Below the pieces are notes generated by a model. That model saw only the letters and a list, made by a program, of their open reading frames with translations. It searched no databases and was not told the origin of the DNA. 45,208 nucleotides of DNA from a virus. A program made the translations under genes and the position numbers. Shown piece by piece: positions 1 through 45,208 of this stretch. The DNA lies in the IMG/VR virus record IMGVR_UViG_3300017991_000027, positions 1 to 45,208 of that record, one strand, 5' to 3'. How positions within the stretch are numbered: the stretch's first letter is position 1; each line of letters begins with the position of its first letter.

Positions 1-123
1 CCCGTGTCCGTCTTGTCTCCCCACACTTCCGCGTCCACTTCCAAGGTGGCTTCCGCGATCGCTTCCCGGACCATGGGCTTTCCGGCCGGCTCGAATTCCG
101 GGAAGCGAGCGAGAAACGATCGC
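1..123. repeat. 123-bp terminal direct repeat, left copy
   Basis: Bases 1-123 are identical to 45,086-45,208. The gene at this edge reads in frame across the join, so the repeat is best explained as assembly overlap of a circular (or circularly permuted) genome rather than as physical virion ends, although short terminal redundancy cannot be excluded from sequence alone. Confidence 0.95.
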
Positions 124-137
124 ACGTCAACCGCCAT
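1..137 (-). CDS. Head-tail connector, DUF4054-like (N-terminal part, runs off left edge)
   Basis: The ATG is at 137, overlapping the end of the upstream gene by 11 nt. The frame runs off base 1 and continues at the right end of the window (stop at 44,941). Joined across the repeat it gives a 93-residue protein starting MAVDVRSFLARFPEFEPAG and containing VRWLAAHKLAITPWG. The FPEF opening and the LAAH segment are typical of the DUF4054 family, small head-completion or connector proteins found just after the major capsid genes in myoviruses. Position (capsid, two small genes, this, neck genes) agrees. I infer a role in closing the capsid portal region for tail docking; the family call is from pattern recognition. 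Confidence 0.75.
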   Translation of the reverse strand, partial: MAVDVRSFLARFPEFEPAGKPMVREAIAEATLEVDAEVWGDKTDT

Positions 138-678
138 CCGTGTCCCCTTCCGCGGCCGCCTCGAGCTCCGCGATCCGAGCGTCGATCGCTTCCTTGATCG
201 TCTTGCGCTTGTCCGAGTCCGCCCACGCCACGAGCTTGTCCACGTCCGTCTCCGCCGTGATCAAGGGGAGAGCGTCTTCCACCTTGATCCCCGTGACGGA
301 CTCACGTGGCGCCGGCGTCTTGGGGAGACGCTTCTCGATTGCGGCGAGCTCCCGTTTCTTGAGCTCTTGTTCCAAGACGGGATGCCATTGGACGGGGACG
401 TCTCGATCCCCGATCGCTTTGCGGAGCTCGTCCACCGTGAAGTCCGCGAGCTCGTCCGCCGTGGGCGGCTTGTCCGGATCGGGCATAGCCCCGTCCGCGT
501 CGTACGTGAGCAAGGGATCGGGACCGGACGTCCACGCCTTGATCACGCTCGAGCCTTTGACGGCTTCCCAATAGGCGGGATCGATCGGGTTGCGCCCGGG
601 GATCCACTTGGGGACCGTGAAGCCCTTGACGGTGAGTCCTACCAAGAGCCGAGCCGTGTTGTTGTGCAAGATCGCCAT
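127..678 (-). CDS. Virion-region protein with a C-terminal RKT/AI-AR-EL module
   Basis: 183 residues, ATG at 678 preceded by a GGAGG ribosome site 9 nt upstream. It lies between a small capsid-region gene and the DUF4054 connector, so it is probably a head or neck component. The N-terminal part (MAILHNNTARLLVGL) looks like a compact beta domain; the middle is charged and helical. Residues 142-172 form a helical module that recurs in the nuclease gene at 16,364-18,019 (18 of 31 residues identical), resembling small SAP/HeH or Rho-N-like helical units. I do not recognise the full-length family. Co-directional with the late genes; the last 11 nt overlap the next gene. Confidence 0.7.
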   Translation of the reverse strand: MAILHNNTARLLVGLTVKGFTVPKWIPGRNPIDPAYWEAVKGSSVIKAWTSGPDPLLTYDADGAMPDPDKPPTADELADFTVDELRKAIGDRDVPVQWHPVLEQELKKRELAAIEKRLPKTPAPRESVTGIKVEDALPLITAETDVDKLVAWADSDKRKTIKEAIDARIAELEAAAEGDTDGG

Positions 679-706
679 GAGATCATACCTCCGTGTTCAC
701 CACGGA

Positions 707-733
707 AGCCCCGGGCCCGAAGGCTCCGGGGCT
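707..733 (-). terminator. Strong intergenic hairpin with TTCG loop
   Basis: Read on the minus strand the 27 bases pair as AGCCCCGG/CCGGGGCT plus GCC/GGC around a TTCG tetraloop, with one bulged A. It lies in the 96-nt gap between the gene ending at 775 and the gene starting at 678. No T-run follows, so it may be an RNA-stability or pausing element rather than a full terminator. A second small stem (CCGTG...CACGG, 691-705) just downstream touches the ribosome site of the next gene. Confidence 0.5.
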
Positions 734-774
734 CGCGTGGCGTCTCCCCAAACGGCTCGCCCCGCGTGTGGCTT

Positions 775-1257
775 CTAGCCTACCAGCAAAGCGGCGAAGT
801 CGCCGGCGGCGTCCGCGTCGATCGCCCCGTCATCCCCCAACATGTTGAGAGTGACGGAACCCACGCCGGGCCCGCCCACGACGTTGGACGCTTTGAGGTG
901 AGCCGGGGAACCCACGTTCGTGGAGCCCGTGAGAGCGGCGCTTGGGATCACGAAGACGTCCGTGTCCGCTGTCACGGTGATCCCGGCGGCGATCGTGGCC
1001 GTCCCGAGAGCAAACGTCCCGCTCGCCCGTTGGATCGGCGGCGTGGGGGAGCTCTCCAAGTGGGTGGAGAGCATCCCCAAGAGCAACACGAATTGCTTGG
1101 GCGCTCGAGCGGGCCCGAGCGAAACCACGCGTTGCTCTCGGACCACGAAGCCCGCCGTCTCGAGAGCTTCGATCTCCGTGTTGATTGCGGCGGCCGCTTG
1201 AGCCGCCGAGAGTTGATCGATATCCACGATCGCGATTCTGGAATCCGTTGTGGCCAT
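775..1257 (-). CDS. Hypothetical capsid-region protein
   Basis: 160 residues, ATG at 1257, directly downstream of the major capsid gene. It begins with a helical, Ala-rich stretch (about residues 15-35) and then becomes beta-rich with many Thr, Val and Gly residues (VTADTDVFVIP, GSVTLNML). No membrane segment or enzymatic motif is seen. The position between major capsid and connector genes suggests a head accessory, fibre or completion protein; this is inference from gene order only. I do not recognise the family. Confidence 0.65.
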   Translation of the reverse strand: MATTDSRIAIVDIDQLSAAQAAAAINTEIEALETAGFVVREQRVVSLGPARAPKQFVLLLGMLSTHLESSPTPPIQRASGTFALGTATIAAGITVTADTDVFVIPSAALTGSTNVGSPAHLKASNVVGGPGVGSVTLNMLGDDGAIDADAAGDFAALLVG

Positions 1258-1290
1258 GGTGGCTTCCCTTCCTTTCCGGCGAGCTCGAGG

Positions 1291-2259
1291 CTACTCGCCC
1301 GTCCCGTCCATGTACGCCATGGCGAGCGGGTAACGGACGGAGACGCCGCCGATCCGCGAGTGGGTGGGGATCACGAATTCGAGGTTTCTCGCTTGCGGCG
1401 GGAATTGCTCGAATTCTTGCGGGATGACGAGAGACAAGACTTCCGCGTCCCGCTTGTACGCGATCAACCGGGTGACTCCGGCGGCTCCCGCGTCCGTGAG
1501 CTTCGTCCACTGGTCCACGTTCCGGATGTACGGCGTGTTGTCCAGGAAGAAACGGAGGATCGTCTTGTCCGCGTCCCCCGTCGTGCTCATGGGCGTGGAA
1601 TTGATGATCTGGAAACTGGCCATGTCCAAGATCAAGGTGTCCGGCTCGAACATCTCGAGCGTGGCGGTGACGATCGCGTTCGCCAGCTTGTTGAGATCGG
1701 CCACGATCTCGAGCGGCGTGGCGGAGCTCCACGGAGCGTTGTCCGGCGCCACAAGCGGGACGTTGGCGTTGTTCGTGAAGCCGCCCAAGCCGGCGTCCGC
1801 GTTGCCGAAGGCGGCGATCGAGTCCACGGCTTGCTCGTTCGCTCGCCGTGTGGCCGTCGCCCGGCGGGAATCGAGTTGGGAGCCCGCCATGGCGGAGCGC
1901 CGCAAGTCTTGGATCGAGTATCCGTAGCTTGCGCCCAAGCTCTTGATCGGAGCCGGATACTCTTTCGCGAGCACGTCCACCCGGGGGAGATCATCGGCAT
2001 AGTTGGCGATGATCTTCGCCATGCCGAACATGTCCCACTGTCGGTACGTGTAGAATTCGGCGCCGGGATCCACGGACGTGTCCACGGGAATGAAACGCCG
2101 AGCTTTGAGCTCGGCGTACTTCACGTCATACGTCTTGGCGTAGATGTACTCCAACTGCCGGGCGAGTGTTGCTGTCTCGCCGGCGTCTAGCCGGATCCCC
2201 CGGCGAGCCATCTCCGCTTGGAGCCATCCGTGATCAATGAAACCGATCGGTGCGTTCAT
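1291..2259 (-). CDS. Major capsid protein, DUF2184-like
   Basis: 322 residues, ATG at 2259. The sequence matches my recollection of the DUF2184 family, HK97-fold capsid proteins of compact myoviruses: an N-terminal helical arm (LARQLEYIYAKTYDVKYAEL), RFIPVDTSVDPGAEFYTYRQWD in the expected place, an E-loop-like YGYSIQDLRRSAMAG segment, and a C-terminal domain ending with a PLAMAYMDG-type strand. No N-terminal cleavage propeptide is obvious, fitting a system with a separate scaffold. Gene order (protease/scaffold, cement, capsid) supports the call. It should form the hexamers and pentamers of the head shell. Confidence 0.88.
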   Translation of the reverse strand: MNAPIGFIDHGWLQAEMARRGIRLDAGETATLARQLEYIYAKTYDVKYAELKARRFIPVDTSVDPGAEFYTYRQWDMFGMAKIIANYADDLPRVDVLAKEYPAPIKSLGASYGYSIQDLRRSAMAGSQLDSRRATATRRANEQAVDSIAAFGNADAGLGGFTNNANVPLVAPDNAPWSSATPLEIVADLNKLANAIVTATLEMFEPDTLILDMASFQIINSTPMSTTGDADKTILRFFLDNTPYIRNVDQWTKLTDAGAAGVTRLIAYKRDAEVLSLVIPQEFEQFPPQARNLEFVIPTHSRIGGVSVRYPLAMAYMDGTGE

Positions 2260-2292
2260 GGGCTTGTCCCTTTCCTTCCCGTGGTCCCTCGA

Positions 2293-2841
2293 TCACACGG
2301 TGGGCAAGTTGATCTCCAAGAGAGCCACCCGATAGGTGTCCGCCTGGAAAACCACGTCTTGGTGAGCGGAGCGAAACACTCCGTTGGGGAGAGCGGCGGC
2401 TTCGGAGCCGGGATCGTCTTCGCGGAAGACGCCGAGCCGAGTCCCGCCGGCGCCGGTAGCGTACCGGACGAAGGCTTGGGAGTTGGCCGTGATCGTGGCG
2501 CCGGCGTCACAGATCACCCACACGCGTCCCTTCTGGACGAGCGGGACGGATTGCTCCACGTCGTGATCGTTGTCCGCGGCTTGAGCGGCCGCCGTCGCCG
2601 CCGGCGCCTTGCTGGCGTCGTACATGACCACGCCGAGCCCATCGCCGTCCGTGATCTCGGCGGCGCTTGTGGGGACGAGCGCTTGGTTTTCGGCGTCCGT
2701 CCCGGGAACGAGAAACGTCCCGGAAAGCGCCCCGGCGGCGTCTTCCACGAGACGGGAGATCGTGTCTTGAACAATCCCCGAATCCGCCACGAGCCCCGGG
2801 TGGGCTTGCGGCATATCGCTTGCGTGTACGGTTTGCGGCAT
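2293..2841 (-). CDS. Capsid cement/decoration protein, Gp24-like
   Basis: 182 residues, ATG at 2841, between the DUF2213 protease/scaffold gene and the major capsid gene. The sequence is beta-rich, with an N-terminal arm followed by VPLVQKGRVWVICDAG and VFREDD strands typical of the phage structural cement family that locks capsomers at three-fold axes. Size and position fit. Expected to act on the outer head surface. The family is assigned from pattern and neighbourhood; sequence conservation in this group is low, so another minor head protein is possible. Confidence 0.7.
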   Translation of the reverse strand: MPQTVHASDMPQAHPGLVADSGIVQDTISRLVEDAAGALSGTFLVPGTDAENQALVPTSAAEITDGDGLGVVMYDASKAPAATAAAQAADNDHDVEQSVPLVQKGRVWVICDAGATITANSQAFVRYATGAGGTRLGVFREDDPGSEAAALPNGVFRSAHQDVVFQADTYRVALLEINLPTV

Positions 2842-2873
2842 CTTCCGATCCCCTTCGTCCGTGTTGGAGTGTC

Positions 2874-3485
2874 CTAGTTGTCTCGCGAGAAGCGAAGCGG
2901 TTTGGACGCCGCCTCCCGGTTGTCTTTGAGCATCCGATCACGAGCGGAGATCGCATCGTGGCGATCCTCCGAGCTCGAGCCGGAGCCGTTGTCCCCGCCG
3001 TCCCGGCGCCCGTCGTGGCGAGCGCCCACGGCGGCGGAGCGAGCGGCGCCCACGCCGTTCCCGCCTTCGTCATGGCGGGCGTGGTTCTTGAGCGTGGCGG
3101 CGAAGTACGCCCGGACGTAATCGTCCGAGCGATCCGCCGGATCGAAGTCCCGATCGTCGTGGCGGATCGCCTCCACCATGACGTCCCGATCGGACTTCCC
3201 CTCGAGCTCGGCGTCCGAGTCCAAGATCGTCCGGGCGTCCGTGTGGAGCTTCACCCGCTCCGCCACGGCTTCGTCCAAGCGCTTCGGATCGATCGCCTTG
3301 GAGAGCTCCGCCTTCGTCTTGGTGAGCTCGGCGTCCGCGGCGTCGTGCTTCGCTTGGAGCTCGTCCCGCTCTTTCTTGAGAGCGGCGATCTCGGCGTCCC
3401 GCTTGGCGTCGTACTTCGCGATCGCTTGCTCGAGCGCCGGAGAGTCCGCCTCATACTCGATCCCATCGATCCGGATCTTGGCCAT
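2874..3485 (-). CDS. Nested scaffold protein (possible internal start within protease gene)
   Basis: An in-frame ATG at 3485 (MAKIRIDGIEYEAD) lies inside the protease gene, preceded by an AGAGGGAC purine-rich ribosome-site candidate about 6-7 nt upstream. The product would be 203 residues: a short beta segment, a long coiled coil (about residues 15-75, rich in E, K, A and L), then an Asp/Arg/Gly-rich tail ending LRFSRDN. This matches the general pattern of capsid scaffolds expressed from inside a protease gene, as with lambda C/Nu3. Whether the internal start is used is inference. Confidence 0.45.
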   Translation of the reverse strand: MAKIRIDGIEYEADSPALEQAIAKYDAKRDAEIAALKKERDELQAKHDAADAELTKTKAELSKAIDPKRLDEAVAERVKLHTDARTILDSDAELEGKSDRDVMVEAIRHDDRDFDPADRSDDYVRAYFAATLKNHARHDEGGNGVGAARSAAVGARHDGRRDGGDNGSGSSSEDRHDAISARDRMLKDNREAASKPLRFSRDN

Positions 3486-4121
3486 GGTCTGTCCCTCTTG
3501 TGTCCGTGGCGGACTCGCCGCCGGTTGATCGTCTTCCAAAACTTGGGCGGCGTCCCGCGAATCGAGACGGAGCGCCACTTCGTTTCCCGCCCGTCCCCAT
3601 CCGGACGGGCCAAGAGCCACGTGGTTGTACCGGATCCCCCGTTGGATCGCGTCGTACTTCTGGCCGTTCCACTCCCCCGGCGTTTCGTCCGTCCGGCAAG
3701 AGTAGCCACAAGAGAGCTCTTTCCGCTCTCCCTTGTCCACGGCTTCGATCGCTCCGGCGTCTTGGATCACGAGCCTCGCACGGACGAAGCGTCCGTCTTG
3801 CTTCACGTCTTCGCCCACATGTCCCAAGGCGAGCTCCCGCCAATTGTCCGGACGTACCATCCCGGACGGATGCAAGTCCGTCACGGGAGCGCCGGCGAGC
3901 GTGGAGAGGGAGTCCGCGTGGAAGACTTCCTCCGGCGGACGGAGCTCCCGGCGGACGTCGCCTCGAGCGTCCCGGTACGTGAACACGCCCACCCGGGTGA
4001 GATTCGCGGGGACACGGATCCCGCCTTGGGGCGTTCGCTCAACGCGTCCAAGCCGTCCGAAGTCGTACCGATCCACGAGCTCGGCGGCGTCTTTCTTCTC
4101 CGCTCCCGCTGCAAAGGGCAT
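2874..4121 (-). CDS. Prohead protease-scaffold fusion, DUF2213-like
   Basis: 415 residues, ATG at 4121. The N-terminal half (to about residue 190) reads as DUF2213: YDFGRLGRVERTPQGGIRVPA, VTDLHPSG, and KELSCGYSC with YNHVALGPSGWGRAG further on. The conserved His and Ser in these blocks are the likely serine-protease residues. The C-terminal half is a coiled coil and charged tail of scaffold type, joined through a Pro/Ser/Thr linker near residue 205. The enzyme should mature the prohead and remove the scaffold before packaging. Immediately downstream are cement and capsid genes. The linker also contains a candidate internal start described separately. Confidence 0.82.
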   Translation of the reverse strand: MPFAAGAEKKDAAELVDRYDFGRLGRVERTPQGGIRVPANLTRVGVFTYRDARGDVRRELRPPEEVFHADSLSTLAGAPVTDLHPSGMVRPDNWRELALGHVGEDVKQDGRFVRARLVIQDAGAIEAVDKGERKELSCGYSCRTDETPGEWNGQKYDAIQRGIRYNHVALGPSGWGRAGNEVALRLDSRDAAQVLEDDQPAASPPRTQEGQTMAKIRIDGIEYEADSPALEQAIAKYDAKRDAEIAALKKERDELQAKHDAADAELTKTKAELSKAIDPKRLDEAVAERVKLHTDARTILDSDAELEGKSDRDVMVEAIRHDDRDFDPADRSDDYVRAYFAATLKNHARHDEGGNGVGAARSAAVGARHDGRRDGGDNGSGSSSEDRHDAISARDRMLKDNREAASKPLRFSRDN

Positions 4122-4165
4122 CTAGATCGGACAGATACCACGAGCTCTCGGCGGGCGTCTAGATA

Positions 4166-5050
4166 TCAAGCAAGCTCGGGGAGCACGGGGAACGCCGTAC
4201 AACGGCACTGGTAATCGTCCCCCGGGTGTCCCCGCCGCCCGTCTTCCGACATCTCCGGTGGGTTGTCCCATCGTTGCGTGGTCCCGTCCAAGTCCGCGTG
4301 AGTTTCACGGACTCGCCCGTCCCCGCTCGTGGACCATATGTACTCTTGGATCCCTAGATTCTGTTGGCGTTGCCGGGCGATCTGGGCGTTCAAGGTGAGC
4401 GTTTGATCACGTGCGAGAAGCGCCGCCTTGCTCTTGGTGACTCCGAAGCGATCGCGGATCTGGTCACGAAGTTGCTCCACCCGAAGCCCCACGGCGCCGG
4501 CGCTCTCGAGCAACTTGGTGATCTCCGTGAGCTCTTTCCCCACTAGGCTCGTGATCTTGTCCACGTTCCCCGCCCGCCACCCGTCCACGAGCGCCGCCAC
4601 GCCGGGATCCGCTGTCTCGATCGAGATCCCCACCACACGCTTGAGAGCGTTGTAATTCTTGCGAGAGACACGCTTCCCGATCACGTCCAGATCATCGCCC
4701 AAGGCGTCTTCGTCAAAGATGGCACCCAAGCGGAGCTCGATCGTCCCAAGCCGCCGGCGGATGTAGTCCACGGGGAGCGTTGGGGCGTCTTCGCGGAAGC
4801 CTTCCGGCGGCTCTTTCGTGATCCGGAAAGCGGGCGGCTCTTCGGGGATCGCGAGCTCGTCCAAGGCGGGGAAGATCAATTCCTCCACGGCTCGCTCCAC
4901 GAGCTCGAGCCGCTTGTGGATCAACCGGGTGAGCGCTAGCGCCGCCGCTCGTGGTTCCGTGGCGGAGTTGGCTCGCCGTACGGCTCGGCTCGGCTTGCGC
5001 CGTGCGAGCGCTCTCCGGCGCCGTGTGGCGGCGATACGGGCGAGCGCCAT
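4166..5050 (-). CDS. Head morphogenesis protein, Mu gpF / SPP1 gp7-like
   Basis: 294 residues, ATG at 5050, 3 nt after the portal gene. The C-terminal part carries the family signature: STSGDGRVRETHADLDG, then WDNPP and HPGDDYQCRCTAFP, with the paired Cys near the end. The N-terminus is strongly basic (RRRRALARRKPSR), suiting contact with DNA or the acidic tail of the portal. These minor head proteins associate with the portal and act early in head assembly or DNA ejection. The 44-nt gap downstream (4122-4165) shows no clear signal. Confidence 0.88.
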   Translation of the reverse strand: MALARIAATRRRRALARRKPSRAVRRANSATEPRAAALALTRLIHKRLELVERAVEELIFPALDELAIPEEPPAFRITKEPPEGFREDAPTLPVDYIRRRLGTIELRLGAIFDEDALGDDLDVIGKRVSRKNYNALKRVVGISIETADPGVAALVDGWRAGNVDKITSLVGKELTEITKLLESAGAVGLRVEQLRDQIRDRFGVTKSKAALLARDQTLTLNAQIARQRQQNLGIQEYIWSTSGDGRVRETHADLDGTTQRWDNPPEMSEDGRRGHPGDDYQCRCTAFPVLPELA

Positions 5051-5053
5051 GGG

Positions 5054-6685
5054 TCACTCCGTCTCGTCTTCGTCTTCGTCTTCGTCTTCGTCCGGCTCCG
5101 CTACGGGCCCGGGAGACGGCTCCGGCTCCGCCTCCGTGTCCGTCTCCCCGTCCGCCGGTGGCGGCTTAGGCTCGGCGTCCGCCGGCGGCGGAGGCGGCTC
5201 CCCCGGCGCTTGCATGTTGGCGGCGAGCTCGGCGGGGAGCGGCGCCGCTTGCGCCGCCTTGACGGCGGGATCGTCCAACGGATCCGGCTTCTCGGCGTCT
5301 TCCTCCAACTTGGAGAGCTCCGCCTCGAGCACGGCGTCCCGGACGTCCCGATCGATCTGTGTTTCGGGGCTCCACCCTTCCGATCGGAAGCGGGACAAGG
5401 CGATCTCTTCGGGGAGCAAGACTTCCGCCTCCACGTACAACTTGTCTTTCTCCGCTGTCATCTTCTCGAGCTCGGCTTGTTCCTTCGGCGTGGGTTGCCA
5501 AAGCGGAGCGAAGACGAGCTCCCAAACGTCCGGCTCTTTCCCCTTCGTGGGCCCGTCTTTGGCGAGCATGATCACCCGGACAAGTTTCTCGAGCTCGGGG
5601 CGGAGATCGTTTTCTTGGCTCGTGGCGATCGTGTCATAGAACCAACGGAAGTCGCTCTCTCCCGTGGCGTTCATTCCGGCGGGGCTCCGTCCCATGAGGA
5701 TCGTAACGGGGACTTCGGCGGCCGCCGCAAGCCGAGCCATCCACTTGTCCAACATGTTGGCGGCGTCCGTGAAGCTCGCTCCCTCCCTCGAGAAGTCTTC
5801 CCCGTTGTCCGCGTCCAAGAGAAGCGAGCGAGCCACGGAGCGGGACATGTCCACGAGTTGCATCCGCGTTTGGAGCTCTTCCTTCTGTCCGCCGGCGATC
5901 ATGCTCATGAGTCCGGCGATCTTGAACACGCCTTGGGACGCTTCGGACATAAGGTGTTGGGAGCTCGCCCAAACATCATTGAACGCCCGCAAGACGTCGT
6001 ACACGGCTCGGAGCACGGAGTGATCCCACCCGCCGAGACGATCCCGCTCTTCGTCCGTTGTGTGAGCTCCGCCGAAGACGAGAAGCCGGCTCCGGTGGAT
6101 CACCATGTTGATCGTTTGGGTGGCTCGCCGGGGGACAACGCGGAACGTCTCCGGCTCGCCGTACATCTCGTCTTTGAGCGGATCCGAGAAGTACGTTTCC
6201 GGGACAAGATACCGCTTGTCCACCACGTGGAGCCATCTCACGGACTTGATCTTGTCTTCGCGGAGCGGCTTGTCCGCCGGTTGCCCATCGTCCGCTCCGA
6301 TGATCACCACGGCTCCGCCGTACAAGCGTCCCCAGATCATCGCATCCCGGACGAGCTTGGCGGCTTTGAGATCGCGGAGTTTCTTCCCGATCGCGGAGCT
6401 CGTGTCCGTGTCTTCCTCCACGTTCACGGCGAAGCCCCGGCGCATCATCTCCCGGGGCTTGAGCGCCACCACACGCTTGGCGGTATCGTCTTGGTGATAC
6501 AGCGCCGTGAGCTCCGTCTCCGTGATCTCCGCGAGAGAGACGAAGCTCCCGTATTGCGTCTTGTCCCGGCTCGTCCCCAAGCCCGTGAACACGTTTTGCC
6601 AATTGTCTTGGACAAGGCGGAGCGCTTGCCACACGGCGCCACCCTTCGCGAGCATCCGTTGGAGGTGAGTTGGAGTCTTGCCCAT
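5054..6685 (-). CDS. Portal protein, DUF1073-like
   Basis: 543 residues, ATG at 6685, 5 nt after the large terminase stop. Family features seen: an early GSFVSLAEITETELTALY segment, RRGFAVNVEED, RLYGGAVVIIGADDG, and MGRSPAGMNATGESDFRWFYD, which is characteristic of DUF1073 portals. The last about 80 residues are a Pro/Glu/Asp-rich tail ending in alternating Asp-Glu, possibly a contact for the basic head protein or terminase. It should form the dodecameric ring at the packaging vertex. Order TerL, portal, Mu F-like, protease is standard. The family's older database label as an Acb1-like domain should not be read as anti-CBASS activity. Confidence 0.88.
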   Translation of the reverse strand: MGKTPTHLQRMLAKGGAVWQALRLVQDNWQNVFTGLGTSRDKTQYGSFVSLAEITETELTALYHQDDTAKRVVALKPREMMRRGFAVNVEEDTDTSSAIGKKLRDLKAAKLVRDAMIWGRLYGGAVVIIGADDGQPADKPLREDKIKSVRWLHVVDKRYLVPETYFSDPLKDEMYGEPETFRVVPRRATQTINMVIHRSRLLVFGGAHTTDEERDRLGGWDHSVLRAVYDVLRAFNDVWASSQHLMSEASQGVFKIAGLMSMIAGGQKEELQTRMQLVDMSRSVARSLLLDADNGEDFSREGASFTDAANMLDKWMARLAAAAEVPVTILMGRSPAGMNATGESDFRWFYDTIATSQENDLRPELEKLVRVIMLAKDGPTKGKEPDVWELVFAPLWQPTPKEQAELEKMTAEKDKLYVEAEVLLPEEIALSRFRSEGWSPETQIDRDVRDAVLEAELSKLEEDAEKPDPLDDPAVKAAQAAPLPAELAANMQAPGEPPPPPADAEPKPPPADGETDTEAEPEPSPGPVAEPDEDEDEDEDETE

Positions 6686-6690
6686 GGTCC

Positions 6691-8223
6691 CTAGCTCCCG
6701 CCTCGGAGTTGATCCCTCACGGCTCGCATGGCGTCCACGAAGGGGACGTGGCGCCGGACGAGCCGGATCAACGCTTGGGAAGTTTGGTCCACCATATCAT
6801 CGTTGATCCCACGTGGAAACGTGGCGACTTGGACGCGGTAGGCTGGCACCCACGAAGCGAGCTCCGGATGGGGGACGTACACGTTACCCGCTTGGAACAA
6901 GCCGGAGACGGCGTGGAGGCGGGCTTCCTTCCCGCCTTGGGGATTGACCAAGACGATCCCCGGGATCTTGCTCTTGAGCACGTCTTCCACGGCGGGCCCG
7001 TTCGCCTTATCCTCGATCAACTTGGTGATCGCCTTCGGGTGTTTCTTCGTCATGTCGATCACGGCTTGCGTGGCTTCAATGAAGCTCATACGGGCGCACA
7101 CTTGATCCACGAGAAACGCATCCGGCTTGACGTACAACCACACGCCACCCGCCACGAAGTCCGAGCCATCGGACTTTTTGAACGTCATGTCCCAAGACTG
7201 GATCCACACGCCGTGGTCCGGAAGCGGCTTGCACGTCTCTTGCTCGCAAGGGAAGAGCTCGTCTCGAGGCGGGCGAACGCCGTCCCTCCGATGCCAGTAG
7301 CGAAACCAACCCTTTTGGATGATCCCGCCACCCGCCGGCGTGGGTCTTTGCTGCAATTGAGCGGCCGCCACGCTCGGGCCCATCTCCACCCGCTCGAGCT
7401 CGGAGACGGTGAGCTCCGGAAAGCGCTTGGGCCACAAGAGCTCCCCGTCTTTGGTCCGCTTGTCTTCCGGCGTGCAACCCTTCCGGCCACACACGCAAAC
7501 GATCGTCCGCTCTCGGCGCATGGGCAAGCAAAGGTGATCCCACCCGTCTTCCCGTAACATCTCGCCCGCTAGATCGTCTTCGTGGAGTCTTTGCATGACG
7601 ATCACCCGGCGGAACGTCTCCGGATCGGCTCGCCTCGAGCTCATGGTTTCCCGCCACCACTGAGAAACCATGGTGATCGCCTTCCGGGTGACAGCGGCGG
7701 AGCCGGATACTTCCTTGGGCTTGATCGGATCGTCCACCACTTGGATATCCGCGTGGCGTCCGGTCGCCTTCCCCGCCACGGACGTGGAGAAACGGAAGCC
7801 GCCCGCCGTGTTGGAGTAATCCGTGGCGGAGGGACGGGGCTCCGTGAGACGCGTCTCCCATCGCCGTTCGTACCACTCGCTTTGAATGATCTTGAGCATC
7901 CGCAACGCGTCCCGCCGGGATAGGGACGCGTCGTACGAAGCAAACATCCACTTCGTTTCCGGCCGCTCGATCCACTCCCAAAGTGGCCAGAACACGGAGA
8001 CGGTTAGAGACTTCATTGTCCCGGGCGGGACGTTGATCACTAGGCGCTTGATTTCGCCAGCGCTCACGGCTTGGAGCCGTTCACACATGACGGGGATATG
8101 CCAGTTATCCACGAAGTCCACCGGCTCCACTAGATGCCAAGCCATCTTGACGAGCCGGTAAAGCGGATCGGGAGCTCGAGCTATGAGCTCCCGATCAAGC
8201 AAGGGGAGGGGAACGCGGGACAC
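6691..8223 (-). CDS. terL: Large terminase subunit
   Basis: 510 residues from a GTG at 8223. N-terminal ATPase: Walker A INVPPGTMKS (about residues 63-72), a FASYDASLSRRDALR segment, and Walker B QVVDDP (about 161-166) after SVAGKATGRHADI. C-terminal nuclease: SWDMTFKKSDGSDF, IEDKANGPAVED and DDMVDQTSQAL supply the acidic metal ligands of the RNase H-like fold. A Cys cluster (CVCGRKGC) sits between the domains. The enzyme pumps and cuts DNA at the portal. It is separated from the small-subunit gene by about 3.1 kb of regulatory and modification genes. Confidence 0.93.
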   Translation of the reverse strand: MSRVPLPLLDRELIARAPDPLYRLVKMAWHLVEPVDFVDNWHIPVMCERLQAVSAGEIKRLVINVPPGTMKSLTVSVFWPLWEWIERPETKWMFASYDASLSRRDALRMLKIIQSEWYERRWETRLTEPRPSATDYSNTAGGFRFSTSVAGKATGRHADIQVVDDPIKPKEVSGSAAVTRKAITMVSQWWRETMSSRRADPETFRRVIVMQRLHEDDLAGEMLREDGWDHLCLPMRRERTIVCVCGRKGCTPEDKRTKDGELLWPKRFPELTVSELERVEMGPSVAAAQLQQRPTPAGGGIIQKGWFRYWHRRDGVRPPRDELFPCEQETCKPLPDHGVWIQSWDMTFKKSDGSDFVAGGVWLYVKPDAFLVDQVCARMSFIEATQAVIDMTKKHPKAITKLIEDKANGPAVEDVLKSKIPGIVLVNPQGGKEARLHAVSGLFQAGNVYVPHPELASWVPAYRVQVATFPRGINDDMVDQTSQALIRLVRRHVPFVDAMRAVRDQLRGGS

Positions 8224-8232
8224 GTCTCGAGC

Positions 8233-9090
8233 CTACACCCGGCAACGCCCGAACGGCCGGAAGAGCATCCGGAAGCCTTCCACGGCTCGCTCGTCCACGG
8301 CTCGAGGATCCGGACTCGCTCCCTTGATCACGGGTGGAAGGAACACGATCACGTTAGCGTGTCCCGGCGAGTCTTGCTCCACTCGAGCTCCAACCGGCTT
8401 GGACGGATCGATCAACTCGCCCCGGCACTTGCCTTTCTCGATCTTCCGGTTGTGGGTATCGAACGAGATCCGCGAGCTCGGGACGCAAAAAGGAAAGTCC
8501 AACGGTTGGAGCGTGTCCAGCGCTTGAGCGGAGCGAAGGATCTCGAGCGTGAAGCCCACGAAGATCGCCGCCTCCACTTCCCCCGTCCGCCACGCTTCCG
8601 CAAGCGTTGCCCACCACAAGGCGGCGTTGGAGCTCGTCCCCATCCCTTGACACTCCGGCGGAACACGCCCGCCGGGTGGGTTGAGAAACACCCGTCCCAA
8701 CCACGGCTCCGCCAAGCCGTTGTCCCCGAACGGGGAGCCGGGCCCGTACCACGCCGCCGCTTGGACTTGCTCTTGGGCGAGCTCGCACGAAGCCGGATCG
8801 AGATCGATCTCTCCAAGCGTGGCTCGAGCCGCCTCCACGTACGGATGGGGCGTGTAGTGCTCCACGCTCTCGCTCGAGTGTTGGACAGTCACGGTAGGCA
8901 AGAGCTCCAAGCCGGGCGGCTCGCCGCCGGCGGGTGGAGGCTCGTCCGCTTGGACTGTCACCTCTTGGGTGAGAAGAATTGAGCCCGTCCCCTTGCATGG
9001 CACGCAAGCCGGATCCGCTCCGTCCCCGGGGCGGCTCTTGAGTCCGGAGCCTCCGCACGCCACACACTCCACCCTATCGGCGTGAGACAT
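8233..9090 (-). CDS. Dam-like adenine methyltransferase with N-terminal DnaJ-type zinc ribbon
   Basis: 285 residues from ATG 9090 (an in-frame ATG at 9132 also exists but runs deeper into the previous gene). Residues 8-35 contain CVACGGSG and CVPCKGTG, two CxxCxGxG units like half of a DnaJ zinc-finger. After a Pro-rich linker comes EHYTPHPYVEAAR...EIDLDPASCELAQ and GRVFLNPPGG: the SAM-site Asp-Pro-Ala block and an NPPG catalytic motif of phage DNA N6-adenine methyltransferases (Dam, PF05869-like). It probably methylates adenine in phage DNA; the target is unknown, though GATC is plausible. It overlaps the preceding gene by 17 nt and lies directly before large terminase. Confidence 0.78.
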   Translation of the reverse strand: MSHADRVECVACGGSGLKSRPGDGADPACVPCKGTGSILLTQEVTVQADEPPPAGGEPPGLELLPTVTVQHSSESVEHYTPHPYVEAARATLGEIDLDPASCELAQEQVQAAAWYGPGSPFGDNGLAEPWLGRVFLNPPGGRVPPECQGMGTSSNAALWWATLAEAWRTGEVEAAIFVGFTLEILRSAQALDTLQPLDFPFCVPSSRISFDTHNRKIEKGKCRGELIDPSKPVGARVEQDSPGHANVIVFLPPVIKGASPDPRAVDERAVEGFRMLFRPFGRCRV

Positions 9091-9358
9091 GAGGATCCGT
9101 CTCCGCGCTAAGGGACTCGTGATCCGCTTCACGTCGCCTCTTGAGCTCTTGGAGCCACCCGATCAAGTGGTCCCGATACTCGTGGATCGTTGCGCCGTCG
9201 CCTTGCTCGAGCGCCCGGATCACCACGTCCAAGGGGAACGCGTGACACGGCGGCCGCCTTGCTGGCGTTACTGTGAAGCCGTCTCCCTCGATCGGCTCCG
9301 CCCCGGACGGACACGTCCGGGGCTCCCAAAAGGGTTTCCCTTCCGGTGGCTTGCTCAT
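9074..9358 (-). CDS. Small hypothetical protein between XRE regulator and methyltransferase
   Basis: 94 residues, ATG at 9358, 8 nt after the XRE gene. It starts MSKPPEGKPFWEPRTC and ends with a charged helix (HEYRDHLIGWLQELKRRREAD). The middle segment PPCHAFPLDVVIRALEQGDGATI looks helical. No recognised family. Its tight spacing on both sides places it in the same transcript as the regulator and the methyltransferase. Confidence in it being real rests on operon spacing and the match of its codon use to neighbours. Confidence 0.6.
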   Translation of the reverse strand: MSKPPEGKPFWEPRTCPSGAEPIEGDGFTVTPARRPPCHAFPLDVVIRALEQGDGATIHEYRDHLIGWLQELKRRREADHESLSAETDPHVSRR

Positions 9359-9366
9359 GTGTTGCC

Positions 9367-9600
9367 CTATCCTTTCCGCCGCTTCACCAAGCGGACGTCT
9401 ATCTCGAGCCCAAGCGCCACGGCGCAACGCTCCAAGAGCGCTTCCGTAAGAGACGGGCTCCGAAGGATCTCCGGGACTCGGCTTTGGGATACCCCAAGCC
9501 GGCGGGCGAGCTCGGAGTGGGACACACCCATCCGCTCGCACGCTTCCGCCACGAGCTCCCCGAAGCTCTTGGGTTTTGGCTTCCGTGTTCGCTTCGCCAT
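9367..9600 (-). CDS. XRE-family helix-turn-helix regulator (small)
   Basis: 77 residues from ATG 9600. After a basic N-terminus (MAKRTRKPKPKS) the sequence SHSELARRLGVSQSRVPEIL is a clear helix-turn-helix of the Cro/CI (XRE) type, followed by SLTEALLERCAVALGLEIDVRLV, like antitoxin-type XRE proteins that end with a short strand. No toxin partner is adjacent: upstream is a terminator and promoter, and downstream is an unrelated small gene. The -10 box sits 6 nt before the ATG, so the transcript may be leaderless. A role in switching on the long late operon beginning here is inferred. Confidence 0.85.
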   Translation of the reverse strand: MAKRTRKPKPKSFGELVAEACERMGVSHSELARRLGVSQSRVPEILRSPSLTEALLERCAVALGLEIDVRLVKRRKG

Positions 9601-9606
9601 GGTCCC

Positions 9607-9636
9607 CTTATACCTCATGCTCGCCTTATGCCGCAA
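9607..9636 (-). promoter_or_regulatory. Promoter of the XRE/methyltransferase/late operon
   Basis: On the minus strand TTGCGG (9636-9631), 18-nt spacer, TATAAG (9612-9607), then 6 nt to the ATG at 9600. The -10 lies inside the 11-mer GAGGTATAAGG that recurs exactly at 10,251-10,261 (same orientation, same 6-nt gap) and 15,200-15,210. A further CCTTAT (plus strand) at 9624-9629 lies in the spacer. The start of transcription would fall at or next to the ATG. Confidence 0.55.
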
Positions 9637-9645
9637 CGCCCACGC

Positions 9646-9687
9646 AAAACGCCCCGCCCGCCGGGCGAACACGGAGCGGCGGGTGGG
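9646..9687 (-). terminator. Rho-independent terminator candidate
   Basis: Minus strand: CCCACCCGCCG, 13-nt loop, CGGCGGGCGGG (one A-C mismatch), then GCG and TTTT. It lies 44 nt after the stop of the small gene 9731-9952 and just before the promoter of the XRE gene, so it separates the small-terminase/DpdA/early unit from the late operon. Confidence 0.6.
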
Positions 9688-9730
9688 GCTAGATGGGGGA
9701 TAGGGCTTCCCCACCTAGCGCCCAACGGTA

Positions 9731-9952
9731 TCACACCCGGACGGCATCGAGTCCGAAGACGGGAACGCCGAGCTCCCGGGAGGCTCGCTCTCGAGCCGTC
9801 CACCACGAGCTCGCGGAGAGCTCGAGCTCCCCCACCCGCCACGCCACGGGGGCGTCCGTGGACTCGAGCTTCCAACGCTCGAGCGCTTCCACGCCGCCCC
9901 CGTGGTGGACCACGATCACGAAGTCCGGGCCCATGAGCTCCAAGAGATTCAC
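9731..9952 (-). CDS. Small hypothetical protein
   Basis: 73 residues from a GTG at 9952 that overlaps the previous stop as GTGA. Sequence MNLLELMGPDFVIVVHHGGG followed by an alternating acidic/aromatic segment (WRVGELELSASSWWTARE) and ending VFGLDAVRV. No domain recognised. Translational coupling to the gene at 9949-10,245 suggests the two products act together. A terminator candidate follows the stop. Confidence 0.6.
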   Translation of the reverse strand: MNLLELMGPDFVIVVHHGGGVEALERWKLESTDAPVAWRVGELELSASSWWTARERASRELGVPVFGLDAVRV

Positions 9953-10245
9953 TCGTTCGTCTCAAGCTCTTGGACGAGCTCTTGGAGATCCGCCACCCGC
10001 CGCTTGAGCCGGGCGTTCCGATCTTGGAGCTCGCGGATATACCCCACGGCGTCCCCGCCGATATCGATCGCATCCGGGAGCGGAGCCTCCAAGCCGCTCT
10101 CGATCGCATCGATCCACGAGCAAGCCGCCTCCACGCTCTCGCTCCGCTCTCTCGCCGCTCGAGCAAGCCCACGCAAGTGGACGAGCCCCGCCAAAACGCC
10201 CGGGGGAAGCCCCAAGCCTACCGTGTTCGTCTTCGTGTTCGCCAT
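9949..10245 (-). CDS. Small coiled-coil protein
   Basis: 98 residues, ATG at 10,245. The first half is Leu/Gly/Ala-rich (GLGLPPGVLAGLVHLRGLARAARE). The C-terminal 30 residues (YIRELQDRNARLKRRVADLQ) form a clear heptad coiled coil, suggesting dimerisation. It has its own promoter with the -10 box 6 nt before the ATG. Function unknown; size, early-type promoter and placement suggest a regulatory or host-takeover role, which is inference only. Confidence 0.65.
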   Translation of the reverse strand: MANTKTNTVGLGLPPGVLAGLVHLRGLARAARERSESVEAACSWIDAIESGLEAPLPDAIDIGGDAVGYIRELQDRNARLKRRVADLQELVQELETNE

Positions 10246-10251
10246 GATTCC

Positions 10252-10280
10252 CTTATACCTCCGTTCGTGTTGCTGTCCAA
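10252..10280 (-). promoter_or_regulatory. Promoter with -10 box 6 nt before ATG
   Basis: Minus strand TTGGAC (10,280-10,275), 17-nt spacer, TATAAG (10,257-10,252), then 6 nt to ATG 10,245. Same GAGGTATAAGG 11-mer and same geometry as the promoter at 9607-9636. Predicted to give a leaderless or near-leaderless mRNA for the coiled-coil gene. Confidence 0.6.
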
Positions 10281-10383
10281 CTTTCGGGCGGGCTCGGCGC
10301 TTGTTTTTTCCCACGCCGTTCCCGCCCGTGTGGGGCGCCGTGCGGGCTCTTGGTCTGTATGTGGGGACGGTGATCCCCCAAGC

Positions 10384-10411
10384 CCTAGCGGCGCCCCACG
10401 AAGCCGCTAGG
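10384..10411 (-). terminator. Hairpin at the end of the DpdA-like gene
   Basis: Perfect 9-bp stem CCTAGCGGC/GCCGCTAGG with a 10-nt loop; the TAG stop of the DpdA-like gene lies inside the 5' arm. No T-run follows, so it is either a weak terminator or an mRNA-end stabiliser. Between here and 10,245 lies a 160-nt gap holding the promoter described above and little else. Confidence 0.5.
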
Positions 10412-11240
10412 CGGCCGCCGTGGCGGGCTCGAGCTCAACGCCAAAGGCGAGCATGATCGCGAGCTCTTGGACGTGGAGCGAGCTCACGCCGGCGGCGATC
10501 AAGGCGGACGCCTTGTCCCGGCAACGGGTGAGAAGCCGGGGCTTGCGTCCCCGTCCTACGTTGGCGGCGATCCAATTGCTGTCACACGTGAGCTCCGTCT
10601 CCGGCGAGAGCTCGGACACGGCGGCGATCGCCTTGCTCATGTTGCGATTCTTGATCCCCATCCCAAGCAAGTGGAGACGGGCGGGGCGGACGGCGCTCAC
10701 GAAGGCGGCGAGCTCGTCCAACGTGGTTGCGCCTTTCTTGCACGGAAGCGCCCGGGTGTAATCCGAGAAGCCCAACACGCTCGAGACGGCGGCGTCAAAG
10801 TCCGCTTGGCTCATGCTCCCCTTTTGGATGGGGACGAGCACGTGGACGCCGAGCTTCCGAAGCTCGCGGAGCGCCGGCGCCCACTTGCGGAGCCGTACAA
10901 GCGTCTCACCTTGGAAGCCCACGCAATCGGGCGCCACGACGTGGAGCGCCGAGCCAAGAGCTCGAGCCAAACGGAAGTACACCCGGAAGACGTGGCGCCA
11001 CTTGGCATCCGTGATCGGGCGGATGATCTCGGGACCGGAGCTCGTGAAGCGTACCTCCGAGAAAGCGCCGCTATCCACGAACACGGGGACAGCGCCCGCC
11101 GTCGCCTCGAGCTCGCGGAGAGCGTTGGGCGAGAGCTCGGGGACCGCCACGCCGATCGGGTGTCCAACGGCGGCGAGCCCGCGGATATCGGCGGGACGGT
11201 TGCTTCCGGATGCGAAGTAGGTGGGGGACGTGGTGATCAT
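10407..11240 (-). CDS. dpdA: DpdA-like tRNA-guanine-transglycosylase family DNA-modification enzyme
   Basis: 277 residues from ATG 11,240 with a GGAG ribosome site 6 nt upstream. The order of motifs follows the TGT fold: VFVDSGAFSE (55-62, compare TGT DSGGFQ), APDCVGFQGE (103-112, position of the TGT Asp-156 loop), HVLVPIQKG (133-141, compare VQG), LHLLGMGIK (189-197, compare the glycine loop before the nucleophile) and LTCDSNW...GRGR (217-232), with Asp-220 as candidate nucleophile. Short, early, virus-encoded members lacking the tRNA-binding C-terminal domain are known as DpdA and insert 7-deazaguanines into DNA. No preQ0 genes are seen here, so a host precursor would be needed. It could instead be another TGT-like enzyme. 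Confidence 0.7.
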   Translation of the reverse strand: MITTSPTYFASGSNRPADIRGLAAVGHPIGVAVPELSPNALRELEATAGAVPVFVDSGAFSEVRFTSSGPEIIRPITDAKWRHVFRVYFRLARALGSALHVVAPDCVGFQGETLVRLRKWAPALRELRKLGVHVLVPIQKGSMSQADFDAAVSSVLGFSDYTRALPCKKGATTLDELAAFVSAVRPARLHLLGMGIKNRNMSKAIAAVSELSPETELTCDSNWIAANVGRGRKPRLLTRCRDKASALIAAGVSSLHVQELAIMLAFGVELEPATAAA

Positions 11241-11278
11241 GATGGGCTCCGTGTTCGTGGTTCTTGCCTTGGATCTAG

Positions 11279-11308
11279 AGTATAAGGCTATCCTTATGGG
11301 AAAGGCAA
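11279..11308 (-). promoter_or_regulatory. Promoter of the DpdA-like gene with overlapping dyad operator
   Basis: Minus strand TTGCCT (11,308-11,303), 18-nt spacer, TATACT (11,284-11,279), then a 38-nt leader with a GGAG ribosome site. A perfect dyad ATAAGG-CTAT-CCTTAT (11,282-11,297) overlaps the -10 and spacer and is a plausible repressor site. The half site ATAAGG/CCTTAT also occurs at the promoters near 9607, 10,252 and 15,204, and at 12,295. Confidence 0.55.
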
Positions 11309-11356
11309 AAGAAAACAACACGAGCTCCACTTTTTCCGGAGCCGCCTCGAGCTCGC

Positions 11357-11986
11357 CTAGTCCGCCGCTCCGGCTTTCGCCTCGAGCTCGCGAAGTTGCT
11401 CGATCTCACGGAACGAGAGACGGGACAGATCGAAGCCCACGTCCGTCTCCACCCGCTTGGTGACTTCCCCGAAGACAAGCCGCTCGAGCGTCAAAGCCTC
11501 TTTCACCACACGAGCGATCTCCCGTGGCGCCCACCGGAGCTTCCCGCCGGAGCGGGCTTGCTCCAAGAGCTCCCGGCAAGCTCGAGCGGAGAGCTCTTGC
11601 ATGTTGCGGAGCAAGTCCACGTGGCGAGCGGAACGCTCCCGGGCGCTCTCGTTCAAGAGCTCGTCCACCCGCTTCGCCCACTCCGTCTCCCGCCACGTGT
11701 CTCGAGCCGCCACCCGGTACACCCACCCGTCTTCCGAGCTCCAACGCTCGAGGCTTCGGAGATTCCACCGGCCGTGAGGATCGTCCCGCTCGAGCCACGC
11801 GTGGACAGCGCGGAGCGAGCGCTCACCCACGGGGAGCTCCCGGTATCGGACGAAGGCGTGCCACCGTCTCGGCGTGTCACACGGTTGGCGCTCCCATGGG
11901 CGTTCGTGATCGTACTCCGCCGGCGGGCTCGTCCCGTTGGTCAAGAGCGGCGCCGGAGCGCCGCCGTTGTCACTTCCGGAGCTCAT
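11357..11986 (-). CDS. terS: Small terminase subunit
   Basis: 209 residues from ATG 11,986. The N-terminal third has a helix-turn-helix-like arrangement: RRWHAFVRYRELPVGERS, then SLERWSSEDGWVYRVAARDTW, the typical 'W-S-x-x-x-W-x-x-R-x-x-x-x-D' pattern of phage small terminases. The rest is helical with long charged helices (residues 105-205), fitting oligomerisation and large-subunit contact. It should recognise the packaging site on phage DNA. It is the first leftward gene, with its promoter next to the probable origin, unlike the usual TerS-TerL pairing. Confidence 0.75.
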   Translation of the reverse strand: MSSGSDNGGAPAPLLTNGTSPPAEYDHERPWERQPCDTPRRWHAFVRYRELPVGERSLRAVHAWLERDDPHGRWNLRSLERWSSEDGWVYRVAARDTWRETEWAKRVDELLNESARERSARHVDLLRNMQELSARACRELLEQARSGGKLRWAPREIARVVKEALTLERLVFGEVTKRVETDVGFDLSRLSFREIEQLRELEAKAGAAD

Positions 11987-11992
11987 ACCGTG

Positions 11993-12021
11993 AGAATACC
12001 GGACGCCCACCGTACGAGCAA
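11993..12021 (-). promoter_or_regulatory. Leftward promoter for small terminase
   Basis: Minus strand TTGCTC (12,021-12,016), 17-nt spacer, TATTCT (11,998-11,993), 6 nt to the ATG at 11,986. The same -35 sequence, TTGCTC with a 17-nt spacer, occurs in the rightward promoter at 12,445. Predicted leaderless transcript. Confidence 0.6.
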
Positions 12022-12444
12022 CCACGGATCAACCACTTAGCCGATCCCGTGTCTCAGCGCCGCCCCGGATCGCGTCTCACTTCTCGCCCGTAACCTCCCG
12101 GAATCCCGTCCCCGCCGATCCCCTACTGAGACTCTGAGACACCCGGATCCGAATGATCTCCAAGGCTTGAGCCCCGTGTCTCATGTCTCAGCGCCTATAC
12201 CTTTATAGACGTGTATATGGTTTCTCTCCCTCCCTCCCTTTTTTCCTCTTTTTTCTCCGCCTCCCTCGATCATCTTTCCCAATCCTTTTAGCTCATAAGG
12301 TGAGACACTGAGACATTAGGATCTAACCTCTTGTTTTCCCTCGCCTTTCCGCGTCTCACCTCCACTGAGACACGCTGAGACAAGCGAGACTCCGCCCAAA
12401 AGCCGAATCATCCCGCCCACTTCCGCCGCCCCGGCGCTTTTCAC
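12022..12444. other. Divergent control region and candidate replication origin with TGAGAC iterons
   Basis: Non-coding. TGAGAC or its complement GTCTCA begins at 12051, 12074, 12127, 12135, 12178, 12185, 12301, 12309, 12353, 12366 and 12376: eleven copies, most followed by A to give TGAGACA, with paired spacings of 7, 8, 8 and 10 nt. A near copy, CGAGAC, is at 12385. Between the clusters lies an A/T-rich segment (12,194-12,216) and a pyrimidine tract (about 12,220-12,290) that could melt easily. The region sits beside the primase-helicase gene and between two mirror-image promoters, so origin and operator roles are both plausible. Confidence 0.65.
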
Positions 12445-12473
12445 TTGCTCCACCTACCCTAAAGCGTTTATAC
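12445..12473 (+). promoter_or_regulatory. Rightward promoter for the replication operon
   Basis: TTGCTC (12,445-12,450), 17-nt spacer, TTATAC (12,468-12,473), then 9 nt to the ATG at 12,483. The identical -35 in the leftward promoter suggests the same sigma factor or shared control. The leader would be only a few bases and carries no clear ribosome site. Confidence 0.6.
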
Positions 12474-12482
12474 CCTTCCCCT

Positions 12483-12806
12483 ATGTCTCTTGACGGTTTG
12501 GCGGGGCGTCTTCGGGCGGCGAGAGCGGCCGCGGACTTGACACAAGGCGAAGTGGCGGAGCGTTTGGGATACTCGTCCGCCACGATTGCGAATTGGGAAC
12601 GGGACCGGACGGAGCCTTGCTCCACGGATCTTCTCCGTCTCGCTCGTGTCTATTACGTCTCGGCGGATTGGTTGCTCGCTGGCGTCCCTCACCTCCCCCA
12701 CCGGTGGGATCCACCTTCCCTTCGTGTCCACGCCGATCGCTGTCCCCACGGCGTCCCCGTCTGGGACCGTTGCGTCACGTGTGAGGGGAAGGGAGCCCGC
12801 CCGTGA
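12483..12806 (+). CDS. Cro/CI-like XRE repressor
   Basis: 107 residues, ATG at 12,483. Residues 4-65 form an XRE helix-turn-helix domain: RLRAARAAADLTQGEVAERL, YSSATIANWERDRTEPCSTD, LRLARVYYVSADWLLAG. The last 30 residues carry Cys and His (CPHGVPVWDRCVTCEGKG), a possible zinc knuckle. It is the first gene rightward and probably controls the divergent promoters, perhaps through the repeats next to them. The stop overlaps the next start (GTGA). No integrase is present, so a lysogeny role is not supported; an early-late switch is more likely. Confidence 0.85.
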   Translation: MSLDGLAGRLRAARAAADLTQGEVAERLGYSSATIANWERDRTEPCSTDLLRLARVYYVSADWLLAGVPHLPHRWDPPSLRVHADRCPHGVPVWDRCVTCEGKGARP

Positions 12807-15178
12807 TCGTCTCTCTGTACGACTCCGCCCGGGACAACGTTCCCAAGCGCCGGGAGCTCACGTGGGAAGCGTTCGCCGCCTCGCTTGGTCCCCACGACTT
12901 CACACGGAAGACGAAGCTCCTACTCCCGGCGTGGAGCCCCGCGGAGTACGCCGCCGGCGACACACGAGCAAACGAAAACGTGATCGCGATCCACGCTCTC
13001 GCTCTTGATCTGGACGGCGTGACGGAGGCGGAAGCCATGCGGGCTTGCTCCACCTTCCCCGATCACGGGCTCGCCGGGATCGTCCACACGTCGTGGAGCC
13101 ACGCGGACGATCCGTGGCGTCTCCGGTTGATCGCTCCGTTCGCCCGCCCCGTGGAGCCGGACGAGTGGGAAAGCGTGTGGGCGGCCGCTAACGAGCTCTT
13201 CGGCGGGATGGCGGATCCCCAACGCAAGGATCCGGCGGGGATCTACTTCGGAGCGTTCGCCCCGCCGGGGACGGAGGATCACCACTTCTTTGAGACGTTC
13301 CCGGGAGCCTTCCTTGATCCGGACGAGCTCGGCGGGACGGGCTCGCCCGGCAAGCCGGCGCCACCGGCGGGCGGCTCCGAGCCGCTATCCCACGATCGCT
13401 TGCTCTCGTTCGCCAAAGCGCTCCGGCGCAAGACGGACGACTATCTCTCACACGTGGGCGCCACGTTGATCAAGGTGTGCGATGGGGAGCCTTTCGCGGA
13501 GAGCGGCGATCGGGACAACACGATCTTTCGGCTCTCGTGTGTGATCGCCAAGCGCTTCCCGGATGCCGATCCCGCATCCGTCGCCGCTCACTTCACGAGC
13601 TCGATCGAGAAGATGGGGACGGACTGTCCGGACGTGTCCGTGGTGGAGTACAAGATCCGCCGCCAACAAGAATCGATCCGCGAAGAGCGGGCGGCGCAAG
13701 CTCGCCAAGAGGCGGAGCTCCACGCCACCCGCATCCGTGAGGCTTTCGGCAACGGACGAGAAGAGCCGTACACCCAAGACGAGCTCGAGGCTTTCGGGCC
13801 CAACATTGCCAAGCGTTGGGTGATCCAACGTGGGCGGACGTTCTATCTCTTCCGGGCGGGCTCGTACGTCGGACCCTATTCGGACGCGGACGTCTTGAAC
13901 GCCGCGATCCGCGATCTGTCGCCGGCGAGCTCGGCGGGCGTGGAGCTCTTCCGCGTGGACCGTCGTGGGAACGTGAGCCGCCGGGCGATCAACGATCTAG
14001 TGGAACGGTACGGGACCGTGGCGGAGTCCGTGCGTCTCGATCTGTTGGCCCAAGCCACCGTGTATGACGAAGACACCCGCTCGATCGTGGAGGCTCCGTG
14101 TCCACGCCGTGAGCTCCGAGCCGTCCACCACGAGCCGATCGCCAAGTGGCTCGAGCTCATGGCGGGCGATCGCCTTCCCGAGCTCCTAACGTGGCTCGCC
14201 GCTCTCGTCCGGCTCGATCGTCCGTGCGTCGTGCTCTTTCTCACGGGCCCGCCGGGGACGGGGAAGACGCTACTCCCCATGGGGAGCTCGCGGATCTGGA
14301 CGATCGATCAACCCACGCCGCTCGAGGATCTGTTGGGCCCGTTCAACTCCGCGATCGCCCACTGTCCGCTCGTGTTGGGGGACGAGCAATTGCCCAAAGA
14401 CTTCCGCGGATTCTCCAAGACGGCGGAGCTCCGCCAAGCCGTCCAAGCCACCGTCCGCCCCTATCGCGAGAAGTACCGTCCCACGGCCACGCTTCACGGA
14501 GCGATCCGGATCGTGATCACGGCGAACAACGAAGAGATCCTAGCCACGCCCGAGAACCTAGCGGCGAACGATATAGCGGCGATCATCGATCGCTATCTCC
14601 ACGTCCCCACGAGCCGGGACGCCGCCGTATATCTCCGCAACACGGACACGAGCGGATGGGTGGAGCGGGACATGATCGCGGAGCACGTGCTTTGGCTTGC
14701 GGAGAATCACGAGTGGACGGCTCGCGGACGCTTCGTGATCGAAACCCAAGACGCCGCTCTCCACCGGAGTTTGACCACGCGGAGCGGAAACCGGAGCGCC
14801 GTGTGTCAATGGCTTTGCTCCTACCTCTTGAATCCGGCGCCGTTCGATAACGACGGGCGGAGCGCCAAGCTCGTCCGGATCCATGAGGGACGGCTCTTGG
14901 CGAACACCCAAGGGCTTGTCTCGTGTTGGGGGATCTACGTCCAAAACGAAGCGTGTCCGCCCACCGGACGCATGAGCTCCGCGATCGCTTCGCTGTCCAC
15001 GGAGCGCCGCCTCCGTCTCCACGGCGAAGCCGGGAAGCCCCGGATCAACTATCGCGAGATCGACGTGGAGAACTTGGTGGCTTGGGCGGAAGAAACGGGA
15101 TACGCGTCCCGCGAAGACTTGGAGCAAGCGCTCACCCAAGCGACCGAAGAGCGAGCTCCCCACCTAGCCCCGAATTGA
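12803..15178 (+). CDS. Primase-helicase (PrimPol-like plus SF3-type helicase)
   Basis: 791 residues from GTG 12,803. The N-terminal region has AIHALALDLDGVTEAEAM, with the Asp-x-Asp metal motif of archaeo-eukaryotic-type primases, then HTSWSHADDPWRLRLIAPFA, a block typical of phage PrimPol proteins. The C-terminal region has Walker A LTGPPGTGKTLLP (about 480-492), Walker B LGDEQLP (about 522-528) and IRIVITANNEEILATPEN, matching SF3 motif C with a sensor Asn. The product should prime and unwind at the replication fork. It follows the repressor in the operon and lies beside the iteron region, consistent with being the initiator-type helicase. Confidence 0.85.
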   Translation: MIVSLYDSARDNVPKRRELTWEAFAASLGPHDFTRKTKLLLPAWSPAEYAAGDTRANENVIAIHALALDLDGVTEAEAMRACSTFPDHGLAGIVHTSWSHADDPWRLRLIAPFARPVEPDEWESVWAAANELFGGMADPQRKDPAGIYFGAFAPPGTEDHHFFETFPGAFLDPDELGGTGSPGKPAPPAGGSEPLSHDRLLSFAKALRRKTDDYLSHVGATLIKVCDGEPFAESGDRDNTIFRLSCVIAKRFPDADPASVAAHFTSSIEKMGTDCPDVSVVEYKIRRQQESIREERAAQARQEAELHATRIREAFGNGREEPYTQDELEAFGPNIAKRWVIQRGRTFYLFRAGSYVGPYSDADVLNAAIRDLSPASSAGVELFRVDRRGNVSRRAINDLVERYGTVAESVRLDLLAQATVYDEDTRSIVEAPCPRRELRAVHHEPIAKWLELMAGDRLPELLTWLAALVRLDRPCVVLFLTGPPGTGKTLLPMGSSRIWTIDQPTPLEDLLGPFNSAIAHCPLVLGDEQLPKDFRGFSKTAELRQAVQATVRPYREKYRPTATLHGAIRIVITANNEEILATPENLAANDIAAIIDRYLHVPTSRDAAVYLRNTDTSGWVERDMIAEHVLWLAENHEWTARGRFVIETQDAALHRSLTTRSGNRSAVCQWLCSYLLNPAPFDNDGRSAKLVRIHEGRLLANTQGLVSCWGIYVQNEACPPTGRMSSAIASLSTERRLRLHGEAGKPRINYREIDVENLVAWAEETGYASREDLEQALTQATEERAPHLAPN

Positions 15179-15199
15179 GTGGACTACACGATAGCCTTA

Positions 15200-15210
15200 G
15201 AGGTATAAGG
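15200..15210 (+). promoter_or_regulatory. GAGGTATAAGG promoter-like element inside the replication operon
   Basis: Exact third copy of the 11-mer found at 9606 and 10,251, here on the plus strand in the 47-nt gap after the primase-helicase gene. TATAAG (15,204-15,209) would be the -10; it is 16 nt from the ATG at 15,226, leaving room for a GGAAA ribosome site. No good -35 at normal spacing is seen (TTGAGT is 23 nt away), so it may need an activator or may itself be a protein-binding site. Confidence 0.45.
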
Positions 15211-15225
15211 AAAGGAAAAAACGCC

Positions 15226-15906
15226 ATGGCAGAACCAAAGATCGGAAGCAAGGCGGGCCCGTCTCCGGAAGACGTGAAGCGAGCCCAAGACAACAAGCGC
15301 TCACGCGAGCTCAACGTGGGGCTTTTCTACGCGGCCGCCAAGAGCGCCGGGGCGGAGGCGATCACCTTCCGCAAGATTGACGGCGGGGACGAGATCGTGA
15401 TCAAGGGACGAGTGGGCTCCCGGGCGTGTGAAGCCTCGATCGGCGTCCGTGAGGGACTTCCTTTCGACGTCCACGCCATGGCTTGCTTGGAGTCCTTTCG
15501 TCAAGGTAGGGCGGACCATGCGCCGCCCGCCGTGGACAAGCCGTGGCCACGGGAGCCGGCGGCGGAATATCTCCCGTCCGCCGAGCCCGCCCCCCAAGCC
15601 CAAGTGGACGAAGCGCTAGGCGTGGGCTCGGCTTGCGCCGTTCCCAACGCCCCGCCGGCGGCCGCTCCCGCCGTCGCCTCGAGCATCCGCACGGCGTCCG
15701 CAATCGCCGGGACACGCCCCAAGCGCCAAGCGTTCACCGATCCCAAGACGGGGCGGAAGATCACGGCCACGGGCTTCCCGGAATGTATCCGGGAAGGCTG
15801 TCCCCAACCGGTGGCCTATCCGGGCGGGGAATTCTGCGGCGGAGAGTGTGCCAAGAAACACCACACGGCGTTGGCGGCTCAACGCCAAGGGGTCAAACTC
15901 CCGTGA
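15226..15906 (+). CDS. Zinc-ribbon protein of the replication operon
   Basis: 226 residues from ATG 15,226 with GGAAA upstream. The first 90 residues form a small alpha/beta domain (LNVGLFYAAAKSAGAEAITF, EIVIKGRVGSRACEASI). A Pro/Ala-rich linker follows. The C-terminus has PECIREGCPQPVAYPGGEFC plus GGEC, four Cys spaced like a zinc ribbon. Small zinc-ribbon proteins in phage replication blocks often bind DNA, but the family is not one I recognise. It is flanked by primase-helicase and winged-helix genes and ends in a GTGA overlap. Confidence 0.7.
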   Translation: MAEPKIGSKAGPSPEDVKRAQDNKRSRELNVGLFYAAAKSAGAEAITFRKIDGGDEIVIKGRVGSRACEASIGVREGLPFDVHAMACLESFRQGRADHAPPAVDKPWPREPAAEYLPSAEPAPQAQVDEALGVGSACAVPNAPPAAAPAVASSIRTASAIAGTRPKRQAFTDPKTGRKITATGFPECIREGCPQPVAYPGGEFCGGECAKKHHTALAAQRQGVKLP

Positions 15907-16367
15907 GCGGAAAGCTCTTGGACTTGGCGGCCGCTCGCCGGCGGCTTCGCACCATGAGAGACAGCGATCGCGGGAGCTCCACGGCGGCCGCCGTGCTCAC
16001 GATCGATCAAGCCACGTACAAGGCGTGGGAAGAATCGGGCGGCGATCCTCTTGTTCCCCCGGGACCGGACTTTGACGGCGAGACGTACGATCCCGCCCAA
16101 GACAAGCTCCGGCTTGCCACCCAACTCGATCGCGTCCGTGAGCTCATGCGGGACGGTAAGTGGCGAACGCTCGCGGAGATATCCGCCGCCGTGTCCGTCC
16201 CCGGCGCTCCGTCCCCGGAAGCGTCCACGAGCGCCCGGCTCCGTGATCTCCGAAAGCCCAAGTTTGGGGCGTACACCGTGGAGCGCCGGCGGGTGGCTCG
16301 AGCTCGTGGGCTTTGGGAGTACCGGATGCCACGGTGGCAATTCCGCCCGCATGAGGTGAAGCCGTGA
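15903..16367 (+). CDS. Winged-helix DNA-binding protein
   Basis: 154 residues from GTG 15,903 (GTGA overlap with the previous stop). The C-terminal half reads LDRVRELMRDGKWRTLAEIS, then STSARLRDLRKPKFG and VERRRVARARGLWEYRM. This is the pattern of phage and prophage winged-helix proteins: a helix, a WRTL helix-turn-helix, a recognition helix with SARLRDLRK, then the wing. It may act at the phage origin or on early transcription. Tightly coupled to the Cas4-like nuclease gene that follows. Confidence 0.72.
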   Translation: MSGKLLDLAAARRRLRTMRDSDRGSSTAAAVLTIDQATYKAWEESGGDPLVPPGPDFDGETYDPAQDKLRLATQLDRVRELMRDGKWRTLAEISAAVSVPGAPSPEASTSARLRDLRKPKFGAYTVERRRVARARGLWEYRMPRWQFRPHEVKP

Positions 16368-18019
16368 GCTTTTCCGCTTCCCAGATATCCACGGCGGAGC
16401 TTTGCCTCCGGAAGTGGGCGTTTCTCAAGATCGACGGCGAGAAGCCTCCACCCAACCGGTACGCCAAACACGGGATCGAGACTCACGCCCAAGTGGCGAA
16501 GTGGCTCGCGGAGAAAGTCCCGCCGGATGACACCCACGAAGGCAAGACGGCGGCCGCCTTGATCCCGTACCTCCCGCCGCCCCAAGCCGTCCAACCACGC
16601 TTCGTGGAGGTACGCTTCGGAATGAAGCTCGCCGGCTTGGACTTCGTGGGCTTCGTGGACTTGTTCCACCCGGAACACGCCCGCCGCCCCCGGGTGTATG
16701 ACCACAAGACAACAAGCGGGCTCCAATGGGCCAAGACGCCCGCCGAGCTCGTGGGGGACGTCCAAGCCACCTTGTACGCGTTTTGGGGGATGATCCACTC
16801 GTCCGCGGACGTGCTCGATCTACAGTGGACGTATGCCACCCGAGACAAGCGCCCCAAGGTGCAAGTGGTGGAGCAAACCGTAACGAAGGCGGAGATCCGT
16901 CCCCGCCTCGAGCAAACACGAGACACGGCGCTCGAGCTCCAAGCGCTCTTGGACGAGCCGGGGCTCCGTGCTCTAGACGTTCCGTACGACGCCGCCGGGT
17001 GTGAAGCCTTCGGCGGGTGTCCCTTCCGCGAGAAGTGCAACCTATCACCACAAGAGAGGATCAAGTCCGTTATGTCACAAGGCGAACAGAAAGAGAGTTT
17101 CCTAGCCCGTCTCCGGTCCCGTCAAGCCGGCGGAGCGCCGGAAGGGGCAACGCCCCACCCGCCGCCCGCCACGCCGTCTCCGGCCGCCCCAAGCGCCGCC
17201 ACGGCCGTGAATCCGCCCGCCCCGCCCCCGGCGCCCGAGACGCCCCCGGCGCCCACCACGGCGGAGCCGGCGGCCGCCCCGGCGGGACCGCCCGCCACGC
17301 TCGCCGGTGAGAAAGTCTCCGCCGCCAAGAACAAGATCGCCGTGGAGACGGACTTGGCACGGCTCAACGCATGGGCGGAAGCGGACACCCGGAAGACGGT
17401 CCACAAGGCGATCGCCGCCCGGATCGGGGAGCTCGGCGGGAACGCCCCGCCCGCCGCCCCTAGCGCCGCCGAGACGCCCCCGGCGCCCGAGACGCCAGCG
17501 GAGCCGCCCCCGGCGCCGGCGGAGGCTCCTAGCCCGCCTCCCGCCCCGGCAACGCCGGCTCCGGCGGCCGCCACGCCCGCCCAAGCCGAGCTCGCCAAGA
17601 TGCATCCGGGCGGGACGTCGCCCGGAATCTCGTCCCCGCCGGCGGGTGTCCCCTCGGACGCCGAGCTCGAGCGGCGGCGGGAGCTCGCCAAGAGCGCCGT
17701 GGCGAACGCCGGCGGCTTCGTGCTCTTCGTCAATTGCGGGCCCGTCAAGGCTCCCAACGGGGACGCCCGCCCCGAGCTCGCCTCCACCCGGATCGCCCAC
17801 GTGCTCCGCGAGCTCGAGAAAGCCACCGGAGTGAAACACTACAAGGTGATCGACTATGGGAAAGGCGTGGGGATCTTCGCGGCCGCCGTCGCCCGGGACT
17901 TGATCGAGCGGCCGCCGGTGGGCGCTGTCATGATCAACACGGCGTCCCGGGAAGCCTTGGACGCCTTGCAGGCTTTCGAGGCGGCCGCCCACACGGTGAT
18001 CCACGGACATTCGGTGTAA
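16364..18019 (+). CDS. Cas4/RecB-like PD-(D/E)XK nuclease with long linker and C-terminal domain
   Basis: 551 residues from GTG 16,364. The nuclease domain (1-230) shows C14 in STAELCLRKWAF, DFVGFVDLFHP (motif II Asp), RVYDHKTTSG (Asp-x-Lys), DVQATLYAFW (QxxxY) and GCEAFGGCPFREKC, giving the four-Cys set of Cas4/AddB-type iron-sulphur nucleases. Residues 250-425 are Pro/Ala-rich low complexity broken by a helical module at 327-357 shared with a virion-region protein. The last about 130 residues form a folded domain (FVLFVNCGPVKAPNGDARPE) I do not recognise. Probably processes DNA ends in recombination; Cas4 use in CRISPR is not implied, as no cas genes are near. Confidence 0.8.
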   Translation: MSFSASQISTAELCLRKWAFLKIDGEKPPPNRYAKHGIETHAQVAKWLAEKVPPDDTHEGKTAAALIPYLPPPQAVQPRFVEVRFGMKLAGLDFVGFVDLFHPEHARRPRVYDHKTTSGLQWAKTPAELVGDVQATLYAFWGMIHSSADVLDLQWTYATRDKRPKVQVVEQTVTKAEIRPRLEQTRDTALELQALLDEPGLRALDVPYDAAGCEAFGGCPFREKCNLSPQERIKSVMSQGEQKESFLARLRSRQAGGAPEGATPHPPPATPSPAAPSAATAVNPPAPPPAPETPPAPTTAEPAAAPAGPPATLAGEKVSAAKNKIAVETDLARLNAWAEADTRKTVHKAIAARIGELGGNAPPAAPSAAETPPAPETPAEPPPAPAEAPSPPPAPATPAPAAATPAQAELAKMHPGGTSPGISSPPAGVPSDAELERRRELAKSAVANAGGFVLFVNCGPVKAPNGDARPELASTRIAHVLRELEKATGVKHYKVIDYGKGVGIFAAAVARDLIERPPVGAVMINTASREALDALQAFEAAAHTVIHGHSV

Positions 18020-18021
18020 GC

Positions 18022-18261
18022 ATGGATCCGCGTGGAAACATCGTGGAGCTTCCCGAGATCGATACGGCGAAAGACGAAGAGATCCGGAAGCTCAAAGAAG
18101 AGATCGAAGCTCGGAAGCTCGAGCCGATCACGAACGAAGAGCTCCCCATGGTGCGATCCATGAATCGCCACGAACGGAGAAAGTGGTATGCCGAAAAACG
18201 AAGAGAGCGCCGCCGAAAAGAACGAGAAGCCAAGCTCCGCCGAGCTCGATCCAAAGGGTAG
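18022..18261 (+). CDS. Small highly charged helical protein
   Basis: 79 residues, ATG at 18,022, 2 nt after the nuclease stop. It is almost wholly charged helix: DTAKDEEIRKLKEEIEARKL and, at the end, RHERRKWYAEKRRERRRKER. The basic C-terminus could bind nucleic acid. Its last 74 nt overlap the next gene. No family recognised. Confidence 0.6.
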   Translation: MDPRGNIVELPEIDTAKDEEIRKLKEEIEARKLEPITNEELPMVRSMNRHERRKWYAEKRRERRRKEREAKLRRARSKG

Positions 18262-18634
18262 ACACTTCCCGGCGGCTCCGTTCGCCAAGAGCGTGGACGT
18301 CACGGTGGACGGGACGGTGGAGATCGTGTTGATCCTCGATCTCGGATTCCGGATCTACCACGAAGCCCGCGTCTCGCTCTTCGGCGTCATGATCCCGCTC
18401 GGGGACAACGCCGAAGAGCGCCACGAGCTCGTCCGGCGCTTCGCCACCCATTGGATCAAGAACGGCGGGCCCGCCAAGTTGGACGTGTTCGTGTACGAGC
18501 TCGCCGGGATGGGGCTTGGAGCGATCGCGGAAGTCCGCCGCCAAGAGCTCGAGGCGGAGACGTTCAAACCGTTGGGCTTGCGGCCGCTGTCCAAAGCGCT
18601 CGTGGAGCAAGGCTTGGCGGAGTGGATATCCTAG
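18188..18634 (+). CDS. Staphylococcal-nuclease-fold protein with degenerate active site
   Basis: 148 residues from ATG 18,188, preceded by GGAG at 9-10 nt, which supports this start despite the 74-nt overlap. The sequence follows the SNase/thermonuclease layout: VDVTVDGTVEIVLILDLGF (DGDT position), EARVSLFGVMIP (RLxGxDxPE position) and the closing PLSKALVEQGLAEW, very like the family's VNEALVRQGLA. Key residues are changed: DGDT to DGTV, the Arg of the R-L-x-G strand to Ser, and the PE to PL. It is therefore probably a non-catalytic nucleic-acid-binding version. It precedes the helicase gene with a 13-nt overlap. Confidence 0.6.
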   Translation: MPKNEESAAEKNEKPSSAELDPKGRHFPAAPFAKSVDVTVDGTVEIVLILDLGFRIYHEARVSLFGVMIPLGDNAEERHELVRRFATHWIKNGGPAKLDVFVYELAGMGLGAIAEVRRQELEAETFKPLGLRPLSKALVEQGLAEWIS

Positions 18635-20340
18635 CGGAAAACACGCTCTCCGTTCCGCTGTCTCGCGAGCTCGGGCGAATCGCCCGGCTCCCCCGGCGGG
18701 TGTATGGGGACGGCGAGCTCGAGTCCACGGCGCTCGAGCTCTCCGAAGCTCTCCGCACGCCCGCCGGGGACATGACACTCCGCCCGATCCAAGCCCAAGC
18801 CTTGCTCGAGCTCGGCTTGGGTGGCGGGCTCTTCGGCGTCATCCGGGTGGGCGCCGGAAAGACGTTGATCTCGTTCTTGGCGCCCGTGGTGACTTTCGCG
18901 GAGCGGCCGCTTCTACTCGTCCCCGCCAAGCTCGCGGACAAGACGATCCGCGATTGGAGCGAGCTCGCCACCCATTGGACGATCCCGCCGCCTCGGATCA
19001 TCTCGTACGAGTGGTTGGGACGCGTCCAAGCGGCGGACGCGTTGGAAGAGCTCGCCCCGGACTTGATCGTGGCGGACGAAGCCCACAAGCTCAAGAACCC
19101 AAAGGCGGCCGTTACACGGCGAGTCCGCCGCTACATGAGAGCGAAGCCCCAAACCCACTTCGTGGCCATGAGTGGAACGATCACGAAGCGGAGCCTCCAC
19201 GACTTCGCCCACTTGCTCCGTTGGGTGTTCACGGACGGAAGTGTCCCGATCCCCGTGGTACGTGGCGATCTCGAGATATGGGCGGACGCCTTGGACGAGC
19301 GGAAGGGGCAAGTCCGCCGAGCCGATCCGGGCGCTCTCCGCGCACTATGCAACGCCGAAGAGCGGAGCTTGTGGCGGACGGACGTACGCTCCGCCGCCCG
19401 CCGGGCGTTCCGCCGGCGGCTCGTGGAAACGCCGGGCGTGGTTGCCACGGCGGAGACGCCGATCGACGCGTCGATCGTGATCACGGCGAGCTCCCCACCG
19501 GAGACGGAGCTCACGGACGCCGCCTTCGATCAACTCCGCCGGACGTGGACAACGCCGGACGGTTGGCCCATCTCGGACGGGCTCGCCATGGCTCGCCACG
19601 CTCGCGAGCTCGCCTTGGGTTTCTTCTACGTGTGGGATCCGCGGCCGCCTCGTTCGTGGCTCAACGCTCGGGCGGCGTGGTGCGCCTATGTCCGGAAGAT
19701 CCTCGCACGCTCGCGATCGCTGGACTCGGAGCTCCAAGTCCGCAACGCCCACCCGGACGCCGAAGAGCTCCAAGAGTGGTTGGCCGTGCGGGACAGTTTC
19801 GAGCCCAACACGGTCCCCCGTTGGGTGGACGAGAGCGTGATCGATCACGCCGCCGGGTGGCTCCACGACGTGGGCGGGATCGCGTGGACGGGCCATACGT
19901 GCTTTGGAGCTCGCTTGGCGGAAGTCGCCGGCGTCCCCTACTTCGGACGGGGCGGGCTCTCGGCGGGCGGGCTCTCGATCAACGATCAAGAGCCGGGCGC
20001 TCCCATGGTTTGCTCCGTGCAATCCAACGCGGAGGGACGAAACCTCCAAGCGTGGAGCTCCAACTTGATCACGAGCCCGCCGCCCAACGGAGCCCAATGG
20101 GAGCAACTATTGGGACGGACTCACCGTGACGGACAAGAGGCGGACGAGATCGCCGTGGAGGTGATCGTCTCTTGCGCGGAACACGTGGGCGCCTTTTGGC
20201 AAGCCGTGGCGGACGCCCGATACGTCCAAGACGCCACCGGCTCGCCCCAAAAACTCTTGCTTGCGGACGTGGATATGCCGCAAGCCGGGGACGTCGTGCT
20301 TCGTCACGGAGCACGGTGGGACAAGAACCTAGGAACATGA
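18622..20340 (+). CDS. SNF2-type superfamily 2 helicase
   Basis: 572 residues from GTG 18,622, overlapping the previous gene by 13 nt. Motifs in order: RPIQAQALLELG (Q-like), RVGAGKTLIS (Walker A, about 75-84), LIVADEAHKLKNP (DEAH, about 148-160), HFVAMSGTITKRS (motif III), and near the end NLITSPPPNGAQWEQLLGRT followed by HRDGQ (motifs V-VI), the Q-x-x-GR-x-HR-x-GQ pattern of SNF2 helicases. Expected to remodel DNA or protein-DNA complexes at replication or recombination forks. The Walker A Gly-Ala-Gly-Lys-Thr is slightly unusual but functional-looking. Confidence 0.85.
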   Translation: MDILAENTLSVPLSRELGRIARLPRRVYGDGELESTALELSEALRTPAGDMTLRPIQAQALLELGLGGGLFGVIRVGAGKTLISFLAPVVTFAERPLLLVPAKLADKTIRDWSELATHWTIPPPRIISYEWLGRVQAADALEELAPDLIVADEAHKLKNPKAAVTRRVRRYMRAKPQTHFVAMSGTITKRSLHDFAHLLRWVFTDGSVPIPVVRGDLEIWADALDERKGQVRRADPGALRALCNAEERSLWRTDVRSAARRAFRRRLVETPGVVATAETPIDASIVITASSPPETELTDAAFDQLRRTWTTPDGWPISDGLAMARHARELALGFFYVWDPRPPRSWLNARAAWCAYVRKILARSRSLDSELQVRNAHPDAEELQEWLAVRDSFEPNTVPRWVDESVIDHAAGWLHDVGGIAWTGHTCFGARLAEVAGVPYFGRGGLSAGGLSINDQEPGAPMVCSVQSNAEGRNLQAWSSNLITSPPPNGAQWEQLLGRTHRDGQEADEIAVEVIVSCAEHVGAFWQAVADARYVQDATGSPQKLLLADVDMPQAGDVVLRHGARWDKNLGT

Positions 20341-20362
20341 AACGAAGACATGAGGTGAAGCC

Positions 20363-20854
20363 ATGGGGCTTTTTGACGGAATAGAAGACGCGGAGATATT
20401 CGAGCGTGGGAAGTTTCTCCCGCCCGCCTTCGTGGGTGTGTTGGAAGTGAAGCGGACGATCGCCAAGGAATCGATCAAGAGCGGCGTGGGCTTCATTGTG
20501 GAGTTTGAGGTGATCGAGTCCAACGTCCCGGACAAGGTGCCAGTGGGCTCGAAAGCCACGTGGTGGCAAGGCATGACGGATCGGACGGTCGCCTTCCCGG
20601 CGATTAAGGAATTCGTGGCCGTGCTCTCCGGTTTCGAGCGCCACCAGAAACAAGAGATCGAGGCGGAAGTCTCCCCCGTGATCCGGGGCGTCTTGGATCA
20701 CGCCACGGAGCATCCGGACGATAACGATCTCATCGGTTGCCGGATCGTTTGCGAGACGGTGAACAAGCGGACCAAGAACGATCGGGACTTCACGCTCCAC
20801 CTTTGGAGCCCGTACAAGCCGCCGGCGCCGGCGGAGGCGGAAGCGGCGGGCTAG
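20363..20854 (+). CDS. Probable single-stranded DNA-binding protein (DUF669-like)
   Basis: 163 residues, ATG at 20,363, with the GAGGTG ribosome site 6 nt upstream. The start GLFDGIEDAEIFERGKFLPP and the block GFIVEFEVIES...PVGSKATWWQG fit small OB-fold ssDNA-binding proteins found next to phage polymerases. A helical Pro/Glu/Ala tail ends the protein (PPAPAEAEAAG), as in many SSBs. Lies 1 nt before the polymerase start. Expected to coat ssDNA at the fork. Family from pattern and position. Confidence 0.7.
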   Translation: MGLFDGIEDAEIFERGKFLPPAFVGVLEVKRTIAKESIKSGVGFIVEFEVIESNVPDKVPVGSKATWWQGMTDRTVAFPAIKEFVAVLSGFERHQKQEIEAEVSPVIRGVLDHATEHPDDNDLIGCRIVCETVNKRTKNDRDFTLHLWSPYKPPAPAEAEAAG

Positions 20855-20855
20855 G

Positions 20856-22694
20856 ATGGGACCACGAGAGCCGATCGCCTTTGACTCGGAGACGGAGCTC
20901 ATACGCCCCGGCGTGCTCGCTCCGCGGCTTGTTTGCCTTTCGATTGCGGAAGGCGAAGACGCCGAGCTCGTCCACCACACGTCCGCCCGTCCGTGGGTGG
21001 AAGGCTTGCTCAAAGGCGATCGGATTCTCGTGGGTCACAACGTGGCGTATGACTTCGGCGTGATCGCCGCCGCTTTCCCGGACTTGCTTCCGGATATCTT
21101 CGCGGCGTACGACGCCGATCGCGTGACGGACACCAAGCTCCGCGAAAGCCTCCAACACCTTGGGCTTGGCGTGTATCGGGGCTTTGACTCCCAAGGCGGG
21201 AAGCGGATCAAACTCGGATACTCGCTTGGCGAGCTCGCCAAGCGCCGCCTTGGGCTCGAGCTCGAGAAAGACGGCGGGTGGAGGCTCCGGTACGGCGAGC
21301 TCCGAGACGTCCCGCTCGAGCGCTGGCCGGAAGCGGCTCGCCACTATGCGATCACGGACGCCGTGGCAACGCTCCGGCTCTTCCGTGATCAAGAGGCGGA
21401 GCGGGTGGACTTGCTCGTGGACGAGTTTCGCCAAGCTCGAGCGGCGTGGTGGCTTCACCTCATGGCGTGTTGGGGACTCACCACGGATCCGGCGGGCGTG
21501 CGGGAATTCACCCGGCGCACCCAACAAGAATACGATCGCGTGGAGGCGGAGCTCCAAGCGGCGGGCTTGATCCGGGCGAACGGCGTCCGAGACACGAAGG
21601 CGACGAAAGCCCGTGTGATCGCCGTGTGTGCCACGAAGGGGATCCCCATCCGCGTAACGAAGACGAAGCAACCCAAGTTGGACGCGGACACGCTCGAGAA
21701 TCTTGGCGATCCCTTGCTCGAGAAGTACGCCACGATCTCGAGCCTCAAGAAAAAGCTATCCACGGACGTGAAGCTCTTGGAGCGTGGGTTGATCCAACCA
21801 CGTTTCGATCTCGTGGAGACGGGGCGGACGAGCTCAAGCCCCAACGTGCAAAACCTCCCGCGGAAAGGCGGAGTCCGGGAGTGTTTCGTCCCCCGTCCCG
21901 GCTTCGTGTACGCGGCCGCGGACTATTCCGGCTTTGAGCTCCGGACAGTCTCCCAAGTGATCTTGAACAACGGTTGGCGGAGCAAGCTCGCGGAAGCGCT
22001 CAACGCCGGCTTTGATCCCCATCTCGAGCTCGCCCGGCGCATCTTGCGGATCCCGTATGACGAAGCGAAAGCACGGATCCACGAAGACGAAGTGGACTTG
22101 GCTCGCCAAACGGGGAAGGTGGGAAACTTCGGCTTTCCGGGCGGCTTGGGGATCGTCCGCTTCGTCCACTTCGCCCGCAAGCAATACGGCGTGATCCTCA
22201 CGGAGAAACAAGCGATCGAGCTCAAGCGCTATTGGCTCCAAGCGTGGCCGGAGTTTGATCTCTACTTCCGATGGGTGGGCGATCAATGCAACGAAGCGAT
22301 CCCCACCGTCCGCCAACTCTACTCCGGACGCGTCCGCGCAAACGTGAGCTTCACGGAGGCTTGTAACTCCTACTTCCAAGGCTTGGCGGCGGACGCCGCG
22401 AAAGCCGCCGGTTTCTTGATCGCCCGGGAGTGCTACACGGACACGAGCTCGCCGCTCTTCGGGAGCCGTCCGTGTAACTTCGTACATGACGAATTCATCT
22501 TGGAGACGCCGGACAACGCCGGGGCGTCCGCGGCCGCGGAGCGCTTGGCGGAGCTCATGGTGATCGGTGCGAAGCCGTGGCTCCCGGATCTGGACGTCGT
22601 GGCGGAGCCGTACCTCATGCGCCGTTGGAGCAAGAAAGCCAAGCCTATCCGGAACGAGTTGGGGGAGCTTGTACCGTGGGACCTAGCAGCATGA
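20856..22694 (+). CDS. Family A DNA polymerase with 3'-5' exonuclease domain
   Basis: 612 residues, ATG at 20,856. Exonuclease motifs: FDSETE (9-14), VGHNVAYDFG (Exo II) and HYAITDAVATL (Exo III), all with acidic residues kept, so proofreading is likely. Polymerase motifs: TGRTSSSPNVQNLPRK, motif A ADYSGFELR (about 353-361), motif B RQTGKVGNFGFPGG (about 416-429) and motif C FVHDEF (about 542-547). The Lys and Phe of motif B are present, but the usual Tyr of K-x3-F-x2-YG is replaced by Gly, as in other phage polymerases with FGFPGG. It overlaps the resolvase gene by 4 nt. The main replicative polymerase. Confidence 0.93.
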   Translation: MGPREPIAFDSETELIRPGVLAPRLVCLSIAEGEDAELVHHTSARPWVEGLLKGDRILVGHNVAYDFGVIAAAFPDLLPDIFAAYDADRVTDTKLRESLQHLGLGVYRGFDSQGGKRIKLGYSLGELAKRRLGLELEKDGGWRLRYGELRDVPLERWPEAARHYAITDAVATLRLFRDQEAERVDLLVDEFRQARAAWWLHLMACWGLTTDPAGVREFTRRTQQEYDRVEAELQAAGLIRANGVRDTKATKARVIAVCATKGIPIRVTKTKQPKLDADTLENLGDPLLEKYATISSLKKKLSTDVKLLERGLIQPRFDLVETGRTSSSPNVQNLPRKGGVRECFVPRPGFVYAAADYSGFELRTVSQVILNNGWRSKLAEALNAGFDPHLELARRILRIPYDEAKARIHEDEVDLARQTGKVGNFGFPGGLGIVRFVHFARKQYGVILTEKQAIELKRYWLQAWPEFDLYFRWVGDQCNEAIPTVRQLYSGRVRANVSFTEACNSYFQGLAADAAKAAGFLIARECYTDTSSPLFGSRPCNFVHDEFILETPDNAGASAAAERLAELMVIGAKPWLPDLDVVAEPYLMRRWSKKAKPIRNELGELVPWDLAA

Positions 22695-23134
22695 TCGCGA
22701 TCGATCCCGGCAAGTGGAGCGGGTGGGCTCTTTTCTTCCACGGCAAGCTCCAAGCCGCCGGCGTGCTCTCGGAGGCGACGATCTTGGACAAGCCGCCCAT
22801 GGTGGAGTGGGCGCCCGCCGTGGCGGTGATCGAGATCCCCCGGGCGTATCCGCTCGGGAAGGGGAAAGGCGATCCGCAAGACTTGATCAAGCTCGCGATC
22901 TTGGCGGGCGATCTTCGCGGCTTCTATCGCCGCCACGGGCTCCACACGGAGCTCGTGGAGCCCCGCCGGTGGAAGGGGACCGTCCCCAAGGATATCCACG
23001 GAGAGCGTGTTCTTGGGGCGCTAGCGCCGGACGAAGCGGCGATCCTCCCCACGCTCCCGAAGAGCAAGCGCCACAACATGGTGGACGCGATAGGGTTGGG
23101 CCTTTGGTGGCTCGAAAAAGAAGACATGAGGTGA
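22691..23134 (+). CDS. RuvC-like Holliday junction resolvase
   Basis: 147 residues from ATG 22,691 (ATGA overlap with the polymerase stop). RNase H-like fold: MIAIDPGKWSGWALF (Asp-5 in the first strand), VAVIEIPRAYP (catalytic Glu at about 45), then a helical middle (WKGTVPKDIHGERVL) and NMVDAIGLGLWWL with the final Asp near 130. This is the classic D-E-D layout of RuvC-type resolvases. It would cut branched DNA before packaging or during recombination-dependent replication. Confidence 0.82.
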   Translation: MIAIDPGKWSGWALFFHGKLQAAGVLSEATILDKPPMVEWAPAVAVIEIPRAYPLGKGKGDPQDLIKLAILAGDLRGFYRRHGLHTELVEPRRWKGTVPKDIHGERVLGALAPDEAAILPTLPKSKRHNMVDAIGLGLWWLEKEDMR

Positions 23135-23139
23135 TCGAT

Positions 23140-23424
23140 ATGAAGGAAGAGATCGAAAATCTGAAAAACAAGATCGTGGAAGCGCAAGACACGATCACGG
23201 ACTATCGAAAGCAATTGGACGAGCTCGCGGAGCAGATCGAAGGGTATCAAAACCAGTTAGACGAGATCGAGATCCAGATCGAAGAACGAGACGCCGATCT
23301 CCCGGAAAAAGTACACGAAGCGATCCGGCAGTTAACCTCTTTTGGGGATCCGTGGACGATCGCGCCAACGACGTGGCGAAATGATCTCGAGATGGCGCTC
23401 CGCTTGGAAGGGGTAACGTCATGA
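23140..23424 (+). CDS. Coiled-coil protein of the recombination block
   Basis: 94 residues from ATG 23,140 (GAGGTG ribosome site 7 nt upstream). The first 65 residues form a continuous heptad coiled coil (IENLKNKIVEAQDTITDYRK, QLDELAEQIEGYQNQLDEI). The C-terminal 30 residues form a small domain with SFGDPWTIAP. This part uses more A/T-rich codons than its neighbours. Function unknown; its overlap with the next coiled-coil gene suggests a paired role. Confidence 0.65.
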   Translation: MKEEIENLKNKIVEAQDTITDYRKQLDELAEQIEGYQNQLDEIEIQIEERDADLPEKVHEAIRQLTSFGDPWTIAPTTWRNDLEMALRLEGVTS

Positions 23425-24035
23425 CGAAGGCGAACACGGTGGATCTCGCCCCGTACCGAAAGGCGGCGGGCGAGCTCGAGAGCGAGCAAGACGAAGCGGA
23501 TCAATCGATCGAGCTCTTGGAAGCGCTCAAGATCGAGACGGCGGAGGATCAAGACTTCGCCGCCTCGATCCTCTTGGACGTCAAGGCGAAACACTCCGAG
23601 CTTGAGACGCGGAGAAAGTCCGTTGTCCAACCACTCAACGGCGTGGTGAGGGAGATCAACTCGTGGTTTAAGCCCGTCCGCGATCGCCTCGAGCGGGCGG
23701 AACGCTTGCTCAAGACGAAGATCGCGGCGTACATCCAAGAACAAGAGGCGGATCGCCGTCGGGCGCTCGAGGCGGCCGCCGTGGCGGAGACAGCGGCGGA
23801 GGCTTCCACGGCTTTGGCGGCGAGCGCCGAGCCGATCGCCACGGCGGCGGGGACGAGCTCGCGGAAGGTGTGGCGCTTCCGTGTGACGGACGAGAGCGCC
23901 GTCCCACGACAATGGCTCACGGTGAACGTGGACGCGATCGCCGGATACGTCAAAGCCACGAAGGGGAAGCCCCAACCGATCCCCGGCGTGGAATTCTTCC
24001 AAGAGACGGTGATCTCCGCCTCACGGCGGGGCTAG
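23421..24035 (+). CDS. Recombination-associated coiled-coil protein (IPGV-type)
   Basis: 204 residues, ATG at 23,421 with an ATGA overlap. Residues 15-130 are helical and charged (LESEQDEADQSIELLEALKI, KPVRDRLERAERLLKTKIAA), followed by an Ala-rich hinge, then a compact end domain: RKVWRFRVTDESAVPRQWLT and PIPGVEFFQE. The VPR-x-L-x-VN...IPGV ending is seen in phage proteins encoded near recombination and ssDNA-binding genes. The precise role is unknown. The stop shares bases with the stop of the converging late operon. Confidence 0.68.
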   Translation: MTKANTVDLAPYRKAAGELESEQDEADQSIELLEALKIETAEDQDFAASILLDVKAKHSELETRRKSVVQPLNGVVREINSWFKPVRDRLERAERLLKTKIAAYIQEQEADRRRALEAAAVAETAAEASTALAASAEPIATAAGTSSRKVWRFRVTDESAVPRQWLTVNVDAIAGYVKATKGKPQPIPGVEFFQETVISASRRG

Positions 24036-24373
24036 CTCGGCGGATAGAACGGGGAAGGGATCGCCTCGAAACGCGTCTCCGCCACGGCCGTGATCCCGCC
24101 GGGGGCGGAGTCCCCTTCCCATCGCAACACCCACGGCTTGAGCGCCCAATCCCCATCCTTGGGGATCGTGAGATCCCACTCCCATCTCCCCGTGGATGGG
24201 TTGGAGAGCGAAGCGTGGAGCACGTCCGTGATCGTTTCGCCGTCGCCTTCGTATATCCGCAAGAGCACGGTATCCGGATCGCCGGCGGCTCCGTCTTCGT
24301 CCGCGAAGTCCACGTACGCCGTGATCTGTTGGCCCAAGTGATATTCCGCGATCGGATCGTCCGCTTGGCTCAT
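24032..24373 (-). CDS. Last late gene: hypothetical beta-rich virion protein
   Basis: 113 residues from ATG 24,373 (ATGA overlap with the gene before). Sequence is beta-rich: YHLGQQITAYVDFADEDG, DTVLLRIYEGDG, GRWEWDLTIP, WVLRWEGD, AVAETRFEAIPSPF. The pattern resembles small Ig-like or baseplate-accessory domains attached to tail fibres, where a polymer-like argument list describes strain on a beta sandwich. It is the last gene of the leftward block; its TAG overlaps the opposing TAG. Probably a fibre accessory. Confidence 0.62.
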   Translation of the reverse strand: MSQADDPIAEYHLGQQITAYVDFADEDGAAGDPDTVLLRIYEGDGETITDVLHASLSNPSTGRWEWDLTIPKDGDWALKPWVLRWEGDSAPGGITAVAETRFEAIPSPFYPPS

Positions 24374-24657
24374 GTTCCACACTCCCGTTTCCGGATCCCC
24401 GCCGTGGCGGAGCTCGTCTCTCGTTCACCCGCCACGGCGCTCGAGGCGGCCGCCACGGCGCCCGTGGCGGAGCTCGTGGCTCTCTCCCCGCCCACGGCGG
24501 CGGACGCCGCCACGACGCCGCCAAGCGCCACGGCGGCCGCAATCCCGGGACACGCTCGCCCCGCAAGTGTCCCACCCATCGCCACGATCCCATCGTGGGC
24601 AATGTGATCGACGGGAAAAAACATCCCGTCGTGGGCGAGGGAGTGGACGTTGATCAT
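24370..24657 (-). CDS. Small Ala/Gly/Ser-rich protein with possible membrane segment
   Basis: 95 residues from ATG 24,657, with ATGA overlaps at both ends. The first part has a His-rich repeated unit (SLAHDGMFFPV, HIAHDGIVAMGG). Residues 38-57 (GIAAAVALGGVVAASAAVGG) could span a membrane. The rest repeats GERATSSATG/GERETSSATAG around AVAAASSAV. Low complexity limits any family call; a fibre-tip or membrane-associated protein is possible. Reality is supported by the chain of overlaps. Confidence 0.5.
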   Translation of the reverse strand: MINVHSLAHDGMFFPVDHIAHDGIVAMGGTLAGRACPGIAAAVALGGVVAASAAVGGERATSSATGAVAAASSAVAGERETSSATAGIRKRECGT

Positions 24658-25940
24658 ACTTGGTTCTCACCCGTGATCGTGGTCCCCACCACGTCCAATT
24701 GGATATCGATCAAACTCCCGTCCGCCGGGACCTTGATACTCGTGGGCGTGTCCACTCGTGGGTTGTTCTTGTCCAAGTGGAGCCGTTGCCAGATCCTTTC
24801 AAGGTGCATCGCCTCCGTGGGCGAGAGCGATCCGATCGTCCACGGGCCCGCCCCGCCTTCCGTCAAGATCGCGTCTCTCGCCGCCGTGACGTCCGCCGGC
24901 GTGGCGAAGCCTACCGCGGTGATCCAAGCGGAGTCCCCTTGGGCGATCACGGCGTCTCGAGCGGCGTTCACGTCCGCCAAGGTGGAGAAACCGGTGGCGG
25001 TGATCCAAGCGGCGTCCCCTTGGGCGATGATCGCGGAGACAGCGGCGGCGAGCTCGGCGCTCGTGGCGAGTCCGGACACGCTCGCCGTGGTCCACGGAGC
25101 CGCCCCGCCGTGAGCGATCACGGCGTCTCGAGCGGCGTTCACGTCCGCCAAGGTGGAGAAACCGGTGGCGGTGATCCAAGCGGCGTCCCCTTGGGCGATC
25201 ACGGCGTCTCGAGCGGCGTTCACGTCCACGAGCGTGGCGATCCCCGTCAAGTCCGCCGTGGTCCACGGTCCCGTCCCGCCTTGGGTGAGCACGGCATCCC
25301 GGGCGGCCGTGACGTCCGCCGGCGTGGCGAAGCCGGTAGCGGTGATCCAAGCGGCGTCCCCTTGGGCGATCACGGCATCCCGGGCGGCGTTCACGTCCGC
25401 CAAGGTGGAAAAACCGGTGGCGGTGATCCAAGCGGCGTCCCCACGATCCCGGATCGCCTCGAGCGAGTCCGAGGCTTCCACGAAGCCGGCGCCGGCGAGC
25501 TCCGAGAGATCGCGATCGTCCGCTCCGCGGATTGCGTCTTCCGTGGCGGCGAGCTCGGCGGACGTGGCGAGATCCGCCACCCATTGATCCACCTTGATCT
25601 CCCCGTGGAAGGGGACGTTTTTCGCCGTCCCGCCCGTCTCGTCCACGCGGATCATGTAGGTGTCATCCGCCGTGGCGTTCGTGATCGCGGACGTATCGAA
25701 GTCGTACCGATATTCCCCGGGAGCAAGCGTGGCGGAAACCTCCGTCATGGCTTGCTGTCTCGTGGTCCAACCGGAGCTCTTGAACGTATCGTCCGCGAAG
25801 TCGTACCAATCCCCGTTGGAGACGCGTTGGATCGCCACAACCACGGTGGACAAGCCCGTGAGCGCCGCCAAGCTCCCGTCTTTCACGGCGGGTGTTTGGA
25901 TCCGCTCCGTGTCCCCGTCTCGGATTCTCACTACTACCAT
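24654..25940 (-). CDS. Repeat-rich tail fibre protein
   Basis: 428 residues, ATG at 25,940. Residues 1-120 form a beta-rich N-terminal domain (VVVRIRDGDTERIQTPAV, YMIRVDETGG, FHGEIKV) like adaptor domains of phage fibres. Residues 167-363 contain about seven repeats of 27-29 residues of the form GDAAWITATGFSTLADVN with ARDAVIAQ, some ending in GG and followed by a PWTTA variant. A short C-terminal domain follows (HLERIWQRLHLDKNN). Repeats of this kind form trimeric shafts. The gene lies in the receptor-binding cassette. Confidence 0.78.
   Translation of the reverse strand: MVVVRIRDGDTERIQTPAVKDGSLAALTGLSTVVVAIQRVSNGDWYDFADDTFKSSGWTTRQQAMTEVSATLAPGEYRYDFDTSAITNATADDTYMIRVDETGGTAKNVPFHGEIKVDQWVADLATSAELAATEDAIRGADDRDLSELAGAGFVEASDSLEAIRDRGDAAWITATGFSTLADVNAARDAVIAQGDAAWITATGFATPADVTAARDAVLTQGGTGPWTTADLTGIATLVDVNAARDAVIAQGDAAWITATGFSTLADVNAARDAVIAHGGAAPWTTASVSGLATSAELAAAVSAIIAQGDAAWITATGFSTLADVNAARDAVIAQGDSAWITAVGFATPADVTAARDAILTEGGAGPWTIGSLSPTEAMHLERIWQRLHLDKNNPRVDTPTSIKVPADGSLIDIQLDVVGTTITGENQV
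24852..25442 (-). repeat. Tandem coding repeats of the tail fibre shaft
   Basis: Seven in-frame units of 81-87 nt encode the fibre shaft. Two stretches, 24,943-25,028 and 25,114-25,199, are identical over 86 bases, 171 bases apart; a partial third copy starts near 25,385 with a single early mismatch. Near-identity at the DNA level suggests recent duplication or ongoing recombination, which could change fibre length. Confidence 0.85.
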
Positions 25941-25943
25941 AGC

Positions 25944-26399
25944 TCACTCCGCGTCCAAGAGCCGGACGAGCTCCCATGTTGAGGGATCGGGGACGATCTC
26001 GCTCGTCAAAAACGCGTATAGCGCCACGGCGATCGCGGCGTAGAGGCTCCCTCCGGATGGGCTCGAGCTCGCCAACCGGGTGAAGCCGTCGTACGGAACG
26101 GTGGACTCTCCGCAAGAACACTCTGCCTCGAGCTTCCACCACAAGCCACACGCCGGACACTTGCGGAGAGACATGTGGGGAGACAGCGGGTGGAGCCCGT
26201 CTTCCACTTTGAAGTACGCTGGCGAGACGGTGGAGCCCGTGGCCGGATCCCGGTACTCCACGAAGGCTCCGTCCACGTCTTGGCCGAACGCCACCCACAC
26301 TTCCACCCAACGCTCTACGTTGTTCTCCACCTTGAACGCCACCACTTTGGCGGAGTCCAAGGTCACGGGCTCGATTGTACGGTTCAAGGTTACTGGCAT
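25944..26399 (-). CDS. Hypothetical protein with zinc ribbon, fibre cassette
   Basis: 151 residues, ATG at 26,399, one base after the glycosyltransferase stop. The N-terminal beta region (PVTLNRTIEPVTLDSAKVVA, RWVEVWVAFG) is followed by CPACGLWWKLEAECSCG (residues 81-97), a short zinc ribbon, and a C-terminal Ala-rich, partly hydrophobic helix (SLYAAIAVALYAFL). Function unknown. Its place between the glycosyltransferase and the fibre suggests a fibre-related or glycosylation-accessory role, which is inference. Confidence 0.62.
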   Translation of the reverse strand: MPVTLNRTIEPVTLDSAKVVAFKVENNVERWVEVWVAFGQDVDGAFVEYRDPATGSTVSPAYFKVEDGLHPLSPHMSLRKCPACGLWWKLEAECSCGESTVPYDGFTRLASSSPSGGSLYAAIAVALYAFLTSEIVPDPSTWELVRLLDAE

Positions 26400-26400
26400 G

Positions 26401-27672
26401 TCAACTCACCTCCCGGCGGCGTCGTACGCCGGAGCGCTCGAGCGCTTGGCGATACACGTCCACCGTCTTTTCCGCGGCCGCTTCCCAAGAGAACGCCCGG
26501 ATCCGTTCAAGTCCAAGCCGTGATAGTTGCTCACGGACCCTAGGATCGCGCAAAGCTCGGAGCCCCGCAACGATCGAACGAGCGTCCCCGGGTGGAACGA
26601 TCATGGCGTACTCTCCGCCGAGCTCGTCCGTCACGATCTCTCCGAGCCCGTCCACGTCCGTGGCGAGCATGGGAGCTCCGGAAGCCATCGCCTCGAGCGC
26701 CACGATCCCGAACGGCTCGTGTGTGGAAGGCATGAGCACGGCGTCCGCGGCCGCGTACAGATCGTGGAGCGCTTGTCCGTGGTGGAAGCCCACCCAACGC
26801 AAGCGCTCCGGGTGGCTCGCCTCGAGCGCCCGGATCCGTTGGGTAACTTCCCATGCTTCCCGCTCCGCCTCGGAGTTGGCGTTCACCTCTCCGGAGAGGA
26901 CACATTGCCACCCGAGATCGCCGCTCTCGATCGCCTCGAGCAAGGGGAGGATCCCCTTCATGGTGGCGATCCTTCCAACGTACAAACCCACGAGCCGATC
27001 GGCGGCGAGCTCGTGTTGGGCTCGAGCTCGAACTCCGTCCCCGGCGCCGGGATTCCACACGGCCGGATCGATCCCGTTGTGGATCATGTGGATCGGACGC
27101 TCCGTGAGAAACGTCTCCCGGATGATCCGGACGTAGGCATGGGAGCAAAGGATCGTCTCGTCCGGATCTGCTATGAGATTCCCTTCTTGGTTGCGGAGAT
27201 AGAATTCGATCTCCGGCCACTCCCCGATCGTGGCCATGCACGCCGGATCCTCCACCATGGCCAACTTCGTAATACAAAGGTGCATGGTCCCCACGAGCGG
27301 AACGCCGAGAGCGTCCCGCATCATCCGGCCGAGTTGCACGCTCGTCCACTCGTGTTCGTGTACGACGTCCCACCGATAGCCCGCCGCCAAGAGCTTGGAG
27401 AGCGTCCGGGCGATCTGGAGATCCGCAAAGAGGAAAGACGAGATCCCGGCGTTCTTGGGCTTGTAGCAAACGAGCTTGTCCGCCTGCCACTTGCGGAAGC
27501 CCTTGTACGTCTCGCACCCTTCCCCGGGACCGTTCGTCACGAAGTCCACGTGGACGTCTTCCCGCTTGGACATGTGGCGATAGAGCTCCCGGCAATGCAT
27601 CCCCATCCCGCCAAGGATCCACGCCGGATCTTCGTGGCAGATCGCCAAGACTCGGATCGGTTGTTCGATCAT
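26401..27672 (-). CDS. GT-B fold glycosyltransferase (GT4/GT5-like)
   Basis: 423 residues from ATG 27,672 (ATGA overlap with the preceding fibre gene). N-terminal Rossmann domain with IRVLAICHEDPAWILGGMG (glycine-rich acceptor loop at 21-24), VVHEHEWTS and a central SHAYVRIIRETF...MIHNGIDPAVWNPG block; C-terminal donor domain with VGLYVGRIATMKGILPLLEA and THEPFGIVALEAMASGAP, the E-x7-E donor motif. All hallmarks of retaining GT-B enzymes are kept, so it should be active, probably with a nucleotide-sugar. Set among fibre genes in the late operon, it may sugar-coat the fibres or change host surface glycans; DNA glucosylation is less likely because no hydroxymethyl-base genes are seen. Confidence 0.85.
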   Translation of the reverse strand: MIEQPIRVLAICHEDPAWILGGMGMHCRELYRHMSKREDVHVDFVTNGPGEGCETYKGFRKWQADKLVCYKPKNAGISSFLFADLQIARTLSKLLAAGYRWDVVHEHEWTSVQLGRMMRDALGVPLVGTMHLCITKLAMVEDPACMATIGEWPEIEFYLRNQEGNLIADPDETILCSHAYVRIIRETFLTERPIHMIHNGIDPAVWNPGAGDGVRARAQHELAADRLVGLYVGRIATMKGILPLLEAIESGDLGWQCVLSGEVNANSEAEREAWEVTQRIRALEASHPERLRWVGFHHGQALHDLYAAADAVLMPSTHEPFGIVALEAMASGAPMLATDVDGLGEIVTDELGGEYAMIVPPGDARSIVAGLRALRDPRVREQLSRLGLERIRAFSWEAAAEKTVDVYRQALERSGVRRRREVS

Positions 27673-28190
27673 GACAGCAACAAGAGCTCCCCCCACACGT
27701 TGAGCGTTTGGTACGACGCCGCGAAGTTAGTCCACGTGGTGCGCCACACTCTCGTGGTTGGCCCCGTGAGCGTGAGATACGCGTCCGTGAGAGCTATGTC
27801 CGCTCCGGTGGACGAAAACACTTTGGCAGAGAGGTAGAGGCTCGCCGCCGCTTTGGCGTATGTATGGGCGTACGCCGTCGTGGTGATCACGCCGTGCCCC
27901 CCGAGTCCGGCCGTCGCCGCCTCGAGCGAGCTCCACGTGGACACGCCAACCACACCGCTCTTGGCGTTTGCGAGCTCGAGCGTGAGGTTTGAGCGGAGCG
28001 AGAAGATCACGGCTCGCGTGGACAGCGGGACGGAGACGTCCCATTGTCCGGGCCCGCCGGGGAGCGGCGCTACGGAAAGCGTGGTGTTGCTCACCTCCAA
28101 GTTGGACGGCGCCACGTGGTGTTGATCCGGGAGCACGTTCGTGATCGCGGAGTGGAGCGTGGGATGGCGGAGCAAGTCTTCCGGACGCAT
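27669..28190 (-). CDS. Small fibre/receptor-binding protein, paralogue 3
   Basis: 173 residues from ATG 28,190. Starts MRPEDLLRHPTLHSAITNVL, then DQHHVAPSNLEVSN, which matches the DDHH region of the two genes before it, then beta strands (WDVSVPLSTRAVIFSLRSNL) and a C-terminal LTLTGPTTRVWRTTWTN. It appears to be a diverged member of the same three-gene family. Probably part of the receptor-binding apparatus. Its stop overlaps the glycosyltransferase start. Confidence 0.65.
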   Translation of the reverse strand: MRPEDLLRHPTLHSAITNVLPDQHHVAPSNLEVSNTTLSVAPLPGGPGQWDVSVPLSTRAVIFSLRSNLTLELANAKSGVVGVSTWSSLEAATAGLGGHGVITTTAYAHTYAKAAASLYLSAKVFSSTGADIALTDAYLTLTGPTTRVWRTTWTNFAASYQTLNVWGELLLLS

Positions 28191-28195
28191 GGCGA

Positions 28196-28693
28196 TCACT
28201 TCACGGCAACGGCGCCGTACACCGTGAGGTTTCGGGAGAGCGTTGGGTGTGTGTTGCGAAACTCCAAGACGAGCTCGTCCCCATCGATCCATGCGTCGTC
28301 AAAGCGAATGTTGGGCCCGAATGTCTCCGTATGTGAGAGGTAGGAGTCCCCGTGGAGGCGGGCGTACGCCCCAACGTAAGACGTGGGATATCCGCCGGCG
28401 CCGTACCGGCGGATCCCCACGGTGGCGGCTTCGTCCGCCGTGTCGTGGGCCAAGAAAAAGACGCCTTCGTGTCCGAGTATGTCCGTGTTGATCACGCCAC
28501 GGAGCACGCCCCAAGCCACCCGATGGCTCGAGCTCCCGAGTGAATAGCGGAGCTCATACGTGGAGCTCGCGGGGATCGCTTGGGCGTTCACTTGGACCTT
28601 GACGGTTTCGGCGGCGTCGTGATGATCGTCTTCGCCCACGTCCGTCAGCAGATCGTGATCGGTCACCACGTCCGAGCCCGCAAGCCTCACCAT
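28196..28693 (-). CDS. Small fibre/receptor-binding protein, paralogue 2
   Basis: 165 residues from ATG 28,693 (7-nt overlap with the preceding gene). Starts MVRLAGSDVVTDHDLL, then EDDHHDAAETVKV, beta strands with YELRYSLGSS, and the C-terminal block YARLHGDSYLSHTETF, DAWIDGDELVLEFRN, VYGAVAVK. This block aligns with the gene at 28,687-29,196 (GDSQLSH, DAWITGSTLRLRFRN, VKGTALLW). A tandem duplicate with different surface loops is the best reading, a common way for phages to carry more than one receptor-binding tip. Confidence 0.7.
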   Translation of the reverse strand: MVRLAGSDVVTDHDLLTDVGEDDHHDAAETVKVQVNAQAIPASSTYELRYSLGSSSHRVAWGVLRGVINTDILGHEGVFFLAHDTADEAATVGIRRYGAGGYPTSYVGAYARLHGDSYLSHTETFGPNIRFDDAWIDGDELVLEFRNTHPTLSRNLTVYGAVAVK

Positions 28694-29196
28694 AGCAGCG
28701 CCGTCCCTTTCACCCACAAGGTGGCGGAGCCTCCAAAGTGGTTCCGGAAGCGGAGCCGGAGCGTGGAGCCCGTGATCCACGCGTCTTGGAGGGAGATGTA
28801 TCGGTTTGCAGCGGGCGTGCTCGAGTCAAAAACCTTGTGAGAGAGTTGGGAGTCCCCTTGGCTCTTGGCGTACGTGGCGCAATATACTTGCTTGAAACCG
28901 CTCGTCCGGGTGGAGTGACCCATCGCCTCTGCGGAGCTCGTGGTGGCGTGGATCGAAGCACACTCCCGCCACACGGTCCCGGAGCCTCCGCCGGACGGAA
29001 CCGGTCCCATGAGTTGAACTCGAGCCACTTTGTACGAAGCGTGAGGGAGCGTGACGTCCAGATCGTACGTGGTCCCCGGCGGGAGGCTTTGGCTCGTGTT
29101 GGAGAAAGACACGTGATCCGGCGCCGGATGATGATCGTCCGGCGTCGTGGTTAGAGCGTCGTGACTCCGCCCATCCGTGTCTTGCTCCGGTCGCAC
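28687..29196 (-). CDS. Small fibre/receptor-binding protein, paralogue 1
   Basis: 169 residues from GTG 29,196; the upstream stop and this start share one base (TAGTG). An N-terminal low-complexity stretch (DALTTTPDDHHPAPDHVS) leads into a beta-rich domain: YDLDVTLPHASYKVARVQL, KVFDSSTPAANRYISL, DAWITGSTLRLRFRN, GGSATLWVKGTALLW. The similarity to the next gene points to tandem duplication. It follows the Asp-box protein and is likely part of the tail tip or side fibre. Confidence 0.7.
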   Translation of the reverse strand: MRPEQDTDGRSHDALTTTPDDHHPAPDHVSFSNTSQSLPPGTTYDLDVTLPHASYKVARVQLMGPVPSGGGSGTVWRECASIHATTSSAEAMGHSTRTSGFKQVYCATYAKSQGDSQLSHKVFDSSTPAANRYISLQDAWITGSTLRLRFRNHFGGSATLWVKGTALLW

Positions 29197-30458
29197 TACG
29201 TCACCGTGGGTTCGGAGATGGCATCGATCCCCACGACTGTCGTGGGCGCGGCGAGGGAGTACACGAAGCGCCCGGGAAGCGCTGGCGTGTCATAGTACAC
29301 GGCGGCGAAGCGCCCCCGGAAACGGGAGTACGTGATCCCCACGAGCGGATCGGAAGACGTGTAATCCCCCTTGGGGAGACGAAGCACGCGCCATGTCGCG
29401 CCACCGTCACCGGAGAAACGGATCTCCGCATCCGAAGCGGAGCACGCCACCCAATGGGAACCCACGATCGAGAGACAACGGTACTGAAAACTCCCGTTCG
29501 TGAACGTCGCAACGGAGCTCCAAGACGTACCGTTGACGGAGACGTAACAAGACTTGTTCGTGAGCAAGACCCATTGTCCGCCTTCGGCGTCCCATGCGAT
29601 CGCTCGAGCGCTTTCTCCGGCTACGATCCCCGTGGGCGTGGCTTGCGCCCACGTCGTACCGTTGGCGCTCGTCCACACGTCGAAAGGCGCGGAGTCCCCG
29701 ATCGCCACGGAGTTTCCGTTGTCGTCCGTGGCGATCTGGAGAACTTCCGTGGAATTGACGGCCGTGGGGACCACTTGCGTGAAGCCCGTGATCAACGTGG
29801 CGTCGTACCAAAACGACGGGACCACGTTGTCTTGCCCACCCACGAGCCACCGTCCGTTGCCTCCGTCCCACACTCCCGTGTTGGAGTGTCCGTTGGGACC
29901 GGTCGCCAGCGGAAGAGCGAGCGCCGTCCACGGGACCGTGGAGTATTCCACGACGGGTGGAGCCGGTCCCGGAACACTCGAGCCGAGAAGCGTCCGCGGT
30001 CCCGTGTGGGAAGGTGCGAAGTCCGGCCGCTTGGTCGCCGCCCACGTCCACGTCCCGGCGCCACCCGTCGGTTGGATCTCTTGCCACTCCCCTTCTTCCG
30101 TGCGCGCCTTCGTGACGATATCCGCACGGCTCCCAACGATCCACGAGAAGTCTCCCTCGTCGTACACGACACATTCCGCCGTGGCGGGAGACGTTTCCTT
30201 GGGCTCTCCCCCATCCCACCAATTCATGATCTGGATATCGGAGAAGAATTGGATCCACTGTCCGAAGGCGTTGTCCAAGTGGTTGCGATGCTGCGCCGGG
30301 GGATTCTCTTGCGGGAGCCACCCATCATCCCGCTTCCCGGCGCCCGGCTCCACCTTCGTGGCCGTGGCGTCCCACGCTTCACCGGGATCGTTCATGAGCT
30401 CATCGTTCGCCCACGACGGGACCAAGCCTTGGGGACGGGTGATTCTCTTGAGTGCCAT
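29196..30458 (-). CDS. Tail fibre/tailspike-like protein with Asp-box (BNR) repeats
   Basis: 420 residues, ATG at 30,458. Residues 1-75 (ALKRITRPQGLVPSWANDEL, NHLDNAFGQWIQFFSDI) look like a baseplate-attachment domain. Later residues carry several Asp-box-like units, S-x-x-G-x-T-W: WTSANGTTWAQ, YVSVNGTSWSS and FSGDGGATWRV. Such repeats occur in beta-propellers of sialidase-like and carbohydrate-binding proteins. No full sialidase catalytic set is recognisable. It probably binds host surface sugars. Nearby DNA has much less CAG/CTG depletion than the core genes, hinting at separate ancestry. Confidence 0.72.
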   Translation of the reverse strand: MALKRITRPQGLVPSWANDELMNDPGEAWDATATKVEPGAGKRDDGWLPQENPPAQHRNHLDNAFGQWIQFFSDIQIMNWWDGGEPKETSPATAECVVYDEGDFSWIVGSRADIVTKARTEEGEWQEIQPTGGAGTWTWAATKRPDFAPSHTGPRTLLGSSVPGPAPPVVEYSTVPWTALALPLATGPNGHSNTGVWDGGNGRWLVGGQDNVVPSFWYDATLITGFTQVVPTAVNSTEVLQIATDDNGNSVAIGDSAPFDVWTSANGTTWAQATPTGIVAGESARAIAWDAEGGQWVLLTNKSCYVSVNGTSWSSVATFTNGSFQYRCLSIVGSHWVACSASDAEIRFSGDGGATWRVLRLPKGDYTSSDPLVGITYSRFRGRFAAVYYDTPALPGRFVYSLAAPTTVVGIDAISEPTVT

Positions 30459-30463
30459 GGTGC

Positions 30464-31078
30464 CTAGTCCTCCACGCTCGCGAAGTAGCCCAACGGGCTC
30501 GGAGCTCCAACGGTCGATCCGAAGCCGGCGCCCGTCGTGGGCGAGCCCAAAGCATCGGAGAAAGTGAACTTTCGAGCATCCGTGATCGTGCTCGTGTAGT
30601 TCAGAAGAAGCCGGACGCCGCCAGCGTCCGCGGAATCGAGCAGGTCTTGAGCGAGCTCCGGCGTGATCGTGATCGGATCCAAGACGGTGATCCGGATCTG
30701 TGCGGGAGGCTCTTCGCGGATCTCGAAACGCTCGCCGCCCGTGAGGATCAACCCTGCGACCTTGATCAAGTCTTCGGGCGTTCCGTGGCTCAAGTTGATC
30801 GCGATCCTTGCTCGGATCGCCGTCTTGAATTCCGCATCATCCGCCGTTGTGCGTGGTTGCTGGACGATCTTCCCGATCACCGTGAGTTGAGCGCCCACGG
30901 CGTTGTCCAACACCCGCTCCAAGATCACTTCAAAGGCGGCGTCTTCCAAGTCTTGGATCTGGGCGGCGTACGAAGCCGCTAGCGCTTTGAGCTTCGCGGC
31001 GTTCTTGAATTGATCCAAGAAGCGCGAAACGGCGAGCGCTTCGTGGTCGCCCCTTTGATCGATCAACTCGCCAGCCAT
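30464..31078 (-). CDS. Baseplate wedge/tail protein, DUF2612-like (tail protein I analogue)
   Basis: 204 residues, ATG at 31,078. The pattern FLDQFKNAAKLKALAASYAA, LERVLDNAVGAQLTVIGKIV, AIRARIAINLSHGTPEDLIK matches my recollection of DUF2612, proteins that connect the J-type wedge to the fibres. It follows the lysis cassette, which interrupts the usual J-to-DUF2612 order, and precedes the fibre genes, as expected for a fibre-attachment component. Confidence 0.72.
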   Translation of the reverse strand: MAGELIDQRGDHEALAVSRFLDQFKNAAKLKALAASYAAQIQDLEDAAFEVILERVLDNAVGAQLTVIGKIVQQPRTTADDAEFKTAIRARIAINLSHGTPEDLIKVAGLILTGGERFEIREEPPAQIRITVLDPITITPELAQDLLDSADAGGVRLLLNYTSTITDARKFTFSDALGSPTTGAGFGSTVGAPSPLGYFASVED

Positions 31079-31082
31079 GGGA

Positions 31083-31469
31083 TCACCTTGTGGAGAGATA
31101 GTGGACCACGAGCCCCACGATCGCGGAAGTGATCAAGGTGGACGCGATCGAGATCGCCCACCACTTCCACTTGGAGGCTTCCGCCCGGCGCTCCGCTAGC
31201 GCCGCCTCGAGCTTCACGATCTGGTGCTGCCCCGTCGCTTCGGATTCTTCTTCTAGCTTCCGAAGACGAGCCTCCGCCGATCGGAAGCGTTGCTCCGTTG
31301 CGTTGTGGCGCTCTTCGGCTCGGACTTCCGTACGGACGATCGCCGTGGATATCTCGGAGAGCTCGTGGAGCAACTTGTCTCGATCGGCGGGTGGCATGCT
31401 TTCGGGGATCTCCACTCGGTTGGACTCCGGCGGGAGTGTGGGAAGCAAAGCGATCACGTTGGAGCCCAT
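31083..31469 (-). CDS. Coiled-coil, C-tail-anchored membrane protein (XhlA-like lysis accessory)
   Basis: 128 residues from ATG 31,469, 1 nt after the endolysin stop. Residues 35-90 are charged coiled coil (RFRSAEARLRKLEEESEATG); residues 96-122 (KWKWWAISIASTLITSAIVG) form one membrane segment followed by a short tail (LVVHYLSTR). This resembles haemolysin XhlA-type phage proteins that accompany holins and endolysins. It probably sits in the inner membrane with its coiled coil in the cytoplasm and helps holin or lysis timing. The function is inferred from topology and its endolysin neighbour. Confidence 0.6.
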   Translation of the reverse strand: MGSNVIALLPTLPPESNRVEIPESMPPADRDKLLHELSEISTAIVRTEVRAEERHNATEQRFRSAEARLRKLEEESEATGQHQIVKLEAALAERRAEASKWKWWAISIASTLITSAIVGLVVHYLSTR

Positions 31470-31470
31470 G

Positions 31471-33108
31471 TTACAACACCTTCCCGATCTCAAAGTGCAT
31501 CCCGTCCGGGCGGCCGCGGAAGTTACCTCCCCAAAAGAAGCCGTGATCGTGGGCGATGGTGACGAGCTCGCGGACGGAGCCTCGCTCGCCCACGTGAGCG
31601 GGCTCCGCTCCCATGGGGTTCCACGGGGCGTTGATATCGAAAGCACTTCCAAAGGCATGATTCGAGAGCCGGATCCGTGAGCCTCGGACGTACCGTGGCA
31701 CCCACGAGCCCGCCCACGAGAGCACGCGATCGATCAAGCCCGCCTCCCGCCAAGCGGCGAAGAGCTCCACGAGTTGATCGGCTCCGAGACGGTGAAAGTA
31801 CACGCCACCGTCCCGCGGAGCTCCCGCCACGCCCACGAGCTCCGGGATCTCAAGCCGGACAATGTTATCCCGGATCCACGAGCCGTGGATCTTGATCGCT
31901 TCCGGATCGGTGGCCGTGGGCGCCGGCGAGCAATCGATCGCCCCGAAGACAGCGGCTCGATCGTGGAGCGGCGGGAAGGGGGAGTCCGTGAACGGCTCCG
32001 AGAGCGGGAGGGATTCTTGCTCTCCCAAGGTGGCCCACGTCTTTGGACCCACCACGCCGTCCACCACGAGCCCGTGGATCCGCTGGTAGGCTCTCGTTTG
32101 CTCCGCCGTGAGCCTCCCGAAGTGGAGATCCGCCCCGTACGGGTGGAGCGAGAAGCCGGCGGCGATAAGCGCACCTTGCCACACACCCACCCACGTTCCA
32201 CGATCCCCGAGACGGAGTGTTGGGGCGTCTCCGGCCGGAACCACGGTCCCGGGACTCGGATCCGTGTCCGGGGGCGGCTCCGTGTCGCCCGTTGCGGCGT
32301 CTGAGAGCCCCGTGGAGCGCCGGGGACACTCCGGGTGGATAACGAACGGGACAGCGCCCGTGTGGCTCACCACGCCCGCCTTGGCGCGATCCATGGCCAC
32401 TTCACGCAAGTCCGCCGGCTCGCCCCGGAGCCGAGCCGTCCAGAAGACGTACCAAGCTGCCATGCTGTAGTCCCAAAAGTCGGAGTACAAGTGGGCCCAC
32501 TGAGCCGGTTGGACAACCCATCCCGTCCGGGTGGCGTTCCGCGAGCCCCACGAGACGGCTTCCCGGAGCGCCCACCCGTACTCCAAGGCGTACCGGGGGC
32601 GGATCGTGGGCGATCCATCTTTCGCCGTCCGATAGCGTCCGAGCCCGTACGTCTTTCCCCATCCCACGAGCAAGGCGTCCGGCGGATACCCATGGCGCTT
32701 GATCTCCGCCGCCACGGCGTCCGCGTGGGCTCGAGCCGCCGTCTTCGTCATCCCGGCGGCTCCGTTGTCCACTCCCAAGAGCGTGGGGAGCGTGTGGGGG
32801 CCCACGTACCGGGCGTCCGGATGCTCGCTCACGGCGTCGTACAAGAGCGGCGTGGGGGACATGACGTCCCCGAGCTCGAGAGCGATCAAGTCCACGAGCT
32901 CGGCGCTCAAGCCGTACAAGATCACGTGATCGTCCGGCTCCCCGATCGCAAGCGGCTTCGCCATGATCTCGAGCTCGAGCTCCCCGTGGACGATCTTCCG
33001 CCGCTCGATCACGGCGTGTCCGTCTCGGATCGCCTCGAGCACGGCCCGAGCGTATCCGGGCCCGAGCTCTTCGGGGACTTCACTGTCCCACCACGCGGAG
33101 CCCTTCAC
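31471..33108 (-). CDS. Multi-domain endolysin: unknown N-domain, peptidoglycan-binding domain, M15 peptidase
   Basis: 545 residues from GTG 33,108 (GTGA overlap with the small gene before). Residues about 298-365 form a PF01471-type peptidoglycan-binding domain (LRLGDRGTWVGVWQGALIAA ... VDGVVGPKTWATLG). The C-terminal region is an M15-type metallopeptidase: SNHAFGSAFDIN (His and Asp metal ligands, about 483-494) and DGMHFEI (about 536-542). The N-terminal 270 residues (LYDAVSEHPDARYVGPHTLP, LLVGWGKTYGLGRYRTAKDG) are not a family I recognise. No signal peptide is seen, so export needs a holin. It should cut peptide cross-links of the cell wall. Confidence 0.85.
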   Translation of the reverse strand: MKGSAWWDSEVPEELGPGYARAVLEAIRDGHAVIERRKIVHGELELEIMAKPLAIGEPDDHVILYGLSAELVDLIALELGDVMSPTPLLYDAVSEHPDARYVGPHTLPTLLGVDNGAAGMTKTAARAHADAVAAEIKRHGYPPDALLVGWGKTYGLGRYRTAKDGSPTIRPRYALEYGWALREAVSWGSRNATRTGWVVQPAQWAHLYSDFWDYSMAAWYVFWTARLRGEPADLREVAMDRAKAGVVSHTGAVPFVIHPECPRRSTGLSDAATGDTEPPPDTDPSPGTVVPAGDAPTLRLGDRGTWVGVWQGALIAAGFSLHPYGADLHFGRLTAEQTRAYQRIHGLVVDGVVGPKTWATLGEQESLPLSEPFTDSPFPPLHDRAAVFGAIDCSPAPTATDPEAIKIHGSWIRDNIVRLEIPELVGVAGAPRDGGVYFHRLGADQLVELFAAWREAGLIDRVLSWAGSWVPRYVRGSRIRLSNHAFGSAFDINAPWNPMGAEPAHVGERGSVRELVTIAHDHGFFWGGNFRGRPDGMHFEIGKVL

Positions 33109-33266
33109 CCGTCCCGCTCCACGGCTTCACGGGCCCGCCGGTTGATCTCGCTCTCGCGATCCTTGTCCACGAGCGGATCGAGCGGCTTGGACGGCTTCCC
33201 CGCCTCCCCGATCCAACCCTTGATCACGCCGCCGAGAAACGCCCCGAAGATCGCCAACCACTCCAC
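33105..33266 (-). CDS. Small membrane protein of lysis cassette
   Basis: 53 residues from GTG 33,266, with a GGAGG ribosome site 6 nt upstream. It starts with a short hydrophobic segment (VEWLAIFGAFLGGVIKGWIG), then a basic/acidic tail (KPLDPLVDKDRESEINRRAR). It overlaps the endolysin start by 4 nt (GTGA). A small lysis membrane protein (holin-like, antiholin or spanin partner) is the likely role, but the hydrophobic stretch is short. Included because the ribosome site and coupling are strong. Confidence 0.6.
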   Translation of the reverse strand: MEWLAIFGAFLGGVIKGWIGEAGKPSKPLDPLVDKDRESEINRRAREAVERDG

Positions 33267-33280
33267 GCCTTGCCTCCGTT

Positions 33281-33700
33281 CTAGTGTGGGATCGCCTCCG
33301 CTAGCGCTTGCTGCGCCGCCAGCGCCGCCGAGACGAGCTCTCCGAGCTTCGCCAAGTCCGGCTCCCCACCGGCGAGCTCGCGAGCCTCCGCCGCCTTGAG
33401 AGCCACCCGAGCGGCGGCGAGCGCCGCCCGGTACGCCCGGAAGGCTTGGTACGCCGGCGCCCACTTGCGCGCAACGTGATCCAAAGCCTCGAGCTTTTGC
33501 TCTTTCGTGAGCGTGGGGCTCTCCACGATCGCCCGGGTGTCCGCTTCGTGGAGCCGTTCGATCTCCGCCAACGTCTCTCCGGCGCCGGCGTTCGCCACGT
33601 TCCACGAGCTCCGCAAAGCTCCGAGTCCGGACGTACACCCGAGCAAGATCAAGACGAGCCCCACGAGAAGCGAGAGAAGAGCCACACGATCCACGATCAC
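33281..33700 (-). CDS. Lipoprotein of lysis cassette (possible outer-membrane spanin)
   Basis: 139 residues from GTG 33,700 (GTGA overlap with the holin-like gene). A signal peptide and lipobox are clear: LLSLLVGLVLILLGCTSGLG, with the Cys at residue 22. The mature protein is helical (VANAGAGETLAEIERLHEAD, AYQAFRAYRAALAAARVALK). In a lysis cassette next to holin and endolysin, a helical lipoprotein is a candidate outer-membrane spanin or related disruption protein, implying a Gram-negative host. Most o-spanins are shorter and Pro-rich, so this is tentative. Confidence 0.65.
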   Translation of the reverse strand: MIVDRVALLSLLVGLVLILLGCTSGLGALRSSWNVANAGAGETLAEIERLHEADTRAIVESPTLTKEQKLEALDHVARKWAPAYQAFRAYRAALAAARVALKAAEARELAGGEPDLAKLGELVSAALAAQQALAEAIPH

Positions 33701-34026
33701 TTCCCCTTGTCCGCGGCCGCCTCGAGCGGACCGGGCGGCTTCGCCTTGCTCGGACGGTACGTGTTGATCCCGTTCGCCGCCAAGATGATCCCCACGGCGG
33801 CCGCCACGACTTCCGCCCACGGAGCTCCCTCCACGATCATCCACACGGCGGGTGGCATCATCAAAAGCCAAGCGGCGATCTGTTTGCGCCGTGGCGTGGT
33901 GAGGATCTTGTCCCTCACCCACGGAAGAGACTTGATCGCCCACATGAGCACGAAGAGCACGGCGGCGACAACAAGCCGCCCGTTGCCACTCTGGATCCAC
34001 TCGATCACTTGGAGCGTGGTTGGCAT
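33697..34026 (-). CDS. Holin candidate
   Basis: 109 residues, ATG at 34,026, with an AGGTGA ribosome site. Three hydrophobic segments are visible: LVVAAVLFVLMWAI (18-31), IAAWLLMMPPAVWMI (50-64) and EVVAAAVGIILAANG (72-86), separated by short charged loops (PWVRDKILTTPRRKQ), with a charged tail rich in Lys and Pro. Size, topology and the position at the head of the lysis genes fit a class I holin that forms inner-membrane holes for the endolysin. No family name is assigned. Confidence 0.68.
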   Translation of the reverse strand: MPTTLQVIEWIQSGNGRLVVAAVLFVLMWAIKSLPWVRDKILTTPRRKQIAAWLLMMPPAVWMIVEGAPWAEVVAAAVGIILAANGINTYRPSKAKPPGPLEAAADKGK

Positions 34027-34037
34027 GACTTCACCTC

Positions 34038-35252
34038 TTACGGAATTGGACCTATGTACTCCGTCACAACGATCCGGCTTGTGTCAAGCCGGGCGAGCTC
34101 GCGGATACCGATCACGAGATCGGCCGTCCCCACGGGGAACGCCGAGAAACCGAGTTGGACGGGGCTCGTCATGTTGAACACGCCGGCGAAGCCCATCGCC
34201 ACGGCTTCCAAACGGGCGGCGAACACGTCCCGCCCCACCAAGAGCTCCGTTTCGTTGAGCGCCACGAGCGCCGCTTTCAAAGCCGTGGCGCCAGCGTAGC
34301 CCGAAGAGATATCGATCGAGACGAATATCTCCACCCACACGTCCCGCTCCGTGGGACGGGAGAAACCGATCGTGTGGAAGTTGCCTAGGCTGTCTTCCGC
34401 GATCCCGCTCTCTTGCCCGAACGCCAAGATCCCGGCGGACTTCGTATCCCAGATCGCTTGGGCGATCTGGTTGTTCGTGAGCGCCGGTGGGGCTCCGTCA
34501 AAGACAACACACTCGAGCGATCGAGGCGGGAGGCCGTTGGCGTCCACCACGTCCGTGACGTTTTCAAAGACGGACGCTTGCTCGATATGTTGCACGCCGT
34601 CCACTTCGTATTGGAGCAAGTCCGCTCGGATCGCGTCCACGGTGGCGGAGCCGGACGCCCGGAGCTCTTCTTCTCGGCGTTGCCGGAGATCCGGATCTTC
34701 GTCCGCCTCTCGTCCCACGGTGGCGTCCAAGGCGTTCGTGACGGAATTCCAACCCACCACGGGCGTGGTGATCGTGGTGATCGTCCCGGCGTTTGCGTGG
34801 ACGGCGCCGGCGTTTTCCGCCTCAAAGTCCACGTCTTGAGCTCCCGCCACGCCGGACGTGTAGTCCGCTTCCGGCGTCCACCGGTTGTCCGGCTCGCCCG
34901 TGACGTTGGCGTAGTGCGTTCCGGCGAGAAGAGTTGTCCCGAGATCGAGATCGCAATCCAAGACCACGGTGGACTTGGTGGCGGCTCGCTTCACGGTCCC
35001 CGTGAGCGCCGAGAGCTTTTCCAGAAGGAATCCCTCCGCGGCGTCCGGGTTGAAACCGTTGTACGCCACGGCCAACACTTCCCAAGCCTCTCGGAGTTGC
35101 GCCGCAAAGATGCCATTCAATTGCCCCACGGGGGAGTCCGCCGCCGTGTTGAGCGTGGCGTCTATGTCCGCCTTTTGCCGGGCGGCGAGCTCGGAGAGGA
35201 TCGTCTCTACCGTCTTGATCTCGAGCCCCGCCGTTGTCACGTGATCCGCCAT
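34038..35252 (-). CDS. Baseplate J-like wedge protein
   Basis: 404 residues, ATG at 35,252. The order DSPVGQLNGIFAAQLREAWE, AYNGFNPDAAEGFLLEKLSA, TGTVKRAATKSTV, then NAGTITTITTPVVGWNSVTN and DEDPDLRQRREEEL, follows the PF04865 J-like family, including the E-D-x-x-LR-x-R signature. It forms the peripheral baseplate wedge of P2/Mu-type contractile tails. It follows the gp25-like gene as expected; downstream the lysis cassette begins. Confidence 0.9.
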   Translation of the reverse strand: MADHVTTAGLEIKTVETILSELAARQKADIDATLNTAADSPVGQLNGIFAAQLREAWEVLAVAYNGFNPDAAEGFLLEKLSALTGTVKRAATKSTVVLDCDLDLGTTLLAGTHYANVTGEPDNRWTPEADYTSGVAGAQDVDFEAENAGAVHANAGTITTITTPVVGWNSVTNALDATVGREADEDPDLRQRREEELRASGSATVDAIRADLLQYEVDGVQHIEQASVFENVTDVVDANGLPPRSLECVVFDGAPPALTNNQIAQAIWDTKSAGILAFGQESGIAEDSLGNFHTIGFSRPTERDVWVEIFVSIDISSGYAGATALKAALVALNETELLVGRDVFAARLEAVAMGFAGVFNMTSPVQLGFSAFPVGTADLVIGIRELARLDTSRIVVTEYIGPIP

Positions 35253-35261
35253 GGTTGCACC

Positions 35262-35747
35262 TTATGCTGTCGCCGGAGTTACGTCCCTCGGAACTTGGAT
35301 TATGAATTCGTCCGGTTGAGCTCGGAACACCACGCCGCCCGTGAGCACGATCTCCAACGGCGTGATCGTGAAGGTACGCGTGGCGCGATTCAAGCTCGCC
35401 TCGAGCTTCGCGATCGCGAGCACGCCGGGCGTTTGGAGGATCGCCCGGCGGAAGATCGATTTGATCAACCCTATGTCCGGATTCTTTACCAAGATCGCTT
35501 GGAAGTACGGAAGCCCTTGGCGCAAGTCCAAGAACCACTCCGCCAAGAAGAATTGCAGGCGGACACGGATCCGTTGCGCGATCGCGGGAACGCCGCGAAG
35601 GATCCTAGGAGGAAACGCGAGATCCCACGTCGCCTCATCCAAGGCGAGCTCCGCGAAGGGGAGCGTCCCGTCCAAGTCCCCGTCCGCCGTGGTGACGATC
35701 ACGGCCGTGGGGGACGCCAAGGGGAAGGTGTAGGACGGAAGCGCCAT
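35262..35747 (-). CDS. Baseplate wedge protein, gp25 / Mu gp46-like
   Basis: 161 residues from ATG 35,747 (a TTG at 35,753 forming TTGA with the upstream stop is an alternative). The core contains FFLAEWFLDLRQGLPYFQAI and NPDIGLIKSIFRRAILQTPG, then EASLNRATRTFTITPLEI, the layout of short baseplate wedge proteins of Mu gp46 / gp25-like type, which link the sheath to the J-like protein. The position just upstream of the J gene is diagnostic. Confidence 0.82.
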   Translation of the reverse strand: MALPSYTFPLASPTAVIVTTADGDLDGTLPFAELALDEATWDLAFPPRILRGVPAIAQRIRVRLQFFLAEWFLDLRQGLPYFQAILVKNPDIGLIKSIFRRAILQTPGVLAIAKLEASLNRATRTFTITPLEIVLTGGVVFRAQPDEFIIQVPRDVTPATA

Positions 35748-35749
35748 GA

Positions 35750-36136
35750 TCAAGCCTCATTCCCGCTCGTGTCGATCGCGATCACTTCAAAGACGGGCGT
35801 GGAAAGCCACCCACCGTCCCTCCGTACAGAGTAGCGCCATCCGCCGGACGTGGGCGTCCGCGTGGAGTAGTTCCGGAAGCCGGACGAGAAGCCGTCCCCG
35901 TCGTGAACCACGAGCTTTTGATCTCGTTGCGTGACAACGATCGCCACCCGGCGGAGCGCTTGATCGTCCGTGACGTCGAAAGCGATCGGCGTGTTGCTCT
36001 CGATCGTGGAGCCGGGCGCCGGATCGAAGTTGCCGATCGTGGGCGGCGTGACGTCCCCGCCGGCTCCCCCGTGCGGATTCTGTCTCGTGGGGACGAGCTC
36101 CGCGATCGCGATCCGTTTCTGTGGGTGATCTGCCAT
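35750..36136 (-). CDS. Ig-like domain protein of the baseplate region
   Basis: 128 residues, ATG at 36,136. After a short basic leader (MADHPQKRIAIAELVPTRQN), the sequence DVTPPTIGNFDPAPGSTIES, TPIAFDVTDDQALRRVAIVV and VFEVIAIDTSGNEA follows bacterial Ig-like (fibronectin-like) domains: D-x-x-PP at the start and A-x-D-x-x-GN at the end. Such domains decorate virions and may bind cell-surface sugars. It lies between an unknown virion gene and the gp25-like gene. Confidence 0.72.
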   Translation of the reverse strand: MADHPQKRIAIAELVPTRQNPHGGAGGDVTPPTIGNFDPAPGSTIESNTPIAFDVTDDQALRRVAIVVTQRDQKLVVHDGDGFSSGFRNYSTRTPTSGGWRYSVRRDGGWLSTPVFEVIAIDTSGNEA

Positions 36137-36140
36137 GGCG

Positions 36141-37079
36141 TTAGGATGATGCGGGAGGCGTGGCTCCGTCCCACTGTACGTTTACGTCCCCGAGCGAGAT
36201 CCGGGCGAGAGAATCGAATGTCTCTCCCGGAGCTCGCGTGACCCCGTTCCACTCCACGAAGTCCGATATCCCCTTGAAAAAGCCTCCGCCAAGCGCCGCC
36301 CGGCGTCCGAACAGAATCGGGCTACTGAGATCGTCCCCATCCGTGTCAATCTCCGTGGAGCCGGGGAATTGCTGGCCCACTTGGGAGTTGAGCGAGAGCC
36401 CCGAGAGTTGAGCGTACGTGCTCGTTCCGGGCTTGTAGCCCGTGACACGTGCCACCGTTGTGGCTCCTGATTCGGCGTTCAAGGCGTTGTACGCAATCCA
36501 ACCGGTCCCGCCTCCGTCAAAGAAGAAAACCCACGGCTCGAGCTCGTCCGGATCTTCCGCCGCCGTAATCGGGATGAAACCGTATCCGCCTTGGTGGTTT
36601 GCGAAGTCTCCCGAGAGGTGAAGCCACGTCCAAAAGCCGTACGGTGCTGCGTCGTCCGCTCCCATGTGGAGCACGTTCGTCCCCGAAGCGGCGATGTTTG
36701 CGAGCCCATGGATCTCTTGCCGATCCACGGCCGTGGGCGGATTGCCAGCATCGCCGCCAGCGAACGCCGCGGACGGGGAGACGTGGAGATACCACTGTTG
36801 ATCGAGCACGTTCCCGCGGGACCACAGGAATTCGATCGATCCATCCGGAGCTCGGAGTACGAACCAAGACTCCGAAGTCCCAGCCGCATACTGTCCGAGA
36901 TCGAGATAGTCCGAAATGTTGTCCCCGGCTCCACCCGTCGTTCCGTTACTCGATCGCGGGACGGTCCACCCGGGACCGGTAGGGCTCGCGGTCCGCATGA
37001 AGTCCAAGAACGCGAAGAGATACCGGATCCCGAAGTCTCCGGAAGGGATCGACGTGTTGGGGACGAAACGCATTGTCAT
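36141..37079 (-). CDS. Hypothetical virion protein of the baseplate region
   Basis: 312 residues, ATG at 37,079. Rich in Gly, Ser, Thr and aromatics, beta-dominated (SESWFVLRAPDGSIEFLWSR, WVFFFDGGGTGWIAYNALNA), ending FVEWNGVTRAPGETFDSLAR. No enzymatic motif. The compact, Trp/Gly-rich beta character and the position between the spike and the Ig-like gene suggest a baseplate appendage or receptor-binding protein. Family not recognised. Confidence 0.62.
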   Translation of the reverse strand: MTMRFVPNTSIPSGDFGIRYLFAFLDFMRTASPTGPGWTVPRSSNGTTGGAGDNISDYLDLGQYAAGTSESWFVLRAPDGSIEFLWSRGNVLDQQWYLHVSPSAAFAGGDAGNPPTAVDRQEIHGLANIAASGTNVLHMGADDAAPYGFWTWLHLSGDFANHQGGYGFIPITAAEDPDELEPWVFFFDGGGTGWIAYNALNAESGATTVARVTGYKPGTSTYAQLSGLSLNSQVGQQFPGSTEIDTDGDDLSSPILFGRRAALGGGFFKGISDFVEWNGVTRAPGETFDSLARISLGDVNVQWDGATPPASS

Positions 37080-37083
37080 CGGG

Positions 37084-37737
37084 CTAGCTCTCCGCTTTCA
37101 ACTTCGTGGACGCCACGTCCGCCGGGGGCGCGTACACCCCAGCGGGACTAGACGTCGTGGTCCCCGCCGGTCCCGTGATCGGGACCGTGTGGGTGTGAGC
37201 GCTCAAAACTCCGGCAATGCTCGCGAGCTCCGCGAGAACTTTCGCGTTCATGGCCACGAAATCCACGGCGGCGGGCCCCACTTTCACTTCCGGACCCTCG
37301 ATCACCATGGCGGACGGATCGGTGGGGATCGATCCCGTCTTCGGAGCGATCCCTGGAATCGCGATCGGATTCCCGAGTCCGTGCTTCCGGAGATCGACGG
37401 GATCGGAGAGATCGCCGCTCTCCCGCCACTGTCCGATCGCCCACGAGCAGAACACCAAGAGCACGAAGTCTCCGGGAGCGATCGGCCACGTGATCGAGTA
37501 GGAGTCCCCGCTTCCCCGCGGGAACTTCACGGGGACATTAGGGATCTTGGGTAAGTCTTCGTGAGCGATCTCACCGTTGGAATCCGAGATCGCCCGGCGG
37601 ATCATCGGTTGGACTTCGGCCGTTTGCTTGGATGCGTCGTACGCTATCACCTTCCCCGGGAGCGCCACGTGTAGATCCATGAGCCGGGAGGCGATCGCCA
37701 ACCGGATGATCTCCGCCAATGTAGGCTCCGCACCCAT
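37084..37737 (-). CDS. Baseplate central spike protein, Gp138/gp45-like N-terminal domain
   Basis: 217 residues from ATG 37,737, whose first base is the last base of the upstream TGA. Pattern: LMDLHVALPGKVIAYDASKQ, TAEVQPMIRR, VPVKFPRG...YSITWPIAPGDFVLLVF (an OB-like barrel), WRESGDLSDPVDLRKHGLGN and a beta-helical end PEVKVGPAAVDFVAMNAKVL, with HTHTVPITGPAG near the tip. This is the Gp138/gp45 spike family, in which the tip can bind a metal through a His-x-His pair. It punctures the outer membrane during contraction. Confidence 0.85.
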   Translation of the reverse strand: MGAEPTLAEIIRLAIASRLMDLHVALPGKVIAYDASKQTAEVQPMIRRAISDSNGEIAHEDLPKIPNVPVKFPRGSGDSYSITWPIAPGDFVLLVFCSWAIGQWRESGDLSDPVDLRKHGLGNPIAIPGIAPKTGSIPTDPSAMVIEGPEVKVGPAAVDFVAMNAKVLAELASIAGVLSAHTHTVPITGPAGTTTSSPAGVYAPPADVASTKLKAES

Positions 37738-38576
37738 CACAGTTTCTTCGCCTCCACGTCCACGTACCAATCGTCCCCGGCCGTGTCCCCCGTGTACGCC
37801 GCCTTTTCCACGCGGAACGTCCCGGAAAGATTCTCGCTCTCGAGATCGATCACCCGCCCCGGGAAGAGATCCGGGATCAAGAGCGCTTGCGCCGTGAGGA
37901 TCCCTTCACTGTCCACGCTCGGGGAGCCCACGAGCCCCGTCTCCGGCGACAGATAGACGGCGCTCCCCGCGATCGATTGGGCGAGCGGAAGCAACTGGAG
38001 AGCTCCGTTTTGGATGCTCCACTCCAAGCCCACGGAGAGAGCAAGCTCCGTCACCACTTGCGAGACTTGTCCGGACAAGACTGTCCCTTGGGGGAAGAGC
38101 GCCGGCGACGTGGCGAGCCGGCCGGCGACTTCGGCGGACTCGAGATTCCCGAGCGAAACACCCAAGGCTTTCGCCACTTGCTTGAACGCGTCCGAATTGC
38201 TCACGCCAGCCGAAAGCGCGACGTTGATCCGGCTTTGCTCATATTCCTTCTCCCCGTCGCCACTCTGGATCGACGTCACGAGATCGGGACCGTTTCTCGT
38301 GGTGAAAACCGTTCGCATGGTTCCAAGGTAGATCAACGCCGTTTGCTCTTCGTATCCAGCATCGATCTGGACGGGGACCTTCCCGAGCTCTTCTAACGCC
38401 AACCGGTTGTCCGGGTTGAGATTCCACACTTGGAGCTCCGCCGTGTTGGGCTCCGGCTTGAGCGAGCGCTCCACGTGGAACGCCACGTCCAAGTGAGCGC
38501 CCGGCGAAGCCGGATCCACCACGATCTCCAACGTGGAGATCGTGATCCGGGCGGAGCGTTTGAAAAGCCGTGTCAC
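37737..38576 (-). CDS. Baseplate hub protein
   Basis: 279 residues, ATG at 38,576. Contains FKRSARITISTLEIVVDPAS, LDVAFHVERSLKPEPNTAEL, QVWNLNPDN, and later a tail-hub-like central region (FKQVAKALGVSLGNLESAEV). Position between plug and spike and the N-terminal beta barrel (V-x-x-x-LKPEPN-x-AELQVWNL) fit the small hubs of compact myoviruses. It should link the tube to the spike. Confidence 0.78.
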   Translation of the reverse strand: MTRLFKRSARITISTLEIVVDPASPGAHLDVAFHVERSLKPEPNTAELQVWNLNPDNRLALEELGKVPVQIDAGYEEQTALIYLGTMRTVFTTRNGPDLVTSIQSGDGEKEYEQSRINVALSAGVSNSDAFKQVAKALGVSLGNLESAEVAGRLATSPALFPQGTVLSGQVSQVVTELALSVGLEWSIQNGALQLLPLAQSIAGSAVYLSPETGLVGSPSVDSEGILTAQALLIPDLFPGRVIDLESENLSGTFRVEKAAYTGDTAGDDWYVDVEAKKL

Positions 38577-38929
38577 TCCGCCTCCACTCCCGCGAGCGCC
38601 GCGATATCCTCCGAGCTCTCATAGTAGAAGAGCCGGACACGCGTTCCGAAGTCCCGGTACGTGGGCGGCTCGCCGCCTTGCTCGAGATCCATGGCGATCA
38701 AGGTCCCCGGCGGGAGCTCGGCGTTCCACGCGGAGCGAGAGAGAAAGTCCCAATTGGCGATCACCTTGATCCCCGTGAGAAGTGGATTCTCTTCGGAGTC
38801 ATAGATCCCAAGGTAGAAGCGGGACTCCCGCCCGTTCCAATCCACGCGGATGATGTAGTCCCGATCCTCGAGACGAACACGCTCCGTGTAAAGAGGCTCG
38901 CCGGGGAACACTGGCACGATCACTGGCAT
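38573..38929 (-). CDS. Baseplate plug protein (Pam3 gp18-like)
   Basis: 118 residues, ATG at 38,929. A small beta-barrel pattern: PGEPLYTERVRLEDRDYIIR, VDWNGRESRFYLGIYDSEEN, PLLTGIKVIANWDFLSR, ending RVRLFYYESSED. This matches the short plug proteins of compact baseplates, in which it fills the hub. The stop overlaps the hub start (4 nt). Confidence 0.78.
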   Translation of the reverse strand: MPVIVPVFPGEPLYTERVRLEDRDYIIRVDWNGRESRFYLGIYDSEENPLLTGIKVIANWDFLSRSAWNAELPPGTLIAMDLEQGGEPPTYRDFGTRVRLFYYESSEDIAALAGVEAE

Positions 38930-38931
38930 GG

Positions 38932-39654
38932 CTAGATCAACCCTTGTCCACTGAGAATCTGATACGCAATCGAAGCCGGTTGCTCTTCCCCGTCCGCTCC
39001 CGCCGGATCGGGAGGCTTCGCCCCTTGGGATCCCTTCTGTTGGAGCGGGTGTCCGCTCGGATCTTGTGGGACGGGAGCGGCGGCGACTTGGCCGGACTCC
39101 ACCACACGGAGTTGGCGGAGATCCATGGCGAACGCCACGCCGGAATCACCCGCCGTCCGGGGAGCCGCCACCCGCTCGAGGATCATGTCTTCGTACCATC
39201 GGAGCGGCGTTAGGATCTCCAAGAGCACGGCGTTTTTTTGGAGCTCCACCAAGAGCTCGTACGTCTCGCGGATCGCGTCGAAAGAGTCCGGGAACGTCAA
39301 CACTTGGGCGTTGTACTCCGGTTCTCCGAAGAGCAAGCCGTCCACGGCGGCGATCGTGTTGCGGAAGATCGAGCCGGGCGTGGGCTCGAGCGGCGGCTCC
39401 CACTTGGGGACTTCCAACTTGAACGATCGGAGCTCGCCTCGAGACGTGAAAGGATTGACCACGATCGGTTGATTGGAGACGTATCCCACCAAGTTGACGC
39501 GATCGGGGAGCGGGCGGACGTGATCGGTGACGTCCACGCCGCTCTCCACGGGATGCTCCGTCACTTGGGAGACTGTCTCGTGGAGCTCGTCCAAGATGGC
39601 ATCAAACGTCACCACACGGCTCGAGCCATCGTCCGCCAAGATGTACGCTGTCAC
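38932..39654 (-). CDS. Dit-like tail/baseplate adaptor protein
   Basis: 240 residues, ATG at 39,654 (overlaps the tape measure stop by 4 nt). The block FDAILDELHETVSQVTEHPV, ESGVDVTDHVRPLPDRVNLV, GYVSNQPIV is the Dit-like signature (V-T-x-HPVE-x-G-x-x-x-TDHV). It then has LRWYEDMILERVAAPRTAGD and a Gln/Pro/Gly-rich tail. It should connect the tube end to the hub. In this phage the order tape measure, Dit-like, plug, hub, spike is complete. Confidence 0.82.
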   Translation of the reverse strand: MTAYILADDGSSRVVTFDAILDELHETVSQVTEHPVESGVDVTDHVRPLPDRVNLVGYVSNQPIVVNPFTSRGELRSFKLEVPKWEPPLEPTPGSIFRNTIAAVDGLLFGEPEYNAQVLTFPDSFDAIRETYELLVELQKNAVLLEILTPLRWYEDMILERVAAPRTAGDSGVAFAMDLRQLRVVESGQVAAAPVPQDPSGHPLQQKGSQGAKPPDPAGADGEEQPASIAYQILSGQGLI

Positions 39655-41408
39655 GTCGCCTCCACGGTTTGGGTGAGAGCCGCCAACGTCGCCCGCCGGT
39701 TGTCCGTGAGCTCACTCCGCAACCCTTGGCGGAGCTTTTGGATCTGTGGATCGGAGGGAACTCCGCCGCTCACGGAGAGATCCACCTTGGATTGGAACAC
39801 CACGCCGCCACGTGGAAGCGCCGCTCCGCCTCCGCCTCGAGCCGGAGCGGATGCGTACGCCGGCGCCACGGGAAGCGCCGTCCGGGTGGCGGAGGCGAAC
39901 GCGGACGCCGCCCGCATGGCTTCCCGGACATTGAACATCCCTTCCGCGAGCGGCATCCCGATCTCTTCGCTCGCCACGGCGGACGGGCTCTTGATCTTGA
40001 GTAGTTTTTTCGCAGCGGAGATCGCGTCTTTCGCCACGCCGGAGATCGCTTCCACCACGGCTTTGGCGCCGTTCTTGATCCCCTCCACGAGCCCATCGAT
40101 CAACGCCGAAGCGAGATCGGCGGCCGCTTGCGCCCAATCGGAAACCGTCTCCCCGATCCCCTTGACGAGATCAACCACTCCCTTGACGATCACGAAGCCG
40201 GCTTGGCTCAAGCCTTCGGGGATATCCTCCACGAAGAAAGCGACGATCATCGCCCCAACTTGAGAGAAGAATTCCGCCACCGGTCCCGTGGACTCACCGG
40301 AGAAGAATTCCACGATCGACTTACCCAAGGCGTCCAAGGCGTCCGCCGCCTTTTTCATCGCCTTTTCCCAATCGCCTTCCGCGATTGCGTCCGTGATCCC
40401 CTTGATCGCCTTGACTACGTTTTTCGCTGTCCCTTTCCCGAAGAGCTTGTCTAGGAATTCCCCGATCACGCTCTTTCCGCCCTTAAAGAGCGTGATCAAG
40501 TCTTCCACGAGCAAGACGAGAAGAGCGATCTTGAGTAGGGGTATAAGAGCCGCCTTACCCAAGGCGAGAAGCGAGCCGCCAAACTTCGCGATCGCGATCT
40601 TGGCGAGCACGGCGCCCAACACCACGAGCGCCGCTTGGAAAAAGTTGGTCCCGTCCGTGGCTTTCGCGATCCACGCTCCAAACTTGGAGAGCCCCAACAC
40701 CACTTGGTTGAGAATAGGCAAGAACGCCACGGCCAACCGGGACTTGAGGCTCGTGGTTGCCAAGTTGAATTCAGCGAAGCGATCTTGGACGGCTTCCGCG
40801 AGCGGGATTAGATCCTTCGTGAGCCCGCCTCCGAAGCGCTCGAGAGCTCCCAAGGCGGAGTCCAACCCTTTCTCCCCATCCTTGAACAAGGGGAGCAAAG
40901 CGGCGCCCGTGCGACCCATGAGGATCTGTGCGAGCGCCACTTTCTCCGTGGAGTTTTCCAGATTGTTGAGGGAGAGTCCTACCTCCCTCATGAGTTGATC
41001 GCCCGTCTTGAGTTGGCCGTTCGATCCCTCGAGATCCACTCCCAATTGCTTGAACGCGTCCGCGAAAGTCTTGGAGCCTTGGGTGGCTTGGAGAGCGTTC
41101 TTTTGGAGGATCCGAAGCGATTGGTTGAACTTGTTTCCCTCCACGCCGGCGAAGCCCGCCGCCGCTTGCCACGCTTGGAGTTGATCGCTCGAGAGTCCGA
41201 GTTGGGTTGCTGTCTTCCCCAACGCGTCTCCGGCGTCCACGATATCGCCCACGAAGTTGGAGATCCCACGCACAACGGCGGAGCCGGCGATCACGGCTCC
41301 GAACGTGCGGAGCTTGCCCACTACTCCCGTGATCCCCTTGTCCGCCGCCGCAAGTCCCTTGCGATCAACTTGGAATCCGAAGCGGGCTAGGATCTCGCGG
41401 AGTGCCAT
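39651..41408 (-). CDS. Tape measure protein (short)
   Basis: 585 residues, ATG at 41,408. N-terminal region with TMP repeats (ADKGITGVVGKLRTFGAVIA, ATQLGLSSDQLQAWQAAAGF), a hydrophobic central stretch (about 260-310, ALIPLLKIALLVLLVEDLIT), then helical Ala/Lys-rich regions (VVEAISGVAKDAISAAKKLL) and a C-terminal KSPSAVASEEIGMPLAEGM, typical of phage tape measures. With about 1.5 angstrom per residue the tail would be near 90 nm, short for a contractile phage. Overlaps the Dit-like gene by 4 nt. Confidence 0.9.
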   Translation of the reverse strand: MALREILARFGFQVDRKGLAAADKGITGVVGKLRTFGAVIAGSAVVRGISNFVGDIVDAGDALGKTATQLGLSSDQLQAWQAAAGFAGVEGNKFNQSLRILQKNALQATQGSKTFADAFKQLGVDLEGSNGQLKTGDQLMREVGLSLNNLENSTEKVALAQILMGRTGAALLPLFKDGEKGLDSALGALERFGGGLTKDLIPLAEAVQDRFAEFNLATTSLKSRLAVAFLPILNQVVLGLSKFGAWIAKATDGTNFFQAALVVLGAVLAKIAIAKFGGSLLALGKAALIPLLKIALLVLLVEDLITLFKGGKSVIGEFLDKLFGKGTAKNVVKAIKGITDAIAEGDWEKAMKKAADALDALGKSIVEFFSGESTGPVAEFFSQVGAMIVAFFVEDIPEGLSQAGFVIVKGVVDLVKGIGETVSDWAQAAADLASALIDGLVEGIKNGAKAVVEAISGVAKDAISAAKKLLKIKSPSAVASEEIGMPLAEGMFNVREAMRAASAFASATRTALPVAPAYASAPARGGGGAALPRGGVVFQSKVDLSVSGGVPSDPQIQKLRQGLRSELTDNRRATLAALTQTVEAT

Positions 41409-41411
41409 GGC

Positions 41412-42067
41412 TTAACTCTTTCTCGGAGGCGACGTGGCACGCCGATCGAGCTCTTCTAGCGTGTCCAATACGTCTAGTGCATCATACAGATCGTCTAGGC
41501 TCCACCGTGTTTCTACGTCGATCAAGGTGTCCGAGAAGCGCTCCGAGCTTGCGACTCTCCAGATCGCCCACTCGTCTTTGAGGTGATCGGGGATTGGGAC
41601 TCGGACTCTTGCTCGCTCGCCGCCGGAGAAACCCGGAGAGCGGCGGCGAGCTCGGACACCTTCCCGCCGGCGAGCTCGGAGAAAAAACTCGAATAGTTCA
41701 CCTCCACGGCGAACATGAGCCAAGCGCCGAGCTCGGCGTACGCTCCCGCGAAGTGGAGATCAAAGACTCCCTCCGTGTTGAGCGGGATCGCGTTCGTGTA
41801 CTGTCCGCCCGCCACGTCCGTTTGCTTGGCGAACGCGTCCACGAGCCGATCGAAGTCTTGCTCCGAAACGGCATCCGCGAGCCCCGCGATCACCCGCCCC
41901 ACTGTCTCGAGATCGAGCTCTCGTCCGGCGCTCACGGCGTCCCCGATCGGCTTGCCCATGAGCTTCCCAAGGAAAACGAGCATCCGCCCGCCTTCCTTCG
42001 CTCCGAATTGGCGGACGGTGTACGTGAAGCCACGCTCCCCGATCGCTTTGCTCTCCGTCTTGATCAT
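41412..42067 (-). CDS. Tail assembly chaperone, frameshift product (G-GT type)
   Basis: The upstream frame (start 42,067) and a second frame ending at 41,412 overlap; a -1 slip at the T-TTT-TTC site (41,681-41,687) joins them. The fused protein would keep the N-terminal 125 or so residues, add an Arg-rich linker and then RVPIPDHLKDEWAIWRVASS...WSLDDLYDALDVLDTLEEL, a small helical domain of the kind found as the T part. G and GT chaperones bind the tape measure in many long-tailed phages. The tape measure begins 3 nt after this stop, the normal arrangement. Confidence 0.62.
41522..42067 (-). CDS. Tail assembly chaperone, unshifted product
   Basis: 181 residues, ATG at 42,067. Residues 1-125 form a helical-plus-beta domain (MIKTESKAIGERGFTYTVRQ, EGGRMLVFLGKLMGKPIGDA, EQDFDRLVDAFAKQTDV, FDLHFAGAYAELGAWLMFAV) similar to other myovirus tail chaperones of this position. 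The last 40 residues after the slip site are low-complexity (SEQESESQSP), as expected if the region mainly serves the alternative frame. Precedes the tape measure gene and follows the tube gene. Confidence 0.75.
   Translation of the reverse strand: MIKTESKAIGERGFTYTVRQFGAKEGGRMLVFLGKLMGKPIGDAVSAGRELDLETVGRVIAGLADAVSEQDFDRLVDAFAKQTDVAGGQYTNAIPLNTEGVFDLHFAGAYAELGAWLMFAVEVNYSSFFSELAGGKVSELAAALRVSPAASEQESESQSPITSKTSGRSGESQARSASRTP
41681..41687 (-). promoter_or_regulatory. Predicted -1 ribosomal frameshift site T-TTT-TTC
   Basis: In the chaperone reading frame the codons run AGT TTT TTC TCC, so the minus-strand heptamer at 41,687-41,681 is T TTT TTC (X XXY YYZ), a classic -1 slip site. Shifted reading enters the frame that stays open to 41,412. 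The G/C-rich downstream sequence could form a stimulatory stem, not modelled here. Confidence 0.65.
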
Positions 42068-42115
42068 GTCGCTTTGCCCTATCTTGGTTGTGGAGCTCCG
42101 TGTGGAGCTCGGTTG

Positions 42116-42547
42116 CTAGTTCCCGCCGTCGAAACGCTCGAGCACGGCGCAACGAAGCGTCCACTCTCGAGCCGTGGGCTCCCGATCGAAGCTCACGTTT
42201 GGCGGGCGGGAGATCCAACACTCCGCGGCCGCGTACAAGCTCGTCCCTTGGCGGTCCCGGACGAGTAGCGGGCCCACGCCGGCTCCGTTCCCGGCGAGCC
42301 GATCAATGTTGTTCAGACCGGAGAGAAGAGCGTTCCCCAAGCTCGATTGCATGAGCAAGAGCGTGATCGTGGCTCTCCGATCGTTCGTCTTGGAGCGGGT
42401 GACTTCGCCGTCCGTCCCCGCCTTGTCCACGAAGTCGTCCGCCTCTTGTTCGATCCGGCAAAACTCCCCATCGTCATAGCCGGAGTCAATCGGAATCCCC
42501 GCCACGGAGACGGAAACCTCGTTTGCATCGTATACCCTGAAACCCAT
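42116..42547 (-). CDS. Tail tube protein, DUF3277-like
   Basis: 143 residues, ATG at 42,547. Reads GFRVYDANEVSVSVAGIPID, SGYDDGEFCRIEQEADDFVD, KAGTDGEVTRSKTNDRRATI, TLLLMQSSLGNALLSGL, matching the DUF3277 tube family (D-G-E/T-F, G-x-DGEV-x-RS-x-x-ND, T-L-x-L-x-QSS-x-N). It polymerises into the inner tube beneath the sheath. It lies 24 nt after the sheath gene, as usual. Confidence 0.88.
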   Translation of the reverse strand: MGFRVYDANEVSVSVAGIPIDSGYDDGEFCRIEQEADDFVDKAGTDGEVTRSKTNDRRATITLLLMQSSLGNALLSGLNNIDRLAGNGAGVGPLLVRDRQGTSLYAAAECWISRPPNVSFDREPTAREWTLRCAVLERFDGGN

Positions 42548-42571
42548 TGGAGCCTCCGTTTCCTCCGGCCG

Positions 42572-43915
42572 TTAGACCGATAGCACGCCCGAGATCACGA
42601 GCTTGTGGATCGCCCCGGCGAGCGTGGCTTGGAATTCGATATCCGGGAGGATCCGATTCGCCTTGTCCGCCGTGTCAATGTCCGCCACCTTGGGCGCCGT
42701 TACGGTGGGCGCCGGATCGGCGGCGAGTCCGCCCGCCACGATCCCTTGCTGCAATTGGGCTTGGACTTGCGCCCGCATGAGATCCACGCCGCCGTCCGTG
42801 TACGGGATCTTGGCATTGTTGATCAACACGCCGAAGATCCGTTCCTTGATCCGGGCGTCCAACCAATCAATGAAGCGGGTAATGTCGATATACTCCCCGC
42901 TCGCCGTGATCCCGTAGCGGGTGATATTCACGCCCGCCACCCGGGTGTAGTGGTTCCCGCCCTTGGACTCGATCACGGAGGCTTGTCCGCCCGTGAGGTT
43001 TCCGTCCACGGTGACTCCCGCGAGCGTCTTGTACGCCCACGTGGAGCTCCCCGGATCGGACGGGAGGCGATTCCCCGCCCAAGCGGCGCCGCTCCAACTC
43101 AAGAGCTCGGCTTGGGAATAGATGATCGCCGTCCGGGCGTACGCCGCCGCTTGGAGTCCGGACATGACGTCATCCGTGACAGCAATGTCCACACACTCCG
43201 TGTCCGTGGTGTTCGTGAGAAAGAGCTTTTTCCGAGCCTCGATCCACGCCGCCGTGGCGTCGATCTCGGCGTGCGAGTTGGAGTCTAGGACGAGAGCGTA
43301 CCATCCGTCCGGATCCACCGTTTCGATCGCCGTGAGATCGGCGGCGATCCCGGGATCGGCGGTGATATCCTCCAAGGTGAAGTTGTCCGGCTCGTCAAAG
43401 CCCACATAGTTGACGAGATCGCCGTCCGTGTCCGTCTCCACGTCGATCGTCCCGTCCAAGTTGTCCGTGGAGGTGATCCCGGAAACGGCGGTGACAAGCA
43501 AGTGGATCGCCGCCCCGATCGTGATCGGTGTCTCGGCGGCTCCGTTCGTGTACGAGATCGAAGTGGTTGTGGTCCCCCCCACGATATCGACCACCACGAT
43601 ATCGAATTCGTACACGTAGTCTTCCGTGGTGTTCTTGAATCCGAGTTGGACCGTTTGGGTGAACGCGTTGGAGCGCTTGCCCACGCCCACGGAGTTGGGC
43701 TTGGGATTCTGCGAAAAGATCGCCGTGGCGATCAACACGGCGGGATCGCCGCTCGGGAAGCCCGCGTCCGTCATCTCCGTGAGATTCGCGAAGTAGCGAA
43801 CCACGGACGCGAAGACGTTGTGGACACGGGCGATCAACGGGACTCCGAAACCCAACCGGCTCGGCGTCGTGGTTTGGGCGGTGATCGTAACGGAAACGAT
43901 ATCCTCGAGACTCAT
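42572..43915 (-). CDS. Contractile tail sheath protein, DUF3383-like
   Basis: 447 residues, ATG at 43,915. N-terminal IVSVTITAQTTTPSRLGFGV, central polymorphic domain, and the C-terminal family block SGEYIDITRFIDWLDARIKE, RIFGVLINNAKIPYTDGGVD, LMRAQVQAQLQQGIVAGG and ANRILPDIEFQATLAGAIHK. These are DUF3383 marks, sheath proteins of compact myoviruses. This gene is the main proof that the phage has a contractile tail. It is followed by the tube gene. Confidence 0.92.
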   Translation of the reverse strand: MSLEDIVSVTITAQTTTPSRLGFGVPLIARVHNVFASVVRYFANLTEMTDAGFPSGDPAVLIATAIFSQNPKPNSVGVGKRSNAFTQTVQLGFKNTTEDYVYEFDIVVVDIVGGTTTTSISYTNGAAETPITIGAAIHLLVTAVSGITSTDNLDGTIDVETDTDGDLVNYVGFDEPDNFTLEDITADPGIAADLTAIETVDPDGWYALVLDSNSHAEIDATAAWIEARKKLFLTNTTDTECVDIAVTDDVMSGLQAAAYARTAIIYSQAELLSWSGAAWAGNRLPSDPGSSTWAYKTLAGVTVDGNLTGGQASVIESKGGNHYTRVAGVNITRYGITASGEYIDITRFIDWLDARIKERIFGVLINNAKIPYTDGGVDLMRAQVQAQLQQGIVAGGLAADPAPTVTAPKVADIDTADKANRILPDIEFQATLAGAIHKLVISGVLSV

Positions 43916-43926
43916 GGGCTTGGCTC

Positions 43927-44469
43927 CTAGTTGAAAGTCCCCACGGGATCTTCCACGGTTTCAATTGCCGGGACCGGGTGGGCGGCGTCTTCCTCGCTCA
44001 CGCCGAAGTTGAGAAGTAGATCGAACAACGCCACGGACGTGATCCGATCGTCTTGGATCAAGTTGGAGACGTCCACCGTCTCCCCTTTCGTGGCCACGGA
44101 GACGTTGAGAGCTCGGAGCGTATCGGCGGAGCTTTGCCACCCGAGACGCGTCCGGACCTTGCTCGCCGCATTGTAGGCGAAGCGATCATCATCGTGACGG
44201 AAGCTCTCCACCCGTACTTCCAAACGCACCACACGGTTTCCGTTGGCGCTCTCTCGGCACGGATAGTCCGGGATCGTCTCGCCCGTGTCCCGGTAGCGGC
44301 GATCATCGATCCCCACGCTTCGCTCGTTCACCACGTGGAGCAACACCCACGCTTGATCCCTTGGGCTCGCGAAGGGGCGGCGCTTGTCCCTCCACTCCGC
44401 TTGGCTCAAGTCCGCGAGCTCCGCGAAGAGCTCTTGGAAGGCGGGGCGGATCGTCTCCCAATCGATCAT
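43927..44469 (-). CDS. Neck/tail terminator protein, gp12-like (LIC_12616 family)
   Basis: 180 residues, ATG at 44,469 (ATGG start overlapping the previous gene by 4 nt). Residues 1-60 (MIDWETIRPAFQELFAELAD, AEWRDKRRPFASPRDQAWVL) followed by a beta-rich domain (NGNRVVRLEVRVESFRHDDD, LGWQSSADTLRALNVSVA) match neck terminators located directly upstream of DUF3383 sheath genes. It probably caps the tube and sheath at the head-proximal end. Confidence 0.8.
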   Translation of the reverse strand: MIDWETIRPAFQELFAELADLSQAEWRDKRRPFASPRDQAWVLLHVVNERSVGIDDRRYRDTGETIPDYPCRESANGNRVVRLEVRVESFRHDDDRFAYNAASKVRTRLGWQSSADTLRALNVSVATKGETVDVSNLIQDDRITSVALFDLLLNFGVSEEDAAHPVPAIETVEDPVGTFN

Positions 44470-44939
44470 GGCTCCACCTTGTGACGGATCGAGCCCACGA
44501 GTTGGCCGGACGCGATCAACGTCGTGGGATTGTCGTCCGGATCTTTCTTGACGGTGGGCGGGGAGACGCGTCCCTCTTGGATGTACTTTTGGGCGTCCGC
44601 CGCTAGGAAGACGCCGAGCTTTTCCAAGGCGGCTTCCTTCGTGTTGTCGCCCCGTACCACGCTCTCCGCCATCTTGACCATGGCGTCTTCGTGGTTGGAC
44701 TTCTCGGCGTCAAACCAAGCCCCAATGAAGCTCCGTTGGACGCCGTTTAGTCCAAACTCGTGGATCGAGGCGACGTCCCCCACGGTGAGATCGCTCTCTT
44801 CGTGTCCGGCTCCGCCGTCTTCGCCGTGAATCCCCACGGTGATCCCACTCGAGCCAAAGAACTTGCGGAGCTTCGCCATACGGCGGCGATAGCCCCGATC
44901 CTTGTCTTGAACGGTGATCTTGACGCCGGCGCCCGTCAT
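44466..44939 (-). CDS. Neck/tail-completion protein, gp10/virion-morphogenesis-like
   Basis: 157 residues, ATG at 44,939. Pattern GSSGITVGIHGEDGGAGHEE, TVGDVASIHEFGLNGVQRSF, IGAWFDAEKSN, and at the end PPTVKKDPDDNPTTLIASGQ, LVGSIRHKVE, which matches phage tail-completion (HK97 gp10-like) proteins: VGIH, A-x-IHEFG, S/R-x-FI, and L-I-x-x-GQL-x-x-SI. Lies between the DUF4054 connector and the terminator gene. Probably a neck component joining head and tail. Confidence 0.82.
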   Translation of the reverse strand: MTGAGVKITVQDKDRGYRRRMAKLRKFFGSSGITVGIHGEDGGAGHEESDLTVGDVASIHEFGLNGVQRSFIGAWFDAEKSNHEDAMVKMAESVVRGDNTKEAALEKLGVFLAADAQKYIQEGRVSPPTVKKDPDDNPTTLIASGQLVGSIRHKVEP

Positions 44940-44940
44940 C

Positions 44941-45208
44941 TCATGCCACCCGGAATCCCGGCGTCACGCTTCGCATGAGCCGGGCGTGTTCCTTCCCGTA
45001 CGTCGTGGAGCCATCCTTGGAAACCATGCGGGCTTGCTGTCCCCATGGCGTGATCGCGAGTTTGTGAGCGGCGAGCCACCGGACACCCGTGTCCGTCTTG
45101 TCTCCCCACACTTCCGCGTCCACTTCCAAGGTGGCTTCCGCGATCGCTTCCCGGACCATGGGCTTTCCGGCCGGCTCGAATTCCGGGAAGCGAGCGAGAA
45201 ACGATCGC
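44941..45208 (-). CDS. Head-tail connector, DUF4054-like (C-terminal part, runs off right edge)
   Basis: The last 88 residues and stop (44,941) of the connector gene whose start lies at 137 near the left edge. Bases 45,086-45,208 duplicate 1-123, so both copies encode the same residues. Joined, the protein is 93 residues with KTDTGVRWLAAHKLAITPWG in the middle and SVTPGFRVA at the end. An internal ATG at 45,159 is in frame but the longer start at 137 is preferred because it restores the FPEF block. Confidence 0.78.
   Translation of the reverse strand, partial: RSFLARFPEFEPAGKPMVREAIAEATLEVDAEVWGDKTDTGVRWLAAHKLAITPWGQQARMVSKDGSTTYGKEHARLMRSVTPGFRVA
45086..45208. repeat. 123-bp terminal direct repeat, right copy
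   Basis: Exact copy of bases 1-123. Removing one copy gives a circle of 45,085 bp with no broken reading frame. Confidence 0.95.

Follow-up and report, generated by a model that had tools for sequence, protein, structure and literature searches.

The viral record IMGVR_UViG_3300017991_000027 (positions 1 to 45,208; the whole stretch of 45,208 nucleotides is called the window here) probably encodes a free-standing enzyme from a DpdA-like subfamily, as yet uncatalogued, within the tRNA-guanine transglycosylase (TGT) superfamily; the enzyme would replace guanine in phage DNA with a 7-deazaguanine supplied by the host. Three computational results carry this reading: the fold, the conserved residues, and a preQ0 operon that includes a relative. 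The initial annotation had proposed a DpdA-like, guanine-swapping enzyme; its membership in the TGT/DpdA superfamily and the preQ0 link of its subfamily held, while DNA as the substrate and the modification itself keep the status of a proposal. DNA 7-deazaguanine transglycosylases would thereby gain a subfamily overlooked by the family models searched, and one that is placed on plasmids and within polyvalent proteins.

The gene, its conserved residues and its surroundings

The open reading frame is intact, with an ATG start at 11240, and its 277-residue product contains the motifs VFVDSGAF (D56), VAPDCVG (D105), VPIQKG (Q139), LHLLGMG (H190, G193) and TCDSN (D220). The features of the gene and its surroundings are as follows.

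8233-9132, minus strand: Dam-like DNA methyltransferase gene, neighbour (phrog_111, E=1.7e-11)
10407-11240, minus strand: putative DpdA-like guanine/7-deazaguanine transglycosylase gene (277 aa, stop codon included)
10581-10583, minus strand: codon of D220 (CDS, in strand 216-221, strand 8), candidate nucleophile resembling TGT D280; conserved in 97/99
10824-10826, minus strand: codon of Q139 (PIQKG, after strand 5), resembling TGT Q203; conserved in 90/99; aligned with H141 of DpdA1, where it is His
10926-10928, minus strand: codon of D105 (APD, after strand 4), resembling TGT D156; conserved in 99/99
11073-11075, minus strand: codon of D56 (DSGAF, strand 3, end of strand 53-56), resembling TGT D102; conserved in 98/98
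11247-11250, minus strand: GGAG, ribosome-binding-site-like by sequence, 6 nt before the ATG
11279-11308, minus strand: promoter-like -35 TTGCCT, 18 nt, -10 TATACT; sole sigma-70-like match in 8100-12500 (0.3 expected)
11282-11297, unstranded: perfect inverted repeat ATAAGG-4-CCTTAT, possible operator, mostly in the promoter spacer; occurs without mismatch once in the window
11323-11343, minus strand: terminator-like hairpin between the small terminase and DpdA-like genes; weak (7 found in the region, where 3.1 are expected)
11357-12025, minus strand: small terminase subunit gene (phrog_6299, E=5.7e-11)

In the alignment of 99 homologous sequences, H190 was kept in all 99, and at least 97 sequences shared D56, S57, G58, A59, P104, D105, G141, H190, G193 and D220. 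Such conservation at about 25% identity across the family argues for a maintained active site. All motifs named in the initial annotation as following the TGT order were found, and their near-invariance among the 99 homologues argues against chance. The TGT-type zinc motif CxCxxC was absent from the protein, the cysteines of which lie only at positions 106, 167, 219 and 240. Neither Pfam nor the PDB (searched by phmmer) gave a match to the protein, and PHROGs only a weak one (phrog_15826, E=0.014); NCBIfam and PADLOC held no usable model for it, the PADLOC search returning no match, and Rfam gave no match either.

On one side the gene is flanked by the small terminase gene, on the other by a series of small genes leading to the methyltransferase and large terminase genes. 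That it has a promoter of its own with a dyad, as had been claimed, holds as a pattern; the timed expression before packaging proposed with it would have this promoter-like match as its one indication. In a related phage (L002; portal protein 68%), the genes for the small terminase, methyltransferase, large terminase and portal keep this order, but the DpdA-like gene is absent. This fits an accessory gene equipped with its own promoter-like site, the dyad within the spacer and the preceding terminator-like hairpin. Thus, of the two-layer DNA modification suggested earlier, the methyltransferase-like gene is real, but its link to the DpdA-like gene is weak, as L002 keeps the former without the latter. 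The methyltransferase-like protein has an NPPGG motif and an N-terminal zinc motif of the CxxCxGxG type, and no Pfam Dam match.

Several further observations concern the window. At 26401-27696, it carries a glycosyltransferase-like gene (phrog_2170, E=8.3e-11). CAG/CTG is strongly under-represented (0.17 of the expected frequency; 0.37 in L002), and among the Leu codons of eight window genes, CTC occurs 224 times versus 9 for CTG. GATC was observed 802 times, versus 150 expected by base composition and 655 by a Markov estimate; GAGCTC occurs 211 times in the window versus 0 in L002, and GGCC is depleted in both.

The subfamily and its relation to DpdA

Single-protein searches of viral contigs yielded no relatives, and tblastn of the window protein found none in 50,697 phage records; the first ones came from a tblastn search of plasmids (47 records at about 26-36% identity, lowest E 6e-16). 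The plasmid relatives looked at were annotated as "hypothetical" and, in Cupriavidus, as an LPD1 protein. When an alignment of four plasmid relatives (A2) was used as the query for viral and genome contigs, 79 IMG/VR contigs (up to 52% identity) and 22 genome contigs were found. The subfamily is large, occurs in phages and plasmids, and was missed by the protein family libraries searched. Absence from Pfam alone does not make it novel, because the DpdA proteins of phages 9g and 7-11 also lack Pfam models. The family of the latter two, phrog_887 ("queuine tRNA-ribosyltransferase"), matched six of the seven proteins of the first family set (best E=5.9e-6), the window protein not being among them. 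No recurrent partner gene was seen in the neighbourhoods compared across viral loci.

Many of the relatives form part of larger proteins (1000-4900 aa) that resemble the polyvalent proteins of phages and conjugative elements; 41 of the 78 viral reading frames with the domain exceed 1000 aa. A Pfam scan of four long frames found LPD1, LPD38 or ART-PolyVal in three of them: LPD1 in the Cupriavidus plasmid (L007), LPD38 in L060, ART-PolyVal with a PAPS-reductase domain in L035, and DUF6884 only in L032. Polyvalent proteins are injected alongside phage or plasmid DNA, and their described roles concern invading DNA (PMC5512222); the text of that 2017 survey mentions neither TGT nor queuine nor guanine. 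Injection of the polyvalent-borne domain may be read from this architecture, but the reading does not extend to the window protein, which, unlike these relatives, stands alone. Three minor observations were made on family members: the copy on a Geoalkalibacter plasmid (L006, 5995-7265) occupies two reading frames and is apparently broken; PAPS-reductase-like genes lie near plasmid members in L010 (2778-4415) and L011 (11995-12648), too few to build on; and the PAPS-reductase domain of L035 is fused with a family member (4334-10072).

Profile-profile comparison linked the subfamily to DpdA1-type proteins (alignment of Enterobacteria phage 9g, relatives and Salmonella phage 7-11; probability 96.5, E=9e-10) and to the DpdA of phage 7-11 (E=8.5e-6 over 167 columns). 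A profile built from the window and locus proteins (alignment A3) picked out the genes of 9g and 7-11 when run on those two genomes and nothing in those of nt-1, HVTV-1 or CP220; the transglycosylase genes of CP220 and HVTV-1 were not pinpointed. DpdA1 and the singleton DpdA of 7-11 belong to the TGT superfamily, as does the window protein, and share with it the strand-3 DSGAF, the D and IG that follow strand 4 and the DS of strand 8. Each also has a conserved His on strand 7, and these may be equivalent: H190 was aligned with H196 of DpdA1 in the profile-profile comparison but lay two residues off in the comparison with 7-11. In contrast, Q139 takes the place of the strand-5 His of DpdA1 (H141 in 9g), a residue invariant among the six DpdA1-type sequences compared; strand 7 reads HLLGMG in the window protein versus HGFG in DpdA1; 9g DpdA shows no pairwise BLAST similarity to the window protein beyond DSGAFS; and 9g carries its own preQ0 genes, which the window genome does not. 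Judged by the sequence, the window protein is not a DpdA1, having Gln in place of the invariant strand-5 His. DpdA2 (ORF390 of Vibrio phage nt-1, taken as the gene by position and motifs) reads HxLGxG in strand 7 and DS in strand 8, as does the window protein, but, unlike it, shows DSGG and FDE motifs as in TGT; the A3 profile did not match this ORF significantly (E=0.018, probability 2.6). For the further DpdA subfamilies of the 2023 literature, DpdA3 and DpdA4, the comparison was that of the A3 profile with the CP220 and HVTV-1 genomes, which gave no match.

Precursor supply and proposed reaction

Profiles for QueC, QueD, FolE and radical-SAM proteins (QueE) found nothing in the window genome, although the same profiles gave matches in control genomes. 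The genome is complete, as indicated by a 123-bp direct terminal repeat (1-123 and 45086-45208) together with genes for packaging, head, contractile tail and replication. The lack of FolE, QueD, QueE and QueC noted initially is therefore borne out, and a singleton DpdA-like enzyme dependent on host precursor is well supported: with no precursor made by the genome itself, the host or uptake would have to provide the base.

The link of the subfamily to preQ0 comes from another viral contig, L049 (IMG/VR 3300028384_001321), in which five genes lie in one row with overlapping ends.

4859-5299: QueD
5296-5907: QueC
5891-6430: FolE
6414-7010: QueE
7007-7792: family member, last gene of the operon

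Profiles confirmed QueC, QueD, FolE and the radical-SAM domain. The L049 member shares 31% identity with the window protein (E=2e-32), and the tree places both in one clade of 32 rows (SH-aLRT 99), L049 being on a long branch. The operon thus supports, at the level of gene order, a tie between the subfamily and preQ0. In Pfam, the L049 protein matches DUF6610, but below the cut-off (7e-5). Among 50 long viral records with a member, FolE, QueD and a QueE-like protein occurred together in L049 only; since the other viral records searched lack precursor genes, most members, including that of the window, are singletons. A QueC match in G003 (3.1e-7) was partial and was not counted as QueC. In L092 (6800-7993), a very distant member, a DpdA-like ORF of 201 aa, lies directly upstream of QueC; it adds to the genetic linkage with preQ0 synthesis and possibly represents another small subfamily.

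Base exchange is suggested by fold and residues, preQ0 by the L049 operon, and DNA rather than tRNA as the substrate by the link to DpdA. By analogy with TGT, D220 would attack C1' of guanosine in phage DNA, with release of guanine; a pocket around D105, Q139 and strand 6 would bind a 7-deazaguanine (preQ0 or a derivative); and D56 would act as general acid/base during attachment of the new base. The base would come from the host queuosine pathway or from uptake, and the product might shield virion DNA from restriction. Of two phages encoding only DpdA, Orion contains no 7-deazaguanine, and 7-11 contains dADG at about 0.02% of G (PMC6884629). Because of these singleton cases, modified guanine in the window genome is not to be assumed.

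The same cases (PMC6884629), together with a complete genome devoid of precursor genes, speak for a relict or condition-dependent DpdA, which would be catalytically able but confined to a host without precursor, leaving virion guanine ordinary. This is a possibility of some weight, if a rather unlikely one: the catalytic residues are intact and conserved in very distant members, so selection maintains activity in the subfamily, and the gene has a promoter-like site of its own. We think it improbable that the enzyme serves counter-defence by removing or exchanging a base (e.g., stripping a modified base such as host 7-deazaguanine) or that the base it inserts is something other than 7-deazaguanine. 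Most contexts, whether stand-alone or polyvalent, do lack precursor genes, and the strand-5 pocket is unlike that of DpdA1, but the L049 operon makes preQ0 directly beside a family member.

Returning to guanine exchange with host-derived 7-deazaguanine, a bolder and quite tentative extension, which we consider unlikely as a whole, is that phages and conjugative plasmids widely employ this subfamily to exchange DNA bases with scavenged precursors. The enzyme, often delivered within injected polyvalent proteins, would use the recipient's queuosine precursors to mark entering DNA before restriction. The L049 operon offers a direct test case. If singletons use host precursors, guanine modification in phages and plasmids would be far commoner than searches for precursor genes suggest; if they do not, the role of singleton DpdAs becomes a testable question.

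Predicted fold and relation to TGT

The AlphaFold2 model of the window protein, for which A3 served as the input, is a TIM barrel (mean pLDDT 92.1, pTM 0.86) with the key residues at or near the C-terminal ends of its eight strands. The strand ends carry D56, P137-Q139, P166, H190-L192 and D220, with one end beside P104-D105, in the order of the TGT pocket. In Zymomonas TGT, this pocket consists of D102, D156, Q203, G230, M260 and D280. Foldseek alone ranked other TIM barrels of the PDB on top (aldolase/lyase, TM about 0.45-0.49), and no TGT was among its best 50 rows. When Foldseek's 1000 best chains were re-aligned with VIA-align 2, TGTs made up all of the best 50 (Z 13.8-14.5, rmsd 3.4-6.0, 194-241 residues), the first-ranked structure being a TGT with preQ0. 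The model thus has TGT as its closest fold and the Asp pair at strands 3 and 8, D56 and D220 being assigned as the D102- and D280-like residues by motif order and strand ends rather than by residue-level superposition. Model and motifs together support membership of the window protein in the TGT/DpdA superfamily of base exchangers.

The likeness to bacterial TGT comprises the fold (Z about 14) and the Asp/Asp/Gln/Asp pocket pattern; bacterial TGT is longer, with a zinc motif, whereas the window protein is shorter, without this motif and without a Pfam match. As TGTs are the closest solved structures and the strand-5 Gln is as in TGT, the gene product could be a phage TGT that acts on host or phage tRNA and alters decoding. 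We hold this to be quite improbable in view of the shorter, zinc-free protein, the profile link to DNA-acting DpdA1, the window in which no tRNA gene was found, and the many relatives fused into polyvalent proteins with roles that concern invading DNA (PMC5512222). An unrelated TIM-barrel enzyme with chance motif resemblance, to which Foldseek's own best PDB matches would point, is highly implausible given motifs in order at the right strands, the TGT-only best 50 after re-alignment and the DpdA1 profile match. Among viral models, the best match (37% identity, TM 0.76) was an 877-aa ART-PolyVal protein, while the fifth-ranked was annotated as "queuine tRNA-ribosyltransferase" and comes from Arthrobacter phage Mufasa8.
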